Below, piece after piece: positions 1-64,000 of a DNA stretch of 64,000 nucleotides. The translations under genes and the position numbers were made by a program. Source of the stretch: Streptomyces sp. NBC_01551 (GTDB taxonomy: Bacteria; Actinomycetota; Actinomycetes; Streptomycetales; Streptomycetaceae); assembly GCF_026339935.1 (NCBI RefSeq), contig NZ_JAPEPX010000001.1, positions 4,893,501-4,957,500 on the forward strand, written 5' to 3'. The notes below the pieces were generated by a model. It searched no databases. It was given only the letters and a program-made list of their open reading frames with translations, and was not told where the DNA came from. Positions within the stretch are counted from its first letter, which is position 1, and every line of letters starts with the position of its first letter.

Positions 1-26
1 AGCAGGCTGAGCAGCAAGGTCGTCAT
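1..26 (-). CDS. Possible start of a divergent secreted protein, cut by window edge
   Basis: On the minus strand an ATG at 26 opens a frame reading M-T-T-L-L-L-S-L-L, which looks like the beginning of a signal peptide, but only eight complete codons are in the window. A purine-rich stretch (GAGGGG) lies directly upstream. From general Streptomyces synteny a peptidase-type gene divergent from rpsB would be plausible, but nothing here proves it. Confidence 0.3.
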
Positions 27-277
27 GCCCCTCAGCGTCCCGCCCCGGCCCGTCGGCGGACCCTCGCCTGTGGACGGACCGGCCGTTGTGGACAAGCGCG
101 TCACCCGGCATACCGCCGGGTCCCGTACACTTCTTGTGGCGATCCGGGTCACCGGGTCGACTTCGCACGCCCCAGCAGCAGCCGGTCAGGCCGCGTGCCA
201 GCGTCTCTCGGTCCCCTTTTCGGGGGCAGGACGCAGCGGGGCGTCAGGAACCAAACCGAGAAAACAAGGAGATGGCC
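27..277 (+). promoter_or_regulatory. rpsB promoter and 5' leader
   Basis: This 250-base stretch holds no convincing gene. TACACT at 126-131 fits a -10 hexamer but has no good -35. TTGTGG at 86-91 with CATACC at 109-114 is a second weak candidate. The leader downstream of 131 has short self-complementary pieces (for example GCACG near 165 with CGTGC near 195), as expected for an autoregulated ribosomal-protein leader. No S2-specific motif could be assigned by eye. AAGGAG at 266-271 is the Shine-Dalgarno site of rpsB. Confidence 0.4.
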
Positions 278-1171
278 ATGGCCGTCGTAACGATGCGGGA
301 GCTGCTGGAAAGCGGCGTCCACTTCGGTCACCAGACCCGCCGCTGGAACCCGAAGATGAAGCGCTTCATCTTCACGGAGCGCAACGGCATCTACATCATC
401 GACCTGCTCCAGTCGCTGTCGTACATCGACCGCGCCTACGAGTTCGTGAAGGAGACCGTCGCGCACGGTGGCTCCATCATGTTCGTCGGTACCAAGAAGC
501 AGGCCCAGGAGGCCATCGCCGAGCAGGCGACGCGCGTTGGCATGCCGTACGTCAACCAGCGCTGGCTCGGTGGCATGCTCACCAACTTCTCGACCGTCTA
601 CAAGCGCCTTCAGCGTCTGAAGGAGCTTGAGGCGATCGACTTCGAGGACGTCGCCGCCTCGGGTCTCACCAAGAAGGAGCTCCTGGTCCTCTCCCGCGAG
701 AAGACCAAGCTGGAGAAGACCCTCGGTGGTATCCGCGAGATGTCGAAGGTCCCCAGCGCCGTCTGGATCGTCGACACCAAGAAGGAGCACATCGCCGTCG
801 GTGAGGCGCGCAAGCTCCACATCCCGGTCGTCGCGATCCTCGACACCAACTGTGACCCCGACGAGGTCGACTACAAGATCCCGGGCAACGACGACGCGAT
901 CCGCTCCGTCACCCTGCTCACCCGCGTGATCGCCGACGCCGTCGCCGAGGGCCTCATCGCCCGCTCCGGCGCCGCGACCGGCGACTCGAAGCCGGGCGAG
1001 AAGGCCGCCGCCGAGCCGCTCGCCGAGTGGGAGCGCGACCTGCTCGAGGGCGAGAAGAAGGCCGACGACGCTGAGGCCGCCCCGGCCGAGGCCGCCGCCG
1101 AGGCCCCGGCCGCCGAAGCTGTCGAGGCCCCGGCCGCCGACGCCCCGGCCGCCGACGCCGAGCAGGCCTGA
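278..1171 (+). CDS. rpsB: 30S ribosomal protein S2
   Basis: Encodes small-subunit ribosomal protein S2 (297 aa), which sits between the head and body of the 30S subunit and is needed for S1 binding. The N-terminus [18 protein letters not shown] is the family signature, followed by the conserved RRWNPKMK and the GGMLTNF motif. The last 45 or so residues form an Ala/Glu/Pro-rich tail typical of Streptomyces S2 and absent from E. coli S2. The ATG at 278 is preferred because AAGGAG ends 6 bases upstream; an in-frame ATG at 272 is too close to it. It is first in the rpsB-tsf pair, with a hairpin in the intergenic gap. Confidence 0.97.
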
Positions 1172-1178
1172 CCCACTG

Positions 1179-1210
1179 AGAGCGCCCGGCGTTCACGCGC
1201 CGGGCACTCA
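1179..1210 (+). terminator. rpsB-tsf intercistronic hairpin
   Basis: GCCCGGCG (1184-1191) pairs with CGCCGGGC (1198-1205) around a six-base loop. The stem continues outward with GAG/CTC after one mismatch. There is no T-run, so it is more likely an attenuator or RNA-stability element that tunes tsf relative to rpsB than a full terminator. Confidence 0.45.
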
Positions 1211-1306
1211 CAGCACGGACGATGACGGCGGGGGAGCCGCGCCACAAGCGCGTCTCCTCCGCCGTTCACCCGTAGATCTACGACTTCGAGAGAGAATCAC
1301 AGACTC

Positions 1307-2143
1307 ATGGCGAACTACACCGCCGCTGACGTCAAGAAGCTCCGCGAGCTCACCGGCGCCGGCATGATGGACTGCAAGAAGGCCCTGGTCGAGTCCGACG
1401 GCGACGTCGACAAGGCTGTCGAGGCCCTGCGCATCAAGGGTCAGAAGGGCGTCGCCAAGCGCGAGGGCCGTTCTGCCGAGAACGGCGCCGTCGTCTCCCT
1501 GATCAGCGACGACAACACCTCCGGTGTTCTGGTCGAGCTGAAGTGCGAGACGGACTTCGTCGCCAAGGGTGACAAGTTCCAGGCCGTCGCCAACCAGCTG
1601 GCCGCGCACGTCGCCGCCACCTCCCCCGCCGACATCGAGGCGCTCCTCGCGTCCGAGATCGAGGCCGGCAAGACCGTCCAGGCGTTCGTGGACGAGGCCA
1701 ACGCCAACCTCGGCGAGAAGATCGTCCTGGACCGCTTCACGCAGTTCACCGGCGGCTACGTCGCGGCGTACATGCACCGCACCATGCCCGACCTGCCGTT
1801 CCAGATCGGTGTCCTCGTCGAGCTCGACAAGGAGAACGCCGAGGTCGCCCGCGGCATCGCGCAGCACATCGCCGCGTTCGCGCCGAAGTGGCTCTCCAAG
1901 GAAGACGTCCCGGCCGAGGTCGTCGAGTCCGAGCGCCGCGTCGCCGAAGAGGTCACCCGCGCCGAGGGCAAGCCCGAGGCCGCGCTCCCGAAGATCGTCG
2001 AGGGTCGCGTCAACGGCTTCTTCAAGGACAACACGCTCCTTGGCCAGGCGTACGCCCTGGACGCCAAGAAGTCCGTCCAGAAGGTTCTGGACGAGGCCGG
2101 TGTCACCCTGACGCGCTTCTCGCGCATCAAGGTCGGCATCTGA
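1307..2143 (+). CDS. tsf: Translation elongation factor Ts
   Basis: Encodes EF-Ts (278 aa), the nucleotide exchange factor that releases GDP from EF-Tu in the cytoplasm. The N-terminal UBA-like segment (YTAADVKKLRELTGAGMMDCKKAL variant, residues 3-26) and the CETDFVAKGD core motif that contacts EF-Tu are intact. A second half of the dimerisation core follows (residues about 140-278). The length is normal for actinobacteria. It lies 135 bases after rpsB in the classic rpsB-tsf arrangement and is followed by a long hairpin before pyrH. Confidence 0.97.
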   Translation: MANYTAADVKKLRELTGAGMMDCKKALVESDGDVDKAVEALRIKGQKGVAKREGRSAENGAVVSLISDDNTSGVLVELKCETDFVAKGDKFQAVANQLAAHVAATSPADIEALLASEIEAGKTVQAFVDEANANLGEKIVLDRFTQFTGGYVAAYMHRTMPDLPFQIGVLVELDKENAEVARGIAQHIAAFAPKWLSKEDVPAEVVESERRVAEEVTRAEGKPEAALPKIVEGRVNGFFKDNTLLGQAYALDAKKSVQKVLDEAGVTLTRFSRIKVGI

Positions 2144-2226
2144 ATCCGTCCGTACGCGACGGACACCGGACCCCGGTAGGGTCTGAAGCAGTCGTCCGCG
2201 CTCGCGCAGGACGACCGCAGATCTGA

Positions 2227-2282
2227 CGAGGAGGCCATTGCCGCAAAGGGAACCGCAAGGACCCACCGGCAATGGCCTTCTT
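2227..2282 (+). terminator. tsf-pyrH long-stem hairpin
   Basis: GGCCATTGCCG (2233-2243) is perfectly complementary to CGGCAATGGCC (2267-2277). Pairing extends outward through A-T, G-T, G-C and A-T, giving roughly 15 base pairs around a 23-base loop. A TTCTTCG tract follows. It may act as a partial terminator separating translation-factor expression from pyrH-frr-cdsA, or as an mRNA-processing site. Confidence 0.55.
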
Positions 2283-2305
2283 CGTATGTGCACGAGGAGA
2301 TCTCC

Positions 2306-3085
2306 ATGAATCAGGGCGTAGACCCCCACACCGCTTCCGACGACAAGAGCGACCACGAGAAGAAGGGCCGCCGCTTCATGCTGAAGCTGTCCGGCGAAGC
2401 CTTCTCCGGCGGTGGCGGCCTGGGTGTCGATCCCGACGTCGTGCACGCCATCGCCCGTGAGATCGCGGCCGTGGTCCGCGACGGCGCGGAGATCGCGGTC
2501 GTCATCGGCGGCGGCAACTTCTTCCGCGGCGCCGAGCTCCAGCAGCGCGGCATGGACCGTGCCCGGTCCGACTACATGGGCATGCTCGGCACCGTCATGA
2601 ACTGCCTCGCGCTCCAGGACTTCCTGGAGAAGGAGGGCATCGACAGCCGCGTCCAGACCGCCATCACCATGGGCCAGGTCGCGGAGCCGTACATCCCGCT
2701 GCGCGCCGTGCGCCACCTGGAGAAGGGCCGCGTCGTGATCTTCGGCGCCGGCATGGGCATGCCCTACTTCTCCACCGACACCACGGCCGCCCAGCGTGCC
2801 CTGGAGATCGACGCCGAAGCCCTGCTCATGGGCAAGAACGGTGTCGACGGGGTCTACGACTCCGACCCGAAGAAGAACCCCGACGCGGTGAAGTTCGACG
2901 CGCTGGAGTACAGCGAGGTGCTCTCCCGCGACCTCAAGGTCGCCGACGCCACCGCCATCACGCTGTGCCGCGACAACAAGCTGCCGATCCTCGTCTTCGA
3001 GCTGCTCGCCGAGGGCAATATCGCCCGCGCCGTCAAGGGTGAGAAGATCGGCACGCTCGTGAGCGACCAGGGCACCAGGGCCTGA
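2306..3085 (+). CDS. pyrH: UMP kinase
   Basis: Encodes uridylate kinase (259 aa), a cytoplasmic hexamer of the amino-acid-kinase fold that phosphorylates UMP to UDP. Visible motifs are [13 protein letters not shown] (ATP-binding start), [10 protein letters not shown], and the [10 protein letters not shown] loop typical of PyrH. The ATG at 2306 is chosen because GAGGAG (2294-2299) lies 6 bases upstream; a GTG at 2288 has no ribosome-binding site. The N-terminus carries about 20 hydrophilic residues before the fold, common in Streptomyces. It is the first gene of a pyrH-frr-cdsA run. Confidence 0.96.
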
Positions 3086-3171
3086 GCAGTCGGTTGGCCG
3101 GGCTCGGCCCTGCCGGGTCGAGCCCGCCCCGCCCGCCTGAACCATCCATTCAAGACATGCAGGAGCACGTG

Positions 3172-3729
3172 GTGATCGAAGAAATCCTCCTCGAGGCCGA
3201 GGAGAAGATGGAGAAGGCCGTCGTCGTCGCGAAGGAGGACTTCGCCGCGATCCGCACCGGTCGTGCGCACCCGGCGATGTTCAACAAGATCGTGGCGGAC
3301 TACTACGGTGCCATCACGCCCATCAACCAGCTCGCCTCGTTCGCGGTTCCCGAGCCGCGCATGGCCATCGTGACGCCGTTCGACTCGTCCGCGCTGCGCA
3401 ACATCGAGCAGGCCATCCGCGACTCCGACCTCGGCGTCAACCCGAGCAACGACGGCCGCATCATCCGGGTGACGTTCCCCGAGCTGACGCAGGACCGCCG
3501 CAAGGAGTACATCAAGGTCGCGCGCACCAAGGCCGAGGACTCCAAGGTCTCGATCCGCGCCGTCCGCCGCAAGGCCAAGGACGCCCTCGACAAGCTCGTC
3601 AAGGACAAGGAAGCCGGCGAGGACGAGGTGCGCCGCGCCGAGAAGGAGCTCGACGACACCACCGCCAAGTACGTGGCGCAGGTCGACGAGCTGCTCAAGC
3701 ACAAGGAAGCCGAGCTCCTCGAAGTCTGA
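3172..3729 (+). CDS. frr: Ribosome recycling factor
   Basis: Encodes RRF (185 aa), which with EF-G splits post-termination ribosomes. The sequence begins V(M)[16 protein letters not shown] and contains the conserved RTGRAHP and RKEYIKVA segments of the three-helix-bundle domain. The GTG at 3172 is used because AGGAG (3161-3165) precedes it by 6 bases and the family N-terminus matches exactly. Upstream in-frame starts would add a Pro-rich extension unlike the family. Its stop overlaps the cdsA ATG (TGATG), indicating translational coupling. Confidence 0.96.
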
Positions 3730-4805
3730 TGAACGACTCTTCCTGGCAGCCGGAGCCGGTTCCGGCGGGTCCCGCATACGATGCGCAGGTGGGCCCGCAC
3801 ACTCGGCCCATGCCCATCGTGCCCGATGCCGCCGGCCGTGACTTCGACGACCGGGAAGCACGCGATCGGGGGGCCGCCTCGGACGGCGGCCTCCTCTTCC
3901 GCGACGAGACGCCGCCGCAGGAGCCCATGCCCAGCCCCCCGCCTCCGCCCTCGCAGGCACCGCAGAACTCAACGCCACCCCCGCCGAAGAAGCGGGCGGG
4001 GCGGGACCTGCGGGCCGCCATAGGGGTCGGCGTCGGCCTCGGCGCGGTGATCTTCGCCTCCCTGTTCATCGTGAAGGCGGTGTTCGTCGGCGTCATCGTC
4101 GTCGCCGTCGTCGTGGGCCTGTGGGAGCTCACCTCCCGGCTCCAGGAGAAGAAGGGCATCAAGGCCCCGCTGGTCCCGCTGGCCGTCGGCGGCGCTGCGA
4201 TGATCATCGCCGGGTACGTCCGAGGGGCCGAGGGCGCCTGGATCGCCATGGCGCTCACCGCGCTGGCCGTGCTCGTCTGGCGGATGACCGAACCGCCCGA
4301 GGACTACCTCAAAGACGTCACGGCGGGAGTCTTCGCCGCGTTCTACGTGCCGTTCCTGGCCACCTTCGTCGCGATGCTGCTCACCGCCGACGACGGCCCG
4401 CTGCGGGTGGTCACCTTCCTGGTCCTGACCGTGGTCAGCGACACCGGGGCCTACGCGGTCGGCTGGCGGTTCGGCAAGCACAAGCTGGCGCCGCGCATCA
4501 GCCCCGGCAAGACCCGCGAGGGGCTCTTCGGGGCCGTGGCCTTCGCGATGGCGGCCGGCGCCCTGTGCATGGAGTTCCTGATCGACGACGGCGCCTGGTG
4601 GCAGGGCCTGCTGCTCGGCCTCGCGGTCGCTGTCAGCGCCACCCTGGGCGACCTCGGCGAATCGATGATCAAGCGGGACCTCGGCATCAAGGACATGGGC
4701 ACGCTGCTGCCGGGCCACGGCGGCATCATGGACCGGCTGGACTCCCTGCTGCCGACCGCCCCGGTGGTCTGGCTGCTGCTGGCCGCTTTCGTCGGCACCG
4801 GCTGA
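3729..4805 (+). CDS. cdsA: Phosphatidate cytidylyltransferase
   Basis: Encodes CDP-diacylglycerol synthase (358 aa), an integral membrane enzyme making CDP-DAG from phosphatidate and CTP for phospholipid synthesis. Residues 1-95 are a hydrophilic Pro-rich cytoplasmic extension usual in streptomycetes. Residues from about 96 on contain roughly eight hydrophobic helices and end with the CdsA signature KRDLGIKDMG-LLPGHGGIMDR. The start overlaps the frr stop by one base. Confidence 0.93.
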   Translation: MNDSSWQPEPVPAGPAYDAQVGPHTRPMPIVPDAAGRDFDDREARDRGAASDGGLLFRDETPPQEPMPSPPPPPSQAPQNSTPPPPKKRAGRDLRAAIGVGVGLGAVIFASLFIVKAVFVGVIVVAVVVGLWELTSRLQEKKGIKAPLVPLAVGGAAMIIAGYVRGAEGAWIAMALTALAVLVWRMTEPPEDYLKDVTAGVFAAFYVPFLATFVAMLLTADDGPLRVVTFLVLTVVSDTGAYAVGWRFGKHKLAPRISPGKTREGLFGAVAFAMAAGALCMEFLIDDGAWWQGLLLGLAVAVSATLGDLGESMIKRDLGIKDMGTLLPGHGGIMDRLDSLLPTAPVVWLLLAAFVGTG

Positions 4806-4828
4806 CCGCACCCGGTCGGGTTATCCTG

Positions 4829-4863
4829 GAGGGCGCGCCGCGTATGCGTGGCGCGCCCTTTCC
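4829..4863 (+). terminator. Terminator after cdsA
   Basis: GGGCGCGCC (4831-4839) and GGCGCGCCC (4850-4858) form a 9-bp perfect stem around a 10-base loop, followed by TTT. It closes the pyrH-frr-cdsA unit before rlmN. Confidence 0.7.
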
Positions 4864-4937
4864 GTCCAGCGGCCGAGCCGCGGACCGGCCCTGCACGCGC
4901 GGGGTGACCCCCACCTCGTCGCACTGAGGAGTACCGC

Positions 4938-6053
4938 ATGGCCCCCCGTCCCGCTCCGGGTGAGCTCACCTTCGTCGCACCCCGCGGAGTGAAGAAGCCG
5001 CCCCGGCACCTGGCCGACCTGACCCCGGCCGAGCGCCGCGAGGCGGTCGCCGCGATCGGTGAGAAGCCGTTCCGGGCCAAGCAGCTCTCGCAGCACTACT
5101 TCGCCCGGTACGCGCACGACCCGGCCGAGTGGACGGACATCCCCGCGGCCTCCCGCGAGAAGCTCCAGCAGGAGCTGCTGCCGGACCTGATGAACGTCCT
5201 GCGGCACATCTCGTGCGACAACGACACCACCCGCAAGACCCTGTGGAAGCTGCACGACGGCACGCTCGTCGAGTCCGTGCTGATGCGCTACCCCGACCGG
5301 GTCACCATGTGCATCTCCTCGCAGGCCGGCTGCGGCATGAACTGCCCGTTCTGCGCCACCGGCCAGGCCGGCCTCGACCGGAACCTGTCCACCGCCGAGA
5401 TCGTGCACCAGATCGTCGACGGCATGCGCGCCCTGCGCGACGGCGAGGTCCCCGGCGGCCCGGCCCGGCTGTCGAACATCGTCTTCATGGGCATGGGCGA
5501 GCCGCTGGCGAACTACAACCGCGTCGTCGGCGCCATCCGCCGCCTGACCGACCCCGAGCCCGACGGCCTCGGCCTGTCGCAGCGCGGCATCACCGTCTCC
5601 ACCGTCGGCCTGGTCCCGGCCATGCTGCGCTTCGCCGACGAGGGCTTCAAGTGCCGCCTCGCCGTCTCGCTGCACGCCCCGGACGACGAGCTGCGCGACA
5701 CCCTGGTGCCCGTGAACACCCGCTGGAACGTCCGCGAGGTGCTGGACGCGGCCTGGGAGTACGCGGAGAAGTCCGGCCGGCGGATCTCCATCGAGTACGC
5801 CCTGATCCGCGACATCAACGACCAGGCCTGGCGCGGTGACCTGCTGGGCAAGCTGCTCAAGGGCAAGCGGGTCCACGTCAACCTCATCCCGCTGAACCCG
5901 ACCCCGGGCTCCAAGTGGACCGCCTCGCGCCCCGAGGACGAGCGCGCGTTCGTCGAGGCCATCGCCCGCCACGGCGTGCCGGTGACCGTACGGGACACCC
6001 GCGGCCAGGAAATCGACGGCGCGTGCGGCCAGCTGGCGGCCTCGGAGCGCTAG
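4938..6053 (+). CDS. rlmN: 23S rRNA (adenine-2503-C2) methyltransferase
   Basis: Encodes the radical-SAM methyltransferase RlmN (371 aa) that methylates C2 of A2503 in 23S rRNA and also A37 of some tRNAs. The [4Fe-4S] ligands are visible as CGMNCPFC (Cys132, Cys136, Cys139). The two cysteines of the ping-pong methyl transfer mechanism correspond to Cys125 and Cys363 (the latter in DGACGQ). The GEPL motif for SAM binding is present as MGMGEPL. GAGG upstream supports the ATG at 4938. It is preceded by the cdsA terminator and appears monocistronic. Confidence 0.95.
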
Positions 6054-6112
6054 ATTCCGGCCGCGATCGGCCCTATTCGGCCACGGGGTACCCTGTGGCC
6101 GAACCAATTGCA

Positions 6113-6205
6113 TATTCCGACAGGGGAGCGCCACAGCGCTGAGAGTGCGGGACCGTCATCCGCAGACCCTCTGAACCTCGCCCCGGTCATTCGGGGTAGG
6201 AAGTT
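6113..6205 (+). promoter_or_regulatory. TPP riboswitch (THI element)
   Basis: The segment carries the hallmark THI-box sequences CTGAGAGTGCGGG (from 6140) and CGCAGACCCTCTGAACCT (from 6161). The pyrophosphate-sensor arm follows, with CCCCGG...CGGGG around 6181-6196. The closing P1 helix can form between TTCC (6115-6118) and GGAA (6199-6202). TPP binding by this aptamer normally shuts down thiamine synthesis or uptake genes, which agrees with the transporter genes immediately downstream. Confidence 0.93.
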
Positions 6206-6227
6206 CGGTCATCACTCAAGCTGTTGC

Positions 6228-6297
6228 GCCATGCCCGGCGTCCGCTCGATCAGAGCGCCGGGCATGGCCGCGTCTTCTCCTGGACATCCCAGGAGGA
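6228..6297 (+). promoter_or_regulatory. Riboswitch expression platform: GC hairpin plus SD-sequestering hairpin
   Basis: Two hairpins lie between the aptamer and the thiB start. The first is a perfect 13-bp stem, GCCATGCCCGGCG (6228-6240) with CGCCGGGCATGGC (6256-6268). The second is CTCCTGG (6277-6283) with CCAGGAG (6289-6295) around ACATC. It buries most of the AGGAGG Shine-Dalgarno site at 6291-6296. The second hairpin suggests control at translation initiation; the first could be a terminator-like or anti-sequestor element. Confidence 0.7.
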
Positions 6298-6304
6298 ATC
6301 ACCA

Positions 6305-7405
6305 GTGAGCACCACCAAGAAGATCGCGGGTGCCGCGCTCGCGGCCGCGATCGGCGTCACCACGCTCAGCGCCTGCGGCGGCGGTGACGCCAAGGACAAG
6401 CCGGCGGGCGCGAGCGACGCCCCCAAGTCCAAGACCGTCACCCTCGTCTCGCACGACTCCTTCAACGTGACCGACACGGTCCTCAAGGAGTTCGAGCAGC
6501 AGAGCGGCTACACCGTGAAGGTGCTGAAGTCCGGCGACGCCGGCGCGGCGCTGAACCAGGAGATCCTGACGAAGGGCTCCCCGCGCGGCGACGTCTTCTT
6601 CGGCGTCGACAACACGCTCCTCTCGCGCGCCCTCGACAACGGCATCTTCACGCCGTACGAGGCCAAGGGCCTCGGCGAGGTCAAGCCGGAGTACGTGCTC
6701 GACAAGGAGCACCGGGTCACCCCGGTCGACTCCGGCGACATCTGCGTCAACTACGACAAGCAGTACTTCGCGGACAAGAAGCTCGCCCCGCCGCAGACGC
6801 TGGACGACCTGATCAAGCCGGAGTACAAGAACCTGCTGGTCACCGAGAACGCCGCGACCTCGTCGCCGGGCCTCGGCTTCCTGCTCGCCTCCGTCGGCAA
6901 GTACGGCGAGGACGGCTGGAAGGACTACTGGAGCAAGCTCAAGGCCAACGGCGTCGAGGTCGTCGACGGCTGGGAGCAGGCCTACAACGAGCGCTTCTCC
7001 GGCTCCGCGGGCGGCAAGAAGGCCAAGGGCGACCGCCCGCTGGTCGTCTCCTACGCCTCCAGCCCGCCGGTCGAGGTCCTGTACGGCGAGCCGAAGCCGG
7101 CCGAGGCCCCCACGGGCGTCTCCACCGGCACCTGCTTCCGTCAGGTCGAGTTCGCGGGCCTGCTCAAGGGTGCGAAGAACGAGGAGGGCGGCAAGGCGCT
7201 CCTCGACTTCCTGGTGAGCAAGAAGTTCCAGGAAGACATGCCGCTCCAGATGTTCGTGAACCCGGTGGTCAAGGACGCGAAGCTGCCGGAGCTGTTCACG
7301 CAGCACGGCGTGGTCATCGAGAAGCCGGAGAACGTGGCCCCGCAGACCATCGCCAAGAACCGTGACCAGTGGGTCAAGGCATGGTCCTCGCTCGTCGTGA
7401 AGTAG
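6305..7405 (+). CDS. thiB: Thiamine ABC transporter substrate-binding lipoprotein
   Basis: Encodes a periplasmic-type binding lipoprotein (366 aa) of the ThiB family. It begins V(M)STTKKIAGA, with a hydrophobic signal and lipobox LSAC-G (Cys24). The mature part contains the SHDSFNVTD start and the KGSPRGDVFFGVDNTLL segment characteristic of thiamine and related solute-binding proteins. The GTG at 6305 is preceded by AGGAGG (6291-6296). The TPP riboswitch upstream and the thiP-thiQ genes downstream support thiamine (or TPP/HMP) as substrate. Iron-type binding proteins share this fold, but the riboswitch argues against that. Confidence 0.9.
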   Translation: MSTTKKIAGAALAAAIGVTTLSACGGGDAKDKPAGASDAPKSKTVTLVSHDSFNVTDTVLKEFEQQSGYTVKVLKSGDAGAALNQEILTKGSPRGDVFFGVDNTLLSRALDNGIFTPYEAKGLGEVKPEYVLDKEHRVTPVDSGDICVNYDKQYFADKKLAPPQTLDDLIKPEYKNLLVTENAATSSPGLGFLLASVGKYGEDGWKDYWSKLKANGVEVVDGWEQAYNERFSGSAGGKKAKGDRPLVVSYASSPPVEVLYGEPKPAEAPTGVSTGTCFRQVEFAGLLKGAKNEEGGKALLDFLVSKKFQEDMPLQMFVNPVVKDAKLPELFTQHGVVIEKPENVAPQTIAKNRDQWVKAWSSLVVK

Positions 7406-9075
7406 TACGGAAGAGCCCGAAGGAGACCGTGCGGGCCACGGCCGTCAGGCTCGCCCTGATGGCCGTCCCGCTCGTCTTCTTCGGGCTGTTCTTCGCCTAC
7501 CCCGTCGCCGCGATCGTCGGGCGCGGGCTCAAGACGCAGGACGGCTGGCAGTTCGGCCGCATCGGCGAGGTGCTGACGCAGCCCGACATCGCCGACGTCC
7601 TCTGGTTCACCACCTGGCAGGCGCTCGCGTCCACCGTGCTCACGCTGGTGATCGCGCTCCCCGGCGCGTACGTGTTCGCGCGCTTCGAGTTCCCCGGCAA
7701 GCAGCTGCTGCGGGCGGTGGTCACCGTTCCGTTCGTACTGCCGACCGTGGTCGTCGGCACCGCCTTCCTCGCGCTGGTCGGACGGGGCGGACTGCTGGAC
7801 GAGGTGTGGGGCGTCCGGCTCGACACCACCGTGTGGGCGATCCTGCTCGCCCACGTCTTCTTCAACTACGCCGTGATCGTACGGACGGTCGGCGGCCTGT
7901 GGGCGCAGCTCGACCCGCGCCAGGAGGAAGCCGCCCGAGTGCTGGGCGCCGGGCGGTTCGCCGCGTGGCGGCGCGTGACGCTGCCCGCGCTCGCGCCGTC
8001 GGTCGCCGCCGCCTCGCTGATGGTGTTCCTGTTCACCTTCAGCTCCTTCGGCGTCGTACAGATCCTGGGCGGACCCGCGTACTCCACCCTGGAGGTGGAG
8101 GTCTACCGGCAGACCGCCCAGCTGCTCGACCTGCCGACGGCCGCCGTCCTCACCCTGGTGCAGTTCGCCGCCGTCGGCATGATCCTCGCCGTGCACGCCT
8201 GGACCGTACGCAAGCGGGAGACCGCGCTCCGTCTGGTGGACCCGGGCCGGACCGCGCACCCGCCGCGCGGCTGGGCGCAGCGGTCGCTGCTGGGCGGGGT
8301 GCTGCTGACGGTGGCCCTGCTGATCGTGGCCCCGCTGGCCGTGCTGGTGGAGCGCTCCCTCGACGCGCCCGGCGGGTACGGGTTCGGCTTCTACCGGGCG
8401 CTCCAGGACGCGGGCGCGGGCGGCGGAACGTTCCTGGTGCCGCCGCTGGAGGCGATCTGGAACTCCCTCCAGTACGCGCTGGCCGCCACCGCCATCGCCC
8501 TGCTGATCGGGGGGCTCGCGGCGGCCGCCCTGACCCGGCGCGCCGGCCGGTTCGTGCGCGGATTCGACGCGCTGCTGATGCTCCCGCTGGGGGTGTCGGC
8601 GGTGACGGTCGGCTTCGGATTCCTGATCACCCTGGACGAGCCGCCGCTGGACCTGCGGACCTCGTGGATCCTGGTGCCGCTGGCGCAGGCGCTGGTGGGC
8701 GTGCCGTTCGTCGTACGGACGATGCTGCCGGTGCTGCGCGCCGTGGACGCCCGGCTGCGGGAGGCGGCGGCGGTGCTCGGCGCGTCCCCGCTGCGGGCGT
8801 GGCGGGAGGTGGACCTGCCGCTGGTGCGGCGGGCGCTGCTGATCGCGGCCGGGTTCGCCTTCGCGGTCTCGCTGGGCGAGTTCGGGGCGACGGTCTTCAT
8901 CGCGCGGCCGGACCGTCCGACGCTGCCGGTGGCCGTGGCGCGGCTGCTCGGGCGGGCCGGGGAGATGAACTACGGGCAGGCGATGGCCCTGAGCACGATT
9001 CTGATGCTGGTGTGCGCGGTGTCCCTGCTGGTGCTGGAGCGACTGCGACCCGACAAGACCTCGGGAGAGTTCTGA
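7381..9075 (+). CDS. thiP: Thiamine ABC transporter permease (fused two-domain type)
   Basis: Encodes a long inner-membrane permease (564 aa from ATG 7381) with two homologous transmembrane halves of about six helices each, as in ThiP/FbpB-type importers. Each half holds an EAA loop contacting the ATPase: EEAARVLGAGRFAAWRRV near residue 180 and EAAAVLGASPLRAWREV near residue 460. The ATG at 7381 overlaps thiB by 25 bases. GTG 7429, 3 bases after AAGGAG (7420-7425), is an alternative with tight spacing. The stop overlaps the thiQ start (TGATG), so translation is coupled. Confidence 0.88.
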   Translation: MVLARREVVRKSPKETVRATAVRLALMAVPLVFFGLFFAYPVAAIVGRGLKTQDGWQFGRIGEVLTQPDIADVLWFTTWQALASTVLTLVIALPGAYVFARFEFPGKQLLRAVVTVPFVLPTVVVGTAFLALVGRGGLLDEVWGVRLDTTVWAILLAHVFFNYAVIVRTVGGLWAQLDPRQEEAARVLGAGRFAAWRRVTLPALAPSVAAASLMVFLFTFSSFGVVQILGGPAYSTLEVEVYRQTAQLLDLPTAAVLTLVQFAAVGMILAVHAWTVRKRETALRLVDPGRTAHPPRGWAQRSLLGGVLLTVALLIVAPLAVLVERSLDAPGGYGFGFYRALQDAGAGGGTFLVPPLEAIWNSLQYALAATAIALLIGGLAAAALTRRAGRFVRGFDALLMLPLGVSAVTVGFGFLITLDEPPLDLRTSWILVPLAQALVGVPFVVRTMLPVLRAVDARLREAAAVLGASPLRAWREVDLPLVRRALLIAAGFAFAVSLGEFGATVFIARPDRPTLPVAVARLLGRAGEMNYGQAMALSTILMLVCAVSLLVLERLRPDKTSGEF

Positions 9076-10097
9076 TGACGCTGCTTCGGCTGGAGGAGGT
9101 GTCGGTCCGCTTCGGGGAGCGCGCGGTCGTGGACGCCGTGGACCTGTCGGTCACCGAGCACGAGATCGTGTGTGTGCTCGGGCCGAGCGGGAGCGGGAAG
9201 TCCACGCTCCTGCGGGTGGTCGCCGGGCTCCAGCCGGTCTCGGCCGGGCGGGTGCTGCTGGGCGGCGCCGACCAGGCCGGGGTGCCGGTGCACCGGCGGG
9301 GGGTGGGCCTGATGTTCCAGGACCACCAGCTGTTCCCGCACCGGGACGTCGGCCGGAACGTCGCCTTCGGCCTCCGGATGCGGGGCTCGGCCCGGGGGTC
9401 CCACGAGGCCCGGGTCGCGGAGTTGCTGGAGCTGGTCGGGCTGCCCGGCGCGCAGGGCCGCGCGGTGGCCTCCCTGTCGGGCGGTGAGCAGCAGCGGGTG
9501 GCGCTGGCCCGGGCGCTGGCGCCGTCGCCGCGGCTGCTGATGCTGGACGAGCCGCTGGGACAGCTGGACCGGGGGCTGCGGGAGCGGCTGGTGGTGGAAC
9601 TGCGGGCGCTGTTCTCCCGGCTGGGGACCACGGTGCTGGCCGTCACGCACGACCAGGGGGAGGCGTTCGCACTCGCCGACCGGGTCGTGGTGATGCGGGA
9701 CGGGCGGATCGCGCAGGCGGGGACCCCGCTGGAGGTGTGGCAGCGGCCGGCCTCGGAGTTCGTCGCCCGGTTCCTCGGCTTCGAGAACGTGATCCCGGCG
9801 GTGATCTCCGGAGGGGCGGCGGCGACCGCTTGGGGCAAGGTCCCGGTGCCGGCCGGGTCGCCGCAGGGGGAGCGGAGCGTCCTGATCCGGCCAGCGGGGG
9901 TGGTGCTGGCGGAGGCGGGGCTCGGGTGTGAGGTGCTGTCGCGGACGTTCCGCGGCACCCATGTGGCGTTGCTGCTGCGGCCGGAGGCGGGGCCGGTGCT
10001 GGAGGCGGAGTGCGGGCTGGCGGGGGCGCCGGCGGTGGGGGACCGGGTCGCGGTGACCTTCGCCCCGGCCGAGGTGGTCGTGCTCCCGTCGGCGTGA
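9075..10097 (+). CDS. thiQ: Thiamine ABC transporter ATP-binding protein
   Basis: Encodes the cytoplasmic ATPase of the importer (340 aa). Walker A is GPSGSGKST (residues 36-44), the ABC signature LSGGEQQ begins at about 134, and Walker B LLMLDEP lies at 154-160. The Q-loop (MFQDHQ) and H-loop (VTHD) are present. A C-terminal regulatory extension of about 100 residues follows the nucleotide-binding domain, longer than E. coli ThiQ and closer to FbpC/PotA-type proteins. The start overlaps the thiP stop. The frame is open far upstream within thiP, but that part is a shadow of the permease gene. Confidence 0.87.
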   Translation: MTLLRLEEVSVRFGERAVVDAVDLSVTEHEIVCVLGPSGSGKSTLLRVVAGLQPVSAGRVLLGGADQAGVPVHRRGVGLMFQDHQLFPHRDVGRNVAFGLRMRGSARGSHEARVAELLELVGLPGAQGRAVASLSGGEQQRVALARALAPSPRLLMLDEPLGQLDRGLRERLVVELRALFSRLGTTVLAVTHDQGEAFALADRVVVMRDGRIAQAGTPLEVWQRPASEFVARFLGFENVIPAVISGGAAATAWGKVPVPAGSPQGERSVLIRPAGVVLAEAGLGCEVLSRTFRGTHVALLLRPEAGPVLEAECGLAGAPAVGDRVAVTFAPAEVVVLPSA

Positions 10098-10150
10098 GCG
10101 CTGCCGTGGCCGCTGCGCGGGCCGGTCCCCTGCCCGCCCTTCCACCGTTC

Positions 10151-10296
10151 CTCGGGGGCTCCGCCCCGAACCCCGCGCCTCAAACGCCGGCGGGGCTGGG
10201 TTGGGCGGGGCTGGGCCGGCGCCCAACCCCGTGCCTCAGACGGCGGCGGGGCTGGGCCGCCTCGGGCCCCGTGCCTCAGACGGCGGCGGGGCTGGG
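10151..10296. repeat. Streptomyces-type intergenic repeat, three copies, with GC hairpin
   Basis: Three 30-base copies of a CCCCG(C/T)GCCTCA(A/G)ACG(C/G)CGG... unit lie at 10171-10200, 10227-10256 and 10267-10296. The last two are identical. They are preceded by a GGGGGCTCCGCCCC hairpin at 10154-10167. Such GC-rich repeats are common between streptomycete genes and probably terminate the convergent thiQ and EamA-type transcripts. The third copy supplies the last codons and stop of the downstream minus-strand gene. Confidence 0.75.
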
Positions 10297-11190
10297 GGCT
10301 TCCTCCGGGGCCTGCGCGGGAGGCTCGGCGCCGTCGTGGTTGCCGTACCAGGCCACCGCGACCGCGCCCGTGACGGCCAGGACGAAGCCGAGGACCGCCA
10401 GCCAGGCCAGGCCCGGGCGGGAGGCGTCGCCGAGCCAGAGCACGCCGATCGCGCCGGGGAGTACCGTCTCGCCCACGACCAGGGCCGCCGTCGCGCCGTT
10501 CACCGAGCCGATCTGGAGCGCGACGGTGTGCAGGTACATGCCGCCGACACCCGCCACCACAATGGCGTAGAGCGCCGGGTCGGACAGCAGGCCGCCGAGG
10601 CTGAACGGCTCGACACCGTTGAGGATGCGGACGCCGACTCCGAGCGCGCCGAAGGCCAGGCCCGACAGCAGGCCGGCCAGGATCGCCGCCCGGGCGCCGA
10701 GGAACCGTACGGCCACCGTGCCGCCCACGATGATCAGCAGCGTCACGCCGAGCAGCCACCAGTGGGTGGACATCGGGGCGTGGTGCCCGCCCTCGTGCCC
10801 GGCGGCCGTGGCCAGCAGCACCAGCGCCGCGCAGACGACCCCGATCGAGGTCCACTCCTTGCGGGTCAGCCGGATGCCCAGCATCTTCACGCTCAGCACG
10901 GCCGTGATCACCAGGTTCGCGCTGATCACCGTCTGGGACAGGAACAGCGGAAGCAGCCGGGCTGCGAGCGCGCCGAGGCCGAACCCCACGAAGTCGAGGA
11001 TCGTGCCGACGATGAACTCCCAGGTCATCGCCGCCTTCGCGGTGGAGGACAGGTTCGGTCCGCCGTGCTGGGTCACCCCGGCGGCGGCCGGGGACATCCG
11101 GGCCGCCCGACGGGAGCCCACGGCTTGCAGGACGGACCCCGTGCCGTAACAGATGGACGCCGCGATCGCGGTCAGCAGGCCTATGAGCAC
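10276..11190 (-). CDS. EamA/NIPA-like multi-pass membrane transporter
   Basis: Encodes a 304-residue membrane protein with about nine or ten hydrophobic helices, starting V(M)LIGLLTAIAASICYGTGSVLQAVG. The helix pattern resembles drug/metabolite (EamA, DMT) or NIPA-like transporters; the substrate cannot be told from sequence. A His-rich loop (AAGHEGGHHAP, about residues 128-138) lies between helices and could bind metal. The GTG at 11190 is preceded by GGAG with 6-base spacing. The last seven codons lie inside a repeated element, so the C-terminus is probably variable among relatives. Confidence 0.75.
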   Translation of the reverse strand: MLIGLLTAIAASICYGTGSVLQAVGSRRAARMSPAAAGVTQHGGPNLSSTAKAAMTWEFIVGTILDFVGFGLGALAARLLPLFLSQTVISANLVITAVLSVKMLGIRLTRKEWTSIGVVCAALVLLATAAGHEGGHHAPMSTHWWLLGVTLLIIVGGTVAVRFLGARAAILAGLLSGLAFGALGVGVRILNGVEPFSLGGLLSDPALYAIVVAGVGGMYLHTVALQIGSVNGATAALVVGETVLPGAIGVLWLGDASRPGLAWLAVLGFVLAVTGAVAVAWYGNHDGAEPPAQAPEEAPSPAAV

Positions 11191-11203
11191 CGAGGGCTCC
11201 GTT

Positions 11204-11247
11204 CACGTCTGGCAGGTTTTGCGGTTTGATTACCTATGGCAGACGTG
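11204..11247. promoter_or_regulatory. Inverted repeat upstream of the EamA-type gene
   Basis: CACGTCTG (11204-11211) and CAGACGTG (11240-11247) form an 8-bp inverted repeat separated by 28 bases of AT-richer DNA, in the 125-base gap between two minus-strand genes. The spacing and position fit an operator pair or DNA loop around a promoter reading leftward. No regulator is identified. Confidence 0.35.
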
Positions 11248-11315
11248 GGATCGGGCCGGGAAGTTGCCTCCCCGGCCCAACGGCCTCATCTCATTCGGCG
11301 CTCAGCCGGCGCACG

Positions 11316-12416
11316 TCACCCGGCCCGGCCCATCGTGGCGAGCGCCTCGGGGACCTCCGCCACCGAATCGACCAGCGCGATCCGCGACTCCATCCCCCGG
11401 CCCCGCGCCAGCGCCCGCAGCAGCGGCCAGGCCGGCAGGTGCTCGGTCCAGTGGTGGCGCCCGACCAGCACCATCGGGGTCGGCTCGCCCCGCGACTCGT
11501 AGTAGTTCGGCGTCGCGTTGTCGAAGATCTCCTGCACCGTGCCCGCCGCGCCCGGCAGGAACACCACGCCCGCGGTGGACCGGGCCAGCAGCCCGTCCTC
11601 CCGGGTGGCGTTCGCGAAGTACTTGGCGATGTGGCCCGCGAACGCGTTCGGCGGCTCGTGCCCGTAGAACCAGGTCGGGATGCCCACCGAGTCGCCGCCG
11701 GCCGGCCAGCGCTCCCGTACCGCGAAGGCCGCCTGCGCCCAGTCGGACACCGAGGGGGTGAAGGACGGGACCTTGGCCAGCAGTTCCAGGGCCTCCGCAA
11801 GGGCCGCGTCCGGCGCCGGGGCCAGGTACGCGCCGAGGTTCGCGGCCTCCATCGCGCCGGGTCCGCCGCCGGTGGCCACGGTCAGGCCCGACCGGGTGAG
11901 GGTGCGGCCGAGTTCCGCCGCGCCGCGGTACTCCGTACCACCGCGGGCCATGGCGTGGCCGCCCATCACGCCGACGACCCGGGCGCCCACGAGGTGCTCG
12001 TCGAGGGCGTCGGAGACGGCGTCGTCGTGGATGGAGCGCAGCATCGAGGAGAAGACGTCGCCGTCGGCCTTGGTCTCCTGGAACCAGGCGTAGGCCAGGG
12101 CGTCAGGGGTGGCCCCGTAGCCGTCGGCGAGTCCCGTGAACAGCTCGTCCGCGGTGTAGAGGAGGCCGCGGTAGGGGTTGAACGGCAGGTCGGGGACGGG
12201 CGGGTAGACCAGCGCGCCGTCCGCGCGGACCTTCGCCGACGCGTCGGGCTCCATGGCGCAGCCCAGGAACACGGCCGCCGAGGTGTCGGCGGACAGCAGT
12301 GCGAAGGTCCGCTCCAGCAGGTTGACCGACTGGATCCGGTAGCCGCTGAGCGAGCCGCGGGCCACGACCTGGTCGAATTCGGCGAGCGTCTCGATCTCGA
12401 TGTCTGGGTTGACCAT
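11316..12416 (-). CDS. LOG-family Rossmann-fold protein
   Basis: Encodes a 366-residue protein of the LOG (lysine decarboxylase-like, nucleotide 5'-monophosphate phosphoribohydrolase) superfamily. The N-terminal half (about 1-150) is a separate, poorly characterised domain. The Rossmann-like part holds GGGPGAMEAANLGA near residue 180 and PGAAGTVQEIFD near residue 285, equivalent to the family's PGGxGTxxE motif with two substitutions but the catalytic Glu retained. Members release adenine or cytokinin-type bases from nucleoside monophosphates; the substrate here is unknown. The start at ATG 12416 lacks a strong ribosome-binding site. Confidence 0.8.
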   Translation of the reverse strand: MVNPDIEIETLAEFDQVVARGSLSGYRIQSVNLLERTFALLSADTSAAVFLGCAMEPDASAKVRADGALVYPPVPDLPFNPYRGLLYTADELFTGLADGYGATPDALAYAWFQETKADGDVFSSMLRSIHDDAVSDALDEHLVGARVVGVMGGHAMARGGTEYRGAAELGRTLTRSGLTVATGGGPGAMEAANLGAYLAPAPDAALAEALELLAKVPSFTPSVSDWAQAAFAVRERWPAGGDSVGIPTWFYGHEPPNAFAGHIAKYFANATREDGLLARSTAGVVFLPGAAGTVQEIFDNATPNYYESRGEPTPMVLVGRHHWTEHLPAWPLLRALARGRGMESRIALVDSVAEVPEALATMGRAG

Positions 12417-12442
12417 TCGGCCCACCCTAAGGGCTGCCCGCG

Positions 12443-13516
12443 TCAGCGGGTCAGTGCCAGCGACGTCAGCTGTGCCACACCCCAGCTGAGCGGTACGCAC
12501 ACGATCACCAGCGCGGTCGCCCGCAGCGTGGCGGCCGTACGCAGGACCGCGCCCGGGGTTCCCAGGCCCAGCAGCGTCTCCCGGGTGGCGGAGCGGGCCT
12601 GCCTGGCCTCCACCGCCGATGTGAGGAGTGTCGCTGCCGCGCACAGCACGACCAGCACGGCGGCGGGTCCCGTCAGCGGGCCCAGCGGAAGGAGCGCCGC
12701 GCCCCGCTCGGGCAGGGCCGAGACGGTGAGGGCGCCCGCGCCGACGGCGCACAGCACCCCGAGCGGGCGCCCCAGCCGGGGGGCCTCCTCCTGCAGGGCC
12801 CGGCCGGCCAGCAGGCGCAGCGCCCCGGGGCGGACGGCCTGGACCAGGGCTCCGCAGGCATAGGCCAGACCCGGCCCGGCCAGGGCGAGACCGACGGCGG
12901 TCAGGGACCAGCCGGCCGCCATGCCGGCATCGCCGTGCCCGAAGGCGGCTTCGACGGCGAGCCCGCAGGCGGTGAGGGCGATGCCCCAGGGCAGTCCGGT
13001 CTGCGGGGCGAGCGGCGGGTGCGGCCGCAGCGCGAGCGAGGTCGCGAGGGAGGCGGCCAGCGGGACCAGGGCCAGCAGGGTGAGGGCGGCCGCCAGGGGC
13101 AGTGGCCGGTCGGCGTGCAGTCGGGCGGCCGCGGCGCCGTCGAAGGGAAGCCCGGCGAGGTCGCCCCGTAGATGGAGGAAGGCGGCCAGCGCGAGCGCGC
13201 TGCCGAGCGCGCAGGCGACGGCGGTGGAGATCGCCGCGGCCAGCGTGAGCCGGACGGGCCCCAGCCCGACGGCGTCGAGCCCTTCCAGGGGCCGGGTCGC
13301 CGGGTCGGTACGGGCCACGGCGACCGCGAACTGCACGGTGGCGGCGACCGGCAGCAACGCCCAGAGCAGCTGAGGGAACGATCCGCCGGGCCGGACGGTC
13401 GCCTGCGCGAGGACGTACAGCAGCAGGAACCCGGTGCCGGCCGAGGCGGCCGCGACCAGCAGCCTGCGCAGCTGGACGAGCGGCCGGGAGCCGCGGGCTA
13501 GGCGGAGAGCGAGCAC
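12443..13516 (-). CDS. ABC transporter membrane component
   Basis: Encodes a 357-residue Ala/Leu-rich protein with about eight hydrophobic segments. It starts at a GTG (13516) that lies inside the end of the upstream ATPase gene (19-base overlap), so the two are translationally coupled and likely form one exporter. No FtsX or MacB periplasmic domain is recognisable, so the substrate is unknown. Streptomycetes carry many such orphan transporters. Confidence 0.75.
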   Translation of the reverse strand: MLALRLARGSRPLVQLRRLLVAAASAGTGFLLLYVLAQATVRPGGSFPQLLWALLPVAATVQFAVAVARTDPATRPLEGLDAVGLGPVRLTLAAAISTAVACALGSALALAAFLHLRGDLAGLPFDGAAAARLHADRPLPLAAALTLLALVPLAASLATSLALRPHPPLAPQTGLPWGIALTACGLAVEAAFGHGDAGMAAGWSLTAVGLALAGPGLAYACGALVQAVRPGALRLLAGRALQEEAPRLGRPLGVLCAVGAGALTVSALPERGAALLPLGPLTGPAAVLVVLCAAATLLTSAVEARQARSATRETLLGLGTPGAVLRTAATLRATALVIVCVPLSWGVAQLTSLALTR

Positions 13517-14253
13517 GCGGCCTGGTCCTCCGGGGTCTCGGTGGAAGCGGCGGCGGGCGCGGAACCGGCGGGCCTGCCGTCTACCAGGGCGACGCTGCGG
13601 TCGGCGACGGCCGCGGTGTCCTCGTCGTGGGTGGCCAGCAGCACGGTGATCCCGTGCGAGCGGGCCGCCGTGGTCAGCGTGCGCACGAGCAGGGCGCGCT
13701 CGGCGCGGTGCAGCGGGGCCGTCGGCTCGTCGGCGAAGATCACGGCGGGCTCGTTGACCAGGGCCCGGGCCAGGGCGACCCGCTGGCACTCGGCCCGGGT
13801 CAGGGCGCCGGGGCGCTTGCGGGCGAAGCCGCCGATGTCGAGGCGGTCCAGCCATTCGCAGGCGGCGGTCTTGGCGGCCCGGTGCGTGGCGCCGCCGATC
13901 AGCAGCGGCAGCGCGGCGTTCTCCCAGACCTTGAGCTCGGGAAGCAGCCGGGGCTCGGGGCCGATCCAGCCGAACCGGTCGCGGCGCAGCCGCTCGCGGA
14001 CCAGCGCGCCCATGGTGTGCACCGGGACGCTGTTGAACCAGACCTCGCCCTGCTCGGGCACCAACTGCCCGGAAAGACAGCGCAGCAGGGTGGTCTTGCC
14101 GCTTCCGCGCGGGCCGGTCACGGCCAGGATCTCGCCTTGGCGGACGCCGACCGAGACCCCGATGAGGCCGGGCGAGCCGCTGTGGGAGTAGTGAAGGGAC
14201 CGCGCCCAGAGGACATCATTGTCGGCTGGGGCAGTGTCCGGTGGAGCCACCAT
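13498..14253 (-). CDS. ABC transporter ATP-binding protein with divergent signature motif
   Basis: Encodes a 251-residue ATPase of LolD/MacB-like type. Walker A is GPRGSGKTT, Walker B is AVIFADEPT, and the H-loop is LLATHDED. The ABC signature, normally LSGGQ, reads LTRAE (LTRAECQRVALARAL), so the nucleotide sandwich is altered. The ATG at 14253 is chosen because GGAGG precedes it by 8 bases; upstream in-frame codons would add an atypical extension. The partner permease overlaps its 3' end. Confidence 0.82.
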   Translation of the reverse strand: MVAPPDTAPADNDVLWARSLHYSHSGSPGLIGVSVGVRQGEILAVTGPRGSGKTTLLRCLSGQLVPEQGEVWFNSVPVHTMGALVRERLRRDRFGWIGPEPRLLPELKVWENAALPLLIGGATHRAAKTAACEWLDRLDIGGFARKRPGALTRAECQRVALARALVNEPAVIFADEPTAPLHRAERALLVRTLTTAARSHGITVLLATHDEDTAAVADRSVALVDGRPAGSAPAAASTETPEDQAACSLSA

Positions 14254-14437
14254 GGCGTACACCTCCGTCCGGGGGAACGAAGCGGAGCCCGTTGAGTCAC
14301 TGGCGCCGCAATGAGATGTAAAGAGATGAACGTCTTGGATGGTGACAGCACACGGCCCGGACCCCCGCGTTCTCACTCGAACGGGCGGCCCGGGCCGGGT
14401 ATCCGGACTAGGTGCAGCCTGGATGGTGGAGCTCGGG

Positions 14438-15799
14438 TTACAGCTTGGTCCACGCCTCGGTGAGCACCGAGCGCAGGATCCCCTCGATCTCGTCGAAGGT
14501 GCCCTGGTCCGCGATCAGCGGCGGGGCCAGCTGGATGACCGGGTCACCGCGGTCGTCGGCCCGGCAGTACAGGCCGTTCTCGAAGAGCGCCTTGGAGAGG
14601 AAGCCGTAGAGCACGCGCTCCGTCTCCTCGTCCGTGAAGGACTCCTTCGTGACCTTGTCCTTGACGAGCTCGATGCCGTAGAAGAAGCCGTTGCCGCGGA
14701 CGTCGCCGACGATGGGCAGGTCGTGCAGCTTCTTCAGCGTCGAGAAGAAGGCGTCCTCGTTGTCCAGCACGTGCTGGTTGAGGCCTTCCTTGTCGAAGAT
14801 GTCGAGGTTGGCCAGCGCCACCGCGGAGGACACCGGGTGTCCGCCGAAGGTGTAGCCGTGCAGGAAGGTGTTGTCGCCCTTGTAGAACGGCTCCGCGATG
14901 CGGTCCGAGACGATGCAGGCGCCGATCGGGGAGTAGCCCGAGGTCATGCCCTTGGCGCAGGTGATCATGTCCGGCACGTAGCCGAACTTGTCACAGGCGA
15001 ACATCGTGCCGAGGCGGCCGAAGGCGCAGATCGTCTCGTCGGAGACGAGGAGCACGTCGTACTCGTCGCAGATCTCGCGGACCCGCTGGAAGTACCCGGG
15101 CGGCGGCGGGAAGCAGCCGCCGGCGTTCTGCACCGGCTCCAGGAAGACGGCGGCGACGGTGTCGGCGCCCTCGAACAGGATCTCCTGCTCGATCTGGTCG
15201 GCGCACCAGCGGCCGAAGGCCTCCGGGTCGTCGCCGTAGATCGGGGCGCGGTAGATGTTGGTGTTCGGCACCTTGTGCGCGCCGGGGACCAGCGGCTCGA
15301 AGGGGGCCTTCAGGGCCGGCAGGCCGGTGATGGACAGGGCGCCCTGCGGGGTGCCGTGGTAGGCGACCGCACGCGAGATGACCTTGTACTTGGTGTGCTT
15401 GCCCTGGAGCTTGAAGTACTGCTTCGCCAGCTTCCAGGCGGTCTCGACGGCCTCGCCGCCGCCGGTGGTGAAGAAGACCTTGTTCAGGTCGCCCGGGGCG
15501 TAGTCCGCGAGGCGCTCGGCGAGCTCCACGGCCTTGGGGTGCGCGTACGACCAGATGGGGAAGAACGCGAGTTCCTGCGCCTGCTTGTAGGCGACCTCGG
15601 CCAGTTCCTTGCGGCCGTGACCGGCGTTGACCACGAACAGTCCGGCGAGACCGTCCAGGTAGCGCTTGCCCTTGTCGTCGAAGATGTAGGTGCCCTCACC
15701 CCGCACGATGGTGGGGACGGGGGAGTTCTCGTACGACGACATGCGGGTGAAGTGCATCCACAGGTGGTCGTACGCGGTCTTGGAGAGGTCCTGGCTCAC
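14438..15799 (-). CDS. Class III aminotransferase, probable polyamine (putrescine) aminotransferase
   Basis: Encodes a PLP-dependent enzyme (453 aa) of the omega-amino-acid/putrescine aminotransferase group. The PLP lysine lies in ITCAKGMTSGY near residue 280, preceded by LLVSDETICAFGR with the cofactor-binding Asp. GGGEAVETAWKLA holds the phosphate-binding loop. The length and motifs match SpuC/PatA-like enzymes that use putrescine or related diamines with pyruvate. The start is GTG 15799, only 3 bases after the Lrp-type regulator stop, so the two are co-transcribed. The divergent aldehyde dehydrogenase could oxidise its aminoaldehyde product. Confidence 0.85.
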   Translation of the reverse strand: MSQDLSKTAYDHLWMHFTRMSSYENSPVPTIVRGEGTYIFDDKGKRYLDGLAGLFVVNAGHGRKELAEVAYKQAQELAFFPIWSYAHPKAVELAERLADYAPGDLNKVFFTTGGGEAVETAWKLAKQYFKLQGKHTKYKVISRAVAYHGTPQGALSITGLPALKAPFEPLVPGAHKVPNTNIYRAPIYGDDPEAFGRWCADQIEQEILFEGADTVAAVFLEPVQNAGGCFPPPPGYFQRVREICDEYDVLLVSDETICAFGRLGTMFACDKFGYVPDMITCAKGMTSGYSPIGACIVSDRIAEPFYKGDNTFLHGYTFGGHPVSSAVALANLDIFDKEGLNQHVLDNEDAFFSTLKKLHDLPIVGDVRGNGFFYGIELVKDKVTKESFTDEETERVLYGFLSKALFENGLYCRADDRGDPVIQLAPPLIADQGTFDEIEGILRSVLTEAWTKL

Positions 15800-15802
15800 G
15801 GG

Positions 15803-16306
15803 CTATCGAGTTCCCCACATGTAGGTCTGCTTCTTCAGCTTCAGGTAAACGAAGCTTTCGGTTGATCGCACGCCGGGGAGCGCGCGGATCTTCTTGTTGA
15901 TCGTCTCCAGCAGGTGGTCGTCGTCCTCGCAGACGATCTCCACCATCAGGTCGAACGAGCCCGCGGTCATGACCACGTACTCGCACTCGGCCATCTGGGT
16001 CAGTGCGTCGGCCACCGGATCGAGGTCGCCCTCGACGTTGATGCCGACCATGGCCTGGCGTCGCAGGCCCACGGTGAGCGGGTCGGTGACGGCGACGATC
16101 TGCATGACGCCCTGGTCGAGCAGCTTCTGTACGCGCTGGCGCACAGCCGCCTCCGACAGGCCGACGGCCTTGCCGATCGCCGCGTAGGGACGGCGTCCGT
16201 CCTCCTGCAGTTGCTCGATGATCGCCAGGGACACAGCATCGACCGAAGGGGACGGTTGTCTGTTCCTGGAATCTGCGCTTCGACTGACCACGACCTCACT
16301 GTGCAC
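15803..16306 (-). CDS. Lrp/AsnC-family transcriptional regulator
   Basis: Encodes a DNA-binding regulator (167 aa from GTG 16306). An N-terminal winged helix-turn-helix lies at about residues 25-70 (GRRPYAAIGKAVGLSEAAVRQRVQKL). A C-terminal RAM ligand-binding domain follows (about 85-160). Such proteins sense amino acids or amines. Its position, upstream of and coupled to an aminotransferase and divergent from an aldehyde dehydrogenase, suggests it controls both units. The start is uncertain: TTG 16327 gives seven more residues, and none of the candidates has a clear Shine-Dalgarno site. Confidence 0.87.
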   Translation of the reverse strand: MHSEVVVSRSADSRNRQPSPSVDAVSLAIIEQLQEDGRRPYAAIGKAVGLSEAAVRQRVQKLLDQGVMQIVAVTDPLTVGLRRQAMVGINVEGDLDPVADALTQMAECEYVVMTAGSFDLMVEIVCEDDDHLLETINKKIRALPGVRSTESFVYLKLKKQTYMWGTR

Positions 16307-16475
16307 GAGGAGTCGTCTGTTCCGCAAGACGGAATCGATGAAATCCGTTGTCTGGGGACTCAGATCTCACTGATTTCGTAGTTCATGGCGTCTGGCCCTG
16401 CCGAAAGCGTCCGCCTAGGGGCTAGGATTGGGATTCGTCTCAATCGTTGGACATGTGATCAGGAGTGTGGCTGGA

Positions 16476-17915
16476 GTGACCACCGAACTGCGTCGTCTGC
16501 GCAACTACATCGGCGGAGAGTTCAAGGACGCCGCCGACGGGCGGACCACCGAGGTGGTCAACCCCGCCACCGGCGAGGCCTACGCCACCGCCCCGCTGTC
16601 CGGTCAGGCCGATGTCGACGCGGCCATGGCCGCGGCCGCCGCCGCCTTCCCGGCCTGGCGTGACACCACCCCCTCGGAGCGGCAGAAGGCCCTGCTCAAG
16701 ATCGCGGACGCCTTCGAGGCGCGCGCGGACGAGCTCGTGGCCGCCGAGTCGGAGAACACCGGCAAGCCGCTGGGCCTGACGGCCAGCGAGGAGCTGCCGC
16801 CGATGGTGGACCAGATCCGCTTCTTCGCGGGTGCGGCCCGCCTGCTCGAAGGCCGCTCGGCCGGCGAGTACATGGACGGGATGACCTCGATCATCCGCCG
16901 CGAGCCGGTCGGTGTCTGTGCCCAGGTCGCGCCGTGGAACTACCCGATGATGATGGCCGTCTGGAAGTTCGCCCCGGCCATCGCCGCGGGCAACACGGTC
17001 GTCCTGAAGCCCTCGGACACCACCCCGGCCTCCACCGTCCTGATGGCCGAGATCATCGACTCGATCCTGCCCAAGGGCGTCTTCAACGTCATCTGCGGTG
17101 ACCGCGAGACCGGCAAGGCCATGGTCGAGCACTCCACCCCGGCGATGGCCTCCATCACCGGCTCGGTGCGCGCGGGCATGCAGGTTGCCGAGAGCGCCTC
17201 CAAGGACGTCAAGCGCGTCCACCTGGAGCTCGGCGGCAAGGCCCCGGTCGTGGTCTTCGAGGACGCCGACCTCGCCAAGGCCGTCGAGGACATCGCCGTC
17301 GCCGGCTACTTCAACGCCGGCCAGGACTGCACCGCCGCCACCCGCGTGCTCGTGCACGAGTCGATCCACGACGAGTTCGTGTCCGCGCTGGCCAAGGCCG
17401 CCGCCGACACCAAGACCGGTCAGCCGGACGACGAGGACGTGCTCTACGGCGCGCTGAACAACCCGAACCAGCTCAAGCAGGTCGCGGGCTTCATCGAGCG
17501 CCTCCCGGCGCACGCCAAGGTCGAGGCGGGCGGCCACCGGGTCGGCGAGAAGGGCTACTTCTACGCCCCGACCGTGGTCTCCGGCCTGAAGCAGGACGAC
17601 GAGATCATCCAGAACGAGGTCTTCGGCCCCGTCATCACCGTCCAGTCCTTCACGGACGAGGCCCAGGCCCTGGAGTACGCGAACGGCGTCGAGTTCGCCC
17701 TCGCCTCCTCCGTGTGGACCAAGGACCACGGCCGCGCGATGCGGATGTCCAAGAACCTCGACTTCGGCTGCGTGTGGATCAACACCCACATCCCGCTCGT
17801 CGCCGAGATGCCGCACGGCGGCTTCAAGAAGTCCGGCTACGGCAAGGACCTCTCCGCCTACGGCTTCGAGGACTACACGCGCATCAAGCACGTCATGACC
17901 TCGCTCGACGGCTGA
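16476..17915 (+). CDS. Aldehyde dehydrogenase, probable gamma-aminobutyraldehyde dehydrogenase
   Basis: Encodes a 479-residue NAD(P)-dependent aldehyde dehydrogenase. The catalytic Cys284 (GQDCTAATR) and general-base Glu251 (LELGGK) are intact, and the PWNYP cofactor motif lies at about 153-157. The overall sequence is of the PatD/YdcW aminobutyraldehyde group, matching the putrescine aminotransferase encoded divergently; it would convert 4-aminobutanal to GABA. The GTG at 16476 is preferred with AGGAG (16461-16465) 10 bases upstream. GTG 16467 is nearer but too close. A strong hairpin follows the gene. Confidence 0.85.
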   Translation: MTTELRRLRNYIGGEFKDAADGRTTEVVNPATGEAYATAPLSGQADVDAAMAAAAAAFPAWRDTTPSERQKALLKIADAFEARADELVAAESENTGKPLGLTASEELPPMVDQIRFFAGAARLLEGRSAGEYMDGMTSIIRREPVGVCAQVAPWNYPMMMAVWKFAPAIAAGNTVVLKPSDTTPASTVLMAEIIDSILPKGVFNVICGDRETGKAMVEHSTPAMASITGSVRAGMQVAESASKDVKRVHLELGGKAPVVVFEDADLAKAVEDIAVAGYFNAGQDCTAATRVLVHESIHDEFVSALAKAAADTKTGQPDDEDVLYGALNNPNQLKQVAGFIERLPAHAKVEAGGHRVGEKGYFYAPTVVSGLKQDDEIIQNEVFGPVITVQSFTDEAQALEYANGVEFALASSVWTKDHGRAMRMSKNLDFGCVWINTHIPLVAEMPHGGFKKSGYGKDLSAYGFEDYTRIKHVMTSLDG

Positions 17916-17947
17916 GCGCGCTGAGCTGATCACAACACAGCGCTGAC

Positions 17948-17984
17948 GGGGCGGGCAGTAGACAACATGTCTATTGCCCGCCCC
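17948..17984 (+). terminator. 17-bp hairpin between aldehyde dehydrogenase and PotD-like gene
   Basis: GGGGCGGGCAGTAGACA (17948-17964) pairs with TGTCTATTGCCCGCCCC (17968-17984), 16 Watson-Crick pairs plus one wobble, around a three-base loop. No T-run follows. It probably stops or processes the dehydrogenase transcript. It also contains an ATG at 17967 that would otherwise be the first start of the next gene. Confidence 0.75.
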
Positions 17985-18008
17985 CTCGCGTTCCCCCAGG
18001 CTTTGCCC

Positions 18009-19187
18009 ATGCCTGAACTCCCCTTCTCCCGCCGCGCGGTGCTGCGCGGCCTGGGCGCCGCGGGCCTGGTGGCCGGCCTCGCCGGCTGCGGTGTGCCCGC
18101 GGCCTACGTCCCCGAGGACCGCCGGGAAGGCCCGGACCGCTCCGACCGGGACCAGAGCGTCGACTTCTCGAACTGGCCGCTCTACATCGACACCGATGAA
18201 GAGGACGAGTCGCGCCGGCCCACGCTGGCCGCCTTCACGCAGCGGACCGGCATCACGGTCCGCTACACCGAGGAGATCAACGACAACGACGAGTTCTTCG
18301 GCAAGATCAGCCCGGCCCTCATGAACCGCCAGGAGACCGGCCACGACATCGTGGTGGTCAGCGACTGGATGGCCGCCCGCTTCGTCCACCTGGGCTGGGC
18401 CCAGAAGATGGACCGGTCGGCACAGTCCAACGTGGCCCGGTACCTCGACCCGCAGCTGGCTTCCCCCGCCTTCGACGAGGGCCGCCTGCACACCGTCCCG
18501 TGGCAGTCGGGGATCACCGGCATCGCCTACAACCGCAAGGCGCTCGGCCGGGAGATCAAGTCCGTCAAGGACCTGTGGCACCCCGACCTCGCGGGCAAGG
18601 TCACCCTCCTGTCCGGGCTCGACGAGTCCTTCGCCCTCCTGATGCAGGGCGACGGCGTGGACGTCACCCGGTGGACCGAGTCCGACTTCCACCGGATGTG
18701 CGACCGGGTCGAGAGCATGGTGAAGAAGAAGCACATCCGCCGCTTCACCGGCAACGACTACACCTCCGATCTGAGCAAGGGCGACGTGCTGGCCTGCCAG
18801 GCCTACTCCGGCGACGCCATCCAGCTCCAGGCCGACAACCCGGACATCGAGTTCGTGGTCCCCGAGGAGGGCGCCGAGCTCTGGGCGGAGAGCCTGCTCG
18901 TCCCCAACCTCGCCCGGCACAAGGCCAATGCCGAGTCGCTGATCGACTACTACTACGACCCCGAGGTGGCCGCCGAGCTCGCCGCCTCCGTCAACTACGT
19001 CTGCCCGGTGCCGGCCGCCCGCGAGGTCCTGGCCGCCGCCGAGGACAAGGAGACCGCCGAACTCGCCGAGAACCAGCTGATCTTCCCCGACGACGACATG
19101 CGCAAGCGGCTCGTCGTGGCCCGGGACATCTCCTCGGCCGAGCGCCGGACCCTGGCCAAGCGCTGGAACTCCATCGTCGGACTCTGA
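18009..19187 (+). CDS. PotD-like polyamine-binding Tat lipoprotein
   Basis: Encodes an extracytoplasmic solute-binding lipoprotein (392 aa from ATG 18009). The N-terminus has a twin-arginine motif (SRRAVLRGLG) and lipobox Cys27 (LAGC-G). The mature part begins with the SNWPLYID motif of spermidine/putrescine-binding proteins and shares GNDYTSDLSKGD and LIDYYYDPEVAAELA with the second PotD homologue in this window. No permease or ATPase gene adjoins it, so it may feed the PotABC complex at 31.4-34.3 kb. ATG 17967 would add 14 residues but lies in the loop of a strong hairpin. Confidence 0.85.
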   Translation: MPELPFSRRAVLRGLGAAGLVAGLAGCGVPAAYVPEDRREGPDRSDRDQSVDFSNWPLYIDTDEEDESRRPTLAAFTQRTGITVRYTEEINDNDEFFGKISPALMNRQETGHDIVVVSDWMAARFVHLGWAQKMDRSAQSNVARYLDPQLASPAFDEGRLHTVPWQSGITGIAYNRKALGREIKSVKDLWHPDLAGKVTLLSGLDESFALLMQGDGVDVTRWTESDFHRMCDRVESMVKKKHIRRFTGNDYTSDLSKGDVLACQAYSGDAIQLQADNPDIEFVVPEEGAELWAESLLVPNLARHKANAESLIDYYYDPEVAAELAASVNYVCPVPAAREVLAAAEDKETAELAENQLIFPDDDMRKRLVVARDISSAERRTLAKRWNSIVGL

Positions 19188-19226
19188 GGGGGCCGCCGGT
19201 TTCCGATCACGGTCCGGGCACAGGAT

Positions 19227-19260
19227 TGAACATGTTCAGGAAATTGACTGAACGTGTTCA
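19227..19260. promoter_or_regulatory. Tandem 12-bp palindromes, probable operator
   Basis: TGAACATGTTCA (19227-19238) is a perfect palindrome and TGAACGTGTTCA (19249-19260) differs by one central base. Their centres are 22 bp apart, about two helical turns. TTGACT (19244-19249) touches the second site and could be a -35 element. They sit directly upstream of the small membrane-protein gene. The form resembles operators of TetR-like dimeric repressors, none of which is encoded next door. Confidence 0.65.
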
Positions 19261-19283
19261 GAAACAGGCGTACGCTTCCTTCC

Positions 19284-19751
19284 ATGAGCGAGAGAAGCGC
19301 CCTTCGGCGGCGGATCCGTGCCTGGCTTGCCCTGTTCCTCGTCTGCCTCGTGCTCAGCGGGCTCACGGCCTTCCCCCTGGTCAGTGAGCTCCACTGGGCC
19401 AACTCCCTGGCGTCGAACGAGTGGCTGCGACGCGTGGGCGACGGCCTGGACCGTGCCGACGCGGACTACCCCTTCCTCCTCTACGGCACCGACTGGCTCG
19501 CCTTCGCCCACCTGGTGATCGCCGTCTTCTTCTACGGAGTCCACCGCGACCCCGTCCGCAACATATGGATCGTCGAGGCCGGCATGATCGCCTGCGTCGG
19601 GATCGTCCCGCTGGCCCTGATCTGCGGCCCCATCCGGGGCATCCCCTTCTGCTGGAGCGTGATCGACATGGCGTTCGGCGTCTTCGGGATCATCCCCCTG
19701 CTGGTGCTCCGCCGCATGATCAAGCGCCTGGAGTCGCTGCCGGCCTCGTGA
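19284..19751 (+). CDS. Small multi-pass membrane protein
   Basis: Encodes a 155-residue protein with about four hydrophobic helices (residues about 12-30, 72-90, 100-118, 128-146) and a short soluble segment (ELHWANSLASNEWLRRVGDGL) after the first helix. I do not recognise an enzymatic motif; homologues are annotated only as hypothetical membrane proteins. The ATG at 19284 is chosen; an in-frame ATG at 19254 overlaps the palindromic operator. The 3' end overlaps the convergent serine hydrolase gene by 32 bases. The tandem palindromes upstream suggest tight regulation. Confidence 0.75.
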   Translation: MSERSALRRRIRAWLALFLVCLVLSGLTAFPLVSELHWANSLASNEWLRRVGDGLDRADADYPFLLYGTDWLAFAHLVIAVFFYGVHRDPVRNIWIVEAGMIACVGIVPLALICGPIRGIPFCWSVIDMAFGVFGIIPLLVLRRMIKRLESLPAS

Positions 19752-20970
19752 AGGCGGCTGTGACGATTGCGAACGCCACCTTGTTCATGTCCGCCCCCTT
19801 GGCGTCCGTGGAGTTGACCGAGTAGACGAGGGTGCGCGAGAGGTCCCGCGTCCCGCCGATCACGGTGCTGTACCCGTACCGGGAGCCCGTCTTGCCGTAG
19901 GCCACGGTGCCGTCCGGCAGCACGAACCGCTTCATGCCCGCGGTGTGCACCGCCTCCTCCCCGGACTCGAAGTCCGCCACCTCGGGCACCGTGAACATCT
20001 CCTCCAGCTGAGCCTTCGGCACGACCTTCCCGCTGAACAGGGCCACGGTGAACTTCTCCAGGTCCGCCGTGGTCGATATCAGGTCCCCGGCGGCCCAGTT
20101 GGACGAGGAGTTCCAGTCGGTGACGTCGACCAGCGAGGTGCCGCCCCCGGGCCGCGCCACTGCCTGGTAGCCGTGGTGGTGCGGCCCCGGTATCCGGTTC
20201 TGGGTGCGGGCCGGGATCGAGGTGTCCCGCAGCCCCAGCGGCCTCAGGACCCGGTCGGACAGCGCCTGTTCGTACGACGTGCCCGTCAGCTTCTCGATCA
20301 GTACGGCCAGGATCGTGTAGTCGATGTTCAGGTAGTGCTGCTTCTCGCCCGGCCGGAACTCGGGCCCCTTCGCCGCCGCGGTGGCGATCAGCGTGTGCGG
20401 GTCCACCACGTCGAAGCGGTGCGCGTACTGCTCCTCGAACGAGTCCCCGGGGCCCTCGCCCGCCGGTATGCCGCTCGTGTAGTTCAGCAACTGCCGCACG
20501 CTGACGGGCTCGAAGCCCCCGCGGCCGGCGGGCAGCAGCCCCGGCAGGTACCGCTGTACCGGCCGGTCCAGATCCACCCGGCCCTCGGCCGCCAGTTGCA
20601 GCACCACCGCCGCGGTGAAGGTCTTGGTCACCGACCCGGCCCGGAACCGGGCGTCCTCGATGGGCCCGCGCCCCGTACGGAGGTCCGCGACGCCGGCGCT
20701 GCCCCGCCAGCCTCCGCTCGTACCGCCCACCCGGACCAGCGCGGCGGTGGCCTCCCCGCTCCGCGCGCCGACCCCGGCCAGCGCCTTCCGCAGCGCCACC
20801 GCGTCGGGCGGCGCCGTGAACACGGGCGCGGCGGCGACTCCCGCAGTTGCCGAAGCCGAAGCCGAAGCCGAAGCCGAAGCCGGGGCCGGGGCCGCGTGGG
20901 CGACGGTTGGCCCGGACGCGATGCCCAGGACCAGGGCGGCGGCGATCAGTGTGCGTGCGCGAGCGTTCAT
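19720..20970 (-). CDS. Secreted serine hydrolase, DD-carboxypeptidase / class C beta-lactamase family
   Basis: Encodes a 416-residue secreted protein with a signal peptide (residues 1-27, cleavage near AHA-AP). All three family motifs are visible: SVTK (nucleophile Ser in AGSVTKTF), YTS (LLNYTSG, the YxN position with Ser) and KTG (YGKTGSRYGY). It may be a D-alanyl-D-alanine carboxypeptidase or esterase acting at the cell wall. A low-complexity Ala/Ser linker follows the signal peptide, encoded by a hexanucleotide repeat. A GAGGGG ribosome-binding site precedes ATG 20970. Confidence 0.88.
   Translation of the reverse strand: MNARARTLIAAALVLGIASGPTVAHAAPAPASASASASASATAGVAAAPVFTAPPDAVALRKALAGVGARSGEATAALVRVGGTSGGWRGSAGVADLRTGRGPIEDARFRAGSVTKTFTAAVVLQLAAEGRVDLDRPVQRYLPGLLPAGRGGFEPVSVRQLLNYTSGIPAGEGPGDSFEEQYAHRFDVVDPHTLIATAAAKGPEFRPGEKQHYLNIDYTILAVLIEKLTGTSYEQALSDRVLRPLGLRDTSIPARTQNRIPGPHHHGYQAVARPGGGTSLVDVTDWNSSSNWAAGDLISTTADLEKFTVALFSGKVVPKAQLEEMFTVPEVADFESGEEAVHTAGMKRFVLPDGTVAYGKTGSRYGYSTVIGGTRDLSRTLVYSVNSTDAKGADMNKVAFAIVTAAFTRPAATPGA
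20849..20890. repeat. Hexanucleotide tandem repeat in the hydrolase signal/linker region
   Basis: Five exact copies of GCCGAA (20849-20878) are followed by two GCCGGG copies. On the coding (minus) strand they specify alternating Ser and Ala residues just after the signal peptide. Copy-number change would keep frame and alter only linker length. Confidence 0.85.
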
Positions 20971-21150
20971 GGCGGGATCCCCCTCGTGGCCTCTCGGGGC
21001 GACGTCCGCCCCGATGACCTCAATGCTCCTGGTCAGAGGGGTCGTTGCGGATCACCAATGAGAGGGGTCTTCAGCAGTACGACAACTCACCTGCCAGAGG
21101 GAGCCGCCCCGCCACGTCTCACCCGCCAGAGCGAGATACCCCGGAGCCAG

Positions 21151-21819
21151 TCACGACCCGGCCGAGATCAGCCCCGTCTCGTACGCGCAGATCACGGCCT
21201 GGATCCGGTCCCGCAGCCCCAGCTTCGACAGCACGTTCCCCACATGGGACTTCACCGTGTGCTCGCTCACCGTCAAGGCCGCCGCGATCTCCGCGTTCGA
21301 CAGCCCCCGCCCCAGATGCAGCAGCGTTTCCCGCTCCCGCGCCGTCAGCACCTCCAGCCGTTGCGGCGAAAGCACGGACCCCGCCGCCGGCCGCGCCGTC
21401 GCCGCCGTGTACTCCTCGATCAGCCGCCGCGCCACCGACGGCGCCAGCAGCGACTCGCCCGCCGCCACCACCCGTACCGCGTGCACCAGATCGTCCCGCC
21501 GCACGTCCTTCAGCAGGAACCCGCTCGCCCCCGCGTGCAGGGCCTCGTACACGTACTCGTCCGAGTCGAAGGTCGTCAGCATCACCGTCCGGCACGCGCC
21601 GTGCGCCGAGATCGTCCGGCAGGCCTCGATCCCGTCGAGCACCGGCATCCGGATGTCCAGCAGCGCCACGTCCGGGTCCAGCTCCCGCACCGCGGCCACC
21701 GCCGCCGCGCCGTCACCGACCTCCGCGACGACCTCGATGTCCTCCTGGGCGTCCAGGATCATCGCGAAGCCGCTGCGCACCAGCTCCTGGTCATCGGCCA
21801 CCACCACACGGATCGTCAA
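21151..21819 (-). CDS. NarL/LuxR-family response regulator
   Basis: Encodes a 222-residue two-component response regulator. The receiver domain (about 1-120) has the acidic pair DD at 9-10, the phospho-acceptor Asp55 (ALLDIRMP) and conserved Thr/Lys positions (MLTTFD, LLKD). The C-terminal LuxR helix-turn-helix is at about 155-215 (LTARERETL, SNAEIAAAL, VSEHTVKSHVGNVL). The start is TTG 21819, which overlaps the kinase stop and has GGAGG 7 bases upstream, so the pair is translationally coupled. Confidence 0.9.
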   Translation of the reverse strand: MTIRVVVADDQELVRSGFAMILDAQEDIEVVAEVGDGAAAVAAVRELDPDVALLDIRMPVLDGIEACRTISAHGACRTVMLTTFDSDEYVYEALHAGASGFLLKDVRRDDLVHAVRVVAAGESLLAPSVARRLIEEYTAATARPAAGSVLSPQRLEVLTARERETLLHLGRGLSNAEIAAALTVSEHTVKSHVGNVLSKLGLRDRIQAVICAYETGLISAGS

Positions 21820-22988
21820 TTCCCCACCTCCAGCGGCGAGGTTACAAGCACCACCCGCACCGCGAACCCCGCGCCGCCGGGCCCCGGCCCGCACTCCGCC
21901 GTCCCGCCGTGGGCCGCAGCGCGCTCCCGGATCCCGATCAGCCCGTGGCCGCCCGAGGAACCCCCGGGCCCCCGCCCGTCGTCCACGACCGACACCGCCA
22001 GCGCCCGCTCCCCGTACTCCAGCCGGACCGTCACCTCCGAGGCCCCGGCGTGCTTCACCACGTTCGTCAGCGCCTCCTGCACCACCCGGTGCACCGTGGC
22101 CTCCAGCGCCGCCGGCAGCGCGCGCACCGCGCCCGTCCGGTCGTACGACACCGTCAGCCCGCTGCCCCGGACCCGCTCCAGCAGCCCCGTCAGCTCCTCG
22201 ACACCCGGCTGCGGCCCGCGCGGGGAGGCCGGAGCGGCGCCGTCCGTCCGCAGCACCCCCAGCATCGTCCGCAGCTGCGCCATCGCGTCCCGCCCCGTGT
22301 CCGCGATCGCGTCGAACGCGGCCTCGGCCCGCTCGGGAGCCCGGCGCACCGCCACCGGTCCGGCCTCCGCCTGCACGATCATGATGCTGACGGCGTGCGA
22401 GAGGATGTCGTGCATCTCCCGCGCGATCCGGGCCCGTTCGCGCGCCGCCGCCTGCTCCGCCTCGATCCGGTTCGCCCGCTCCAGCTCGGCGGCCCGCGCC
22501 TCGATGGCCGCCGTGTAGGCCTGCCGGGTGTGCTGCAGCCGCCCCAGCGCGTACGCCGCCGCGAAGACGAACAGCGCGAACAGCAGCTCACGGGCCGTCC
22601 CGGTGTTGAACGCCACCGACGCCAGGATCAGCCCGGTCAGCGTCACGCCCATGGCGACCCGCACCCGCACCGGGCACAGCAGCGCCATCGTGTACACGCC
22701 GATCAGCGGGGCGTACGGCAGCGGCTGCCCGGGTCCGTCCAGCGCCAGCGTGTAGACCGAGCCGGCCGCGACCATCCCGAAGATCGCCGCCACGGGCGCC
22801 CGCCGCCGCCACACCAGCGGCACGTTGCCCAGCGTGGTCAGCAGGTACGCCGGCCAGGTGGCCGGAGAGTCCAGCGGATCGCGGGGCACGACGAACGGGA
22901 TCGTCGTCGCCACCTGCACCAGCAGCGTCAGCCCCAGGTCCCGCCAGCGCGGATCGGCCCGCCGGATCCGCTCCCCCCAGGCGCGCAT
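21816..22988 (-). CDS. Sensor histidine kinase, HisKA_3 type
   Basis: Encodes a membrane sensor kinase (390 aa). About five hydrophobic helices occupy residues 18-148 with almost no extracytoplasmic loop, suggesting it senses membrane state. The HisKA_3 dimerisation region carries His193 (AREMHDILSHAVSIM) and is followed by an HATPase_c domain with DDGRGP and GGHGLIGIRER. The ATG at 22988 overlaps the stop of the glycerophosphodiesterase gene. The cognate regulator follows with overlapping stop and start codons. Confidence 0.9.
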   Translation of the reverse strand: MRAWGERIRRADPRWRDLGLTLLVQVATTIPFVVPRDPLDSPATWPAYLLTTLGNVPLVWRRRAPVAAIFGMVAAGSVYTLALDGPGQPLPYAPLIGVYTMALLCPVRVRVAMGVTLTGLILASVAFNTGTARELLFALFVFAAAYALGRLQHTRQAYTAAIEARAAELERANRIEAEQAAARERARIAREMHDILSHAVSIMIVQAEAGPVAVRRAPERAEAAFDAIADTGRDAMAQLRTMLGVLRTDGAAPASPRGPQPGVEELTGLLERVRGSGLTVSYDRTGAVRALPAALEATVHRVVQEALTNVVKHAGASEVTVRLEYGERALAVSVVDDGRGPGGSSGGHGLIGIRERAAAHGGTAECGPGPGGAGFAVRVVLVTSPLEVGN

Positions 22989-23677
22989 CACCGGCCGAAC
23001 TCGGCCCGTACGTCCTCCAGCGCGTCCAGCCGGTTCGTGGTCACGGAGTCCACCCCGGCCGCGATGACCCGGCGCATCGCCCGCTTCGTGTCGGTCGTCC
23101 AGGCCGAGACCAGAAGGCCGTCCCGGTGCAGGGCGTCCGCCAGCTCGCGGCTGACCAGCCCGAAGCGGTAGTTGAGCCAGGCCGGGGCCAGCGCGTCGAT
23201 CAGCACCCGGCGCGGCGGGGACAGGGACGTCCAGGTCAGCGCGATCTCCGCGCCCGGATCGGCGGCGCGTACCGCGAGCATGCTGTGCGCGCCCGCGCAG
23301 TAGTACGTACGGTCGCGCGCCCCGCACTCGCGGACCAGGTCGACGACCTTGCGTACTCCCTCGGGCGTCGCGCCCGGCAGGTCGATCATCAGCCGGCCCG
23401 CGCCGGCGGCCGCCAGGGCCGCGCGCAGCGTCGGGACCGCGCCCCCGGCCAGCTCCCCCAGCTGCGGGGCCGTGACGGCGTCGAGCCGCACGTCATGGCC
23501 CCACAGCCGCTGGAGCGTCTCGTCGTGGAGGAGCACCGGCACCCCGTCGCGGGTCAGCCGTACGTCGATCTCGACCGCGTCCGCCCCGCGGGCGAAGGCG
23601 GAGCGGATGGAGGGAAGGGTGTTCTCACGGGCACGGTACGGATCGCCGCGGTGGCCGACGGCAGTCAGGGTACGCAT
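22988..23677 (-). CDS. Glycerophosphodiester phosphodiesterase
   Basis: Encodes a 229-residue GDPD-family TIM-barrel enzyme that hydrolyses glycerophosphodiesters to glycerol-3-phosphate and an alcohol. The catalytic motifs are GHRGDPYRARENT (His-Arg and Glu-Asn), EIDVRLTRDG and the HD of LLHDE. There is no signal peptide, so it is cytoplasmic. GGAG upstream favours ATG 23677 over the ATG three codons earlier. It is translationally coupled to the downstream sensor kinase, an unusual pairing that hints the two-component system responds to lipid turnover. Confidence 0.87.
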   Translation of the reverse strand: MRTLTAVGHRGDPYRARENTLPSIRSAFARGADAVEIDVRLTRDGVPVLLHDETLQRLWGHDVRLDAVTAPQLGELAGGAVPTLRAALAAAGAGRLMIDLPGATPEGVRKVVDLVRECGARDRTYYCAGAHSMLAVRAADPGAEIALTWTSLSPPRRVLIDALAPAWLNYRFGLVSRELADALHRDGLLVSAWTTDTKRAMRRVIAAGVDSVTTNRLDALEDVRAEFGR

Positions 23678-23698
23678 GCACCCCATTCTCCGCAGGCG

Positions 23699-24724
23699 TC
23701 AGCGCGCCAGCCAGGCGGCGGTGTACGTGTCGATCTCGGCGCTGATCCTCGCCTTGCCGGCCTCGTCCAGGAAGGAGGCCTCGACGGCGTTCTTCGCCAG
23801 CTGCGCCAGCCCCCGCTCGTCGAGGTCGAGGAGCCGGGCGGCCACCGCGTACTCGTTGTTGAGGTCGGAGCCGAACATCGGCGGGTCGTCGCTGTTGATG
23901 GTGACGAGCACGCCCGCCGCGACCATCTCCTTGACCGGGTGCCGGTCCAGGTCGGTCACCGCGCGGGTGGCGATGTTCGAGGTCGGGCAGACCTCCAGCG
24001 CGATCCGGTGCTCGGCGAGGTAGGCGAGCAGCTCCGGGTCCTGCGTGGCGCTGGTGCCGTGGCCGATGCGCTCGGCGCCGAGGTCCCGGATCGAGTCCCA
24101 GATCGTCTCCGGGCCGGTGGTCTCGCCGGCGTGCGGGACGCTGTGCAGGCCGGCGGCGCGGGCGGCGTCGAAGTACGGCTTGAACTGCGGGCGCGGCACA
24201 CCGATCTCGGGGCCGCCGAGGCCGAAGGAGACCAGGCCCTCGGGGCGCAGGTCGACGGCGAGGCGCGCGGTCTCGGCGGCGGCCTCCAGGCCGGCCTCGC
24301 CGGGGATGTCGAAGCACCAGCGCAGGATGACGCCGAGCTCGGTCTCGGCGGCCTTGCGGGCGTCCTCGATGGCCTCCATGAAGGCCTTCTCGTCGATGCC
24401 GCGGCGGGTGGAGGAGTACGGGGTGATGGTCAGCTCGGCGTAGCGGATGTTCTGCCGGGCCATGTCGCGGGCGACTTCGAAGGTGAGCGTGCGGACGTCG
24501 TCCGGAGTGCGGACCAGGTCGACGACCGAGAGGTAGACATCGATGAAGTGCGCGAAGTCGGTGAAGGTGAAGTAGTCGGCGAGCGCCTCGGGGTCGGTGG
24601 GGACCTTCGAGTCGGGGTGGCGGGCGGCGAGTTCGGCCACGATGCGCGGGGAAGCCGAGCCGACGTGGTGGACGTGGAGTTCGGCCTTGGGCAGCCCCGC
24701 GATGAAGGGGGTCAGGTCGGGCAT
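23699..24724 (-). CDS. add: Adenosine deaminase
   Basis: Encodes a 341-residue metal-dependent hydrolase that deaminates adenosine to inosine. Zinc ligands are visible as ELHVH (His17, His19) near the N-terminus, HAGE near residue 203 and NSDDP near 288, with the catalytic HxxCPTSN-like segment (ALEVCPTSN) between. The GGAGG 7 bases upstream supports ATG 24724. The gene stands 21 bases upstream of the glycerophosphodiesterase on the same strand and may be part of that transcript. Adenine deaminase is a possible alternative. Confidence 0.88.
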   Translation of the reverse strand: MPDLTPFIAGLPKAELHVHHVGSASPRIVAELAARHPDSKVPTDPEALADYFTFTDFAHFIDVYLSVVDLVRTPDDVRTLTFEVARDMARQNIRYAELTITPYSSTRRGIDEKAFMEAIEDARKAAETELGVILRWCFDIPGEAGLEAAAETARLAVDLRPEGLVSFGLGGPEIGVPRPQFKPYFDAARAAGLHSVPHAGETTGPETIWDSIRDLGAERIGHGTSATQDPELLAYLAEHRIALEVCPTSNIATRAVTDLDRHPVKEMVAAGVLVTINSDDPPMFGSDLNNEYAVAARLLDLDERGLAQLAKNAVEASFLDEAGKARISAEIDTYTAAWLAR

Positions 24725-24834
24725 GAGGGGGCCTCCGGGAGGACGCGGTGCGGACAGAGCGGCTTCATCGTAGGCAGGCCCCCGGGAGTGTCGGTGCCAG
24801 CCCTTAGCATGGCTGTACGAGAGGGGGGCGCCGT

Positions 24835-25539
24835 ATGACCGACCACAGCCCCGAGCCGCGCGATCCGTGGGCACCGCCGGAGCGGCCGGCCGTCGATCCG
24901 GTGAAGCAGCAGGGCACGCCGGGCGTGTCGGGCGCGCCGTCCGGGCCGTCCACGCCGTCCGTGCACGACCAGCCGACCATCGCGGGGATGCCCGGCGCCG
25001 AGTTCCCGCAGGCCTCCGCGCCGTCGCCGGCGACGCACCCGATGCCGATACCCGGGGCCTCGCCGGTGACCCCGCCCGGGTCCCCGGCCTACGGGTATCC
25101 GTCCCAGCCCGCCCCCGGCGGTTACGGCTACCCGGTCCAGCCGCAGGCCCCGGCGTCCTACGGCTATCCCGGCTACCCGGGCTCCACCGGCTACCCGGCG
25201 GCCTACCCGGGAGCGCAGCCGAACAACGGCTTCGGCGTCACCTCGCTCGTCCTCGGCATCCTCTCGGTCGTCGGATGCGTCACCAGCATCTTCGCGGTCG
25301 CGCTCGGCATCGCCGCCGTCGTCTTCGGCGCCCTGGGCCGGGGCAAGGCGAACCGCGGTGAGGCCACGAACGGGGGCATGGCGCTGGCCGGTCTGATCCT
25401 GGGCGCGGTGGGCATCGTGCTGGGCGGCCTGCTGCTCGCGATCATGGGAGTCGGCCTGCTCGCCGACCTCGGTGAGCTCGACGACGACTCGGGCTACGAC
25501 AGCCCGTACTCGAACTCGCAGAACCACCAGCGGGTCTGA
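24835..25539 (+). CDS. DUF4190-type membrane protein with Pro/Gly/Tyr-rich N-terminus
   Basis: Encodes a 234-residue protein. Residues 1-130 are disordered and rich in Pro, Gly, Ala and Tyr with repeated GYP-type motifs. Residues about 133-210 carry two hydrophobic hairpins (FGVTSLVLGILSVVG and MALAGLILGAVGIVLGG) typical of DUF4190. The tail is acidic. The function is unknown; related streptomycete proteins are thought to sit at the membrane with a cytoplasmic disordered arm. A G-rich ribosome-binding site precedes ATG 24835. Confidence 0.82.
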   Translation: MTDHSPEPRDPWAPPERPAVDPVKQQGTPGVSGAPSGPSTPSVHDQPTIAGMPGAEFPQASAPSPATHPMPIPGASPVTPPGSPAYGYPSQPAPGGYGYPVQPQAPASYGYPGYPGSTGYPAAYPGAQPNNGFGVTSLVLGILSVVGCVTSIFAVALGIAAVVFGALGRGKANRGEATNGGMALAGLILGAVGIVLGGLLLAIMGVGLLADLGELDDDSGYDSPYSNSQNHQRV

Positions 25540-25549
25540 CGCGCCGACA

Positions 25550-25588
25550 GGGCCGGCCCCGGGGGCAGTCGCCGCCCGGGCCCGGCCC
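25550..25588. terminator. Bidirectional terminator between DUF4190 gene and rsr
   Basis: GGGCCGGCCCCGGG (25550-25563) pairs with CCCGGGCCCGGCCC (25575-25588) with one mismatch around an 11-base loop, between two convergent genes. Confidence 0.65.
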
Positions 25589-25616
25589 CGTCGTCCGCGC
25601 CCTCGCGCGGGCGGTG

Positions 25617-27251
25617 CTACGCCGCGGCCCACGGCCAGTCGGCGTCCCGGCCGCCCTCGATCAGGGAGACCATGCGGAAGGCCGCGTCGGTCAGCCCGCC
25701 GAAGGTGTGCCGGTTGCCGGAGCCGGCGGGCGCGTGCCCGACCCGGTACCCGGCCAGGTTCCAGGTGTAGACCGCGACCGTGTCCGGCACCAGCGCCGTC
25801 GGGTCGCCGCCGTAGTGGTAGGTGGCCTGCTCGTCCGTGACGATCAGGACCCGGTCGTGGTCCGCGAAGTGCTGCCGGATCGCCTCGGCGGTGTAGGTGC
25901 CGCCCAGGTTCTCGAAGCGGTCCAGCACCTTGAGCACGGACTCGCCGCGCGCGTACGCGACCGCCTTGCTTCCGGTGCCGAACTGCACGAGGTCCGCGTG
26001 CTCGGCCCGCAGCGCCAGCGCCGTACCGAAGATCGCCGCCGCGTCCGCCCGGTTGAGCTGCGAACGGTCCGAGAGCGGGGACCACATCGACCCGGACCGG
26101 TCGACCAGGATCAGCGTCCGCCCCGGCAGGGCCGGTACGTTGGCCAGCGAGTGGCCGAGCGCCTGCTCCAGCGGATACGCCCAGCGCAGCGACGGCGCGT
26201 GCTGGTAGGCGGCGAGGTAGCGGAAGGGGAACTGCCGCGACCGCGCCACGACCTCGGGGTCGGAGATCTTCGCCGCGACGCCCGCCGCCACCGCGTCCGA
26301 GACCCCGGCCTGGTCGAAGTTGCGCAGGTTCCGCAGCAGCGCCATCACTCCCATGGACGGGATGACCGCCTCCCAGGCGGCCGCGTCCATCGGGCCCTGC
26401 AGCCACCCGGCCAGCGCCTCCCACGTCATGCCCGCCGCGGCCAGCCGCTCGGCCCCGTCGGGGGCGGTGACCACGGCCCGGCGCTCCGTCACGGGCAGCT
26501 CCATGAGCTCCCGGTGCGCGGCCAGGGTGCGGTTGCCGGCCGGCACCTCGGCGGTCTCGGGGTGGTGCCGGCGGTCGAGGGCGTACCGGAACAGCTCGCC
26601 CTGCCAGGCCTTGGCCGGGTCGGGGGAGGCGTGCACGAGATTGAGGACGTCGCCGAAGCGGAAGCCCTTGGAGGCGGTGTCGTACTTCAGCAGCGAGGTG
26701 CCGGAGTAGAGCCGGCGCACGGCGTCGGCGATTCCGCGCTTGACGGGCTTGGGCACGTTCCGCCCGTACGTCGCCGTCCAGTACGCCAGCAGCTCACCGG
26801 GCTCGTCCGCGCGGCGCAGCACGGAGTCCACGACCTGCCGGTTCGACGGGCCCCCGGTGACCGAGGCGTCGAGCCGCGCCCGGACGTACTCGGCGGCGCC
26901 GACGAGTGAGGCAGTGCGCATGTTGCCGTCGCCCCGGAGCCAGGCCAGCAGGCCGGCGGTCCACTCGGGATCCTCGACGGCGAGCCGTCGCACGAGCGCC
27001 GCGAACCGGTCGTCGCGGGCCTGGCCGCCCTCGTAGAAGGTCTGCTGCGTCACGAAGTTGGCGACGGCGAGCAGGAACAGCTCGGAGCGCGGGTCGCGGA
27101 CGAAGCCCGCGCCGCCCTGGTGACCAGTGGCGCGCCGGCCGGTGGTCCGGACGGGTGAGGTGGCCGCGGCGGACGGAGCGGCAGCGGAGGCCGAAGTGGC
27201 CGCGGTCTTGGCGGACTTGGTCTTGGACGAGCGCAGGTTGAAACGAGCCAT
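25617..27251 (-). CDS. rsr: Ro60/Rsr homologue (TROVE + vWA domain RNA-binding protein)
   Basis: Encodes a 544-residue orthologue of Ro60, the ring-shaped RNA-binding protein that holds Y RNAs and, in bacteria, links them to ribonucleases in RNA quality control and stress response. Residues 1-50 are a basic Ala/Ser/Thr-rich arm. About 50-370 is the TROVE HEAT-repeat ring, starting at GGAGFVRDPRSELFLLAV. About 379-544 is a vWA domain with an intact MIDAS: DRSGSMWS (Asp384), the Thr of LGGTYT and the Asp of VTDEQ. ATG 27251 has a G-rich ribosome-binding site. Three Y RNA-like units lie immediately upstream on the same strand, strongly supporting the assignment. Confidence 0.93.
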   Translation of the reverse strand: MARFNLRSSKTKSAKTAATSASAAAPSAAATSPVRTTGRRATGHQGGAGFVRDPRSELFLLAVANFVTQQTFYEGGQARDDRFAALVRRLAVEDPEWTAGLLAWLRGDGNMRTASLVGAAEYVRARLDASVTGGPSNRQVVDSVLRRADEPGELLAYWTATYGRNVPKPVKRGIADAVRRLYSGTSLLKYDTASKGFRFGDVLNLVHASPDPAKAWQGELFRYALDRRHHPETAEVPAGNRTLAAHRELMELPVTERRAVVTAPDGAERLAAAGMTWEALAGWLQGPMDAAAWEAVIPSMGVMALLRNLRNFDQAGVSDAVAAGVAAKISDPEVVARSRQFPFRYLAAYQHAPSLRWAYPLEQALGHSLANVPALPGRTLILVDRSGSMWSPLSDRSQLNRADAAAIFGTALALRAEHADLVQFGTGSKAVAYARGESVLKVLDRFENLGGTYTAEAIRQHFADHDRVLIVTDEQATYHYGGDPTALVPDTVAVYTWNLAGYRVGHAPAGSGNRHTFGGLTDAAFRMVSLIEGGRDADWPWAAA

Positions 27252-27299
27252 GTGAATCCCCCCGAATTCAGTGGAAACCGGGGGAGGCGTGACGTGCGG

Positions 27300-27434
27300 G
27301 ATGCCCGAGATCAGAGGTCGGCGACGGACTGTAGCCGGGCGAGCTTCCAAGCTGCTCCACCAGCCGAGGCTGGGCGGGATTCGAACCCGCGACCTCCCGG
27401 TCCCGGAAGTAACCGTCGCCTGCGCACCGGACAT
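27300..27434 (-). ncRNA. Y RNA-like (YrlA type) RNA, rsr-proximal unit
   Basis: Read on the minus strand, the unit starts GTCCGGTGCGCAGGCGA. Its closing helix is GGCGACGG (27420-27413) with CCGTCGCC (27327-27320). Inside are tRNA pieces in permuted order: a T-arm GCGGG-TTCGAAT-CCCGC (27390-27374), a 5-bp capped stem CCAGC-CTCG-GCTGG (27373-27360) and a D-arm GAGC-AGCTTGGAA-GCTC (27357-27341). TACTTCC follows the 5' helix strand as in the other units. This is the YrlA layout: a Ro-binding stem whose far end folds as a tRNA mimic. Exact ends are uncertain. Confidence 0.75.
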
Positions 27435-27445
27435 ACCGCACGCGT

Positions 27446-27513
27446 GCCTCCCGAGATCAGATGCGGCTGCGGCGGGCTTTTTGGAGAAGTAGCCGCTGCC
27501 GGGCGCACCGGGA
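27446..27513 (-). ncRNA. Possible minimal Y RNA without tRNA-like module
   Basis: Between the two tRNA-like units is a third copy of the shared features: CCGGTGCGC, then GGCAGCGG (27500-27493), then CTACTTC. GGCAGCGG pairs with CCGCAGCC (27472-27465) with a single A-A mismatch. The roughly 20-base loop holds CTACTTC and AAAAAGCC but no T- or D-arm. The 3' flank ATCTGATCTCGGG repeats the flank of the rsr-proximal unit. It could be a short Y RNA or a spacer formed by duplication and loss of the tRNA module. Confidence 0.45.
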
Positions 27514-27529
27514 GGTGCGTGACGTAGGT

Positions 27530-27666
27530 GTCCAGAGGTCGAGTTCGGCGAAACCACGTGGTGCTCTGCCAACTGAGCTACACCGGCTCGGAAGCCGGTG
27601 ACGGGACTCGAACCCGCGACCGCCCCATTAAGAGTGGAAGTAGGTCTCGCCTTCGCACCTGGACGA
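27530..27666 (-). ncRNA. Y RNA-like (YrlA type) RNA with complete permuted tRNA module
   Basis: Minus-strand order: GTCCAGGTGCGAAGGCGA, TACTTCC, T-arm CGGG-TTCGAGT-CCCG (27616-27602), a perfect 7-bp acceptor-like stem CACCGGC/GCCGGTG (27600-27594 with 27587-27581) closed by a TTCCGA loop, TA (like U8-A9), then a D-arm GCTC-AGTTGGCA-GAGC (27578-27563). The whole is closed by GGCGAGACC (27651-27643) with GGTTTCGCC (27555-27547), 9 bp with one wobble. All T-loop/D-loop contact residues of a tRNA are present, but joined through the acceptor end, as in bacterial YrlA RNAs. TAACGT at 27677-27672 is a candidate -10. Confidence 0.8.
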
Positions 27667-27678
27667 CTCCTACGTTAG

Positions 27679-27699
27679 GCGGCGGCCGCGGACCGCCGC
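27679..27699. terminator. GC hairpin upstream of the Y RNA cluster
   Basis: GCGGCGG (27679-27685) pairs with CCGCCGC (27693-27699) around a 7-base loop. A GGTTTTT run lies beyond it on the plus strand. It may separate the NADAR transcript from the RNA cluster, or overlap the cluster's promoter; no -35 hexamer is clear. Confidence 0.4.
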
Positions 27700-27715
27700 G
27701 AACGGTTTTTCCGGC

Positions 27716-28285
27716 TCAGTCCCGCGCCGCCGCGTCCGCGCCCGACCGCAGCCGCTCGCGGGCCTCCATCAGGGCGAAGCCCAGCAGGTTCAGCCCGCGC
27801 CAGCGCGCCGGGTCCAGGGCGCGCTCGTCGTCGGCGGCGAGGCCGATGCCCCAGATCCGGTCCATCGGGCTCGCCTCCACCAGCACCCGGTTCCCGGTGC
27901 CCAGCAGGTACCCCCGCAGCGCCGGGTCGGAGCCGAACTTGTGGACGCTGCCCTCCACCACCAGGGCGAACCGCTCGCGCTCCCACATCGCGTCGTCGAA
28001 GCCGCGCACCAGGCGCCCGGCCTGCTTCGCCGCCGCCGGGCTCGTCGCTTCCAGCGCGGCGCGCTCCGCCTCGGCGTCCCCGAACAGCCGGGCCTTGCCC
28101 GCCATCATCCAGTGCTCCGCCGTCGCGTACCGGACGTCACCCACAGTGAAGGCGGACGGCCACCACTGGCTCAGACAGCTCGGCCCGAGCGACCCGTCGA
28201 GCCGCGGCCGGTGCCCCCAGAACGGCAGGAACTTCACCCGCTCACCGCTGCTGACCTGCCTGATCAAGCCATCGATCATTTCCAT
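27716..28285 (-). CDS. NADAR-family protein (YbiA-like)
   Basis: Encodes a 189-residue NADAR-domain protein. The family segments FLPFWGH, LSQWWPSAF, VRYATAEHWMMAGKARLF and the WRGLNLLGFALMEAR C-terminus are intact. Family members act as N-glycosidases on riboflavin-pathway intermediates or remove ADP-ribose from guanine bases. The start at ATG 28285 is chosen; ATG 28279 is an alternative and neither has a strong ribosome-binding site. It lies on the same strand as, and upstream of, the Y RNA-rsr cluster, with 49 bases between its stop and the first RNA unit. Confidence 0.85.
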   Translation of the reverse strand: MEMIDGLIRQVSSGERVKFLPFWGHRPRLDGSLGPSCLSQWWPSAFTVGDVRYATAEHWMMAGKARLFGDAEAERAALEATSPAAAKQAGRLVRGFDDAMWERERFALVVEGSVHKFGSDPALRGYLLGTGNRVLVEASPMDRIWGIGLAADDERALDPARWRGLNLLGFALMEARERLRSGADAAARD

Positions 28286-28434
28286 GCACGCGAGTCTGGC
28301 AGTCGCCACTGACACTTCGTACGGGATTTTCGTTGTGCCTCGACACATGGTCGACCGATTCCGTCGCGTAATCAAAAGGCAACAACGGAATCACTTGGCC
28401 GAGGGTCCCACCTCTGTCAGGATCGGCACTCAAT

Positions 28435-28460
28435 TCGAGCTGTAGCTCGAACTGTAGCTA
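28435..28460. promoter_or_regulatory. Palindrome with overlapping direct repeat upstream of aldehyde dehydrogenase
   Basis: TTCGAGC-TGTA-GCTCGAA (28435-28452) is a perfect 7-bp inverted repeat. CTGTAGCT occurs at 28441-28448 and again at 28453-28460. The site sits just before the GGAG of the aldehyde dehydrogenase gene, where a bound repressor or an RNA hairpin could block expression. The rest of the gap between the divergent NADAR and dehydrogenase genes (28286-28434) shows no gene. Confidence 0.5.
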
Positions 28461-28479
28461 CGGAGAGCGTGAGAGCGTG

Positions 28480-29997
28480 ATGGGTAACCGCTTCCAGGTT
28501 AAGGACCGCTTCGCAGACGGCGCGCAGTACATCGACGGACGACTCACGTCCGGCACCTCGGGCCGGTCACACACGGTCATCGACCCGGCGACCGGCGACG
28601 AGGTCCTCACCTACGAGCTCGCGAGCACGGCGGACGTGGACGAGGCCGTCGCCGCCGCCAAGCGGGCCTTCCCCGGCTGGTCCGGCGCCACCCCCGGGGA
28701 GCGCTCCGACGCGCTGCACCGGCTGGCCGCCGTGCTGGCCGAGCAGGCCGAGGACTTCGCGTACGCCGAGTCGCTCCAGTGCGGCAAGCCGATCAAGCTG
28801 TCCACGGAGTTCGACGTACCTGGGACGATCGACAACACCGCCTTCTTCGCGGGCGCCGCGCGCCACCTCCAGGGGCAGGCGGCCGCCGAGTACTCCGGCG
28901 ACCACACCTCCTACGTACGCCGCGAGGCGATCGGGGTCGTCGGCTCCATCGCGCCCTGGAACTATCCGCTCCAGATGGCCGCCTGGAAGATCCTCCCGGC
29001 CATCGCGGCGGGCAACACCATCGTCCTCAAGCCCGCCGAGCTCACCCCGCTGACCTCCCTGATGTTCGCGCAGGCGGCCAAGGACGCGGGTCTGCCCGAC
29101 GGCGTGATCAACATCGTCACCGGCGCCGGCCGGGAGGCGGGCGAGCACCTGGTCGGCCACCCGGACGTGGTCATGACCTCCTTCACCGGCTCCACGGCCG
29201 TCGGCAAGCGCGTCGCGGAGATCGCCACCGCCACCGTCAAGCGGCTCCACCTGGAGCTCGGCGGCAAGGCCCCCTTCCTGGTCTTCGACGACGCGGACCT
29301 GGAGGCCGCCGCACACGGCGCCGTCGCCGCCTCCCTCATCAACACCGGCCAGGACTGCACCGCGGCCACCCGCGCCTACGTCCAGCGCCCGCTGCACGAC
29401 GCCTTCGTCGCCCGGGTCGCCGAGCTGATGGAGACCGTCCGCCTCGGCGACCCCTTCGCCGCCACGACCGACCTCGGCCCGCTCGTCTCGCACGCCCAGC
29501 GCGACCGGGTCGCCGGCTTCGTCGAGCGCGCCCGGGCGTACGCCACCGTCGTCTGCGGCGGCGAGGTCCCCGGCGGCGAACTCGCCGAGGGCGCCTACTT
29601 CCGGCCCACCCTGATCGCCGGCGCCGCCCAGGACAGCGAGGTCGTCCAGTCCGAGATCTTCGGCCCGGTCCTGGTCGTCCTGCCCTTCGACACCGACGAC
29701 GAAGGCATCGCGCTGGCCAACGACACCCCGTACGGACTCGCCGCCTCCGCCTGGAGCCGCGACCTCTACCGGGCGAACCGCGCCACCCGCGAGATCAAAG
29801 CGGGCTGTGTCTGGATCAACGACCACATTCCGATCATCAGCGAGATGCCCCACGGCGGCTACAAGGCGAGCGGCTTCGGGAAGGACATGAGCGCCTACTC
29901 CTTCGAGGAGTACACGCAGGTCAAACACGTTATGTTCGATAACACCGCGGTCGCCGAGAAGGACTGGCACCGCACGATCTTCGGGGACCGCACCTAA
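28480..29997 (+). CDS. Aldehyde dehydrogenase, polyamine-associated
   Basis: Encodes a 505-residue NAD(P)-dependent aldehyde dehydrogenase of the aminobutyraldehyde/betaine aldehyde group. Catalytic Cys293 (GQDCTAATR) and Glu259 (LELGGK) are present, as is the PWNYP motif at about 159-163. It is paralogous to the enzyme at 16.5 kb and is followed 72 bases later by potD-potA-potB-potC and an FAD oxidoreductase, placing it in polyamine breakdown, for example oxidation of gamma-glutamyl-aminobutyraldehyde or aminobutanal. GTG 28477 is an alternative start one codon earlier. Confidence 0.87.
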   Translation: MGNRFQVKDRFADGAQYIDGRLTSGTSGRSHTVIDPATGDEVLTYELASTADVDEAVAAAKRAFPGWSGATPGERSDALHRLAAVLAEQAEDFAYAESLQCGKPIKLSTEFDVPGTIDNTAFFAGAARHLQGQAAAEYSGDHTSYVRREAIGVVGSIAPWNYPLQMAAWKILPAIAAGNTIVLKPAELTPLTSLMFAQAAKDAGLPDGVINIVTGAGREAGEHLVGHPDVVMTSFTGSTAVGKRVAEIATATVKRLHLELGGKAPFLVFDDADLEAAAHGAVAASLINTGQDCTAATRAYVQRPLHDAFVARVAELMETVRLGDPFAATTDLGPLVSHAQRDRVAGFVERARAYATVVCGGEVPGGELAEGAYFRPTLIAGAAQDSEVVQSEIFGPVLVVLPFDTDDEGIALANDTPYGLAASAWSRDLYRANRATREIKAGCVWINDHIPIISEMPHGGYKASGFGKDMSAYSFEEYTQVKHVMFDNTAVAEKDWHRTIFGDRT

Positions 29998-30069
29998 CGA
30001 GACGCGGCCTCCGCCGCGTGGCCACCCCGCCGCCCGACCAGCGGCACCCATCCCGAAAGGGCACAGCCC

Positions 30070-31320
30070 ATGGAGCAGTTCGAGCCCGACCGCCTCTCGG
30101 CGGCGCAACTCGCCGCGATGCGGCGCAGCCTCACCGACGGCCGCGGCGCCCTCACCCGCCGTTCGCTGTTGCGCGCCTCCGGAGTCGGAGCGCTCACCCT
30201 CGGCGGTCTGTCCTCCCTGACCGCCTGCGGGATCCCGCCCGCCAAACGGGAGGGCGGCGCGGCTGCGGCCTCCGACGACCGCTCGGCCCAGGAGAAGGAG
30301 ATCAACTTCTCCAACTGGACCGAGTACATGGACACCAGCGACGACGAGAAGTCCCGTCCGACGCTGGAGGAGTTCACCAAGCGCACCGGGATCAAGGTCA
30401 AGTACACCGAGGACATCAACGACAACGTCGAGTTCTTCGGCAAGATCCGCCCGCAGCTCGCGGCGGGCCAGGACACCGGCCGCGACCTCATCGTGGTCAC
30501 CGACTGGCTCGCCGCCCGCATCATCCGGCTCGGCTGGGCGCAGAGGCTGGACCCCTCCCACCTCCCGCACGCCTACGCCAACCTGATCCCGCAGTTCCGC
30601 AGCCCCGACTGGGACCCGGGCCGCGCCTACAGCTACCCCTGGACCGGCATCGACACCGTCATCGCCTACAACTCCAAGGCCACCGACGGCAAGAAGGTCG
30701 ACTCCGTCACGCAGCTGCTCGACGACCCCTCCCTCAAGGGCCGGGTCGGCTTCCTCACCGAGATGCGCGACACCGTCGGCATGACCCTGCTCGACCAGGG
30801 CAAGGACCCGGCGACCTTCACCACCGCCGACTACGACGAGGCCATCGGCCGGCTCCAGAAGGGCGTGGACAAGAAGCAGATCCGCCGCTTCACGGGCAAC
30901 GACTACACCTCGGACCTCGACAAGGGCGACCTGGCGGCCTGCCTGGCCTGGGCCGGCGACGTCATCCAGCTCCAGGCCGGAAACCCTGACATCAAGTACG
31001 CCATCCCGGCCCCCGGCTACATCAGCTCCAGCGACAACCTGCTGGTGCCCGCGCACGCCCGGCACAAGGCCAACGCCGAGAAGCTCATCGACTACTACTA
31101 CGAGCTCCCGGTCGCCGCCCAGCTGGCCGCCTACATCAGCTACGTCTGCCCCGTCGAGGGCGTCAAGGACGAGCTGGCCAAGATCGATCCCGAGCTCGCG
31201 GACAACCCCCTGATCGTGCCGGACAAGGCCATGGCGGCCAAGGCCCACGCGTTCCGCTCCCTCACCCCCGAGGAAGAGACCGCGTACGAAGAGAAGTTCG
31301 CCAAGCTCATCGGAGCCTGA
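30070..31320 (+). CDS. potD: Spermidine/putrescine ABC transporter substrate-binding lipoprotein
   Basis: Encodes a PotD-like binding protein (416 aa). The signal is a long twin-arginine lipoprotein signal with LTRRSLLRASG and lipobox Cys53 (SLTAC-G). The mature protein starts with INFSNWTEYMD and has the GNDYTSDLDKGD and LIDYYYELPVAAQLA segments. It is the first of potD-potA-potB-potC, spaced 67 bases from potA, so it is the dedicated binding protein of this importer. It resembles the orphan PotD-like protein at 18 kb. Confidence 0.93.
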   Translation: MEQFEPDRLSAAQLAAMRRSLTDGRGALTRRSLLRASGVGALTLGGLSSLTACGIPPAKREGGAAAASDDRSAQEKEINFSNWTEYMDTSDDEKSRPTLEEFTKRTGIKVKYTEDINDNVEFFGKIRPQLAAGQDTGRDLIVVTDWLAARIIRLGWAQRLDPSHLPHAYANLIPQFRSPDWDPGRAYSYPWTGIDTVIAYNSKATDGKKVDSVTQLLDDPSLKGRVGFLTEMRDTVGMTLLDQGKDPATFTTADYDEAIGRLQKGVDKKQIRRFTGNDYTSDLDKGDLAACLAWAGDVIQLQAGNPDIKYAIPAPGYISSSDNLLVPAHARHKANAEKLIDYYYELPVAAQLAAYISYVCPVEGVKDELAKIDPELADNPLIVPDKAMAAKAHAFRSLTPEEETAYEEKFAKLIGA

Positions 31321-31387
31321 CGGGCCCACGCACGGCACCCGCGCTCCCGCACCCTTCCGACGACACCACCACCGAAGGCCGCGACCC

Positions 31388-32557
31388 ATGACTGACAAGA
31401 CCGCGGGCGGCGACGTCCGCCTCGCCGGGATCAGCAAGCACTACGGCTCGTTCACCGCCGTGCACCCGCTCGATCTCACCATCCCCCAGGGCTCCTTCTT
31501 CGCCCTGCTCGGCGCCTCCGGCTGCGGGAAGACCACCACCCTGCGCATGATCGCCGGCCTGGAGGAGCCCTCCACCGGCACGGTCAGCCTCGGCGACCGC
31601 GAGGTCACCCAGCTGCCGCCGTACAAGCGGCCCGTCAACACGGTCTTCCAGAGCTACGCGCTCTTCCCGCACCTGAACATCTACGAGAACGTCGCCTTCG
31701 GGCTGCGCCGCCGCGGCATCAAGTCCGTCAAGAAGCAGGTCGAGGACATGCTGGAGCTGGTCGAACTCGGCCAGTTCGCCCACCGCAAGCCGCACCAGCT
31801 CTCCGGCGGCCAGCAGCAGCGCGTGGCCGTCGCCCGCGCGCTCATCAACCACCCCCAGGTGCTGCTCCTCGACGAGCCCCTCGGCGCCCTCGACCTCAAG
31901 CTGCGCCGCCAGATGCAGCTGGAGCTCAAGCGCATCCAGACCGAGGTCGGCATCACCTTCGTGCACGTCACGCACGACCAGGAGGAGGCCATGACCATGG
32001 CCGACACGGTCGCCGTGATGAACGGCGGGCGCGTCGAGCAGCTCGGTGCCCCCGCCGAGCTCTACGAGAACCCCAAGACCACCTTCGTCGCCAACTTCCT
32101 CGGCACCTCGAACCTCATCGAGGCCGAGGTCCTGGAGGCCGGCGCCGCCGACGTCGTCGTCTCCAGCGCGGGCACCACGCTCCGGCTGCCCGCGGCGCGA
32201 TGTTCGACCACCCCCCGCGCCGGCGGAAAGCTGCTCGTCGGGGTGCGCCCGGAGAAGATCTCCCTGGTCCACGCGGACGAGGAGGACACCGTCGCGGCCG
32301 GCCGCAACAAGGTCCGCGGCACGATAGCCGCCTCCTCCTTCATCGGCGTCTCCACCCAGTACGTCATCGACAGCCCGGTCTGCCCCGAGCTGGAGGTGTA
32401 CGTCCAGAACATCGAGCGGGACGCCCGCCTCGCCCCCGGCGCCGAGGTGGTCCTGCACTGGAACCCGGAGCACACCTTCGGCCTCGACGCCGCTCAGTCC
32501 ATGCTTGCAGGGACGATGGGCGACGCGGGCATCGAGACGGTCGAGGAGGGCTCATGA
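31388..32557 (+). CDS. potA: Spermidine/putrescine ABC transporter ATP-binding protein
   Basis: Encodes the importer ATPase (389 aa). Walker A is GASGCGKTT (42-50), the Q-loop is [10 protein letters not shown], the signature LSGGQQQ lies near 137, and Walker [12 protein letters not shown] follows. A C-terminal TOBE domain of about 130 residues (from [10 protein letters not shown] on) is typical of PotA and MalK regulators. It drives polyamine import through PotB and PotC. The last codons overlap the potB start (ATGA). Confidence 0.94.
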
Positions 32558-33483
32558 CCGCCACCGCCGCGCCGCCGCGGGCCGAGGCACCCGCCGAACC
32601 CCCGGTCCACAAGGCGTCCGCGCGCAAGCGACTGGTCCCGTACTGGCTGCTGCTCCCCGGCATCCTGTGGCTGCTGGTGTTCTTCGTACTGCCGATGATC
32701 TACCAGGCCTCCACCTCGGTGCAGACCGGCTCCCTCGAAGAGGGCTTCGAGGTCACCTGGCACTTCCAGACGTACTGGGACGCCCTCACCGAGTACTACC
32801 CGCAGTTCCTGCGCTCGCTGCTGTACGCCGGCACCGCGACCGCGCTGTGCCTGCTGCTCGGGTACCCGCTGGCCTACCTGATCGCCTTCAAGGCGGGCCG
32901 CTGGAGAAACCTTTTGCTGGTGCTGGTCATCGCGCCGTTCTTCACCAGCTTCCTGATCCGCACGCTGGCCTGGAAGACGATCCTGGCCGACGGCGGCCCG
33001 GTGGTGGAGGTCCTCAACACCCTGCACGTCCTCGACGTCACCAGCTGGCTCGGGATGACCGAGGGGGAGCGGGTGCTCGCCACGCCGCTCGCCGTCGTCT
33101 GCGGTCTGACGTACAACTTCCTGCCCTTCATGATCCTGCCGCTCTACACCTCCCTGGAGCGGATCGACACCCGCCTCCACGAGGCCGCCGGGGACCTGTA
33201 CGCCCGCCCCTCCACGACCTTCCGGAAGGTGACCTTCCCGCTGTCGATGCCGGGCGTGGTCTCCGGAACCCTGCTGACCTTCATCCCCGCGAGCGGCGAC
33301 TACGTCAACGCGGAGCTGCTCGGCTCCACGGACACCCGGATGATCGGCAACGTCATCCAGTCGCAGTACCTGCGGATCCTCGACTACCCGACGGCGGCCG
33401 CGCTGTCCTTCATCCTCATGGCCATCGTGCTGATCATGGTCACCGTCTACATCCGCCGAGCGGGAACGGAGGACCTGGTCTGA
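32554..33483 (+). CDS. potB: Spermidine/putrescine ABC transporter permease (PotB type)
   Basis: Encodes a 309-residue inner-membrane permease with about six helices after a 30-residue hydrophilic N-terminus. The ATPase-contact (EAA) loop reads HEAAGDLYARPSTTFRKVTFPLSMPG near residue 215. The true start is ATG 32554 overlapping the potA stop; the frame is open upstream only as a shadow of potA. It pairs with PotC to form the translocation channel. Confidence 0.93.
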   Translation: MTATAAPPRAEAPAEPPVHKASARKRLVPYWLLLPGILWLLVFFVLPMIYQASTSVQTGSLEEGFEVTWHFQTYWDALTEYYPQFLRSLLYAGTATALCLLLGYPLAYLIAFKAGRWRNLLLVLVIAPFFTSFLIRTLAWKTILADGGPVVEVLNTLHVLDVTSWLGMTEGERVLATPLAVVCGLTYNFLPFMILPLYTSLERIDTRLHEAAGDLYARPSTTFRKVTFPLSMPGVVSGTLLTFIPASGDYVNAELLGSTDTRMIGNVIQSQYLRILDYPTAAALSFILMAIVLIMVTVYIRRAGTEDLV

Positions 33484-34277
33484 TGCGTTGGCTCCGCCGC
33501 AATCTCGTCGTCATCTTCGGCCTCGGCACGCTCGCCTACATGATCCTGCCGAACGTCGTCGTCACGGTCTTCTCCTTCAACAACCCCACCGGGCGCTTCA
33601 ACTACGCCTGGCAGGAGTTCTCGCTCGACGCCTGGAAGGACCCCTGCGGGGTCGCCGACATGTGCGGCTCCCTGTCCCTGTCGCTCCAGATCGCCCTGTG
33701 GGCGACCGTCGTCGCCACCGCCCTCGGCACGGCGATCGCGTTCGCGCTCGTCCGCTACCGGTTCCGGGCGCGCGGTGCGGTCAACTCGCTGATCTTCCTG
33801 CCCATGGCCATGCCCGAGATCGTGATGGCGGCCTCGCTGCTCGCGCTCTTCCTCAACATGGGCATCCAGCTGGGCTTCTGGACGATCCTGATCGCCCACA
33901 TCATGTTCTGCCTCAGCTTCGTCGTCGCCGCCGTCAAGGCGCGCGTCCTGTCGATGGACCCGCGCCTGGAAGAGGCCGCCCGCGACCTCTACGCGGGACC
34001 GGTGCAGACCTTCGTACGGGTCACCCTGCCGATCGCCGCGCCCGGTATCGCGGCCGGAGCGCTGCTCTCCTTCGCGCTCTCGTTCGACGACTTCATCATC
34101 ACCAACTTCAACTCGGGCAACACCGTCACCTTCCCCATGTTCGTGTGGGGATCGGCCCAGCGCGGTACGCCTGTACAGATCAACGTCATCGGCACGGCGA
34201 TGTTCGTCATCGCGGTGCTGGTGGTCCTCGCCGGCCAGATGGTCGGCAACCGCCGCAAGAAGACTCAGCACCAGTAA
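33483..34277 (+). CDS. potC: Spermidine/putrescine ABC transporter permease (PotC type)
   Basis: Encodes a 264-residue permease with six helices. The EAA loop is LEEAARDLYAGPVQTFVRVTLP near residue 162, followed by FALSFDDFIITNF, a segment typical of PotC. The ATG at 33483 overlaps the potB stop (TGATG). With PotD, PotA and PotB it completes a polyamine importer, and the FAD oxidoreductase follows 32 bases later in the same operon. Confidence 0.93.
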   Translation: MRWLRRNLVVIFGLGTLAYMILPNVVVTVFSFNNPTGRFNYAWQEFSLDAWKDPCGVADMCGSLSLSLQIALWATVVATALGTAIAFALVRYRFRARGAVNSLIFLPMAMPEIVMAASLLALFLNMGIQLGFWTILIAHIMFCLSFVVAAVKARVLSMDPRLEEAARDLYAGPVQTFVRVTLPIAAPGIAAGALLSFALSFDDFIITNFNSGNTVTFPMFVWGSAQRGTPVQINVIGTAMFVIAVLVVLAGQMVGNRRKKTQHQ

Positions 34278-34309
34278 CGCCCAAGTAACTCTGTGGGGAG
34301 TTGGAAGAC

Positions 34310-35728
34310 ATGGCCCCAGTCGCCATGCGAAGTGTTGCTCAATCCCTTTCCGAAGCACTGCCGGTCTCGTACTGGCTGGACGACCCCGGCAAGCCCGCCG
34401 CCGAGCCGGCGCTGACCTCCGACGAGGCCTGCGACCTGCTCGTCATCGGCGGCGGGTACAGCGGACTGTGGACCGCGCTGATCGCCAAGGAGCGCGATCC
34501 CGCCCGGGACGTCGTCCTGATCGAGTCGAAGGAGGCGGGCTGGGCCGCCTCCGGACGCAACGGCGGATTCTGCGCCGCCTCCCTCACGCACGGCCTCGCC
34601 AACGGCATGGCCCGCTGGCCCGGCGAGCTCGCCAGGCTGGAGGAGCTCGGCGCCCGCAACCTCGACGAGATCGAGGCGGCGATCGCCCGCTACGGCATCG
34701 ACTGCGACTTCGAGCGCACCGGCGAGATCGACGTCGCCACCGAGCCCCACCAGGTCGAGGAGCTGCGCGAGCTGTACGAGGAGGCCGAGAAGCTCGGCCT
34801 CGCGGGCGGCTCGCGCTGGCTGGAGCGCGACGAACTGCGCGCCGAGATCGACTCGCCGACCTTCCTCGCGGGCCTGTGGGACACCGACGGCGTCGCCATG
34901 CTCAATCCCGCCAAGCTCGCCTGGGGCCTGAAGCGGGCCTGCCTCTCGCTGGGCGTGCGGATCTACGAGAACACCCGCGGGCTGTCCCTGACCTCCTCGG
35001 GCGCAGGCATGGCCGTCCGCACCCCGTACGGGCGGATCTTCGCCCGCAGGGTGGCGCTGGGGACGAACATCTTCCCCTCCCTGGTCAAGCGGATCCGGCC
35101 GTTCACGGTCCCGGTCTACGACTACGCGCTGATGACCGAGCCGCTGACCGCCGAACAGCTGGGGGCCATCGGCTGGCAGAACCGCCAGGGCCTCGGCGAC
35201 AGCGCCAACCAGTTCCACTACTTCCGGATCACCCCGGAGAACCGCATCCTGTGGGGCGGCTACGACGCCATCTACCCCTACCGCGGCAAGCTGGACTCCG
35301 AGTACGACCACCGCCCCGAGACGTACCTGAAGCTCGCGCAGCACTTCTTCACCGCGTTCCCGCAGCTGGAGGGCATCAAGTTCAGCCACGCCTGGGGCGG
35401 CGCCATCGACACCTGCTCGCGCTTCTCCGCGTTCTTCGGCACCGCGCACGGCGGCAAGGTCGCCTACGCGGCCGGCTACACCGGGCTCGGGGTCGGGGCC
35501 ACCCGCTTCGGGGCCGACGTGATGCTGGACCTGCTGGACGGGGCCCGCACCGAGCGCACCGAGCTGGAGATGGTCAAGTCCCGGCCGATGCCGTTCCCGC
35601 CGGAGCCGTTCGCCTGGACGGGGATCACGCTGACCAAGTGGTCGCTGGCCCGGGCCGACGCCCGCGGCGGCCGCCGGAACCTGTGGCTGAAGGCCCTGGA
35701 CAAGCTCGGCCTGGGCTTCGACAGCTGA
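34310..35728 (+). CDS. FAD-dependent oxidoreductase, probable gamma-glutamylputrescine oxidase
   Basis: Encodes a 472-residue DAO-family flavoenzyme. The FAD-binding motif is VIGGGYSGLWTAL near residues 46-58, followed by the ASGRNGGFC segment of PuuB/OrdL-type enzymes and a C-terminal AGYTGLGVG motif. PuuB oxidises gamma-glutamylputrescine; given the pot genes and aldehyde dehydrogenase in the same operon, a polyamine or gamma-glutamyl-polyamine substrate is likely. GGGAG (34296-34300) supports ATG 34310 over the in-frame TTG 34301. The closing terminator at 35781 ends the operon. Confidence 0.87.
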   Translation: MAPVAMRSVAQSLSEALPVSYWLDDPGKPAAEPALTSDEACDLLVIGGGYSGLWTALIAKERDPARDVVLIESKEAGWAASGRNGGFCAASLTHGLANGMARWPGELARLEELGARNLDEIEAAIARYGIDCDFERTGEIDVATEPHQVEELRELYEEAEKLGLAGGSRWLERDELRAEIDSPTFLAGLWDTDGVAMLNPAKLAWGLKRACLSLGVRIYENTRGLSLTSSGAGMAVRTPYGRIFARRVALGTNIFPSLVKRIRPFTVPVYDYALMTEPLTAEQLGAIGWQNRQGLGDSANQFHYFRITPENRILWGGYDAIYPYRGKLDSEYDHRPETYLKLAQHFFTAFPQLEGIKFSHAWGGAIDTCSRFSAFFGTAHGGKVAYAAGYTGLGVGATRFGADVMLDLLDGARTERTELEMVKSRPMPFPPEPFAWTGITLTKWSLARADARGGRRNLWLKALDKLGLGFDS

Positions 35729-35780
35729 CCCCGGCCGCCGCGTACGCCCCCGGCGCACTCCGCCGGTCCCTCCCGTGAGC

Positions 35781-35805
35781 CGCGTCACCCCCACGGGGTG
35801 ACGCG
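35781..35805 (+). terminator. Terminator of the pot operon
   Basis: CGCGTCACCCC (35781-35791) and GGGGTGACGCG (35795-35805) form an 11-bp perfect stem with a three-base loop, 52 bases after the FAD oxidoreductase stop. Confidence 0.75.
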
Positions 35806-35840
35806 TTCCGCGTCATGGTCGCGCCCGGCCCCGCTCTCCC

Positions 35841-35858
35841 TCGGTGAGGACTCACCGA
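35841..35858. promoter_or_regulatory. 18-base palindrome upstream of hypothetical gene
   Basis: TCGGTGAG-GA-CTCACCGA is a perfect inverted repeat with 8-base arms, 24 bases before the start of the next gene. It could be an operator or leader hairpin. Confidence 0.4.
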
Positions 35859-35882
35859 CACACAGGGAACGGAGGCCGGGCG

Positions 35883-36359
35883 ATGACGACCCCGGGGGAC
35901 AAGACGGCGGTGGAATGGCTGGTTTCGGCGGCGCCGGATCCCGCTGCCTGCCGGTGGGAATGGGAGCGAAACCCCTTCGGGGTCGCCCTCCTGCCCGCCG
36001 GCCGGCACTGGGACGTACTGATCCTGCCCGGGGAGCTGGGGCAGGCCACCCTCGACGTACTGACCCGGCTCCTCGACGCGCCCGGCCCCGTGCTCGCCGA
36101 TCTCGGCGACACGCGGCTGGGCTTCTTCGTGCCCGCGGGCACCGCCTCGCGCTGGCTCGCCACGGGGGTACGAGGGGCAGGTCGCGGCACCTGGATCGTG
36201 GTCCCGTACCCGGGCCGGGCCGCGGTCGGGGTGCGCTGGCTGGTGGTCCCCGACGGCCGGGGGACCCTGACCGACCCGGTGGTGCTGGAGCTCGCGATGC
36301 ACGAGGCCGCGGCGCTGACCGCCGCGCGCGTCGCCGCAGGGGAGGGTCGGAAGCCTTGA
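35883..36359 (+). CDS. Conserved hypothetical protein with primase/polymerase-like features
   Basis: Encodes a 158-residue soluble protein. It contains RWEWERNPFGVALLPAGRHWDVLILP, VLADLGDTRLGFFVPAG and RWLVVPDG, a pattern reminiscent of the N-terminal bifunctional DNA primase/polymerase-like proteins found alone in Streptomyces, but the catalytic residues cannot be verified by eye. GGAGG upstream supports ATG 35883. Its stop codon overlaps the -35 element of the chitinase promoter. Confidence 0.7.
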   Translation: MTTPGDKTAVEWLVSAAPDPAACRWEWERNPFGVALLPAGRHWDVLILPGELGQATLDVLTRLLDAPGPVLADLGDTRLGFFVPAGTASRWLATGVRGAGRGTWIVVPYPGRAAVGVRWLVVPDGRGTLTDPVVLELAMHEAAALTAARVAAGEGRKP

Positions 36360-36384
36360 CAAGGGGATTGGTCTGGACCATGTT
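36356..36384 (+). promoter_or_regulatory. Chitinase promoter with DasR-type operator
   Basis: TTGACA (36356-36361) and CATGTT (36379-36384) are spaced by 17 bases. The palindrome TGGTCTGGACCA (36369-36380) fills the spacer and touches the -10. It matches the DasR-responsive element consensus TGGTCTAGACCA at 11 of 12 positions. DasR is the GntR-family repressor of chitin and N-acetylglucosamine use in Streptomyces, so the downstream chitinase is likely repressed by it and relieved by glucosamine-6-phosphate. Confidence 0.8.
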
Positions 36385-36443
36385 GGGCGCCGCTGTCGCC
36401 TCACCGGCGGCCTGGCTCCATCCCCCATGCACCGGAGGCAGTT

Positions 36444-38258
36444 GTGCGCAGACCCCCAGGAAGATTCACGGCCCTCCTCACGGCCACCGCCCTCGCGGTG
36501 GCCGCCTTCCTCGCCGCGGGCCCGCCCGCCGCGGCGGCCGACGCGGACCTCGCCCGCAACGGCGGCTTCGAATCCGGCCTCGACGGCTGGAGCTGCTCCG
36601 GCGGCAGCGGAGCCGTCGTCAGCGCCCCCGTCCACGGCGGGACTTCCGCCCTCAAGGCCACCCCGGCCGGCCAGGACAACGCCCGCTGCGGCCAGAGCGT
36701 CACCGTCAAGCCGGACTCCACGTACACCCTCAGCGCCTGGGTGCAGGGGGCGTACGTCTACCTGGGCGCGAGCGGGACCGGCACCACCGACGTGTCGACC
36801 TGGACGCAGACCCCCGGCGCATGGAAGCTGCTGAGCACGACCTTCCGTACCGGCGCGGCCACCACCTCGGTCACCGTCTACACCCACGGCTGGTACGGCC
36901 AGCCCGCGCACCTCGCCGACGACGTCTCCGTGGTCGGCCCGGACCCCGGCCAGAGCCCGCCCCAGACGCCGGCCGCCCCCACCGGCCTCACGGCGTCCGG
37001 CGCCACGGCGAGCAGCGTGAACCTGTCCTGGGCGACGTCCCAGGGCGCCACCTCGTACAAGGTCCACCGCGACGGCGCCGCGCCCCTGACCGTCACCGGG
37101 ACCTCGGCGACCGTCACCGGGCTCGCCGCCTCCACCGCGTACTCCTTCCAGGTCAGCGCGGTGAACGCGGCCGGCGAGTCACCCAAGAGCGCCGCCGTCT
37201 CCGCGACCACCACCAGCGGCGGCGATCCGGGCAACCCGGGGCTGCCGGCCCACGCCCTGGTCGGCTACCTGCACGCGAGCTTCGCCAACGGCTCCGGCTA
37301 CCTCCGGATGGCCGACGTGCCCGCCTCCTGGGACGTCGTCAACCTCGCCTTCGGCGAACCGACATCGGTGACCTCCGGCGACATCCGGTTCTCGCTCTGC
37401 CCGGTGAGCGAATGCCCGAACGTGGAATCCCCGGCCGAGTTCAAGGCCGCCATCAAGGCGAAGCAGGCGGCGGGCAAGAAGGTCCTGATCTCGATCGGCG
37501 GGCAGAACGGCCAGGTACAGCTCGCCACCACGGCCGCCCGCGACGCCTTCGTCTCCTCCGTCAGCAAGATCATCGACGAGTACGGGCTCAACGGCCTCGA
37601 CATCGACTTCGAGGGCCACTCCCTTTCCCTCGCGACCGGCGACACCGACTTCCGCGCGCCGACCACCCCGGTGATTGTCAACCTCGTCTCGGCCGTCAAG
37701 ACCCTCAAGGCCAAGTACGGCCCGGACTTCGTCCTGACCATGGCGCCGGAGACGTTCTTCGTCCAACTGGGCTACCAGTACTACGGCTCCGGTCCCTGGG
37801 GCGGCCAGGACCCGCGCGCCGGCGCGTACCTCCCGGTCATCCACGCCCTGCGCGACGACCTCACCCTGCTCCACGTCCAGGACTACAACTCGGGCCCGAT
37901 CATGGGCCTCGACAACCAGTACCACTCCATGGGCGGCGCCGACTTCCACGTAGCCATGACCGACATGCTGCTCACCGGCTTCCCGGTCGCGGGCAACACC
38001 GCCCGCGTCTTCCCGGCGCTGCGCCCGGACCAGGTGGCCATCGGCCTCCCGGCCACGACGAACGCCGGCAACGGCCACACCTCGCCCGCCGAGGTGAACA
38101 GGGCGCTGGACTGCCTGACGAAGAAGACCGACTGCGGCACCTACCAGACCCACGGCACCTGGCCCGCCCTGCGCGGTCTGATGACCTGGTCGATCAACTG
38201 GGACCGCTTCGGCGCCTGGGAGTTCTCGAAGAACTTCGACGCCTACTTCGGCGGCTGA
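36444..38258 (+). CDS. Secreted family 18 chitinase with carbohydrate-binding and fibronectin III domains
   Basis: Encodes a 604-residue secreted chitinase. Domains in order: signal peptide (1-32, AAA-AD), a beta-sandwich carbohydrate-binding-like module (about 36-166), a fibronectin type III domain (about 176-257), and a GH18 catalytic domain (about 268-604). The catalytic motif DxDxE is at Asp386, Asp388, Glu390 (NGLDIDFEG). The SIGG substrate motif is at 350-353 and MTWSINWD near the end holds the conserved Trp. GTG 36444 follows GGAGG by 5 bases. It overlaps the convergent PAP2 gene by 16 bases. Confidence 0.93.
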   Translation: MRRPPGRFTALLTATALAVAAFLAAGPPAAAADADLARNGGFESGLDGWSCSGGSGAVVSAPVHGGTSALKATPAGQDNARCGQSVTVKPDSTYTLSAWVQGAYVYLGASGTGTTDVSTWTQTPGAWKLLSTTFRTGAATTSVTVYTHGWYGQPAHLADDVSVVGPDPGQSPPQTPAAPTGLTASGATASSVNLSWATSQGATSYKVHRDGAAPLTVTGTSATVTGLAASTAYSFQVSAVNAAGESPKSAAVSATTTSGGDPGNPGLPAHALVGYLHASFANGSGYLRMADVPASWDVVNLAFGEPTSVTSGDIRFSLCPVSECPNVESPAEFKAAIKAKQAAGKKVLISIGGQNGQVQLATTAARDAFVSSVSKIIDEYGLNGLDIDFEGHSLSLATGDTDFRAPTTPVIVNLVSAVKTLKAKYGPDFVLTMAPETFFVQLGYQYYGSGPWGGQDPRAGAYLPVIHALRDDLTLLHVQDYNSGPIMGLDNQYHSMGGADFHVAMTDMLLTGFPVAGNTARVFPALRPDQVAIGLPATTNAGNGHTSPAEVNRALDCLTKKTDCGTYQTHGTWPALRGLMTWSINWDRFGAWEFSKNFDAYFGG

Positions 38259-39064
38259 CCGTCCTCCGGTCCGGGGCCCCGCGCGGCTCCGGACCGGCCG
38301 GGCGGGCCGGCGCCGCGGCGTACGGACCGCGCGACGGCCAGCAGCAGGGGGAGGCAGAGGAAGCAGCTGGCCAGGACGTCCAGGGGCCAGTGGAAGCCGC
38401 GGACGATCAGGCCGGCGGCCGTGGCGGCCGTCAGGGTGAGGGCGGCGGCCATCGGCCACGGGCGGCGGGTGTACGGGGCGATCAGCAGCGCCGCGCCGAG
38501 GTAGGCGACGGCGGCGGTGGCCGTGTGGCCCGAGGGGTAGTAGCCCGCGGCCCAGGGCTCCAGCGGGCCCGGGCGGGCGGTCCACTCCTTCAGCGGGATG
38601 ATCAGCGCCGGCACCAGGGCCATCGCGAGGCCCGCCGTCAGGGCCGGGGCCCAGGCGCGGGAGCGCCGCACGGAGTACGCCATCGCGAGCGCGAGGACCG
38701 GCAGCGCGACCGGGATGTTGCCGAGGTCCGCGAGGCGTTCGGTGACCGCGTCGGGGACGGTGCGGACGAGGGCGCGGCTGAGGTGCTCGTCCGGCGTGAG
38801 CAGCGGGCCCGTGACCAGGACCTGCCAGGTCGTCAGGGCGAGGCCCAGCAGGGAGAAGAGGAGGAGAGTGGCCGGCCGTCCCGGAACAGGGGGGATGGTT
38901 CCGGGACGGCCGCCCGGATCGGGTTGCCGCGCGCCCCGGGGGGTTTGGGGCGGACGGCCGTCCGATCGGTGAGGAGCGTGCGCGAACGCATGCCCGGTAC
39001 GGCGCTGGGGAAGCCCGGTACCGGGATCGTCCCCGGTTTCCCGGGAACGGGCTGTCTCACTCAT
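38243..39064 (-). CDS. PAP2-superfamily phosphatase, membrane bound
   Basis: Encodes a 273-residue integral membrane phosphatase. The PAP2 motifs are KEWTARPGP, PSGHT (YYPSGHTATA) and RGFHWPLDV, lying between about five hydrophobic helices. Such enzymes dephosphorylate phosphatidate, undecaprenyl pyrophosphate or related lipids. The N-terminal 60 residues (from ATG 39064) are hydrophilic, low complexity and contain DNA inverted repeats, and no good ribosome-binding site is seen, so the true start may lie further downstream. Confidence 0.8.
   Translation of the reverse strand: MSETARSRETGDDPGTGLPQRRTGHAFAHAPHRSDGRPPQTPRGARQPDPGGRPGTIPPVPGRPATLLLFSLLGLALTTWQVLVTGPLLTPDEHLSRALVRTVPDAVTERLADLGNIPVALPVLALAMAYSVRRSRAWAPALTAGLAMALVPALIIPLKEWTARPGPLEPWAAGYYPSGHTATAAVAYLGAALLIAPYTRRPWPMAAALTLTAATAAGLIVRGFHWPLDVLASCFLCLPLLLAVARSVRRGAGPPGRSGAARGPGPEDGQPPK
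38873..38912. repeat. 15-bp perfect inverted repeat inside the PAP2 5' region
   Basis: CGGCCGTCCCGGAAC (38873-38887) is exactly complementary to GTTCCGGGACGGCCG (38898-38912), with a 10-base spacer. A further cluster of CCGGTACCGGG and CCCCGG...CCGGG palindromes lies at about 38995-39050. Perfect pairing across codons is unlikely by chance and suggests a hairpin in the mRNA or a non-coding leader. Confidence 0.7.
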
Positions 39065-39197
39065 CTGCAGAAACCGTACGGCAGCGAAAGGGGGACCGAC
39101 AGCGGGAACGCGCTCCCGCCATCGGCCCCCCACACCTTCTTCACAGTGCCCGACCGTTACCGGCGGTATGGATTGGTCACCGTGTTCGGGCGTTCGC

Positions 39198-40532
39198 TCA
39201 GATGCCCGCGAACGCGGCCTCGATGATGTCCAGGCCCTCGTTCAGCAGGTCCTCGCCGATGACGATCGGGGGGAGGAAGCGGAGCACGTTGCCGTAGGTG
39301 CCACAGGTGAGGACGAGCAGGCCCTCGGCGTGGCAGGCCTTGGCGAGCGCGCCGGCCGCCTCCGGGAACGGGGTCTTGGACGCGGGGTCCTTGACCAGCT
39401 CGATCGCGATCATGGCGCCGCGGCCGCGGATGTCGCCGATGATGTCGTACTTCTCCTGCATGGCCGTCAGGCGGGCCTTCATGAGGGACTCGATCTTCTT
39501 CGCCGCGGCGTTGAGGTCGAGCTCCTTCATGGTCTCGATGGAGCCGAGCGCACCGGCGCAGGCCACCGGGTTGCCGCCGTAGGTGCCGCCCAGGCCGCCC
39601 GCGTGCGCGGCGTCCATGATCTCGGCGCGGCCCGTCACGGCGGCGAGCGGCAGGCCGCCCGCGATGCCCTTGGCGGTGGTGATCAGGTCGGGGACGATGC
39701 CCTCGTCCTCGCACGCGAACCACTGGCCGGTGCGGCAGAAGCCGGACTGGATCTCGTCGGCGACGAAGACGATGCCGTTGTCGTTGGCGAACTTCACGAT
39801 CTCCGGCAGGAAGCCCTTGGCCGGCTCGATGAAGCCACCCTCGCCGAGGACCGGCTCGATGATGATCGCGGCGACGTTGTCGGCGCCGATCTGCTTGGTG
39901 ATCTGGTCGATCGCCTGGGCGGCGGCCTCGGGGCCGCAGTTCTCGGCGCCGGTGGGCCAGCGGTAGCCGTAGGCGACCGGGACGCGGTACACCTCGGGGG
40001 CGAACGGGCCGAAGCCGTTCTTGTACGGCATGTTCTTCGAGGTCAGAGCCATCGTCAGGTTCGTACGGCCGTGGTAGCCGTGGTCGAAGACGACGACCGC
40101 CTGGCGCTTGGTGTACGCGCGGGCGATCTTGACCGCGTTCTCGACGGCCTCGGCGCCGGAGTTGAACAGAGCCGACTTCTTGGCGTGGTCGCCCGGGGTC
40201 AGCTCGGCGAGGGCCTCGCAGACCTCGACGTAGCCCTCGTACGGCGTGACCATGAAGCAGGTGTGGGTGAAGTCCGCGAGCTGCGCGGAGGCGCGGCGCA
40301 CGACGGCCTCGGCGGAGGCGCCGACGGAGGTCACGGCGATGCCGGAGCCGAAGTCGATCAGGCGGTTGCCGTCGACGTCCTCGATGATGCCGCCGCCCGC
40401 GCGGGCGGTGAAGACGGGGAGCACGGAGCCCACGCCGCCGGCGACCGTCTCGAGACGGCGGGCCTGCAGCTCCTGCGACTTGGGGCCGGGGATCGCGGTG
40501 ACGATGCGGCGCTCCTGCGGGACAGCGGTCAT
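39198..40532 (-). CDS. gabT: 4-aminobutyrate aminotransferase
   Basis: Encodes a class III PLP aminotransferase (444 aa) that converts GABA and 2-oxoglutarate to succinate semialdehyde and glutamate. The motifs are NSGAEAVENAVKIAR, FDHGYHGRTN, EPVLGEGGF, VADEIQSGFCRTG and the PLP lysine in LITTAKGIAGGLPL near residue 283. AGGAG 6 bases upstream supports ATG 40532. It is the GABA-handling step downstream of the polyamine genes at 14-36 kb. The nearby PucR regulator and aldehyde dehydrogenase (43.3-46.6 kb) likely belong to the same route. Confidence 0.93.
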   Translation of the reverse strand: MTAVPQERRIVTAIPGPKSQELQARRLETVAGGVGSVLPVFTARAGGGIIEDVDGNRLIDFGSGIAVTSVGASAEAVVRRASAQLADFTHTCFMVTPYEGYVEVCEALAELTPGDHAKKSALFNSGAEAVENAVKIARAYTKRQAVVVFDHGYHGRTNLTMALTSKNMPYKNGFGPFAPEVYRVPVAYGYRWPTGAENCGPEAAAQAIDQITKQIGADNVAAIIIEPVLGEGGFIEPAKGFLPEIVKFANDNGIVFVADEIQSGFCRTGQWFACEDEGIVPDLITTAKGIAGGLPLAAVTGRAEIMDAAHAGGLGGTYGGNPVACAGALGSIETMKELDLNAAAKKIESLMKARLTAMQEKYDIIGDIRGRGAMIAIELVKDPASKTPFPEAAGALAKACHAEGLLVLTCGTYGNVLRFLPPIVIGEDLLNEGLDIIEAAFAGI

Positions 40533-40566
40533 AGAGGGCTCCTGGGGGGTGTTTTCGGACGCACTT

Positions 40567-40647
40567 GTGTCTTTGTCCGCAGGCTAGGCCCGGGGGAGGG
40601 GGTACGGCATGCTCCGTTCGGGAGTGGTGTCCGCGTGTCCTTGTCCG
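40567..40647. repeat. Near-identical 13-base direct repeats upstream of gabT
   Basis: GTGTCTTTGTCCG (40567-40579) and GTGTCCTTGTCCG (40635-40647) differ by one base and lie 68 bases apart in the 240-base gap between gabT and the divergent P-loop gene. They may be regulator binding sites. No other gene or RNA is seen in the gap. Confidence 0.5.
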
Positions 40648-40771
40648 TGACGGCCATAGGAGTGGGCGGGCGTGTGTCTTGTGGACAGTGCCGTGGTACG
40701 CGCCCGTGGGCTGCGCGGGGCAACTACATTGAGCGCCGCAGGGCATGGCACGGGTAGGGGGCAGGGGTTTC

Positions 40772-43120
40772 ATGGACACCGACGGCACGTACGACGGACG
40801 GACGACCCGCGAGGGCCGCGTACCGAGGCCGTCCGCGCCCCCCGACCACCCCCCGAGGCCTCGTCACGCCCCGGGCCAGACCACGAGCCTGGCGGACTGG
40901 CTGCGGGCGGACCGCCCGGCGGCCGAGCCGGGGGTCTGGCGGTACGGGCACACGCCGCGTGCCGACGAAGAGCCGGTAGACGCCCCCGCGCGCGCCTTGC
41001 TCAGCGGCGCCGTCATCTCGCTGCTCGCCTGTGTGCTCGTCTGGTCGCTGCTGAGCAACAACTACATTCCGTACTGGCGGGTCCCTCCCCGGCTGGTCAC
41101 CCCGAATGACTGGTGGCCGCCCCTGGGCCGGGACCCGATGCTCGGCACGGCCGGTGATGTTGCCCGGCGGGTGTACGAAATGCTGGTCGTCGCCGGTCTG
41201 CTCTACGGATTCGGCAGGCTGGGCAACTGGCGACTGGCCTGGCGGCGCCTGGTCGTCGCCCGGGGCCGGCTGCTCCAGGCGGCGGTAGCGGCCATCGGCG
41301 CCCTGATCGGGCTCGCGCTCGTATCGCGCGACGCGGTGCCCCTGCGGAGTCTGGCGAATTCCATGCTGCCGGTGGAGGGCGTCGGGCGCGAGCGCGCCCT
41401 GTCCCTCGTGGACAACGCCAACACCGTCGTCTACGCGATCGTCATCCTGTCCTTCGTCTGGCTCGGCCTGTACCGGCCGTCCGCCGTCGCCGCGTCCGTA
41501 ACCAGTGGCGGTCAGGCCCGGCAGCAGACCCGTATCGCCCCCGGAGCGGCCGAGGACGACCCCGCACAGTGGCCGCAGGTCAGGGCGGCCGGGATGGGGG
41601 ACGTCGCCGAGCGGTTGGCGGCGGAGGTTTCGGGCGGGGGGATGAACGATGTGGATTACGCGCGGATCCGGCGGGCCTGGGAGGGGGTGCGGGTCGATCC
41701 CTCGCGGGCGAGGGTCTTCGGCGATGCCGTGCGGGAGCGAGGGGCGGGGGCTTGCGTGCATCCGTCCGGGGCGCGGGACCTGCCCGTGCGGGCCGCGCGG
41801 CACGATCTGCTCGCCCGGCAGGTGCTGCTCGGCACCGTGGACGACAGCGCCCGCAACCCGTACGCCCGCCGCGGCACCCGGCTCGCGCTCGACCCCGCCG
41901 TGCTCGGGACCTCCCTGCTCGCCGTCGGGCCCTCCGGGACCGGGAAGACCCGCCAGCTCGTGCGGCCCGTCGTCGAGTCGCTGGCGCTCCAGGCGCTCGC
42001 CGGCCAGGCCGCCGTCATCGCCGTCGGCGCCGCCGGGTCGCAGCTCGGGCCGGACGCCGCGTACGACGTCGTCGTCCGGATCGGCGACCCGGCCTCCGTC
42101 TACGACCTCGACCTCTACGGCGGCACCACCGACCCCGACGAGGCCGCCACCCTGCTCGCGGACGCCTTCGTCGGGGACGTCCCCGGCACCGACGTACGCC
42201 GCGCCGCGACCGCCCTCGCCCAGCTGCTCGGCCCGTTCCGCGCCGTGCACGGGCGCTTCCCCGCCGTGCCCGAGCTGCGCGAGCTGCTGGAGCGGGTGCC
42301 CGCGGCCGTCGACGGCCTGCGGGCCGCGCTGGAGGGCGCCGGGCAGTCCGCCATGCTCCGCGAGCTCGACGCCCGCGCACGCCAGAACGGCGCCCCCGGC
42401 GACCCCGGCGCGGTGCTCGCCGACCGGGTGGCGCTGCTGGACCGGCCCGCGTTCGCCGGCTTCTTCGACACCACCGCCCAGTCGCGGCTCTTCTCGCTGC
42501 GCTCCCTCGAACACCCCCTGCGGGTCCGGATCGACCTCCCCGAGCGGGGCCACGCCGACGCCTCCCGGATGCTCGCCCGGCTGCTGCTCGCGCAGTTCAC
42601 GGCCTCCGCCTCGGCCCGCGCCGACCGCTCGCTCTTCGCCTTCCTGGCTTTCGACGACGCCTCGCGCACCCTCACTGCCGAGACCGTGCGCGGGGTCCAG
42701 CGGCTGCGCTCGGTCCACGCCGGTGTGCTGCTGACGCTGCGCACGCTGGACGACGTACCGGAGGCGCTGCGGACGCCGCTGCTCGGGGCGGTCGGCTGCC
42801 GGATGGTCTTCTCCGGGGTGACCACCTGGGACGGGCAGCGGTTCGCCGAGGCGTGGGGCACCGAATGGGTCGAGACCCGCGACGTCACCAGCCGGACGGT
42901 CTTCGCCGACCAGCCGCTGACCCGGGCCATCCACGCGTTCCGCAAGCTGGTCACCGGCAAGGCCGTCACCACGGACGCGGTGACCGTACGGCAGGTGGAG
43001 CGCGAGCGCTGGTCCGCCTCGGACCTGGCGAACGCGGTGCCGCCGGGGCACGCGGTGCTCTCGCTGACCACCGTCCGGGGGGAGCGGGCGGCTCCGCTCC
43101 TCGTCCACCTGGCGGGCTGA
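40772..43120 (+). CDS. Membrane-anchored P-loop ATPase of unknown function
   Basis: Encodes a 782-residue protein. A Pro-rich 60-residue N-terminus is followed by four hydrophobic helices (roughly residues 74-95, 130-147, 162-180, 207-226). A P-loop domain follows with Walker A GPSGTGKTR near residue 390 in the context LGTSLLAVGPSGTGKTRQL. This resembles FtsK/TraG/TcpC-like coupling ATPases in layout, but Walker B is not obvious by eye (FLAFDDA is a candidate). ATG 40772 follows a GGCAGGGG ribosome-binding site. Streptomycete homologues are annotated only as ATP/GTP-binding proteins. Confidence 0.78.
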   Translation: MDTDGTYDGRTTREGRVPRPSAPPDHPPRPRHAPGQTTSLADWLRADRPAAEPGVWRYGHTPRADEEPVDAPARALLSGAVISLLACVLVWSLLSNNYIPYWRVPPRLVTPNDWWPPLGRDPMLGTAGDVARRVYEMLVVAGLLYGFGRLGNWRLAWRRLVVARGRLLQAAVAAIGALIGLALVSRDAVPLRSLANSMLPVEGVGRERALSLVDNANTVVYAIVILSFVWLGLYRPSAVAASVTSGGQARQQTRIAPGAAEDDPAQWPQVRAAGMGDVAERLAAEVSGGGMNDVDYARIRRAWEGVRVDPSRARVFGDAVRERGAGACVHPSGARDLPVRAARHDLLARQVLLGTVDDSARNPYARRGTRLALDPAVLGTSLLAVGPSGTGKTRQLVRPVVESLALQALAGQAAVIAVGAAGSQLGPDAAYDVVVRIGDPASVYDLDLYGGTTDPDEAATLLADAFVGDVPGTDVRRAATALAQLLGPFRAVHGRFPAVPELRELLERVPAAVDGLRAALEGAGQSAMLRELDARARQNGAPGDPGAVLADRVALLDRPAFAGFFDTTAQSRLFSLRSLEHPLRVRIDLPERGHADASRMLARLLLAQFTASASARADRSLFAFLAFDDASRTLTAETVRGVQRLRSVHAGVLLTLRTLDDVPEALRTPLLGAVGCRMVFSGVTTWDGQRFAEAWGTEWVETRDVTSRTVFADQPLTRAIHAFRKLVTGKAVTTDAVTVRQVERERWSASDLANAVPPGHAVLSLTTVRGERAAPLLVHLAG

Positions 43121-43124
43121 GCCG

Positions 43125-43208
43125 GATCCGGACGAGGCGAGCCGGACGAGGCGATCGGGACGGGGTGATCGGGACGGGGTGATTCGGACGGGGCGATCCA
43201 GATGAGGC
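43125..43208. repeat. Six tandem 14-base repeats
   Basis: Six consecutive units of exactly 14 bases fill 43125-43208. Units 3 and 4 (43153-43180) are identical, GATCGGGACGGGGT; the others fit GATCSGGACGRGGC with few changes. The array begins 4 bases after the P-loop gene stop and ends 118 bases before pucR. The 14-base period is neither codon- nor helix-phased. Confidence 0.85.
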
Positions 43209-43326
43209 GACCCTGCCGAGGTGGCAGAATCGAGGGGAGCCGTTCATACGCCATGGCGAAATCGCCCCGCCCGGCTCCGCTTCCCTTGGCTCCTCCTCCT
43301 TCCTCCTGTTAGGCCCCTGGTACCCG

Positions 43327-44907
43327 ATGCCGCTCACCCTCGCCTCGCTCGTCCAGCACTCGGCGCTCAAACTCAGCGTCCGCGCGGGGGAGGACCGCCT
43401 CGACACCCCCGTGCGCTGGGCCCACGTCAGCGAGCTCGCCGACCCCGTCCCGTACATGGAGGGCGGCGAGCTGCTCCTGATCACCGCGATGAAGCTGGAC
43501 GCGGACGACCCCGAGGAGATGCGGCGCTACGTACGCCGCCTGGCCGCGGCCGGGGTCGTCGGGATCGGCTTCGCCGTCGGCGTCAACTACGAGGCCGTCC
43601 CCGAGGCGCTGGTCGAGGCCGCGCGGGCGGAGGACCTGCCGCTGCTGGAGGTACCGCGCCGGACCCCGTTCCTCGCGATCAGCAAGGCCGTCTCGGCGGC
43701 GCTGGCGGCCGACCAGTACCGCGCCGTCACCGCCGGCTTCGAGGCGCAGCGGGAGCTGACCCGGGCCGCGCTCTCCGCCGACGGCCCCGCCGAGCTGCTG
43801 GCGAAACTGGCCGCGCACGTGCACGGCTGGGCGGCCCTGTACGACACCTCGGGCGCGGTCGTCGCGGCCGCCCCGGACTGGGCCGCGCGCCGGGCCGCCC
43901 GGCTGACCCCGGACGTGGAACGGCTGCGGGAGCGGCCCGCGCCCGCGAGCGCGGTGGTCGGAGGCTCGGAGGACCGCGTCGAGCTCCAGTCGCTGGGCAC
44001 CGGGCGGCGGGCGCGCGGGGCCCTGGCGGTGGGTACGGGCGCCCCGCTGGGCACCGCCGAGCGGTACGCGGTGCACTCCGCGGTCGCGCTGCTGACGCTG
44101 ACCACCGAACGGTCGCGGTCCCTGCACGACGCCGAGTCCCGGCTGGGCGCGGCGGTGCTGCGGATGCTGCTGGCCGGGGAGGCGGAGCACGCGCGGGCCG
44201 TCGCGGGGGACCTGTACGGGGCCCTGCTGGAGGCCCCGTTCCGGATCATCGTGGCCGAGCCGGCGCTGCCGGGGACCGCGCAGCCGGCGGGGCTGGCGCT
44301 GCTGGCCGACGCGGTGGAGTCGGCGGCGGCCCGCACCGGGGAGGCGCTGCTGGTGGTGCCGGAGCCGGGGCGACTGGCCGTACTGGCCGCCGACGGGGGC
44401 TCCGCCGTGCAGGCGTGCGCGGACCACGCGGAGGCGCTGGAGTCGCGGCGCGGGCGGGAGTCCACCGGGCCGGAGCCGGACGAGCTGGTGGTGGGGCTGT
44501 CCGCGGCCGCGGGGCCGAGCGGGGTGGCGGCCGCGTTCAAACAGGCCGACCAGGCCCTTTCGGTGGCACGGCGGCGGGGGCGGGCGCTCGTGGAGCACGA
44601 GGACCTGGCGACGGGGTCGGTGCTTCCGCTGCTCGCGGACGACGCGGTGCGGGCCTTCGCGGACGGCACGCTGCGGGCCCTGCGGGACCACGACGCGACC
44701 GGGCGCGGGGATCTGGTGGCCTCGTTGCAGGCGTGGCTGTCGCGGCACGGGCAGTGGGACGCGGCGGCGGCCGATCTCGGTGTGCACCGGCACACGCTGC
44801 GGTACCGGATGCGGCGGGTGGAGGAGATCCTGGGGCGGTCCCTGGACGACCCGGACGTCCGGATGGAGCTGTGGCTCGCCCTCAAGGCCAGCCCGCCTGC
44901 GGCGTAG
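43327..44907 (+). CDS. PucR-family transcriptional regulator
   Basis: Encodes a 526-residue activator of the PucR/CdaR type. The N-terminal PucR sensor domain (about 1-125, PLTLASLVQHSALKLSV and GGELLLIT) is followed by a GGDEF-like degenerate middle region. A C-terminal helix-turn-helix lies at about 478-515 (AAADLGVHRHTLRYRMRRVEEILG). Such regulators control purine, amine and GABA catabolism. The divergently placed gabT and the aldehyde dehydrogenase immediately downstream are the likely targets. No clear ribosome-binding site precedes ATG 43327. Confidence 0.88.
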   Translation: MPLTLASLVQHSALKLSVRAGEDRLDTPVRWAHVSELADPVPYMEGGELLLITAMKLDADDPEEMRRYVRRLAAAGVVGIGFAVGVNYEAVPEALVEAARAEDLPLLEVPRRTPFLAISKAVSAALAADQYRAVTAGFEAQRELTRAALSADGPAELLAKLAAHVHGWAALYDTSGAVVAAAPDWAARRAARLTPDVERLRERPAPASAVVGGSEDRVELQSLGTGRRARGALAVGTGAPLGTAERYAVHSAVALLTLTTERSRSLHDAESRLGAAVLRMLLAGEAEHARAVAGDLYGALLEAPFRIIVAEPALPGTAQPAGLALLADAVESAAARTGEALLVVPEPGRLAVLAADGGSAVQACADHAEALESRRGRESTGPEPDELVVGLSAAAGPSGVAAAFKQADQALSVARRRGRALVEHEDLATGSVLPLLADDAVRAFADGTLRALRDHDATGRGDLVASLQAWLSRHGQWDAAAADLGVHRHTLRYRMRRVEEILGRSLDDPDVRMELWLALKASPPAA

Positions 44908-45193
44908 CCACAGCGCCCCGCCGCGCGGAGCCTCCCCCCGACCCGACCCGACCCGAATCCGGGGCTCCCCCCCGGACCCCGTGCCGGGCGGAGCTCCCCC
45001 GTCCCGCCCCGAAACCGGGGCTCCGCCCCGGACCCCGCGCGCCTGAGGGCCCGGGTCCGCCGAGCGACAGTGACAAAGCGGCGCGGGGGGAGCTCCGCAT
45101 ACTCCATGCCGGACAATCACCGAATCCGCGACGGAGTCCTACCGTGGTGGGGACAACGACCCACCGCACGAACTCCGAAGGGCCGGGATTCGC
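44908..45193. repeat. Intergenic GC hairpins between pucR and aldehyde dehydrogenase
   Basis: The 286-base gap holds no gene. Two related hairpins lie in it: TCCGGGG/CCCCGGA (44958-44964 with 44970-44976) and CCGGGG/CCCCGG (45015-45020 with 45026-45031), in a repeated ...GGGGCTCC...CCCCGGACCCCG context typical of streptomycete intergenic repeats. They probably terminate pucR. The last 100 bases are less GC-rich and should contain the dehydrogenase promoter; no confident -10/-35 pair was found. Confidence 0.55.
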
Positions 45194-46639
45194 ATGACTT
45201 CCACCCACGCCTTCTGGCTGGCCGGCCGCCAGGCCACCGGCGAGTCCAGCTTCGACGTCCACAACCCGTGGGACGGCCGGCTGGTCGGCACCGTCAGCGT
45301 GCCCACCGACGCCCAGGTCGAAGAGGCCGTGGCCGCCGCGCACGCCGTGACGGCGGAGTTCTCCGCGACGCCCGCGCACGTACGGGCCGCCGCCCTGGAC
45401 CACGTGTCCAAGCGGCTCGCCGAGCGCACCGAGGAGATCGCCCAGCTGATCTCCGCCGAGAACGGCAAGCCCGTCAAGTGGGCCCGCGGTGAGGTCGGCC
45501 GTGCGGTGTCCGTGTTCCGTTTCGCCGCCGAAGAGGCCCGCCGCTTCAACGGCGGAGACGCCCAGCGCCTCGACACCGACGCCGGTGGCGTCGGCCGCCT
45601 GGCCCTGACCCGCCGCTTCGTCAAGGGCCCGGTCCTCGGCATCGCGCCGTTCAACTTCCCGCTGAACCTGTGCGCCCACAAGGTGGCCCCGGCCATCGCC
45701 GTCGGCGCGCCGATCATCCTCAAGCCCGCCCCGGCCACGCCGCTCTCCGGCCTGATCCTGGGCGAGCTGCTCGCCGAGACCGACCTCCCGGCCGGCTCCT
45801 GGTCCGTCCTGACGGTCGCCAACGACAAGATGCCGGCCCTGGTGAAGGACGAGCGCCTGCCCGTCATCTCCTTCACCGGTTCCGACACCGTCGGCTACGC
45901 CATCCAGCAGTCGGTGCCCCACAAGCACTGCACCCTGGAGCTCGGTGGCAACGCCGCCGCCGTCGTCCTGGACGACTGGTCCTCCGAGGCCGACCTCGAC
46001 TGGGCCGCGACCCGTATCGCGACCTTCTCGAACTACCAGGCCGGCCAGTCCTGCATCTCCGTGCAGCGCGTGATCGCCGACGCCTCCGTCTACGACCGCC
46101 TCGTCGAGAAGGTCGTCGCGGGCGTCCAGGCGCAGGTCACCGGCGACCCGTCCGACTCGGCCACCGACGTCGGCCCGCTGGTCTCCGAGGACGCCGCCAA
46201 GCGCGTCGAGGCCTGGGTCGAGGAGGCCGTGTCCGCCGGCGCGAAGCTGCTCACCGGCGGCAAGCGCGACGGCGCCACGTTCGAGCCGACCGTCCTCGCC
46301 GACGTCCCGGCGGGCGTCAAGCTGGCCACCGAGGAGGTCTTCGGCCCGGTCCTGACCCTGACGAAGGTCGAGAACACCGACGAGGCCTTCGCCGCCGTCA
46401 ACGACTCGAAGTTCGGCCTCCAGACCGGCGTCTTCACCCGCAACGTCCAGACGGCGTTCCGCGCCCACCGCGAGCTCGAAGTCGGCGGTGTGATCATCGG
46501 CGACGCGCCGTCCTACCGCGCCGACCAGATGCCGTACGGCGGCGCCAAGCAGTCCGGCGTGGGCCGCGAGGGTGTCCGCTACGCGATGGACGACTACACG
46601 TACGAGCGAGTCCTGGTCCTGACCGGCCTCGACATCTGA
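45194..46639 (+). CDS. Aldehyde dehydrogenase, possible succinate-semialdehyde dehydrogenase
   Basis: Encodes a 481-residue aldehyde dehydrogenase. Catalytic Cys287 (AGQSCISVQR) and Glu249 (LELGGN) are present. PFNFPLNL (about 152-159) replaces the PWNYP motif of the other two dehydrogenases in the window, placing it in a different subfamily that includes succinate-semialdehyde and phosphonoacetaldehyde-type enzymes. Proximity to gabT and the PucR regulator favours a role in GABA breakdown, converting succinate semialdehyde to succinate. This is inferred, not shown by motifs. A strong terminator follows. Confidence 0.83.
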   Translation: MTSTHAFWLAGRQATGESSFDVHNPWDGRLVGTVSVPTDAQVEEAVAAAHAVTAEFSATPAHVRAAALDHVSKRLAERTEEIAQLISAENGKPVKWARGEVGRAVSVFRFAAEEARRFNGGDAQRLDTDAGGVGRLALTRRFVKGPVLGIAPFNFPLNLCAHKVAPAIAVGAPIILKPAPATPLSGLILGELLAETDLPAGSWSVLTVANDKMPALVKDERLPVISFTGSDTVGYAIQQSVPHKHCTLELGGNAAAVVLDDWSSEADLDWAATRIATFSNYQAGQSCISVQRVIADASVYDRLVEKVVAGVQAQVTGDPSDSATDVGPLVSEDAAKRVEAWVEEAVSAGAKLLTGGKRDGATFEPTVLADVPAGVKLATEEVFGPVLTLTKVENTDEAFAAVNDSKFGLQTGVFTRNVQTAFRAHRELEVGGVIIGDAPSYRADQMPYGGAKQSGVGREGVRYAMDDYTYERVLVLTGLDI

Positions 46640-46660
46640 TCCTCGTACGGCCAAAAAGCC

Positions 46661-46705
46661 GACGGCCGGAGCCTACTGTGCGGGGGCTCCGGCCGTCCCC
46701 CTTTT
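46661..46705 (+). terminator. Strong intrinsic terminator after aldehyde dehydrogenase
   Basis: GACGGCCGGAGCC (46661-46673) pairs perfectly with GGCTCCGGCCGTC (46685-46697), 13 bp around an 11-base loop, followed by CCCCTTTT. Confidence 0.9.
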
Positions 46706-46792
46706 CCCGGCGGCCCGAAGCGGGTACGACTCACAGGTAGCACCGGCCAGTAGGCCGGTACCACCGACTCCGGCGGCGAGGTGAGTCCCCGC

Positions 46793-48736
46793 ATGTCCGC
46801 AACACAGCCCAAGGTGACCGAGCGCGAGGCACGGCAGGTCGCGGAAGCGGCCCGGGAACAGGACTGGCGTAAACCCAGTTTCGCCAAGGAACTGTTCCTC
46901 GGGCGGTTCCGGCTCGACCTGATCCACCCCCACCCGCTGCCCGCCGACGAGGACGTCCGGCGCGGCGAGGCCTTCCTGGCCCGACTGCGGGAGTTCTGCG
47001 AGAGCGAGATCGACGGCGCCCGCATCGAGCGCGAGGCGCGGATCCCCGACGAGACCGTGCGCGGGCTCAAGGAGCTCGGCGCCCTCGGGATGAAGATCGA
47101 CCCCAAGTACGGGGGGCTCGGCCTCACCCAGGTCTACTACAACAAGGCCCTCGCCCTGGTCGGCTCGGTCAGCCCCGCCATCGGGGCGCTGCTCTCCGCC
47201 CACCAGTCGATCGGCGTGCCCCAGCCGCTGAAGATGTTCGGCACGCAGGAGCAGAAGGACGCCTACCTGCCGCGCTGCGCGACCACCGCGATCAGCGCCT
47301 TCCTCCTCACCGAGCCCGACGTCGGCTCAGACCCGGCGCGGCTGGCGACGACCGCCGTCCCGGACACGGAGGGCGGCGAGGACGCGTACATCCTCGACGG
47401 CGTGAAGCTGTGGACCACCAACGGGGTCGTCGCCGACCTGCTGGTGGTGATGGCCCGGGTGCCCAAGAGCGAGAACCACCGCGGCGGGATCACCGCCTTC
47501 GTCGTCGAGGCCGACTCGCCGGGGATCACCGTCGAGCACCGCAACGCCTTCATGGGCCTGCGCGGCCTGGAGAACGGCGTCACCCGCTTCCACCGCGTCC
47601 GGGTCCCCGCCGCCCAGCGGATCGGCGCCGAGGGAGCCGGCCTCAAGATCGCCCTGACCACGCTCAACACGGGCCGGCTGTCGCTGCCCGCCATGTGCGT
47701 CGGCGCCGGGAAGTGGTGCCTGAAGATCGCCCGCGAGTGGTCCGGCGTACGCGAGCAGTGGGGGCGCCCGGTCGCCCGCCACGAGGCCGTCGGCGCCAAG
47801 ATCTCCTTCATCGCCGCCACCACCTTCGCCCTCGAAGCGGTCGTCGACCTCGCCTCCCAGATGGCCGACGAGGACCGCAACGACATCCGCATCGAGGCCG
47901 CCCTCGCCAAGCTCTACGGCTCCGAGATGGCCTGCCTGATGGCCGACGAGCTCGTCCAGATCCGGGGCGGGCGCGGCTTCGAGACCGCCGAGTCGCTGGC
48001 CGCCCGCGGCGAGCGGGCCGTGCCCGCCGAGCAGATGCTGCGCGACCTGCGCATCAACCGGATCTTCGAGGGCTCGACGGAGATCATGCACCTGCTGATC
48101 GCCCGCGAGGCCGTCGACGCCCACCTGTCCGTCGCCGGCGACCTCATCGACCCCGACAAGGACCTCGGCGACAAGGCCAAGGCGGGCGCCCGCGCCGCCG
48201 GGTTCTACGCCCGCTGGCTGCCCAAGCTCGCCACCGGACCCGGCCAGGTCCCCGGCACGTACCGGGCCTTCCACCCGGCCGGACACCCCGACCTCGCCAC
48301 TCACCTGCGCTACGTCGAGCGCAGCGCCCGCAAACTCGCCCGGTCCACCTTCTACGCCATGTCGCGCTGGCAGGGCCGCATGGAGACCAAGCAGGGCTTC
48401 CTCGGCCGCGTCGTGGACATCGGGGCCGAGCTGTTCGCGATGAGTGCCGCCTGCGTGCGCGCCGAGCACCTGCGCGCGAGCGGCGACCACGGCCGCGAGG
48501 CCTACCAGCTGGCCGACGCCTTCTGCCGGCAGTCCCGGATCCGCGTCGAGGAGCTCTTCGGCCGGCTCTGGTCCAACACCGACGACCTCGACCGCAAGGT
48601 CGTCGCGGGCGTCATGTCCGGCACCTACACCTGGCTGGAGGAAGGGGTCCTCGACCCGTCCGGCGACGGCCCCTGGATCGCGGACGCCACCCCCGGCCCC
48701 TCTACGCACAAAAACGTACACCGCCCCCTGCGCTGA
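46793..48736 (+). CDS. Acyl-CoA dehydrogenase (long-chain type with C-terminal extension)
   Basis: Encodes a 647-residue FAD-dependent acyl-CoA dehydrogenase. The core domains are visible: the N-terminal helical part, the FLLTEPDVGSDPA motif, LWTTNG, and the RIFEGSTEIMHLLIAREAV segment near the catalytic-base position. About 200 residues follow the usual end of the core, as in VLCAD/ACAD9-like enzymes. GAGGTGA (46778-46784) supports ATG 46793. It stands between two terminated units and probably works in fatty-acid beta-oxidation. Confidence 0.9.
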   Translation: MSATQPKVTEREARQVAEAAREQDWRKPSFAKELFLGRFRLDLIHPHPLPADEDVRRGEAFLARLREFCESEIDGARIEREARIPDETVRGLKELGALGMKIDPKYGGLGLTQVYYNKALALVGSVSPAIGALLSAHQSIGVPQPLKMFGTQEQKDAYLPRCATTAISAFLLTEPDVGSDPARLATTAVPDTEGGEDAYILDGVKLWTTNGVVADLLVVMARVPKSENHRGGITAFVVEADSPGITVEHRNAFMGLRGLENGVTRFHRVRVPAAQRIGAEGAGLKIALTTLNTGRLSLPAMCVGAGKWCLKIAREWSGVREQWGRPVARHEAVGAKISFIAATTFALEAVVDLASQMADEDRNDIRIEAALAKLYGSEMACLMADELVQIRGGRGFETAESLAARGERAVPAEQMLRDLRINRIFEGSTEIMHLLIAREAVDAHLSVAGDLIDPDKDLGDKAKAGARAAGFYARWLPKLATGPGQVPGTYRAFHPAGHPDLATHLRYVERSARKLARSTFYAMSRWQGRMETKQGFLGRVVDIGAELFAMSAACVRAEHLRASGDHGREAYQLADAFCRQSRIRVEELFGRLWSNTDDLDRKVVAGVMSGTYTWLEEGVLDPSGDGPWIADATPGPSTHKNVHRPLR

Positions 48737-48809
48737 CCTGAGATCATCGAAGTATCAGTCGGACGGACGTACGGGTAGCCGTACGGGTACGAAGGCAAGG
48801 CGGGCAGCG

Positions 48810-50165
48810 ATGTCGACGGCCGTGGAAGACCGCAACAGCCGGCGGCTGGCCTGGTGCGTGGCGCAAGTGCTGCGCCACGCACCGGACCACATCGCGCTGG
48901 CCCTCCTCGGCCGGCTCGACTGGCCGACCCGCAAGTACCTCACCCGCGACGAGTGGCTCCCCGCCTCGGCCGTCACCCTGCTGCTGCGCCACGGCAGCGA
49001 GGCGGACCGCCACTTCATCGCCCGCAACCCGCGCGTCGTCGGGCGGCCGCTGCCCGGCCTGCCCGGCCCCGCCCGGTACGCCCGCCGCCGGACCCCGCCC
49101 GAGCTGCTGCCCGTCCTACGGGCCGAGCTGGGCCGGGACCCCGCCGACGGCCCCCTCACCGGCACGGAGCTGATCGGCCTGCTGCGCCGGCACGGCATAC
49201 GCCGGCCGCGGGTCGCCCTCGACATCCTGCGGCTCCCGTACGACCTCGACCCGGAGCTGCCGGCCTCCGAGCACGCCCGCCGGCCGCTGCCGGACGGCTC
49301 CGCCGAAGCCCTGCTGCTCGTCGCGGACCTGCCCGCGCACACCGTCCGCGCGCTGCTCGCCGCCCCCGTCGCAGATGCCGTCGCCGATGCCGGCACCGCC
49401 CCGGACGGCCGCTCCTGGCACCGGCCCGCCGTCCGCGCCGTCCGGATGGGCCGGCTCACCCACGAGGAACTCGTCGGCTGCGTCGCGCCCGCCCGCCGCA
49501 CGCTGCTCCTCGGCCACCTCCCGGCCTACCCCGGCCTGCGCTGGACGCTGCCCGAGCAGGCCGGGATGCGGACGGCCGTGACCCGGGCGCTGGCCCCGCT
49601 GGGGGACGACCCCCGGCTGTGGTCGGAGCTGCTGCGGCACGCCCCCGGCTTCCCCGGGCCGCTGCCCGAGCTGGTGGCCGCCGTCCTCGCGGGAGGCCCG
49701 TCCGGGCCGGCCGGCCCGGCGGCGCCGGACGAGGCGCTGGTCCGGGCCGTGCGGCAGCTGGCGCCCACCGCCGCCGAGCCGGCGACCGGGGGCGTGGAGC
49801 GGGAACTCGCCCTGGCCAGCCTCGCCGTCCCGATGGAGACCGTCGAGGAGGACATCCGCTGGGTACGGGACTGCCTGGACCGGGGCCTGCTCACCGGCGC
49901 CGACGTGGTCCGGCACAAGCTGCCCGCCTGCTGGGCCCTGGACGAGGACCACTGGCTCGGCGACGTGGACCACCCCGACCACCACGACCGGCCGCAGGCC
50001 GTGCTCGCCGCCCGCGCCGAGGCGGACCGGCTGTTCGCCCTGGCCCTCGGCGAGGACCCGGAAGCCTGGTGGCGGGTGGCCCGGACGCTCCCCGACTTCG
50101 CCGGAACGCTGCCCCACCTCCTCCTGCGCGTCACCGACGGGGACTCCGTGTCAACGCGTCCGTGA
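48810..50165 (+). CDS. Conserved hypothetical protein
   Basis: Encodes a 451-residue Leu/Ala/Arg-rich soluble protein with no motif I recognise. It starts MSTAVEDRNSRRLAWCVAQVLRHAPD and has regularly spaced helical stretches suggestive of an alpha-helical repeat fold. It is followed 21 bases later by dxr, so it may be the first gene of the MEP-pathway operon. The bases just upstream contain a GTACGGGTA repeat (about 48769-48790). No membrane helices or signal peptide are visible. Confidence 0.7.
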   Translation: MSTAVEDRNSRRLAWCVAQVLRHAPDHIALALLGRLDWPTRKYLTRDEWLPASAVTLLLRHGSEADRHFIARNPRVVGRPLPGLPGPARYARRRTPPELLPVLRAELGRDPADGPLTGTELIGLLRRHGIRRPRVALDILRLPYDLDPELPASEHARRPLPDGSAEALLLVADLPAHTVRALLAAPVADAVADAGTAPDGRSWHRPAVRAVRMGRLTHEELVGCVAPARRTLLLGHLPAYPGLRWTLPEQAGMRTAVTRALAPLGDDPRLWSELLRHAPGFPGPLPELVAAVLAGGPSGPAGPAAPDEALVRAVRQLAPTAAEPATGGVERELALASLAVPMETVEEDIRWVRDCLDRGLLTGADVVRHKLPACWALDEDHWLGDVDHPDHHDRPQAVLAARAEADRLFALALGEDPEAWWRVARTLPDFAGTLPHLLLRVTDGDSVSTRP

Positions 50166-50186
50166 GTTGCGGCAACAATGGGGGGC

Positions 50187-51440
50187 ATGAGCGACAGTCC
50201 AGCCCCCCTCGCCGACCCGCACCTCCTCTTCGACGCCGCGGCCGGCCGCCGGGACATCGTCATCCTCGGGTCGACCGGGTCCATCGGGACCCAGGCCATC
50301 GATCTCGCCCTGCGCAACCCGGACCGCTTCCGGGTCACCGCGCTGTCCGCCGCCGGCGGGCGCGTCGGGCTGCTGGCCGAGCAGGCCCGGCTGCTGCGGG
50401 TGAACACCGTGGCCGTCGCCCGGGAGGACGTCGTACCGGCCCTGAAGGAGGCGCTGAGCGCCCAGTACGGGGCCGGCGAGCCGCTGCCGGAGATCCTCGC
50501 CGGTCCCGACGCGGCGACCGAGCTGGCCGCCTCCCCGTGCCACACCGTCCTCAACGGCATCACCGGCTCCATCGGTCTCGCGCCCACCCTCGCCGCGCTG
50601 CGGGCCGGCCGGACCCTGGCCCTGGCCAACAAGGAGTCGCTGATCGTCGGCGGCCCGCTGGTCAAGGCGCTGGCGAAGCCCGGCCAGATCATCCCGGTCG
50701 ACTCCGAGCACGCGGCCCTGTTCCAGGCGCTCGCCGCCGGCACCCGGGCCGACGTGCGCAAGCTCGTGGTCACCGCCTCCGGCGGGCCCTTCCGCGGCCG
50801 CACCCGCGCCGAGCTGGCCGGAGTGACCGTCAAGGACGCCCTCGCACACCCCACCTGGGCCATGGGCCCGGTGATCACCATCAACTCCGCGACCCTGGTC
50901 AACAAGGGCCTGGAGGTCATCGAGGCGCACCTGCTCTACGACATCCCCTTCGACCGCATCGAGGTCGTCGTGCACCCGCAGTCCTACGTGCACTCGATGG
51001 TGGAGTTCACGGACGGCTCCACGCTCGCCCAGGCCACTCCGCCGGACATGCGCGGCCCCATCGCGATCGGCCTGGGCTGGCCCGAGCGGATCCCGGACGC
51101 GGCCCCCGCCTTCGACTGGACCAAGGCCTCGACCTGGGAGTTCTTCCCGCTGGACACCGAGGCCTTCCCGTCGGTCGGCCTGGCCCGGCACGTCGGCACC
51201 CTGGGCGGCACCGCGCCCGCCGTGTTCAATGCGGCGAACGAGGAGTGTGTCGAAGCCTTCCTCGCCGGTCGGCTGCCGTTCACAGCAATCATGGATACGG
51301 TCTCTGCCGTGGTCGATGAGCACGGGACACCGGACGCGGGAACTTCCCTCACCGTCGCGGACGTCCTCGAAGCGGAGACCTGGGCCAGGGCCCGGGCACA
51401 AGAGATGGCGGCCCGGGCCGCCGTGGAGGCGAGCGCATGA
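50187..51440 (+). CDS. dxr: 1-deoxy-D-xylulose-5-phosphate reductoisomerase
   Basis: Encodes DXP reductoisomerase (417 aa), which makes MEP from DXP in the non-mevalonate isoprenoid pathway. The NADPH-binding motif is [14 protein letters not shown] near residue 30. The catalytic segment includes [11 protein letters not shown] and DSEHAALFQ. Metal and substrate residues are intact. ATG 50187 is chosen; ATG 50178 is 3 codons upstream. The stop overlaps the start of the M50 protease gene (ATGA), so the two are coupled. Confidence 0.95.
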
Positions 51441-52738
51441 CCCTACTGCTGACCTTGCTGGGAGTGCTCGTCTTCGTCGTCGGGCTGCTGTTCTCCATCG
51501 CCTGGCACGAGCTCGGCCACCTCTCCACGGCCAAGCTCTTCGGCATCCGCGTGCCCCAGTACATGGTCGGATTCGGCCGGACCATCTGGTCGCGGAAGAA
51601 GGGCGACACCGAGTACGGGATCAAGGCCATCCCCATGGGCGGCTACATCCGCATGATCGGGATGTTCCCGCCCGGCGAGGACGGGAAGGTCACCGCCCGC
51701 TCCACCTCGCCCTTCCGCTCCATGATCGAGGACGCTCGTTCGGCGGCCTACGAGGAGCTCCAGCCGGGCGACGAGTCGCGGCTCTTCTACACGCGCAAGC
51801 CCTGGAAGCGCGTGATCGTGATGTTCGCGGGCCCCTTCATGAACCTGGTGCTCGCCCTGGCGATCTTCTTCGGCGTCTGGATGACCTTCGGGATCAGCCG
51901 GAACACCAACGAGATCGCCGGCGTCACGCCCTGCGTCATCCAGCAGAGCGAGAAGCGCGAGGAGTGCAAGGCCGGCGACCCGGTCGCCCCGGCCAAGAAG
52001 GCCGGGCTGAGGGCGAACGACCGGATCGTCGCCGTCGGCGGCAAGAAGGTCGCCGACTGGACCGCGCTGCAGAAGCAGATCCGCGACACCGTCGGCTCCA
52101 CCACCGTCACCATCGTGCGCGACGGCGGGCGGATCGAGGTCCCGGTGGACCTGGTCGAGAACCGGGTCGCCAAGAGCGACGGCCGCGGCGGCTACGTCAA
52201 GGGCGAGTACGTGACGGCTGGCTGGCTCGGCTTCAGCCCCAAGACCGAGATCGCCGCCCTCACCTTCGGCGAGTCCGTGGACCACATGGGGGAGATCGTC
52301 GAGGGCAGCGTCCAGAGCCTGGTCAACCTGCCCGCCAAGATCCCCGCCCTGTGGAACGCCGCCTTCAGCGGGGCCGAGCGCGAGCCCGACTCCCCGATGG
52401 GCATCGTCGGCGCGGCCCGCATCAGCGGCGACATCGCCGCCCTCGACCTGCCCAGCGAACAGCGGATGTCGATCCTGCTGAACGTCCTCGGCATGTTCAA
52501 CCTGTCGCTCTTCCTGTTCAACATGCTGCCCCTGCTGCCGCTCGACGGCGGGCACATCGCCGGCGCCCTGTGGGAGTCGCTGCGACGGCACGTGGCCCGG
52601 ATCTTCCGCCGTGCCGACCCCGGCCCGTTCGACGTGGCGAAGCTGATGCCCGCCGCGTACGTGGTGGCCGGCGTGTTCGTCTGCTTCACGCTGCTGGTGC
52701 TCGTGGCGGACGTGGTGAACCCCATCAAGATCACCTAG
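51437..52738 (+). CDS. Site-2 (M50) zinc metalloprotease, RseP-like
   Basis: Encodes an intramembrane protease (433 aa). The zinc motif HELGH is at His24, Glu25 and His28 in the first membrane helix. A PDZ domain (about 170-260) follows and the second zinc ligand motif LLPLDGGH lies near residue 370. Such enzymes cleave anti-sigma factors and membrane proteins. The gene overlaps dxr and is followed by a strong terminator, then ispG; this order is conserved in actinobacteria. Confidence 0.93.
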
Positions 52739-52776
52739 GCGGGTCCCGCGCGGCGCGCTCGTATCACCGCGCGTAC

Positions 52777-52807
52777 GGGAGCCGGGCACGCTTCGTGCCC
52801 GGCTCCC
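52777..52807 (+). terminator. Terminator between M50 protease and ispG
   Basis: GGGAGCCGGGCACG (52777-52790) pairs perfectly with CGTGCCCGGCTCCC (52794-52807), 14 bp around a three-base loop. Confidence 0.8.
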
Positions 52808-52924
52808 TACGTTCGGGTGGCGGGGCCCCTCGGATGCGAGGAGCACGCGGTCATTGGCGTAATCTCGAAGCCTGGAGCCCGCCGATCTCGGGACCTTGAT
52901 CCACACCTTGGGGTTGCACAGCAG

Positions 52925-54082
<1,158 letters not shown>

Positions 54083-54103
54083 CGGCCGCCCCGCACCTTC
54101 CGG

Positions 54104-54148
54104 CCCCGGCCCCGTTCCCGCAGCTCGCGGGCGGGGCCGGGGCTTTTT
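54104..54148 (+). terminator. Terminator after ispG
   Basis: CCCCGGCCCCG (54104-54114) pairs with CGGGGCCGGGG (54132-54142), 11 bp, followed by CTTTTT. Confidence 0.9.
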
Positions 54149-54228
54149 CGTGACCTGCGAGAGACGGCATCCGAAGGCGACGCCGGGTACAGTGCGGAGA
54201 TCAGCAGACTTGTACGGTGAGGCCCCCA

Positions 54229-55074
54229 GTGTTGACGCAGACCACCACCCGGGTCCTTGAACCCAGTGATCTCGACGCCGCGCTCGCCATCCTCGGACGC
54301 GAGCCGGTCGAGAACGCGTTCGTCACCTCCCGGGTCCAGGTCGCCGGGCTCGACCCGTGGCGCCTGGGCGGCGAGATGTGGGGCTGGTACGCCGACGGCG
54401 AGCTGCGCTCCCTCTGCTACGCGGGCGCCAACCTCGTCCCCGTCTGCGCCGGACCCGACGCCGTGCGCGCCTTCGCCGACCGGGCCCGCCGCACCGGCCG
54501 CCGCTGCTCCTCCATCGTCGGCCCCTCCGCCGCCACCCGGCTGCTGTGGCAGCTCCTGGAGCCCACCTGGGGCCCCGCCCGCGACATCCGCTCCCACCAG
54601 CCGCTCATGGTCACCGAGCAGCCGTCCGCCGAGGTCCGCCCCGACGCGCTGGTCCGCCGGATCCGCAAGGACGAGATGGACCTGATCATGCCCGCCTGCG
54701 TGGCCATGTTCACCGAGGAGGTCGGCATCTCGCCGATGGCCGGCGACGGCGGGCTGCTCTACCAGGCCCGGGTCGCCGAGCTCGTCGCCGCCGGCCGCTC
54801 CTTCGCCCGGGTCGAGGACGGCAAGGTCGTTTTCAAGGCGGAGATCGGCGCCGCGACTTCCCGCGCCTGCCAGATCCAGGGCGTCTGGGTGGCCCCCGAG
54901 TTCCGCGGCCGCGGCCACTCCGAGAGCGGCATGGCCGCCGTCGTCGAGTACGCGCTGCGCGACGTGGCGCCGGTGGTCAGCCTCTATGTCAACGACTTCA
55001 ACACCGCCGCGCGGGCGGCCTACCGGCGGGTCGGCTTCCGCGAGGTCGGCGAGTTCATGAGCGTCCTGTTCTGA
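54229..55074 (+). CDS. Two-domain GNAT acetyltransferase (DUF4081 + GNAT)
   Basis: Encodes a 281-residue protein with an N-terminal DUF4081-like domain (about 1-130) and a C-terminal GNAT domain (about 135-281). The acetyl-CoA-binding motif is VWVAPEFRGRGHSESGM near residue 222. The acceptor is unknown. The start is ambiguous: GTG 54229 (GTGAGG 6 bases upstream) or TTG 54232. The gene follows ispG after a terminator and is conserved at this site in streptomycetes, but the link to isoprenoid synthesis is unclear. Confidence 0.85.
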   Translation: MLTQTTTRVLEPSDLDAALAILGREPVENAFVTSRVQVAGLDPWRLGGEMWGWYADGELRSLCYAGANLVPVCAGPDAVRAFADRARRTGRRCSSIVGPSAATRLLWQLLEPTWGPARDIRSHQPLMVTEQPSAEVRPDALVRRIRKDEMDLIMPACVAMFTEEVGISPMAGDGGLLYQARVAELVAAGRSFARVEDGKVVFKAEIGAATSRACQIQGVWVAPEFRGRGHSESGMAAVVEYALRDVAPVVSLYVNDFNTAARAAYRRVGFREVGEFMSVLF

Positions 55075-55187
55075 CGCCGCGCCGGCCCGCCGGCCCGCCG
55101 CCGAGGCCCGGACCGGGCGGCCGGAATGCCCGCCACCGGACCCCGTCGCCATACCGGCCCGCCGGGGCCGCGAAGTAAGGTCGCCGC

Positions 55188-55757
55188 ATGCTGCCTACGC
55201 CCGGGCTCGACCCCGACCGGCCCGCCGGACTCCGCATCGGCCCGCTCGATCTCGCCGCCCGGGTGGACGAGGCGCTGCGCGTCCAGGCCGTCGCCTTCGG
55301 GCTCAGCGAGGAGGAGGTCGGCATCCGGCGCTACATCGTGCAGCGCCACATGACCTGCTCCGGAGCCCGCGCGCTCGGCGCGTTCACCGACGACGGCGCG
55401 CTCGCCGCCTTCGTGTACGGGATGCCGAACGACCGTACGCACTGGTGGTCCACGATCGTCGAGCCGTACCTGCGGGCCGGCGGCCACGACGACTGGCTCG
55501 ACGGCTCCTTCGTGATCACCGAACTGCACGTCCACCCCGGCTTCCAGGGCCACGGCGTCGGCCGCACCCTCATCACCCGGATCACCGACAGCGCCGACGA
55601 GCGCCGCTCGATCCTGTCCGCCATCGACACCGACAGCCCGGCGCGCTCGCTCTACCGGGCGCTCGGCTACACGGACCTCGCCCGCCGGGTGCACTTCCCG
55701 AGCGCGAGCCTCCCGTACGCCGTGATGGGCGCCCCGCTGCCGCTGCCGAGGCCCTGA
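55188..55757 (+). CDS. GNAT-family N-acetyltransferase
   Basis: Encodes a 189-residue GNAT protein. The acetyl-CoA-binding motif reads LHVHPGFQGHGVGRTLITRI near residue 115. The N-terminal half is a more variable acceptor-binding part. The substrate is unknown. It lies 44 bases before proS on the same strand and may be co-transcribed. An in-frame stop and about 110 bases separate it from the preceding acetyltransferase. Confidence 0.85.
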   Translation: MLPTPGLDPDRPAGLRIGPLDLAARVDEALRVQAVAFGLSEEEVGIRRYIVQRHMTCSGARALGAFTDDGALAAFVYGMPNDRTHWWSTIVEPYLRAGGHDDWLDGSFVITELHVHPGFQGHGVGRTLITRITDSADERRSILSAIDTDSPARSLYRALGYTDLARRVHFPSASLPYAVMGAPLPLPRP

Positions 55758-55801
55758 AATCCCGTTTCGGGGCCGGCGGGCGCTCCCGGTAGCCTCCCGG
55801 C

Positions 55802-57499
55802 ATGGCAACGCAACACGTACAGCGCATGTCCCGCCTCATGGCCAAGACGCTCCGCGAGGACCCGGCGGACGCCGAGACCCTGAGCCACAAGCTGCTGGTC
55901 CGCGCCGGCTACGTCCGCCGCAGCTCCGCCGGCGTGTGGACCTGGCTGCCGCTCGGCAAGCGGGTCCTGGACAACGTCTCGCGCGTCGTCCGGGAGGAGA
56001 TGGACGCGATCGGGGCGCAGGAGGTGCTGCTGCCCGCGCTGCTGCCGAAGGAGCCGTACGAGGTCAGCGGGCGCTGGTCGGAGTACGGGGACCTGCTGTT
56101 CCGGCTCAAGGACCGCAAGGGCGCCGACTACCTGCTCGGCCCGACGCACGAGGAGATCTTCACCCTGGTGGTGAAGGACCAGTGCACGTCCTACAAGGAC
56201 CTGCCGGTCATGCTCTACCAGATCCAGACCAAGTACCGGGACGAGGCGCGGCCGAGGTCGGGCGTGCTGCGGGGCCGCGAGTTCCAGATGAAGGACTCGT
56301 ACTCCTTCGACGTCTCCGACGAGGGCCTCGCGCAGTCCTACGCGCTGCACCGGGCCGCGTACCGGCGGATCTTCGAACGCCTCGGGCTGGACCACCGGAT
56401 CGTGTCGGCGGTCTCGGGGGCGATGGGCGGCTCGGCGTCGGAGGAGTTCCTGGCGCCCGCGGAGGCGGGCGAGGACACCTTCGTGGACTGCCCCTCCTGT
56501 GACTACGCGGCGAACACGGAGGCGGTGACGTTCGCGCTGACCCCCGTCGAGGGCGGCGGGCACCCGGCGCTGGAAGAGATCCCGACCCCCGACACCCCGA
56601 CGATCGAGACCCTCGCCGCGCACCTGGGCGTGCCGGCGTCGGCGACGCTGAAGAACCTCCTCGTGAAGGTCGACGGCGAGATCGTGGCCGTCGGCGTACC
56701 GGGGGACCGGGAGGTGGACCTCGGCAAGCTGGGCGAGCATCTCGCCCCGGCGGTCGTGGAGTTGGTGACGGCGGAGGACTTCGTCGAGCGGCCCGATCTG
56801 GTACGCGGGTACGTGGGCCCGCAGGGCCTGGAGAAGGTGCGCTACCTGGCCGACCCCCGTGTGGCGCCCGGCACTTCATGGGTGACCGGCGCCAACAAGG
56901 CGGACACGCACGCCCGGAACGTGGTGTGCGGGCGGGACTTCGAGGTGGACCGCTACCTGGACGTGGTCGTGGTCGAGGCGGGCGACCCCTGCCCCTCCTG
57001 CGGGGCCGGGCTCCGTCTGGACCGGGCCATCGAGATCGGTCACATCTTCCAGCTGGGGCGCAAGTACGCGGACGCGTTCGGGCTGGACGTGCTGGGCCGG
57101 GAGGGCAAGCCGGTCCGGGTCACGATGGGCTCGTACGGCATCGGCGTCTCGCGGGCGGTGGCCGCGCTGGCCGAACAGACGGCGGACGAGCGGGGCCTCT
57201 GCTGGCCGGCGGAAGTGGCCCCGGCCGACGTCCACGTGGTGGCGGCGGGCAAGGCCGTTCCCCTCGCGCTCGCGGAGCGGGCGGCCGATGCGCTGGCGTC
57301 TTCCGGGCGGCGGGTCCTGCTGGACGACCGCCCCGGGCTGTCGCCCGGCGTGAAGCTGACGGACGCGGAGCTGATCGGCGTCCCGTGGATCCTGGTCGCG
57401 GGCCGCCGCTCGGGCGACGGGGTCGTCGAACTCCAGCACCGCCCGACGGGCACCCGCGAGGAACTCACCCTGGACGAGGCGCTCGCCCGGCTGACCTGA
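55802..57499 (+). CDS. proS: Prolyl-tRNA synthetase
   Basis: Encodes bacterial-type ProRS (565 aa). The class II core has motif 1 around [18 protein letters not shown], motif 2 around [11 protein letters not shown] and motif 3 [13 protein letters not shown]. The editing (INS) domain that clears mischarged alanine lies between motifs 2 and 3 (about 230-380), and a C-terminal anticodon-binding domain ends the protein. ATG 55802 starts [13 protein letters not shown], typical of the family. The gene is monocistronic or follows the acetyltransferase, and ends before a convergent gene. Confidence 0.95.
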
Positions 57500-57500
57500 T

Positions 57501-57529
57501 CGCAGGGGGTGGGCCGCTGGTCCCCTGCG
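57501..57529 (+). terminator. Terminator after proS
   Basis: CGCAGGGG (57501-57508) pairs with CCCCTGCG (57522-57529) around a 13-base loop, in the short convergent gap. Confidence 0.65.
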
Positions 57530-57555
57530 GTACGGCCGGACGCGGCTGGTGCGCC

Positions 57556-57587
57556 GTCAGGCGGACGGGGTGTCAGGCGGACGGGGT
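57556..57587. repeat. 16-base tandem duplication at the slipin stop codon
   Basis: GTCAGGCGGACGGGGT occurs twice in direct succession (57556-57571 and 57572-57587). The minus-strand stop codon (57573-57575) lies in the second copy, and the first copy repeats the same TGA context. Confidence 0.8.
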
Positions 57588-58685
57588 GTCAGGGGCGGGC
57601 TCCTGGGCCGGGAGTGCCTGGGGCGACCCGTTCACGGTCGGAAGGCTCGGGGACTCCGGGTCGGGCACGGCCGGCGCGGGCGGCGCGGACCCCGGTGTCG
57701 AGGCGGCGCCCGGGGTGTTCGGCGGCGGGGCGGCGCCCGCTCCCCGGCCGGCGCCCAGCACCGGGGTGCCCGGTGCTCCCGCGGGGCCTTGTGCTCCCGG
57801 GATGCCCTGTGCTCCCGCGGGCCCCGGTGCTCCCGCGGGCCCCGGTGCTCCCGCGAGCCCCTGCGCTCCCGCGGGCCCCTGTGCTCCCGGGGTGCCTTGA
57901 GCTCCTGCGGCTCCCGCGGCGTCCGACGGCGTCGCGCGTTCGAGGAAGCGGAGGAGTTCCACCGGGAACGGCAGGACCAGGGTGGAGTTCTTCTCCGCGG
58001 CCACCGCCACCACCGTCTGCAACAGCCGCAGCTGCAGCGCGGCCGGCTGGTCCGACATGACCTCCGCCGCCTCGGCCAGCTTCTTCGACGCCTGGAGCTC
58101 CGCGTCCGCGTTGATGACCCGGGCGCGGCGCTCCCGGTCCGCCTCCGCCTGGCGGGCCATCGAGCGCTTCATGGTCTCCGGCAGCGAGACGTCCTTGATC
58201 TCGACCCGGTCGATCTGCACGCCCCACCCCACCGCCGGGCTGTCGATCATCAGCTCCAGCCCCTGGTTCAGCATCTCCCGGTTCGACAGGAGATCGTCCA
58301 GGTCCGACTTTCCGATGATCGACCGCAGCGACGTCTGCGCCATCTGCGACACCGCGAACCGGTAGTCCTCCACCGCGATGATCGCGTTCGCCGCGTCCAC
58401 GACCTTGAAGTACACGACCGCGTCCACCCGCACCGTGACGTTGTCCCGCGTGATGCCCTCCTGCGCCGGCACCGGCATCGTCACGATCTGCAGGTTCACC
58501 TTCTTCAGCCGGTCCACGAACGGCACGATCGTGGTGAACCCCGGCCCCCGGATCCCGGGCCGCAGGCGGCCGAGGCGGAACACCACGCCCCGTTCGTACT
58601 GCTTGACCACCCTGGCGGCGGCGCCCAGGTAGACGACGGCTCCCACTCCCGCGGCGATCCCCGCGGCCAGCAGTTCTTCGACCAT
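57573..58685 (-). CDS. Slipin/stomatin (SPFH) protein with collagen-like tail
   Basis: Encodes a 370-residue protein. Residues 1-23 form a membrane anchor. Residues about 25-255 are an SPFH/band 7 domain of the slipin type (YERGVVFRLGR, RDNVTVRVDAVVYFKV, RMARQAEADRERRAR-like helix). Residues 258-308 form about 17 consecutive Gly-X-Y triplets (GAQ, GTP, GPA and similar), a collagen-like region. A Pro-rich tail follows. SPFH proteins scaffold membrane microdomains; a triple-helical tail would make the trimeric or oligomeric state rigid. ATG 58685 has AGGGGG upstream. The collagen-like extension is unusual for this family. Confidence 0.85.
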   Translation of the reverse strand: MVEELLAAGIAAGVGAVVYLGAAARVVKQYERGVVFRLGRLRPGIRGPGFTTIVPFVDRLKKVNLQIVTMPVPAQEGITRDNVTVRVDAVVYFKVVDAANAIIAVEDYRFAVSQMAQTSLRSIIGKSDLDDLLSNREMLNQGLELMIDSPAVGWGVQIDRVEIKDVSLPETMKRSMARQAEADRERRARVINADAELQASKKLAEAAEVMSDQPAALQLRLLQTVVAVAAEKNSTLVLPFPVELLRFLERATPSDAAGAAGAQGTPGAQGPAGAQGLAGAPGPAGAPGPAGAQGIPGAQGPAGAPGTPVLGAGRGAGAAPPPNTPGAASTPGSAPPAPAVPDPESPSLPTVNGSPQALPAQEPAPDTPSA

Positions 58686-58727
58686 GACGGCCCCCTGCCG
58701 GACATACGTTCCTACCTACGGTATGCC

Positions 58728-59630
58728 CTACAACCAGGCCGCGAACTCCAGCAGCAGCTCCGCGTCCCGGCGCCGCCCCGCGGCCAGCGCCCGGTTGCCG
58801 GACTCCACCGCCCGGAACAGCGTCCAGCCCCGCAGCCGGTCCCGGTCCACCTCCAGCGAGTCCGCCAGCTTGTTCACCCGCCGCCGTGCCCCCGCCGCGC
58901 CCGCGGAGGAGGCGACCTGGTCCTCCAGCCGGTCCCGGACCAGCCGCGCCAGGTCGTACGCCCGCTCGCCGACCAGCGGGTCCGGGCCCACTGTCAGCCA
59001 CGGCGCCCGCTCGCCCGCCAGTACCTTGCCCTGCCGGAAGTTCCCGTGCAGCAACAGCTCCTCGCCCGGGACCGCCGTCAGCTCCTCCCGCGCCTCCAGA
59101 GCCGCCCCGGCCAGCGCCCCGACCTCCGCCGGAGCCGACCGCAGCGCCTCGGACTGCGCCTTCGTCCGCTCGGCCACCGTCTCCCAGTCGTGCGCGTCAC
59201 CCGGCGCCACCCACAGCCTGCGCAGCGTCCCGCACGCCTCCAGCAGCGCCTTCGCCTCCGGCAGCGACCGCAGCGACACCTCCGGGTGCAGCCGCTCCAG
59301 CAGCAGCGCCCCGTCGTCCGCGTGGTGGCGGGTGTCCAGGACCCGGACGGCCCCGAACCCGCCCCAGTGCGCCAGCGCGGCCAGCTCCCGGTCCGGGCGC
59401 GCGGACGGAGGAGCCAGCTTCAGCGCGGCGGGGGTCCCGTCGGCGTACCGGACGAGGACGAGCAGACTGCTCCGGCCCCCCGGCGCCTGCACCCGCTGGG
59501 CCAGCACCCCACGCCGGGCCAGCGCCGCCCCGGTGAGCTCGGGCAACTGCCCCAGCCAGTCCGCGTCCTGCGCCGATTCCGGCGTCTCGCCGAGCGCCCG
59601 TACAAGCCGCTGCGGCGGTTCGAAAGCCAT
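58728..59630 (-). CDS. Degenerate aminoglycoside phosphotransferase-like protein
   Basis: Encodes a 300-residue protein related to the APH(6)/hydroxyurea phosphotransferase family. The region corresponding to the catalytic loop reads LLLHGNFRQGKVLAG, so the usual HGD catalytic Asp is Asn. The metal-binding segment (normally IDPKG-VGE) reads TVGPDPLVGERAYDLARL. The family end AYDLA is kept. It may be a pseudokinase or act on another substrate, rather than confer resistance. It lies 42 bases upstream of the slipin start on the same strand, but a joint role is not evident. Confidence 0.72.
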   Translation of the reverse strand: MAFEPPQRLVRALGETPESAQDADWLGQLPELTGAALARRGVLAQRVQAPGGRSSLLVLVRYADGTPAALKLAPPSARPDRELAALAHWGGFGAVRVLDTRHHADDGALLLERLHPEVSLRSLPEAKALLEACGTLRRLWVAPGDAHDWETVAERTKAQSEALRSAPAEVGALAGAALEAREELTAVPGEELLLHGNFRQGKVLAGERAPWLTVGPDPLVGERAYDLARLVRDRLEDQVASSAGAAGARRRVNKLADSLEVDRDRLRGWTLFRAVESGNRALAAGRRRDAELLLEFAAWL

Positions 59631-59646
59631 GCGTGCGTGGTCCCTT

Positions 59647-60105
59647 TCAGCTGGTCCGGGCTCCTTCGGAGCGTTCCGTGAGCCCAGGGAAGGCTACGCC
59701 GACACCGCGCCAGCGTGCCGCGCGCACGGCCGCGGCGGTCAGTGCGTCGGCCGCCTCCCGGCGCAATCCGCCCTCCGCCGCCCGCACCAGATCGGAGTAC
59801 GCGCCGGCCACCCGGTCCTCGATCTCGGCGGCGAGCCGCCGGGCGTCGGCCGGGCCGCGCACCTCGAACGGCAGGGCGTACGCGGCCTCCGCCGGCCGCG
59901 GCGCACCGCCCAGCTCGCGCACCGTCCGGGTGAGCGCGTCGCGCCGCGCGACATGGGCGCCGTACGCCTCGCGGGCCTCGCTCGCGCGTGCCCCGCCGCT
60001 CCGGGCGCCGATCACGCCGTAGCCGTACGCGGCCGCGTGCTCGGCCGCGAGCGCGGACTGCGCCGCCTCCAGGGCCCGGCCGGCGGGGGAGGGTTCGGGC
60101 TTCAC
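59647..60105 (-). CDS. Ferritin-like domain protein (DUF4439 type)
   Basis: Encodes a 152-residue helical protein of the DUF4439 ferritin-like type. It is rich in Ala/Glu/Arg with helices holding E-x-x-H-like pairs (ALAAEHAAAYGYG, EAREAYGAH), as in four-helix di-iron proteins. The GTG at 60105 overlaps the stop of the upstream lipoprotein gene (GTGA), so both are translated together. The likely role is with that exported partner; no signal peptide is seen here. Function is unknown. Confidence 0.78.
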   Translation of the reverse strand: MKPEPSPAGRALEAAQSALAAEHAAAYGYGVIGARSGGARASEAREAYGAHVARRDALTRTVRELGGAPRPAEAAYALPFEVRGPADARRLAAEIEDRVAGAYSDLVRAAEGGLRREAADALTAAAVRAARWRGVGVAFPGLTERSEGARTS

Positions 60106-60683
60106 GACGTGGCTCCCGGGGTCGAGGTCAGCAGGTACGCGTGGACGGCGCCGCACGCCGCCACCGAGGCCAGCATCCGCGCCAGCTCCCCGGGAGCCCC
60201 GGCCAGGGCCATCGTCCGGGCCTCCGACAGGGACCGCTCCGCATCGGCGAGGGCGGCCAGGGCCTCGGCGGGCTTCGCGGGAACGGGCTCCGCGCCGGGC
60301 GCGGCCGCCCCACTGGCCGACGTCGACGACGTGGAAGACGCCGAGCCGGACCGGGCCGGCGAGGGCGAGGAGGAGGGGGACGGCTTCGTGCCCGAGGGCC
60401 CCGCGAGCGCCAGCGCCTCGCCGTGCGCCGCCACCGCCCCGCGCAGCGGACCCAGCCGCCCCGCCAGGCCGGGGTGGGCGGCGACCGTCGCGTCGTAGCG
60501 TTCCAGCAGTCGCTCACTGTCACGGACGGCGGCCTCGCGCATCCGCCGTTCGAGTGGAATGCCGGTGTCCGCGTCCGACGGGCCGCCGCCGGAGCACCCT
60601 CCGAGCAGCGTGGCACCGGCCACACCGGCGGCGCCGGCGAGCAGCCTCCTTCGCGAGGGCCGGGGGGGCTGGGTCCAGGGCAC
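60102..60683 (-). CDS. Tat-exported lipoprotein, ferritin-like partner
   Basis: Encodes a 193-residue lipoprotein. The N-terminus has a twin-arginine signal (PSRRRLLAGAAGVAG) and lipobox LGGC-S. A Ser/Pro-rich linker (about 95-125) sits inside an otherwise helical Ala/Glu/Arg-rich protein. The GTG at 60683 follows GAGGA by 7 bases; upstream in-frame codons are Cys-rich and unlikely. It is coupled to the DUF4439 gene. It is divergent from rimP, and the shared gap holds both promoters. Confidence 0.78.
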   Translation of the reverse strand: MPWTQPPRPSRRRLLAGAAGVAGATLLGGCSGGGPSDADTGIPLERRMREAAVRDSERLLERYDATVAAHPGLAGRLGPLRGAVAAHGEALALAGPSGTKPSPSSSPSPARSGSASSTSSTSASGAAAPGAEPVPAKPAEALAALADAERSLSEARTMALAGAPGELARMLASVAACGAVHAYLLTSTPGATS

Positions 60684-60838
60684 GGCGACGTCCTCGGGGT
60701 GATGGCGGGACAAGGTGTGATCACGGTACCCGGGGCCCCCCGCGGAGTGCGGACGGCAACACCCTCCGCGACCGGATACCCTTTGACCTGACACACGACG
60801 GAAACCACAACAGCACACGCGGCCGAGGAGTCACCCGG

Positions 60839-61351
60839 ATGAGCACCACCCAGAGCGACAGGCTGCGCGGACTGCTGGAGCCGCTCGTCGCCGCCAAGGG
60901 CCTGGACCTCGAAGAGATCGAGACGTCCAAGGCGGGCAAGCGCCGGATGCTGCGGATCATCGTGGACTCCGACGAGGGCGTGGAGCTGGACACCTGTGCC
61001 GAGCTGAGTCGCGAGATCTCCGACAAGCTCGATGAATCCGACGTGATGGGCGAGGACGAGTACGTCCTCGAAGTGAGCTCCCCGGGCGCCGACCGCCCGC
61101 TGACCGAGCACCGCCACTACGTCCGTGCCATCGGCCGCCTCGTGAAGTTCCAGCTGACCGCCGAGGACGCGAAGGGTGCCGGGGAACTGGTCGCCCGCAT
61201 CCTCGACGTCGACGACGAGGGCATGGACCTCGAAGTTCCGGGCGTGAAGGGCCGCAAGGCGACCGCCCGCCGCATCGCGTTCACCGACATCGCCAAGGCG
61301 CGTGTCGAGATCGAGTTCAACCGCAAGGACAAGAAGGAAGAGGAGGCGTAG
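60839..61351 (+). CDS. rimP: Ribosome maturation factor RimP
   Basis: Encodes RimP (170 aa), needed for 30S subunit maturation. The N-terminal half carries [28 protein letters not shown], followed by [16 protein letters not shown], the family hallmark, and an SH3-like C-terminal domain. CGAGGAG (60824-60830) supports ATG 60839. It is the first gene of the conserved rimP-nusA-ylxR-infB cluster and lies 2 bases before nusA. Confidence 0.95.
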
Positions 61352-61353
61352 CC

Positions 61354-62364
61354 GTGGACATCGACATGAGTGCCCTGCGGGGTCTGGTCCGGGAGAAGGA
61401 GATCTCCTTCGACCTGCTCGTCGAGGCGATCGAGTCGGCCCTCCTCATCGCGTACCACCGCACCGAGGGCAGCTTCCGGCGTGCCCGCGTCGTGCTCGAC
61501 CGCACCAACGGTCACGTGGTCGTATGGGCGACGGAAGACCCGAAGGACCTCGAAGAGGGGCAGGAGCCCAAGGAGTTCGACGACACCCCGTCGGACTTCG
61601 GCCGGATCGCCGCGACGACCGCCAAGCAGGTGATCCTGCAGCGTCTGCGCGACGCCGAGGACGACCTGACGTTCGGTGAGTTCGCCGGCCGTGAGGGCGA
61701 CGTCATCACCGGTGTCGTCCAGCAGGGCAAGGACCCCAAGAACGTCCTCGTCGACATCGGCAAGCTGGAGGCCATCCTGCCCGTGCAGGAGCAGGTCCCC
61801 GGCGAGGAGTACACGCACGGTCTGCGTCTGAAGACGTACGTCGTGCGGGTGGCGAAGGGTGTCCGCGGTCCGTCCGTGACCCTGTCGCGGACCCACCCCA
61901 ACCTGGTGAAGAAGCTGTTCGCCCTGGAGGTCCCGGAGATCGCCGACGGCAGCGTCGAGATCTGCGCGATCGCCCGTGAGGCCGGTCACCGCACCAAGAT
62001 CGCCGTACGGTCCACCCGCGCGGGCCTCAACCCGAAGGGCGCCTGCATCGGCCCGATGGGCGCCCGCGTGCGCAACGTGATGGCCGAGCTGCACGGCGAG
62101 AAGATCGACATCGTCGACTGGTCGGACGACCCGGCGGAGATGGTCGCCAACGCCCTGTCACCCGCCCGGGTGAGCAAGGTCGAGGTCGTCGACTGGGACA
62201 CCCGCTCCGCACGGGTGACCGTCCCCGACTACCAGCTGTCGCTGGCCATCGGCAAGGAGGGCCAGAACGCCCGCCTCGCCGCGCGCCTCACCGGCTGGCG
62301 CATCGACATCCGCCCGGACACCGAGGTGTCGCCCGACGCCGACCGGGCCCGCGCCGGGGAATAA
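61354..62364 (+). CDS. nusA: Transcription termination/antitermination protein NusA
   Basis: Encodes NusA (336 aa), which binds RNA polymerase and nascent RNA to modulate pausing and termination. An N-terminal RNAP-binding domain (about 1-125), S1 domain (about 130-200) and two KH domains (about 205-336) are present; the acidic repeats of E. coli NusA are absent, as usual in actinobacteria. KH motifs include [10 protein letters not shown] and [14 protein letters not shown]. The start is GTG 61354, directly after rimP with GAGGAGG overlapping its 3' end. Confidence 0.95.
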
Positions 62365-62368
62365 ACCA

Positions 62369-62422
62369 CTACCGGCCGGTGTTCCCGGCCGGTAGACAGG
62401 GATCCCGCAGGCCGGGATCCCT
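62369..62422 (+). terminator. Two tandem hairpins between nusA and ylxR
   Basis: CTACCGGCCG (62369-62378) pairs with CGGCCGGTAG (62386-62395). AGGGATCCCG (62398-62407) pairs with CGGGATCCCT (62413-62422). Both stems are 10 bp and perfect. NusA-dependent control of the downstream ylxR-infB part is a reasonable guess. Confidence 0.8.
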
Positions 62423-62509
62423 TCCATCTGGTCCCGCAAGGATCACGACAACGTCCGTTCGATTTTTCGCCCGAAGGGGTGAGGTCGGTGCGGGGAGGTA
62501 GACTTAGGC

Positions 62510-62797
62510 GTGTCTGGCCGGACGCAAGCCCGCGCATGCCCCGAACGCACCTGTGTGGGGTGTCGGGAGCGAGCGGCCAAGAGCGATCTGCTGCGCATCG
62601 TGGCGATCGAGGACGAATGCGTCCCCGATCCACGCGGTACGCTGCCCGGCCGGGGTGCCTACGTGCACCCCGCCGCGGTCTGCCTCGACCAGGCGGTCCG
62701 CCGCAGAGCGTTCCCCCGGGCCCTTCGGTCCGCCGGAGCGCTCGACACGACGGAACTGCGCAAAGCCCTGGCCGGTGAGGCCGGGGCGACACCGTAA
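62510..62797 (+). CDS. ylxR: YlxR family RNA-binding protein (DUF448)
   Basis: Encodes a 95-residue YlxR protein. The family motif PERTCVGCRER is near the N-terminus, followed by GRGAYVHP. In Bacillus YlxR acts with RNase P and affects translation and transcription. GTG 62510 has only a weak ribosome-binding site (AGG). It keeps its conserved place between nusA and infB. Confidence 0.92.
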   Translation: MSGRTQARACPERTCVGCRERAAKSDLLRIVAIEDECVPDPRGTLPGRGAYVHPAAVCLDQAVRRRAFPRALRSAGALDTTELRKALAGEAGATP

Positions 62798-62863
62798 GAA
62801 GTAGTACGGCACGGATACCCCGTGCGGTCAGGTACCTCGCGAGTTGGAAGTAGGTCGAGATTG

Positions 62864-62896
62864 CGATGAGCACTCGATGAGTACGCGATGAGTACG
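62864..62896. repeat. Three tandem 11-base repeats upstream of infB
   Basis: CGATGAGCACT (62864-62874), CGATGAGTACG (62875-62885) and CGATGAGTACG (62886-62896) lie head to tail in the ylxR-infB gap, with a fourth degenerate ATGAAG after them. Confidence 0.75.
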
Positions 62897-62912
62897 CCCA
62901 TGAAGTAGCGAC

Positions 62913-62932
62913 GGTCCGGCGTAACCCGGACC
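62913..62932 (+). promoter_or_regulatory. Leader hairpin next to infB ribosome-binding site
   Basis: GGTCCGG (62913-62919) pairs with CCGGACC (62926-62932) around CGTAAC. It ends 4 bases before AAGGAG (62936-62941) of infB and could influence initiation. Confidence 0.5.
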
Positions 62933-62945
62933 TAAAAGGAGCGAA

Positions 62946-64000
62946 GTGGCTAAGGTCCGGGTATACGAACTCGCCAAGGAGTTCGGGGTAGAGAGCAAGG
63001 TCGTCATGGCCAAGCTCCAAGAACTCGGTGAATTCGTCCGTTCGGCGTCCTCGACGATCGAGGCGCCGGTTGTACGCAAGTTGACTGACGCACTGCAGGG
63101 GCCCGGCACCGCCGGCAAGTCCGCTGCAAAGCCCGGCGCGCCCCGCAAGGCCGCGCCCGCCAAGCCCGCGGCGCCCTCCCCGGCCGCCGCGGCACGTCCT
63201 GCTGCCCCGAAGCCCGGCGCACCGGTGGCTCCCAAGCCCCCCGTTGCCGAGGCTCCGGCCGTCAGCGCCCCGGTGACCCCGGCCGCACCCGGCCCGCGTC
63301 CCGGTCCCAAGGCTCCGGCCGCCCCGAAGCCCGCTCCGGCGGCTCCCGTGGCGACCGAGTTCTCCGCGCCTCCGGCGGCCCCGGCCGCCCCGGCGCGCAC
63401 CGAGCGTCCCGCCGCGGCCCCCGGCCCCCGTCCGGCGCAGCAGCGTCCGGCTCAGGGTCAGGGTGGCCAGGCCGGTGCCCGTCCCGGCGCCCCGCGTCCG
63501 GCCGGCGCCACGCCCGGTGCCCAGGCCCCGCGCCCCCAGGGCGCTCAGGCCCCGCGCCCCCAGGGCGCCCGTCCGGCCGGTCCCCGTCCGGGCAACAACC
63601 CGTTCACCTCTGGTGGCTCCACCGGCATGGCGCGCCCGCAGGCGCCCCGTCCGGCCGGCGCTCCCCGTCCCGGTGCCCCCGGCGCCGGTGGCGGCCAGGG
63701 TGCTCCCCGCCCGCAGGGTGGTCCCGGTGGCGCTCCGCGTCCGCAGGGTCCCGGTGCGGGTCGTCCGACCCCGGGCGGCATGCCCCGTCCGCAGGGCGGC
63801 GCCCCGCGTCCGGGTGGTGCCCCCGGTGGTAACCGTCCGAACCCGGGCATGATGCCGCAGCGTCCCGCTGCCGGTGGTCCCGGTCCCCGTCCCGGTGGCG
63901 GCCCCGGTGGCCGTGGTCCCGGTGCGGGCGGTCCGCGTCCCGGTGGCGCCGGTCGTCCCGCGGGCGGCGGCTTCGCCGGTCGTCCGGCCGGTCCGGGCTC
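62946..64000 (+). CDS. infB: Translation initiation factor IF-2 (5' part)
   Basis: Encodes the start of IF-2, the GTPase that places initiator tRNA on the 30S subunit. The window ends inside the gene. The GTG at 62946 follows AAGGAG by 4 bases and opens V(M)[20 protein letters not shown], the conserved IF2 N-terminal domain. From about residue 55 the sequence is a long Pro/Ala/Gly/Arg-rich, low-complexity region with repeated APRPQG-type units, common in streptomycetes. The GTP-binding domain lies beyond the window. Confidence 0.96.

What the first reader, a model, noticed from the sequence alone, without database searches (positions are those of the whole stretch)
27251..27670. Ro60 homologue preceded by a cluster of three Y RNA-like units
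Directly upstream of rsr, on the same strand, three tandem RNA units share the block CC(A)GGTGCG..., a GGC-starting closing helix and a TACTTC motif. Two contain permuted tRNA-like modules. Bacterial Y RNAs (YrlA) are known to bind Rsr and to mimic tRNA, and rsr with two Yrl genes is known in Salmonella. A triple array with one minimal member in a streptomycete is, to my knowledge, not commonly annotated. It suggests an Rsr-Y RNA RNA-processing machine in this organism.
Basis: partly seen in the sequence, partly recalled or inferred. Interest (0 to 1): 0.92.

Follow-up and report, generated by a model that had tools for sequence, protein, structure and literature searches.

The report
Y RNAs hiding a permuted tRNA
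Just before a bacterial Ro60 gene lie three small RNA genes, one of which carries a whole transfer RNA cut open and re-ordered, with an anticodon loop whose shape is kept in related species while its triplet changes, so it seems to copy the form of a tRNA rather than its message.

Summary
Upstream of rsr (minus strand) lie three tandem Y RNAs: A 27663-27531, B 27513-27449, C 27432-27303. Of 81 loci examined (80 relatives plus the window) 42 carry A+B+C and 80 at least one unit. Aligned sets of all three show compensatory base changes. C has the known YrlA layout; B has no tRNA module. A is the surprise: between Y stem and T arm it carries an anticodon hairpin (CCA-CUCUUAA-UGG), so A holds a complete, circularly permuted class I tRNA with the Y stem plugged into its anticodon stem. 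The hairpin is in 54 of 56 A units and 0 of 65 C units (shuffled control 1-4%). In those 54, C32, U33 and A38 never change, while nucleotide 35 changes most of all positions. Anticodons (CUU, CAU, GUU and others) do not agree with the discriminator base: mimicry of tRNA shape, not decoding. Similar RNAs occur in other Actinomycetes, on a Rhodococcus plasmid and in phages, where six overlap annotated tRNA genes. Transcription and partners are untested, and key prior papers could not be read, so novelty is provisional: a new variant of a known kind.

The parts
25617..27251 (-). rsr, Ro60/TROVE-VWA protein, 544 aa
   Evidence: Pfam TROVE E=2.7e-13; PDB TROVE-domain proteins 9l5y and 9kop E=2.5e-29
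27531..27663 (-). Y RNA unit A, with a complete permuted tRNA head
   Evidence: Rfam YrlA E=5.4e-7 with a 15-nt insertion where the anticodon hairpin lies; covariation; hairpin test
27643..27651 (-). unit A inner Y helix, 5' strand (pairs with 27555-27547)
   Evidence: coordinates; 92.9% of cells paired, 4 of 9 pairs with changes on both sides
27625..27637 (-). unit A anticodon hairpin CCA-CUCUUAA-UGG; anticodon CUU at 27632-27630
   Evidence: anticodon arm 100% paired, 17 compensated cells
27601..27617 (-). unit A T arm
27581..27600 (-). unit A acceptor stem, closed as a hairpin
27563..27578 (-). unit A D arm; the nucleotides after it supply tRNA positions 26-28
   Evidence: the D stem never varies, so it is neither supported nor opposed by covariation
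27449..27513 (-). Y RNA unit B, minimal, no tRNA module
   Evidence: pattern found in 74 of 81 loci; covariation; fold z -2.46
27303..27432 (-). Y RNA unit C, YrlA layout; D arm like that of initiator tRNA or tRNA-Asp
   Evidence: Rfam YrlA E=7.2e-10; covarying open anticodon stem in 40 aligned units; own tRNAs
27672..27702 (-). conserved promoter-like block (-35-like 27702-27697, -10-like TAACGT 27677-27672) before the first unit
   Evidence: AAA.CC.T.GC ... CTA..GT consensus upstream of 56 A units; no such block in the consensus of the 80 bases before 74 B or 65 C units
27258..27284 (-). leader hairpin CCCCCG...CGGGGG whose 3' arm is the rsr ribosome-binding site
   Evidence: sequence; covariation not tested

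Best explanation
The block is a Y RNA array that forms the leader of the rsr transcript. SHOWN by sequence: three RNAs share one basal frame (terminal helix, GGTGCG internal loop, GGC helix, TACTTC) and differ in their heads. B has a short loop. C has a YrlA-type head, a tRNA in permuted order whose anticodon stem opens into the Y body. A has a complete permuted class I tRNA: three pairs of the anticodon stem form a hairpin with a 7-nt loop, the other two are most likely closed by the strand that follows the D arm, and the Y stem leaves at tRNA positions 28/29. INFERRED: one promoter starts at unit A and the units are cut from the rsr leader; the common frame binds the Rsr ring; the heads dock proteins that recognise tRNA shape (PNPase as in the Deinococcus RYPER complex, tRNA-modifying enzymes), so one Rsr can be given different effector handles. 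The anticodon loop is kept as a tRNA shape and is not read as a codon.
For: Array conserved in relatives. Unit A (54 sequences, 52 distinct): 98.1% of cells paired, 14 pairs with changes on both sides against 5.4 in shuffles; anticodon arm alone 100% paired, 17 compensated cells against 3.5. Anticodon hairpin in 54 of 56 A, 0 of 65 C, 6 of 6 rsr-unlinked units, 15 of 31 T-arm-bearing units of other Actinomycete genomes (chosen as best model matches), 2 of 6 further Streptomyces units and 5 of 17 T-arm-bearing phage pieces; null 1.1% (one spacing) or 3.5% (three spacings) of 8600 shuffles. The 54 de-permuted units are all called full tRNAs by ARAGORN, against 1 of 55 in native order and 0 of 1080 shuffles. 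The tRNA tertiary core (U8-A14, G15-C48, G46, GG in the D loop, T54-T55-C56-A58, G53-C61) is kept in 54 of 54. Loop positions 32, 33 and 38 change 0 times while 34 and 35 change 14 and 20 times on the Rsr tree. Units fetched afterwards from further genomes: hairpin in 31 of 32, A38 in 31 of 31 of those. TROVE and array go together: 33 of 35 genomes. Conserved promoter-like block before the first unit.
Against: The minimum-energy fold of the window's own unit A pairs the loop region another way; that alternative has no compensatory change and is no better paired than shuffles, but it may compete in this strain. The last two anticodon-stem pairs can also be written as U-G pairs inside the hairpin; only L009 and L010 separate the two readings. 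The later units were found with a model that contains the hairpin, and the hairpin test itself demands U33, so only A38, the 7-nt loop spacing and the variable triplet are free in them; two of the 31 have U32, so C32 is not universal. Unit C alone does not fold better than shuffles (z -0.83). Unit B has fewer pair types than most shuffles (497 of 500 at least as high). Rfam's gathering score for YrlA is not reached. No expression, Rsr-binding or PNPase-binding evidence. Fast change at 34/35 is matched or nearly matched by other unpaired columns (17, 17, 16, 15), so selection for variety is not shown.
Confidence: 0.78

Rival explanations
1. Unit A is bait or decoy for enzymes that attack tRNA anticodon loops: it offers a tRNA anticodon arm anchored to Rsr, so that the nuclease is blocked, or its cut is noticed and handed to repair or decay. 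The changing triplet then follows changing attackers.
For: The loop keeps a tRNA frame while the triplet changes. For Salmonella YrlA, whose operon responds to cleaved tRNAs, competitive inhibition of an anticodon nuclease is proposed in PMC7790460 (passages seen). Phages carry Ro-like genes with such Y RNAs, several inside tRNA clusters and one beside an RNA ligase. The window's genome has RtcB, though not adjacent.
Against: Same paper: YrlA is not cut by the nuclease studied. Position 35 changes only slightly more than other free loop positions (20 against 17). No nuclease gene linked to the array was found, but none was systematically sought.
Confidence: 0.2
2. Unit A is a real, permuted tRNA gene: the acceptor loop is opened by RNase P and 3' trimming and the product is charged and used in translation.
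For: Complete tRNA secondary and tertiary core; permuted tRNA genes exist in some algae (recalled).
Against: The anticodon differs between species while the body stays much the same. The discriminator does not follow the anticodon: all 8 GUU units have U73 and 11 of 15 CUU units have U73, while the window genome's tRNA-Asn has G73. Position 37 is a pyrimidine in 10 of 54 units, against 0 of 61 own tRNAs. The Y stem would stay in the anticodon stem. The genome already has tRNA-Lys CUU.
Confidence: 0.03
3. The units act mainly in cis, as a folded leader that controls rsr translation (for example Rsr binding its own leader), and free Y RNAs are a by-product.
For: One promoter-like block before the first unit, none in the consensus between units, and a hairpin that includes the rsr ribosome-binding site.
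Against: Unit composition varies (ABC, BC, AB, A, B, AC) with the same rsr downstream; an unlinked unit with the same kind of head exists with no rsr found within about 3 kb; known relatives act as separate RNAs (PMC8394870, passages).
Confidence: 0.12
4. The tRNA pieces are decayed remains of tRNA genes with no role.
For: A junction between two tandem tRNA-Asn genes has the same permuted order, and the unit A model partly matches that junction (own genome 1902592-1902742).
Against: Compensatory changes in every head helix except the invariant D stem, invariant tertiary core, and conservation across species.
Confidence: 0.02

Closest known systems
YrlA-type bacterial Y RNA (Rfam RF02553)
   Same: Next to rsr, two-strand Y stem, T arm - closed acceptor hairpin - D arm in permuted order. 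Unit C follows the model's layout over its whole length.
   Different: Below Rfam's gathering score. Unit A has an extra anticodon hairpin: the Rfam consensus has no room for it and the match needs a 15-nt insertion at that place. A review describes YrlA as like the D, T and acceptor arms of tRNA (PMC8394870, passages).
Rsr - Y RNA - PNPase complex (RYPER) of Deinococcus
   Same: Rsr gene with Y RNA genes alongside; the basal stem is expected to hold Rsr and the head a partner (PMC8394870 and PMC8058203, passages).
   Different: Complex not shown here; three different heads offered at once.
Salmonella rsr-yrlBA-rtcBA repair operon
   Same: Two Y RNAs beside rsr (PMC7790460, passages).
   Different: In the window's genome RtcB lies about 1.1 Mb away; the array precedes rsr; one head has an anticodon arm.
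Permuted tRNA genes of algae (recalled, no call)
   Same: The 3' half precedes the 5' half, acceptor ends joined by a short loop.
   Different: Here the halves stay joined by a long Y stem in the anticodon stem, and anticodon and discriminator do not agree.

Membership tests
Bacterial Y RNA (broad) | encoded next to a Ro60 orthologue | tested here: met
   rsr directly downstream; 33 of 35 TROVE genomes with an adjacent match
Bacterial Y RNA (broad) | 5' and 3' ends form a long conserved stem | tested here: met
   terminal helix 100% of cells paired in A, B and C; inner helix 92.9%, 89.6% and 92.8%, with compensatory changes
Bacterial Y RNA (broad) | binds Rsr / is expressed | not testable with these tools
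   needs RNA sequencing and pull-down
YrlA, Rfam RF02553 | reaches Rfam's gathering score (69 bits) | tested here: not met
   48.8 and 38.8 bits; no YrlA match over the threshold in 18 relatives' loci. So filed as bacterial Y RNAs, not as RF02553 members
YrlA, Rfam RF02553 | permuted T arm - acceptor hairpin - D arm module | tested here: met
   units A and C; the covariation count of C did not include its acceptor and D helices; not unit B
YrlA, Rfam RF02553 | anticodon stem opens into the Y body, no anticodon loop | tested here: inconclusive
   C agrees (0 of 65 with hairpin, covarying open stem); A does not (54 of 56 with hairpin)
Functional tRNA gene | complete tRNA fold and tertiary core | tested here: met
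   54 of 54 de-permuted units
Functional tRNA gene | anticodon agrees with discriminator and is conserved; purine 37 | tested here: not met

The most novel reading that the evidence does not exclude
Rsr-bearing Actinomycetes and phages keep a set of tRNA look-alikes, permuted tRNAs of different types (elongator, initiator- or Asp-like, Glu-like, Leu-like with a long variable arm, Arg-like loops), some with full anticodon arms whose triplet turns over between species. They would serve as Rsr-anchored bait for tRNA-attacking enzymes or as sensors of tRNA damage, in bacterium-phage conflict over tRNAs.
Probability: 0.17. Interest if true: 0.92.

Novelty: new variant of a known kind. Interest (0 to 1): 0.72.

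Why it matters
What the tRNA-like head of bacterial Y RNAs is for is still open. Here nature has kept three kinds of head side by side on one frame (none, YrlA-type, whole tRNA with anticodon arm), so the question can be tested by swapping or trimming heads in a laboratory Streptomyces. An anticodon arm kept in shape but not in triplet separates 'tRNA shape' from 'tRNA message'. Six annotated phage tRNA genes overlap these RNAs, so tRNA counts in phages with Ro genes may need checking.

Tried and rejected
A brute-force rotation scan with ARAGORN (its first run, crashed) was rejected as unspecific: it accepted 56 of 56 A units but also 61 of 65 C units through accidental loops. It was replaced by the direct hairpin test with a shuffled control. 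Partial matches to the unit A model (positions 27-104) seen in Streptomyces genomes were set aside: in the window's genome the match spans two tandem tRNA-Asn genes; in the other genomes this was not checked. A t6A-only reading (U36-A37-A38) fits 42 of 54 Streptomyces A units but none of the six unlinked units and 4 of 15 of those in other Actinomycetes. The nearest own tRNA of the rotated unit A was tRNA-Thr(CGT), not tRNA-Lys, so capture of a tRNA-Lys is not supported. The alternative minimum-energy hairpin was counted and rejected on covariation. The NADAR gene upstream is no fixed partner (18 of 80 loci). A regex class of C units was corrected by eye: of 10 'TGGAGCAG' calls, L007 and L010 do not have that D arm, leaving 8. 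One search used a wrong spacing and was replaced. Not run: tests of where units are cut, and a tree of the units themselves.
Full report
WHAT IS THERE. The protein at 27251-25617 (minus strand) is a TROVE/VWA protein, Rsr. The 412 bases before its start codon hold three units on the same strand. In the window they begin TCCAGGTGCG (A), TCCCGGTGCG (B) and GTCCGGTGCG (C); each has an inner helix starting GGC and then TACTTC, and ends with CTCTGGN or CTCGGGN, which closes the terminal helix. The terminal helices differ between units but pair within each: UCCAG/CUGGA, UCCCG/CGGGA, G(U/C)CCG/CGGGC.

CONSERVATION. A scan of one genome per species gave 166 relatives, of which the best 80 were kept, nearly all Streptomyces. 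With the window, 81 loci were examined by pattern: ABC 42, BC 21, AB 8, A 4, B 3, AC 2, none 1. The pattern misses some units. Covariation: unit A (54 of 56 units, 52 distinct; L016 and L037, which lack the hairpin, left out) 98.1% of cells paired, 14 pairs with both-side changes against a shuffled mean of 5.4. Unit B (47 of 74 units) 93.3%, 4 pairs against 2.2, but fewer pair types than shuffles. Unit C (40 of 65 units; I left out 25, mostly with longer or divergent heads) 96.5%, 7 pairs against 4.2, with all five pairs of the open anticodon stem varying on both sides.

UNIT A HOLDS A WHOLE tRNA. Reading unit A 5' to 3': Y helix, TACTT, anticodon hairpin CCA-CUCUUAA-UGG, variable loop, T arm, acceptor stem closed by a short loop, D arm, nucleotides 26-28, Y helix. 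The Rfam YrlA model aligns with a 15-nt insertion exactly where the hairpin sits. Joining the D half to the anticodon/T half gives a sequence that ARAGORN calls a full tRNA in 54 of 54 units with the arm (55 units were at hand; L016 had no arm, L037 was found later); in native order 1 of 55; half-swapped 0; shuffled 0 of 1080. A direct test (three stem pairs, 7-nt loop, U33, set spacing to the T arm) finds the hairpin in 54 of 56 A units, 0 of 65 C units and 0 of 74 B units (none of which has a T arm), with 1.1% (one spacing) or 3.5% (three spacings) in 8600 shuffles. The outer two anticodon-stem pairs are best made with the strand after the D arm: in L009 and L010 position 43 is C where 27 is G. 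So the Y stem enters the tRNA at 28/29. The canonical tertiary core is present in 54 of 54. The window's own sequence folds by energy into a competing hairpin, which shows no compensatory change.

THE ANTICODON IS NOT KEPT. In 54 Streptomyces units the loops are CUCUUAA 12, CUCAUAA 12, CUGUUAA 8, CUGAUAA 4, CUGCUAA 4, and nine rarer ones, 14 in total. On the tree of the 54 Rsr proteins (quick method) the inferred changes at loop positions 32 to 38 are 0, 0, 14, 20, 3, 10, 0, with a mean of 2.9 over 133 positions; no position exceeds 35 and five, 35 included, exceed 34. Other free loop positions reach 15-17, so this is about the pace of unconstrained nucleotides inside a constrained loop shape; selection for variety is not shown. 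Discriminator and anticodon do not agree, and position 37 is a pyrimidine in 10 of 54. Together this speaks against decoding. Forty further matches were fetched from other Streptomyces genomes; 8 contained a unit already used; of the remaining 32, 31 have the hairpin, with A38 in 31 of 31, U32 instead of C32 in two, and 12 different loops. These were found with a model that includes the hairpin, and the test demands U33, so the free part is A38 and the variable triplet. Some of the 32 are not A-frame units.

HEADS OF OTHER tRNA TYPES (labels are mine, from loops and D arms). In the window and seven relatives (L003, L008, L009, L012, L014, L033, L034) unit C has a D arm like that of initiator tRNA or tRNA-Asp; in six others (L041, L052, L056, L060, L071, L077) a Leu-like one, with a longer stretch before the T arm (read by eye). 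In other Actinomycete families arrays of up to five units were seen, with Glu-like CUC, Arg-like GCG or UCG and Asn-like GUU loops. Fifteen of 31 T-arm-bearing units there have the hairpin; four more of the 35 pieces scored lack a T arm. Six Streptomyces genomes also have a Glu-like, hairpin-bearing unit with no rsr found within about 3 kb (6 of 6 with hairpin). Of the 20 genome stretches fetched, a relative of Rsr was found by tblastn in 12; the other eight are these six, L230 (one C-type unit) and L242, where the Pfam search had placed a TROVE match that tblastn missed.

DISTRIBUTION. Of 296 genomes of the class, 35 have TROVE at E<=1e-10. In 33 of these a full-length match to the unit A model lies within 4 kb; the exceptions are G010 and G059. 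Thirteen full-length matches lie elsewhere, nine of them under 52 bits; one of the stronger (G182) does have an Rsr relative beside it that the TROVE threshold missed. Read by eye, in the 28 genomes of the window's genus full-length matches occur in 15 of 15 TROVE-bearing and 0 of 13 TROVE-less genomes. Phages: 84 records encode a relative of Rsr. Eight were opened: 7 have full-length model matches at E<=1e-10 (in Arthrobacter phage Atuin downstream of the gene), and Kela has a partial one. The opened Streptomyces phages other than Kela, and Atuin, have the gene among tRNA genes; Kela has an RNA ligase beside it. Four more phage records were opened out of 58 found by DNA: Xanthomonas phage Olaya, Brevundimonas phage Gurke, Microbacterium phage Magritte and a Mycobacterium prophage, each with full-length matches. 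Six annotated phage 'tRNAs' overlap a model match: L185 tRNA-Ser(gct), L187 and L288 tRNA-Arg(tct), L192 tRNA-Arg(cct), L287 tRNA-Ser, L289 tRNA-Thr(tgt). Four of the six pass the hairpin test; L192 fails it, and L287 was not scored because its T loop missed the pattern, though by eye it reads CGA-CUGCUAA-UCG. None of the six has an Rfam tRNA match at the annotated place (to E 0.01, to E 0.1); in L289 a 34-bit tRNA match begins just past it and spans two units. A Rhodococcus rhodochrous plasmid carries two hairpin-bearing units before its TROVE gene. A Bifidobacterium plasmid gave only weak matches and a Streptomyces plasmid only a short unit without tRNA module; 73 plasmid records matched and three were opened.

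EXPRESSION LAYOUT. Upstream of the first unit a promoter-like block is conserved (AAA.CC.T.GC, then CTA..GT just before GTCCAGG); in most B-first arrays a similar block stands before B by eye, and the consensus before B and C units in general shows none. So the units are probably part of the rsr leader and cut out of it. This is inference.

PRIOR KNOWLEDGE. Bacterial Y RNAs near rsr, their tRNA-like heads and phage members are known; that Chen et al. 2014 reported more than 250 bacterial and phage species is recalled. That paper, Wang 2018 and Sim & Wolin 2018 are not held. The passages read describe YrlA as resembling D, T and acceptor arms (PMC8394870) and suggest competitive inhibition of an anticodon nuclease (PMC7790460). 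Rfam at gathering score gives no YrlA in 18 loci; its one match there is a 29.4-bit tRNA hit that begins inside unit A of L076. Literature searches: TROVE+Streptomyces+Y RNA, 0 papers; permuted tRNA+Y RNA, 0; anticodon+Y RNA+Ro60+bacteria+mimic, 7 papers (listing seen, passages of two of them read with other terms, nothing on an anticodon arm in a Y RNA in those passages). The claim of a new variant is therefore provisional.

Noticed in passing
L223-L228 (G101:C5:161569, G390:C1:118533, G397:C1:8515295, G327:C42:44104, G310:C3:297844, G326:C5:44641): Single Y RNA units with Glu-like D arm and a variable anticodon loop, with no rsr found within about 3 kb; the three neighbouring genes that were scanned differ (amino acid permease, oxidoreductase, NmrA-like).
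   Followed up: partly
L185:2223-2296, L187:2141-2212, L192:2188-2262, L287:1064-1138, L288:571-647, L289:769-847: Annotated phage tRNA genes that overlap matches to the Y RNA model and have no Rfam tRNA match at that place; probably Y RNAs.
   Followed up: yes
L189:1663-4099: Streptomyces phage Kela: RNA ligase gene (PF09414) next to the Ro-like gene, with TACTTC-bearing units upstream.
   Followed up: partly
window 27258-27284: Hairpin in the rsr leader whose 3' arm is the ribosome-binding site; a similar pyrimidine run precedes the conserved GAATTCGGGGG in many relatives.
   Followed up: no
G000:C1:1902592-1902742: Two tandem tRNA-Asn genes; their junction has the same order as the permuted head, a possible origin of such heads.
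   Followed up: partly
window 27716-28285: NADAR-family gene directly upstream on the same strand; found in 18 of 80 related loci.
   Followed up: partly
window 38961-39066: Scr5676 Streptomyces sRNA (Rfam RF02832, 75.4 bits), the only Rfam gathering-level match in the window.
   Followed up: no
L185:4416-4648, L186:4528-4691: Near-threshold manA RNA matches between tRNA-Lys genes in two Streptomyces phages.
   Followed up: no
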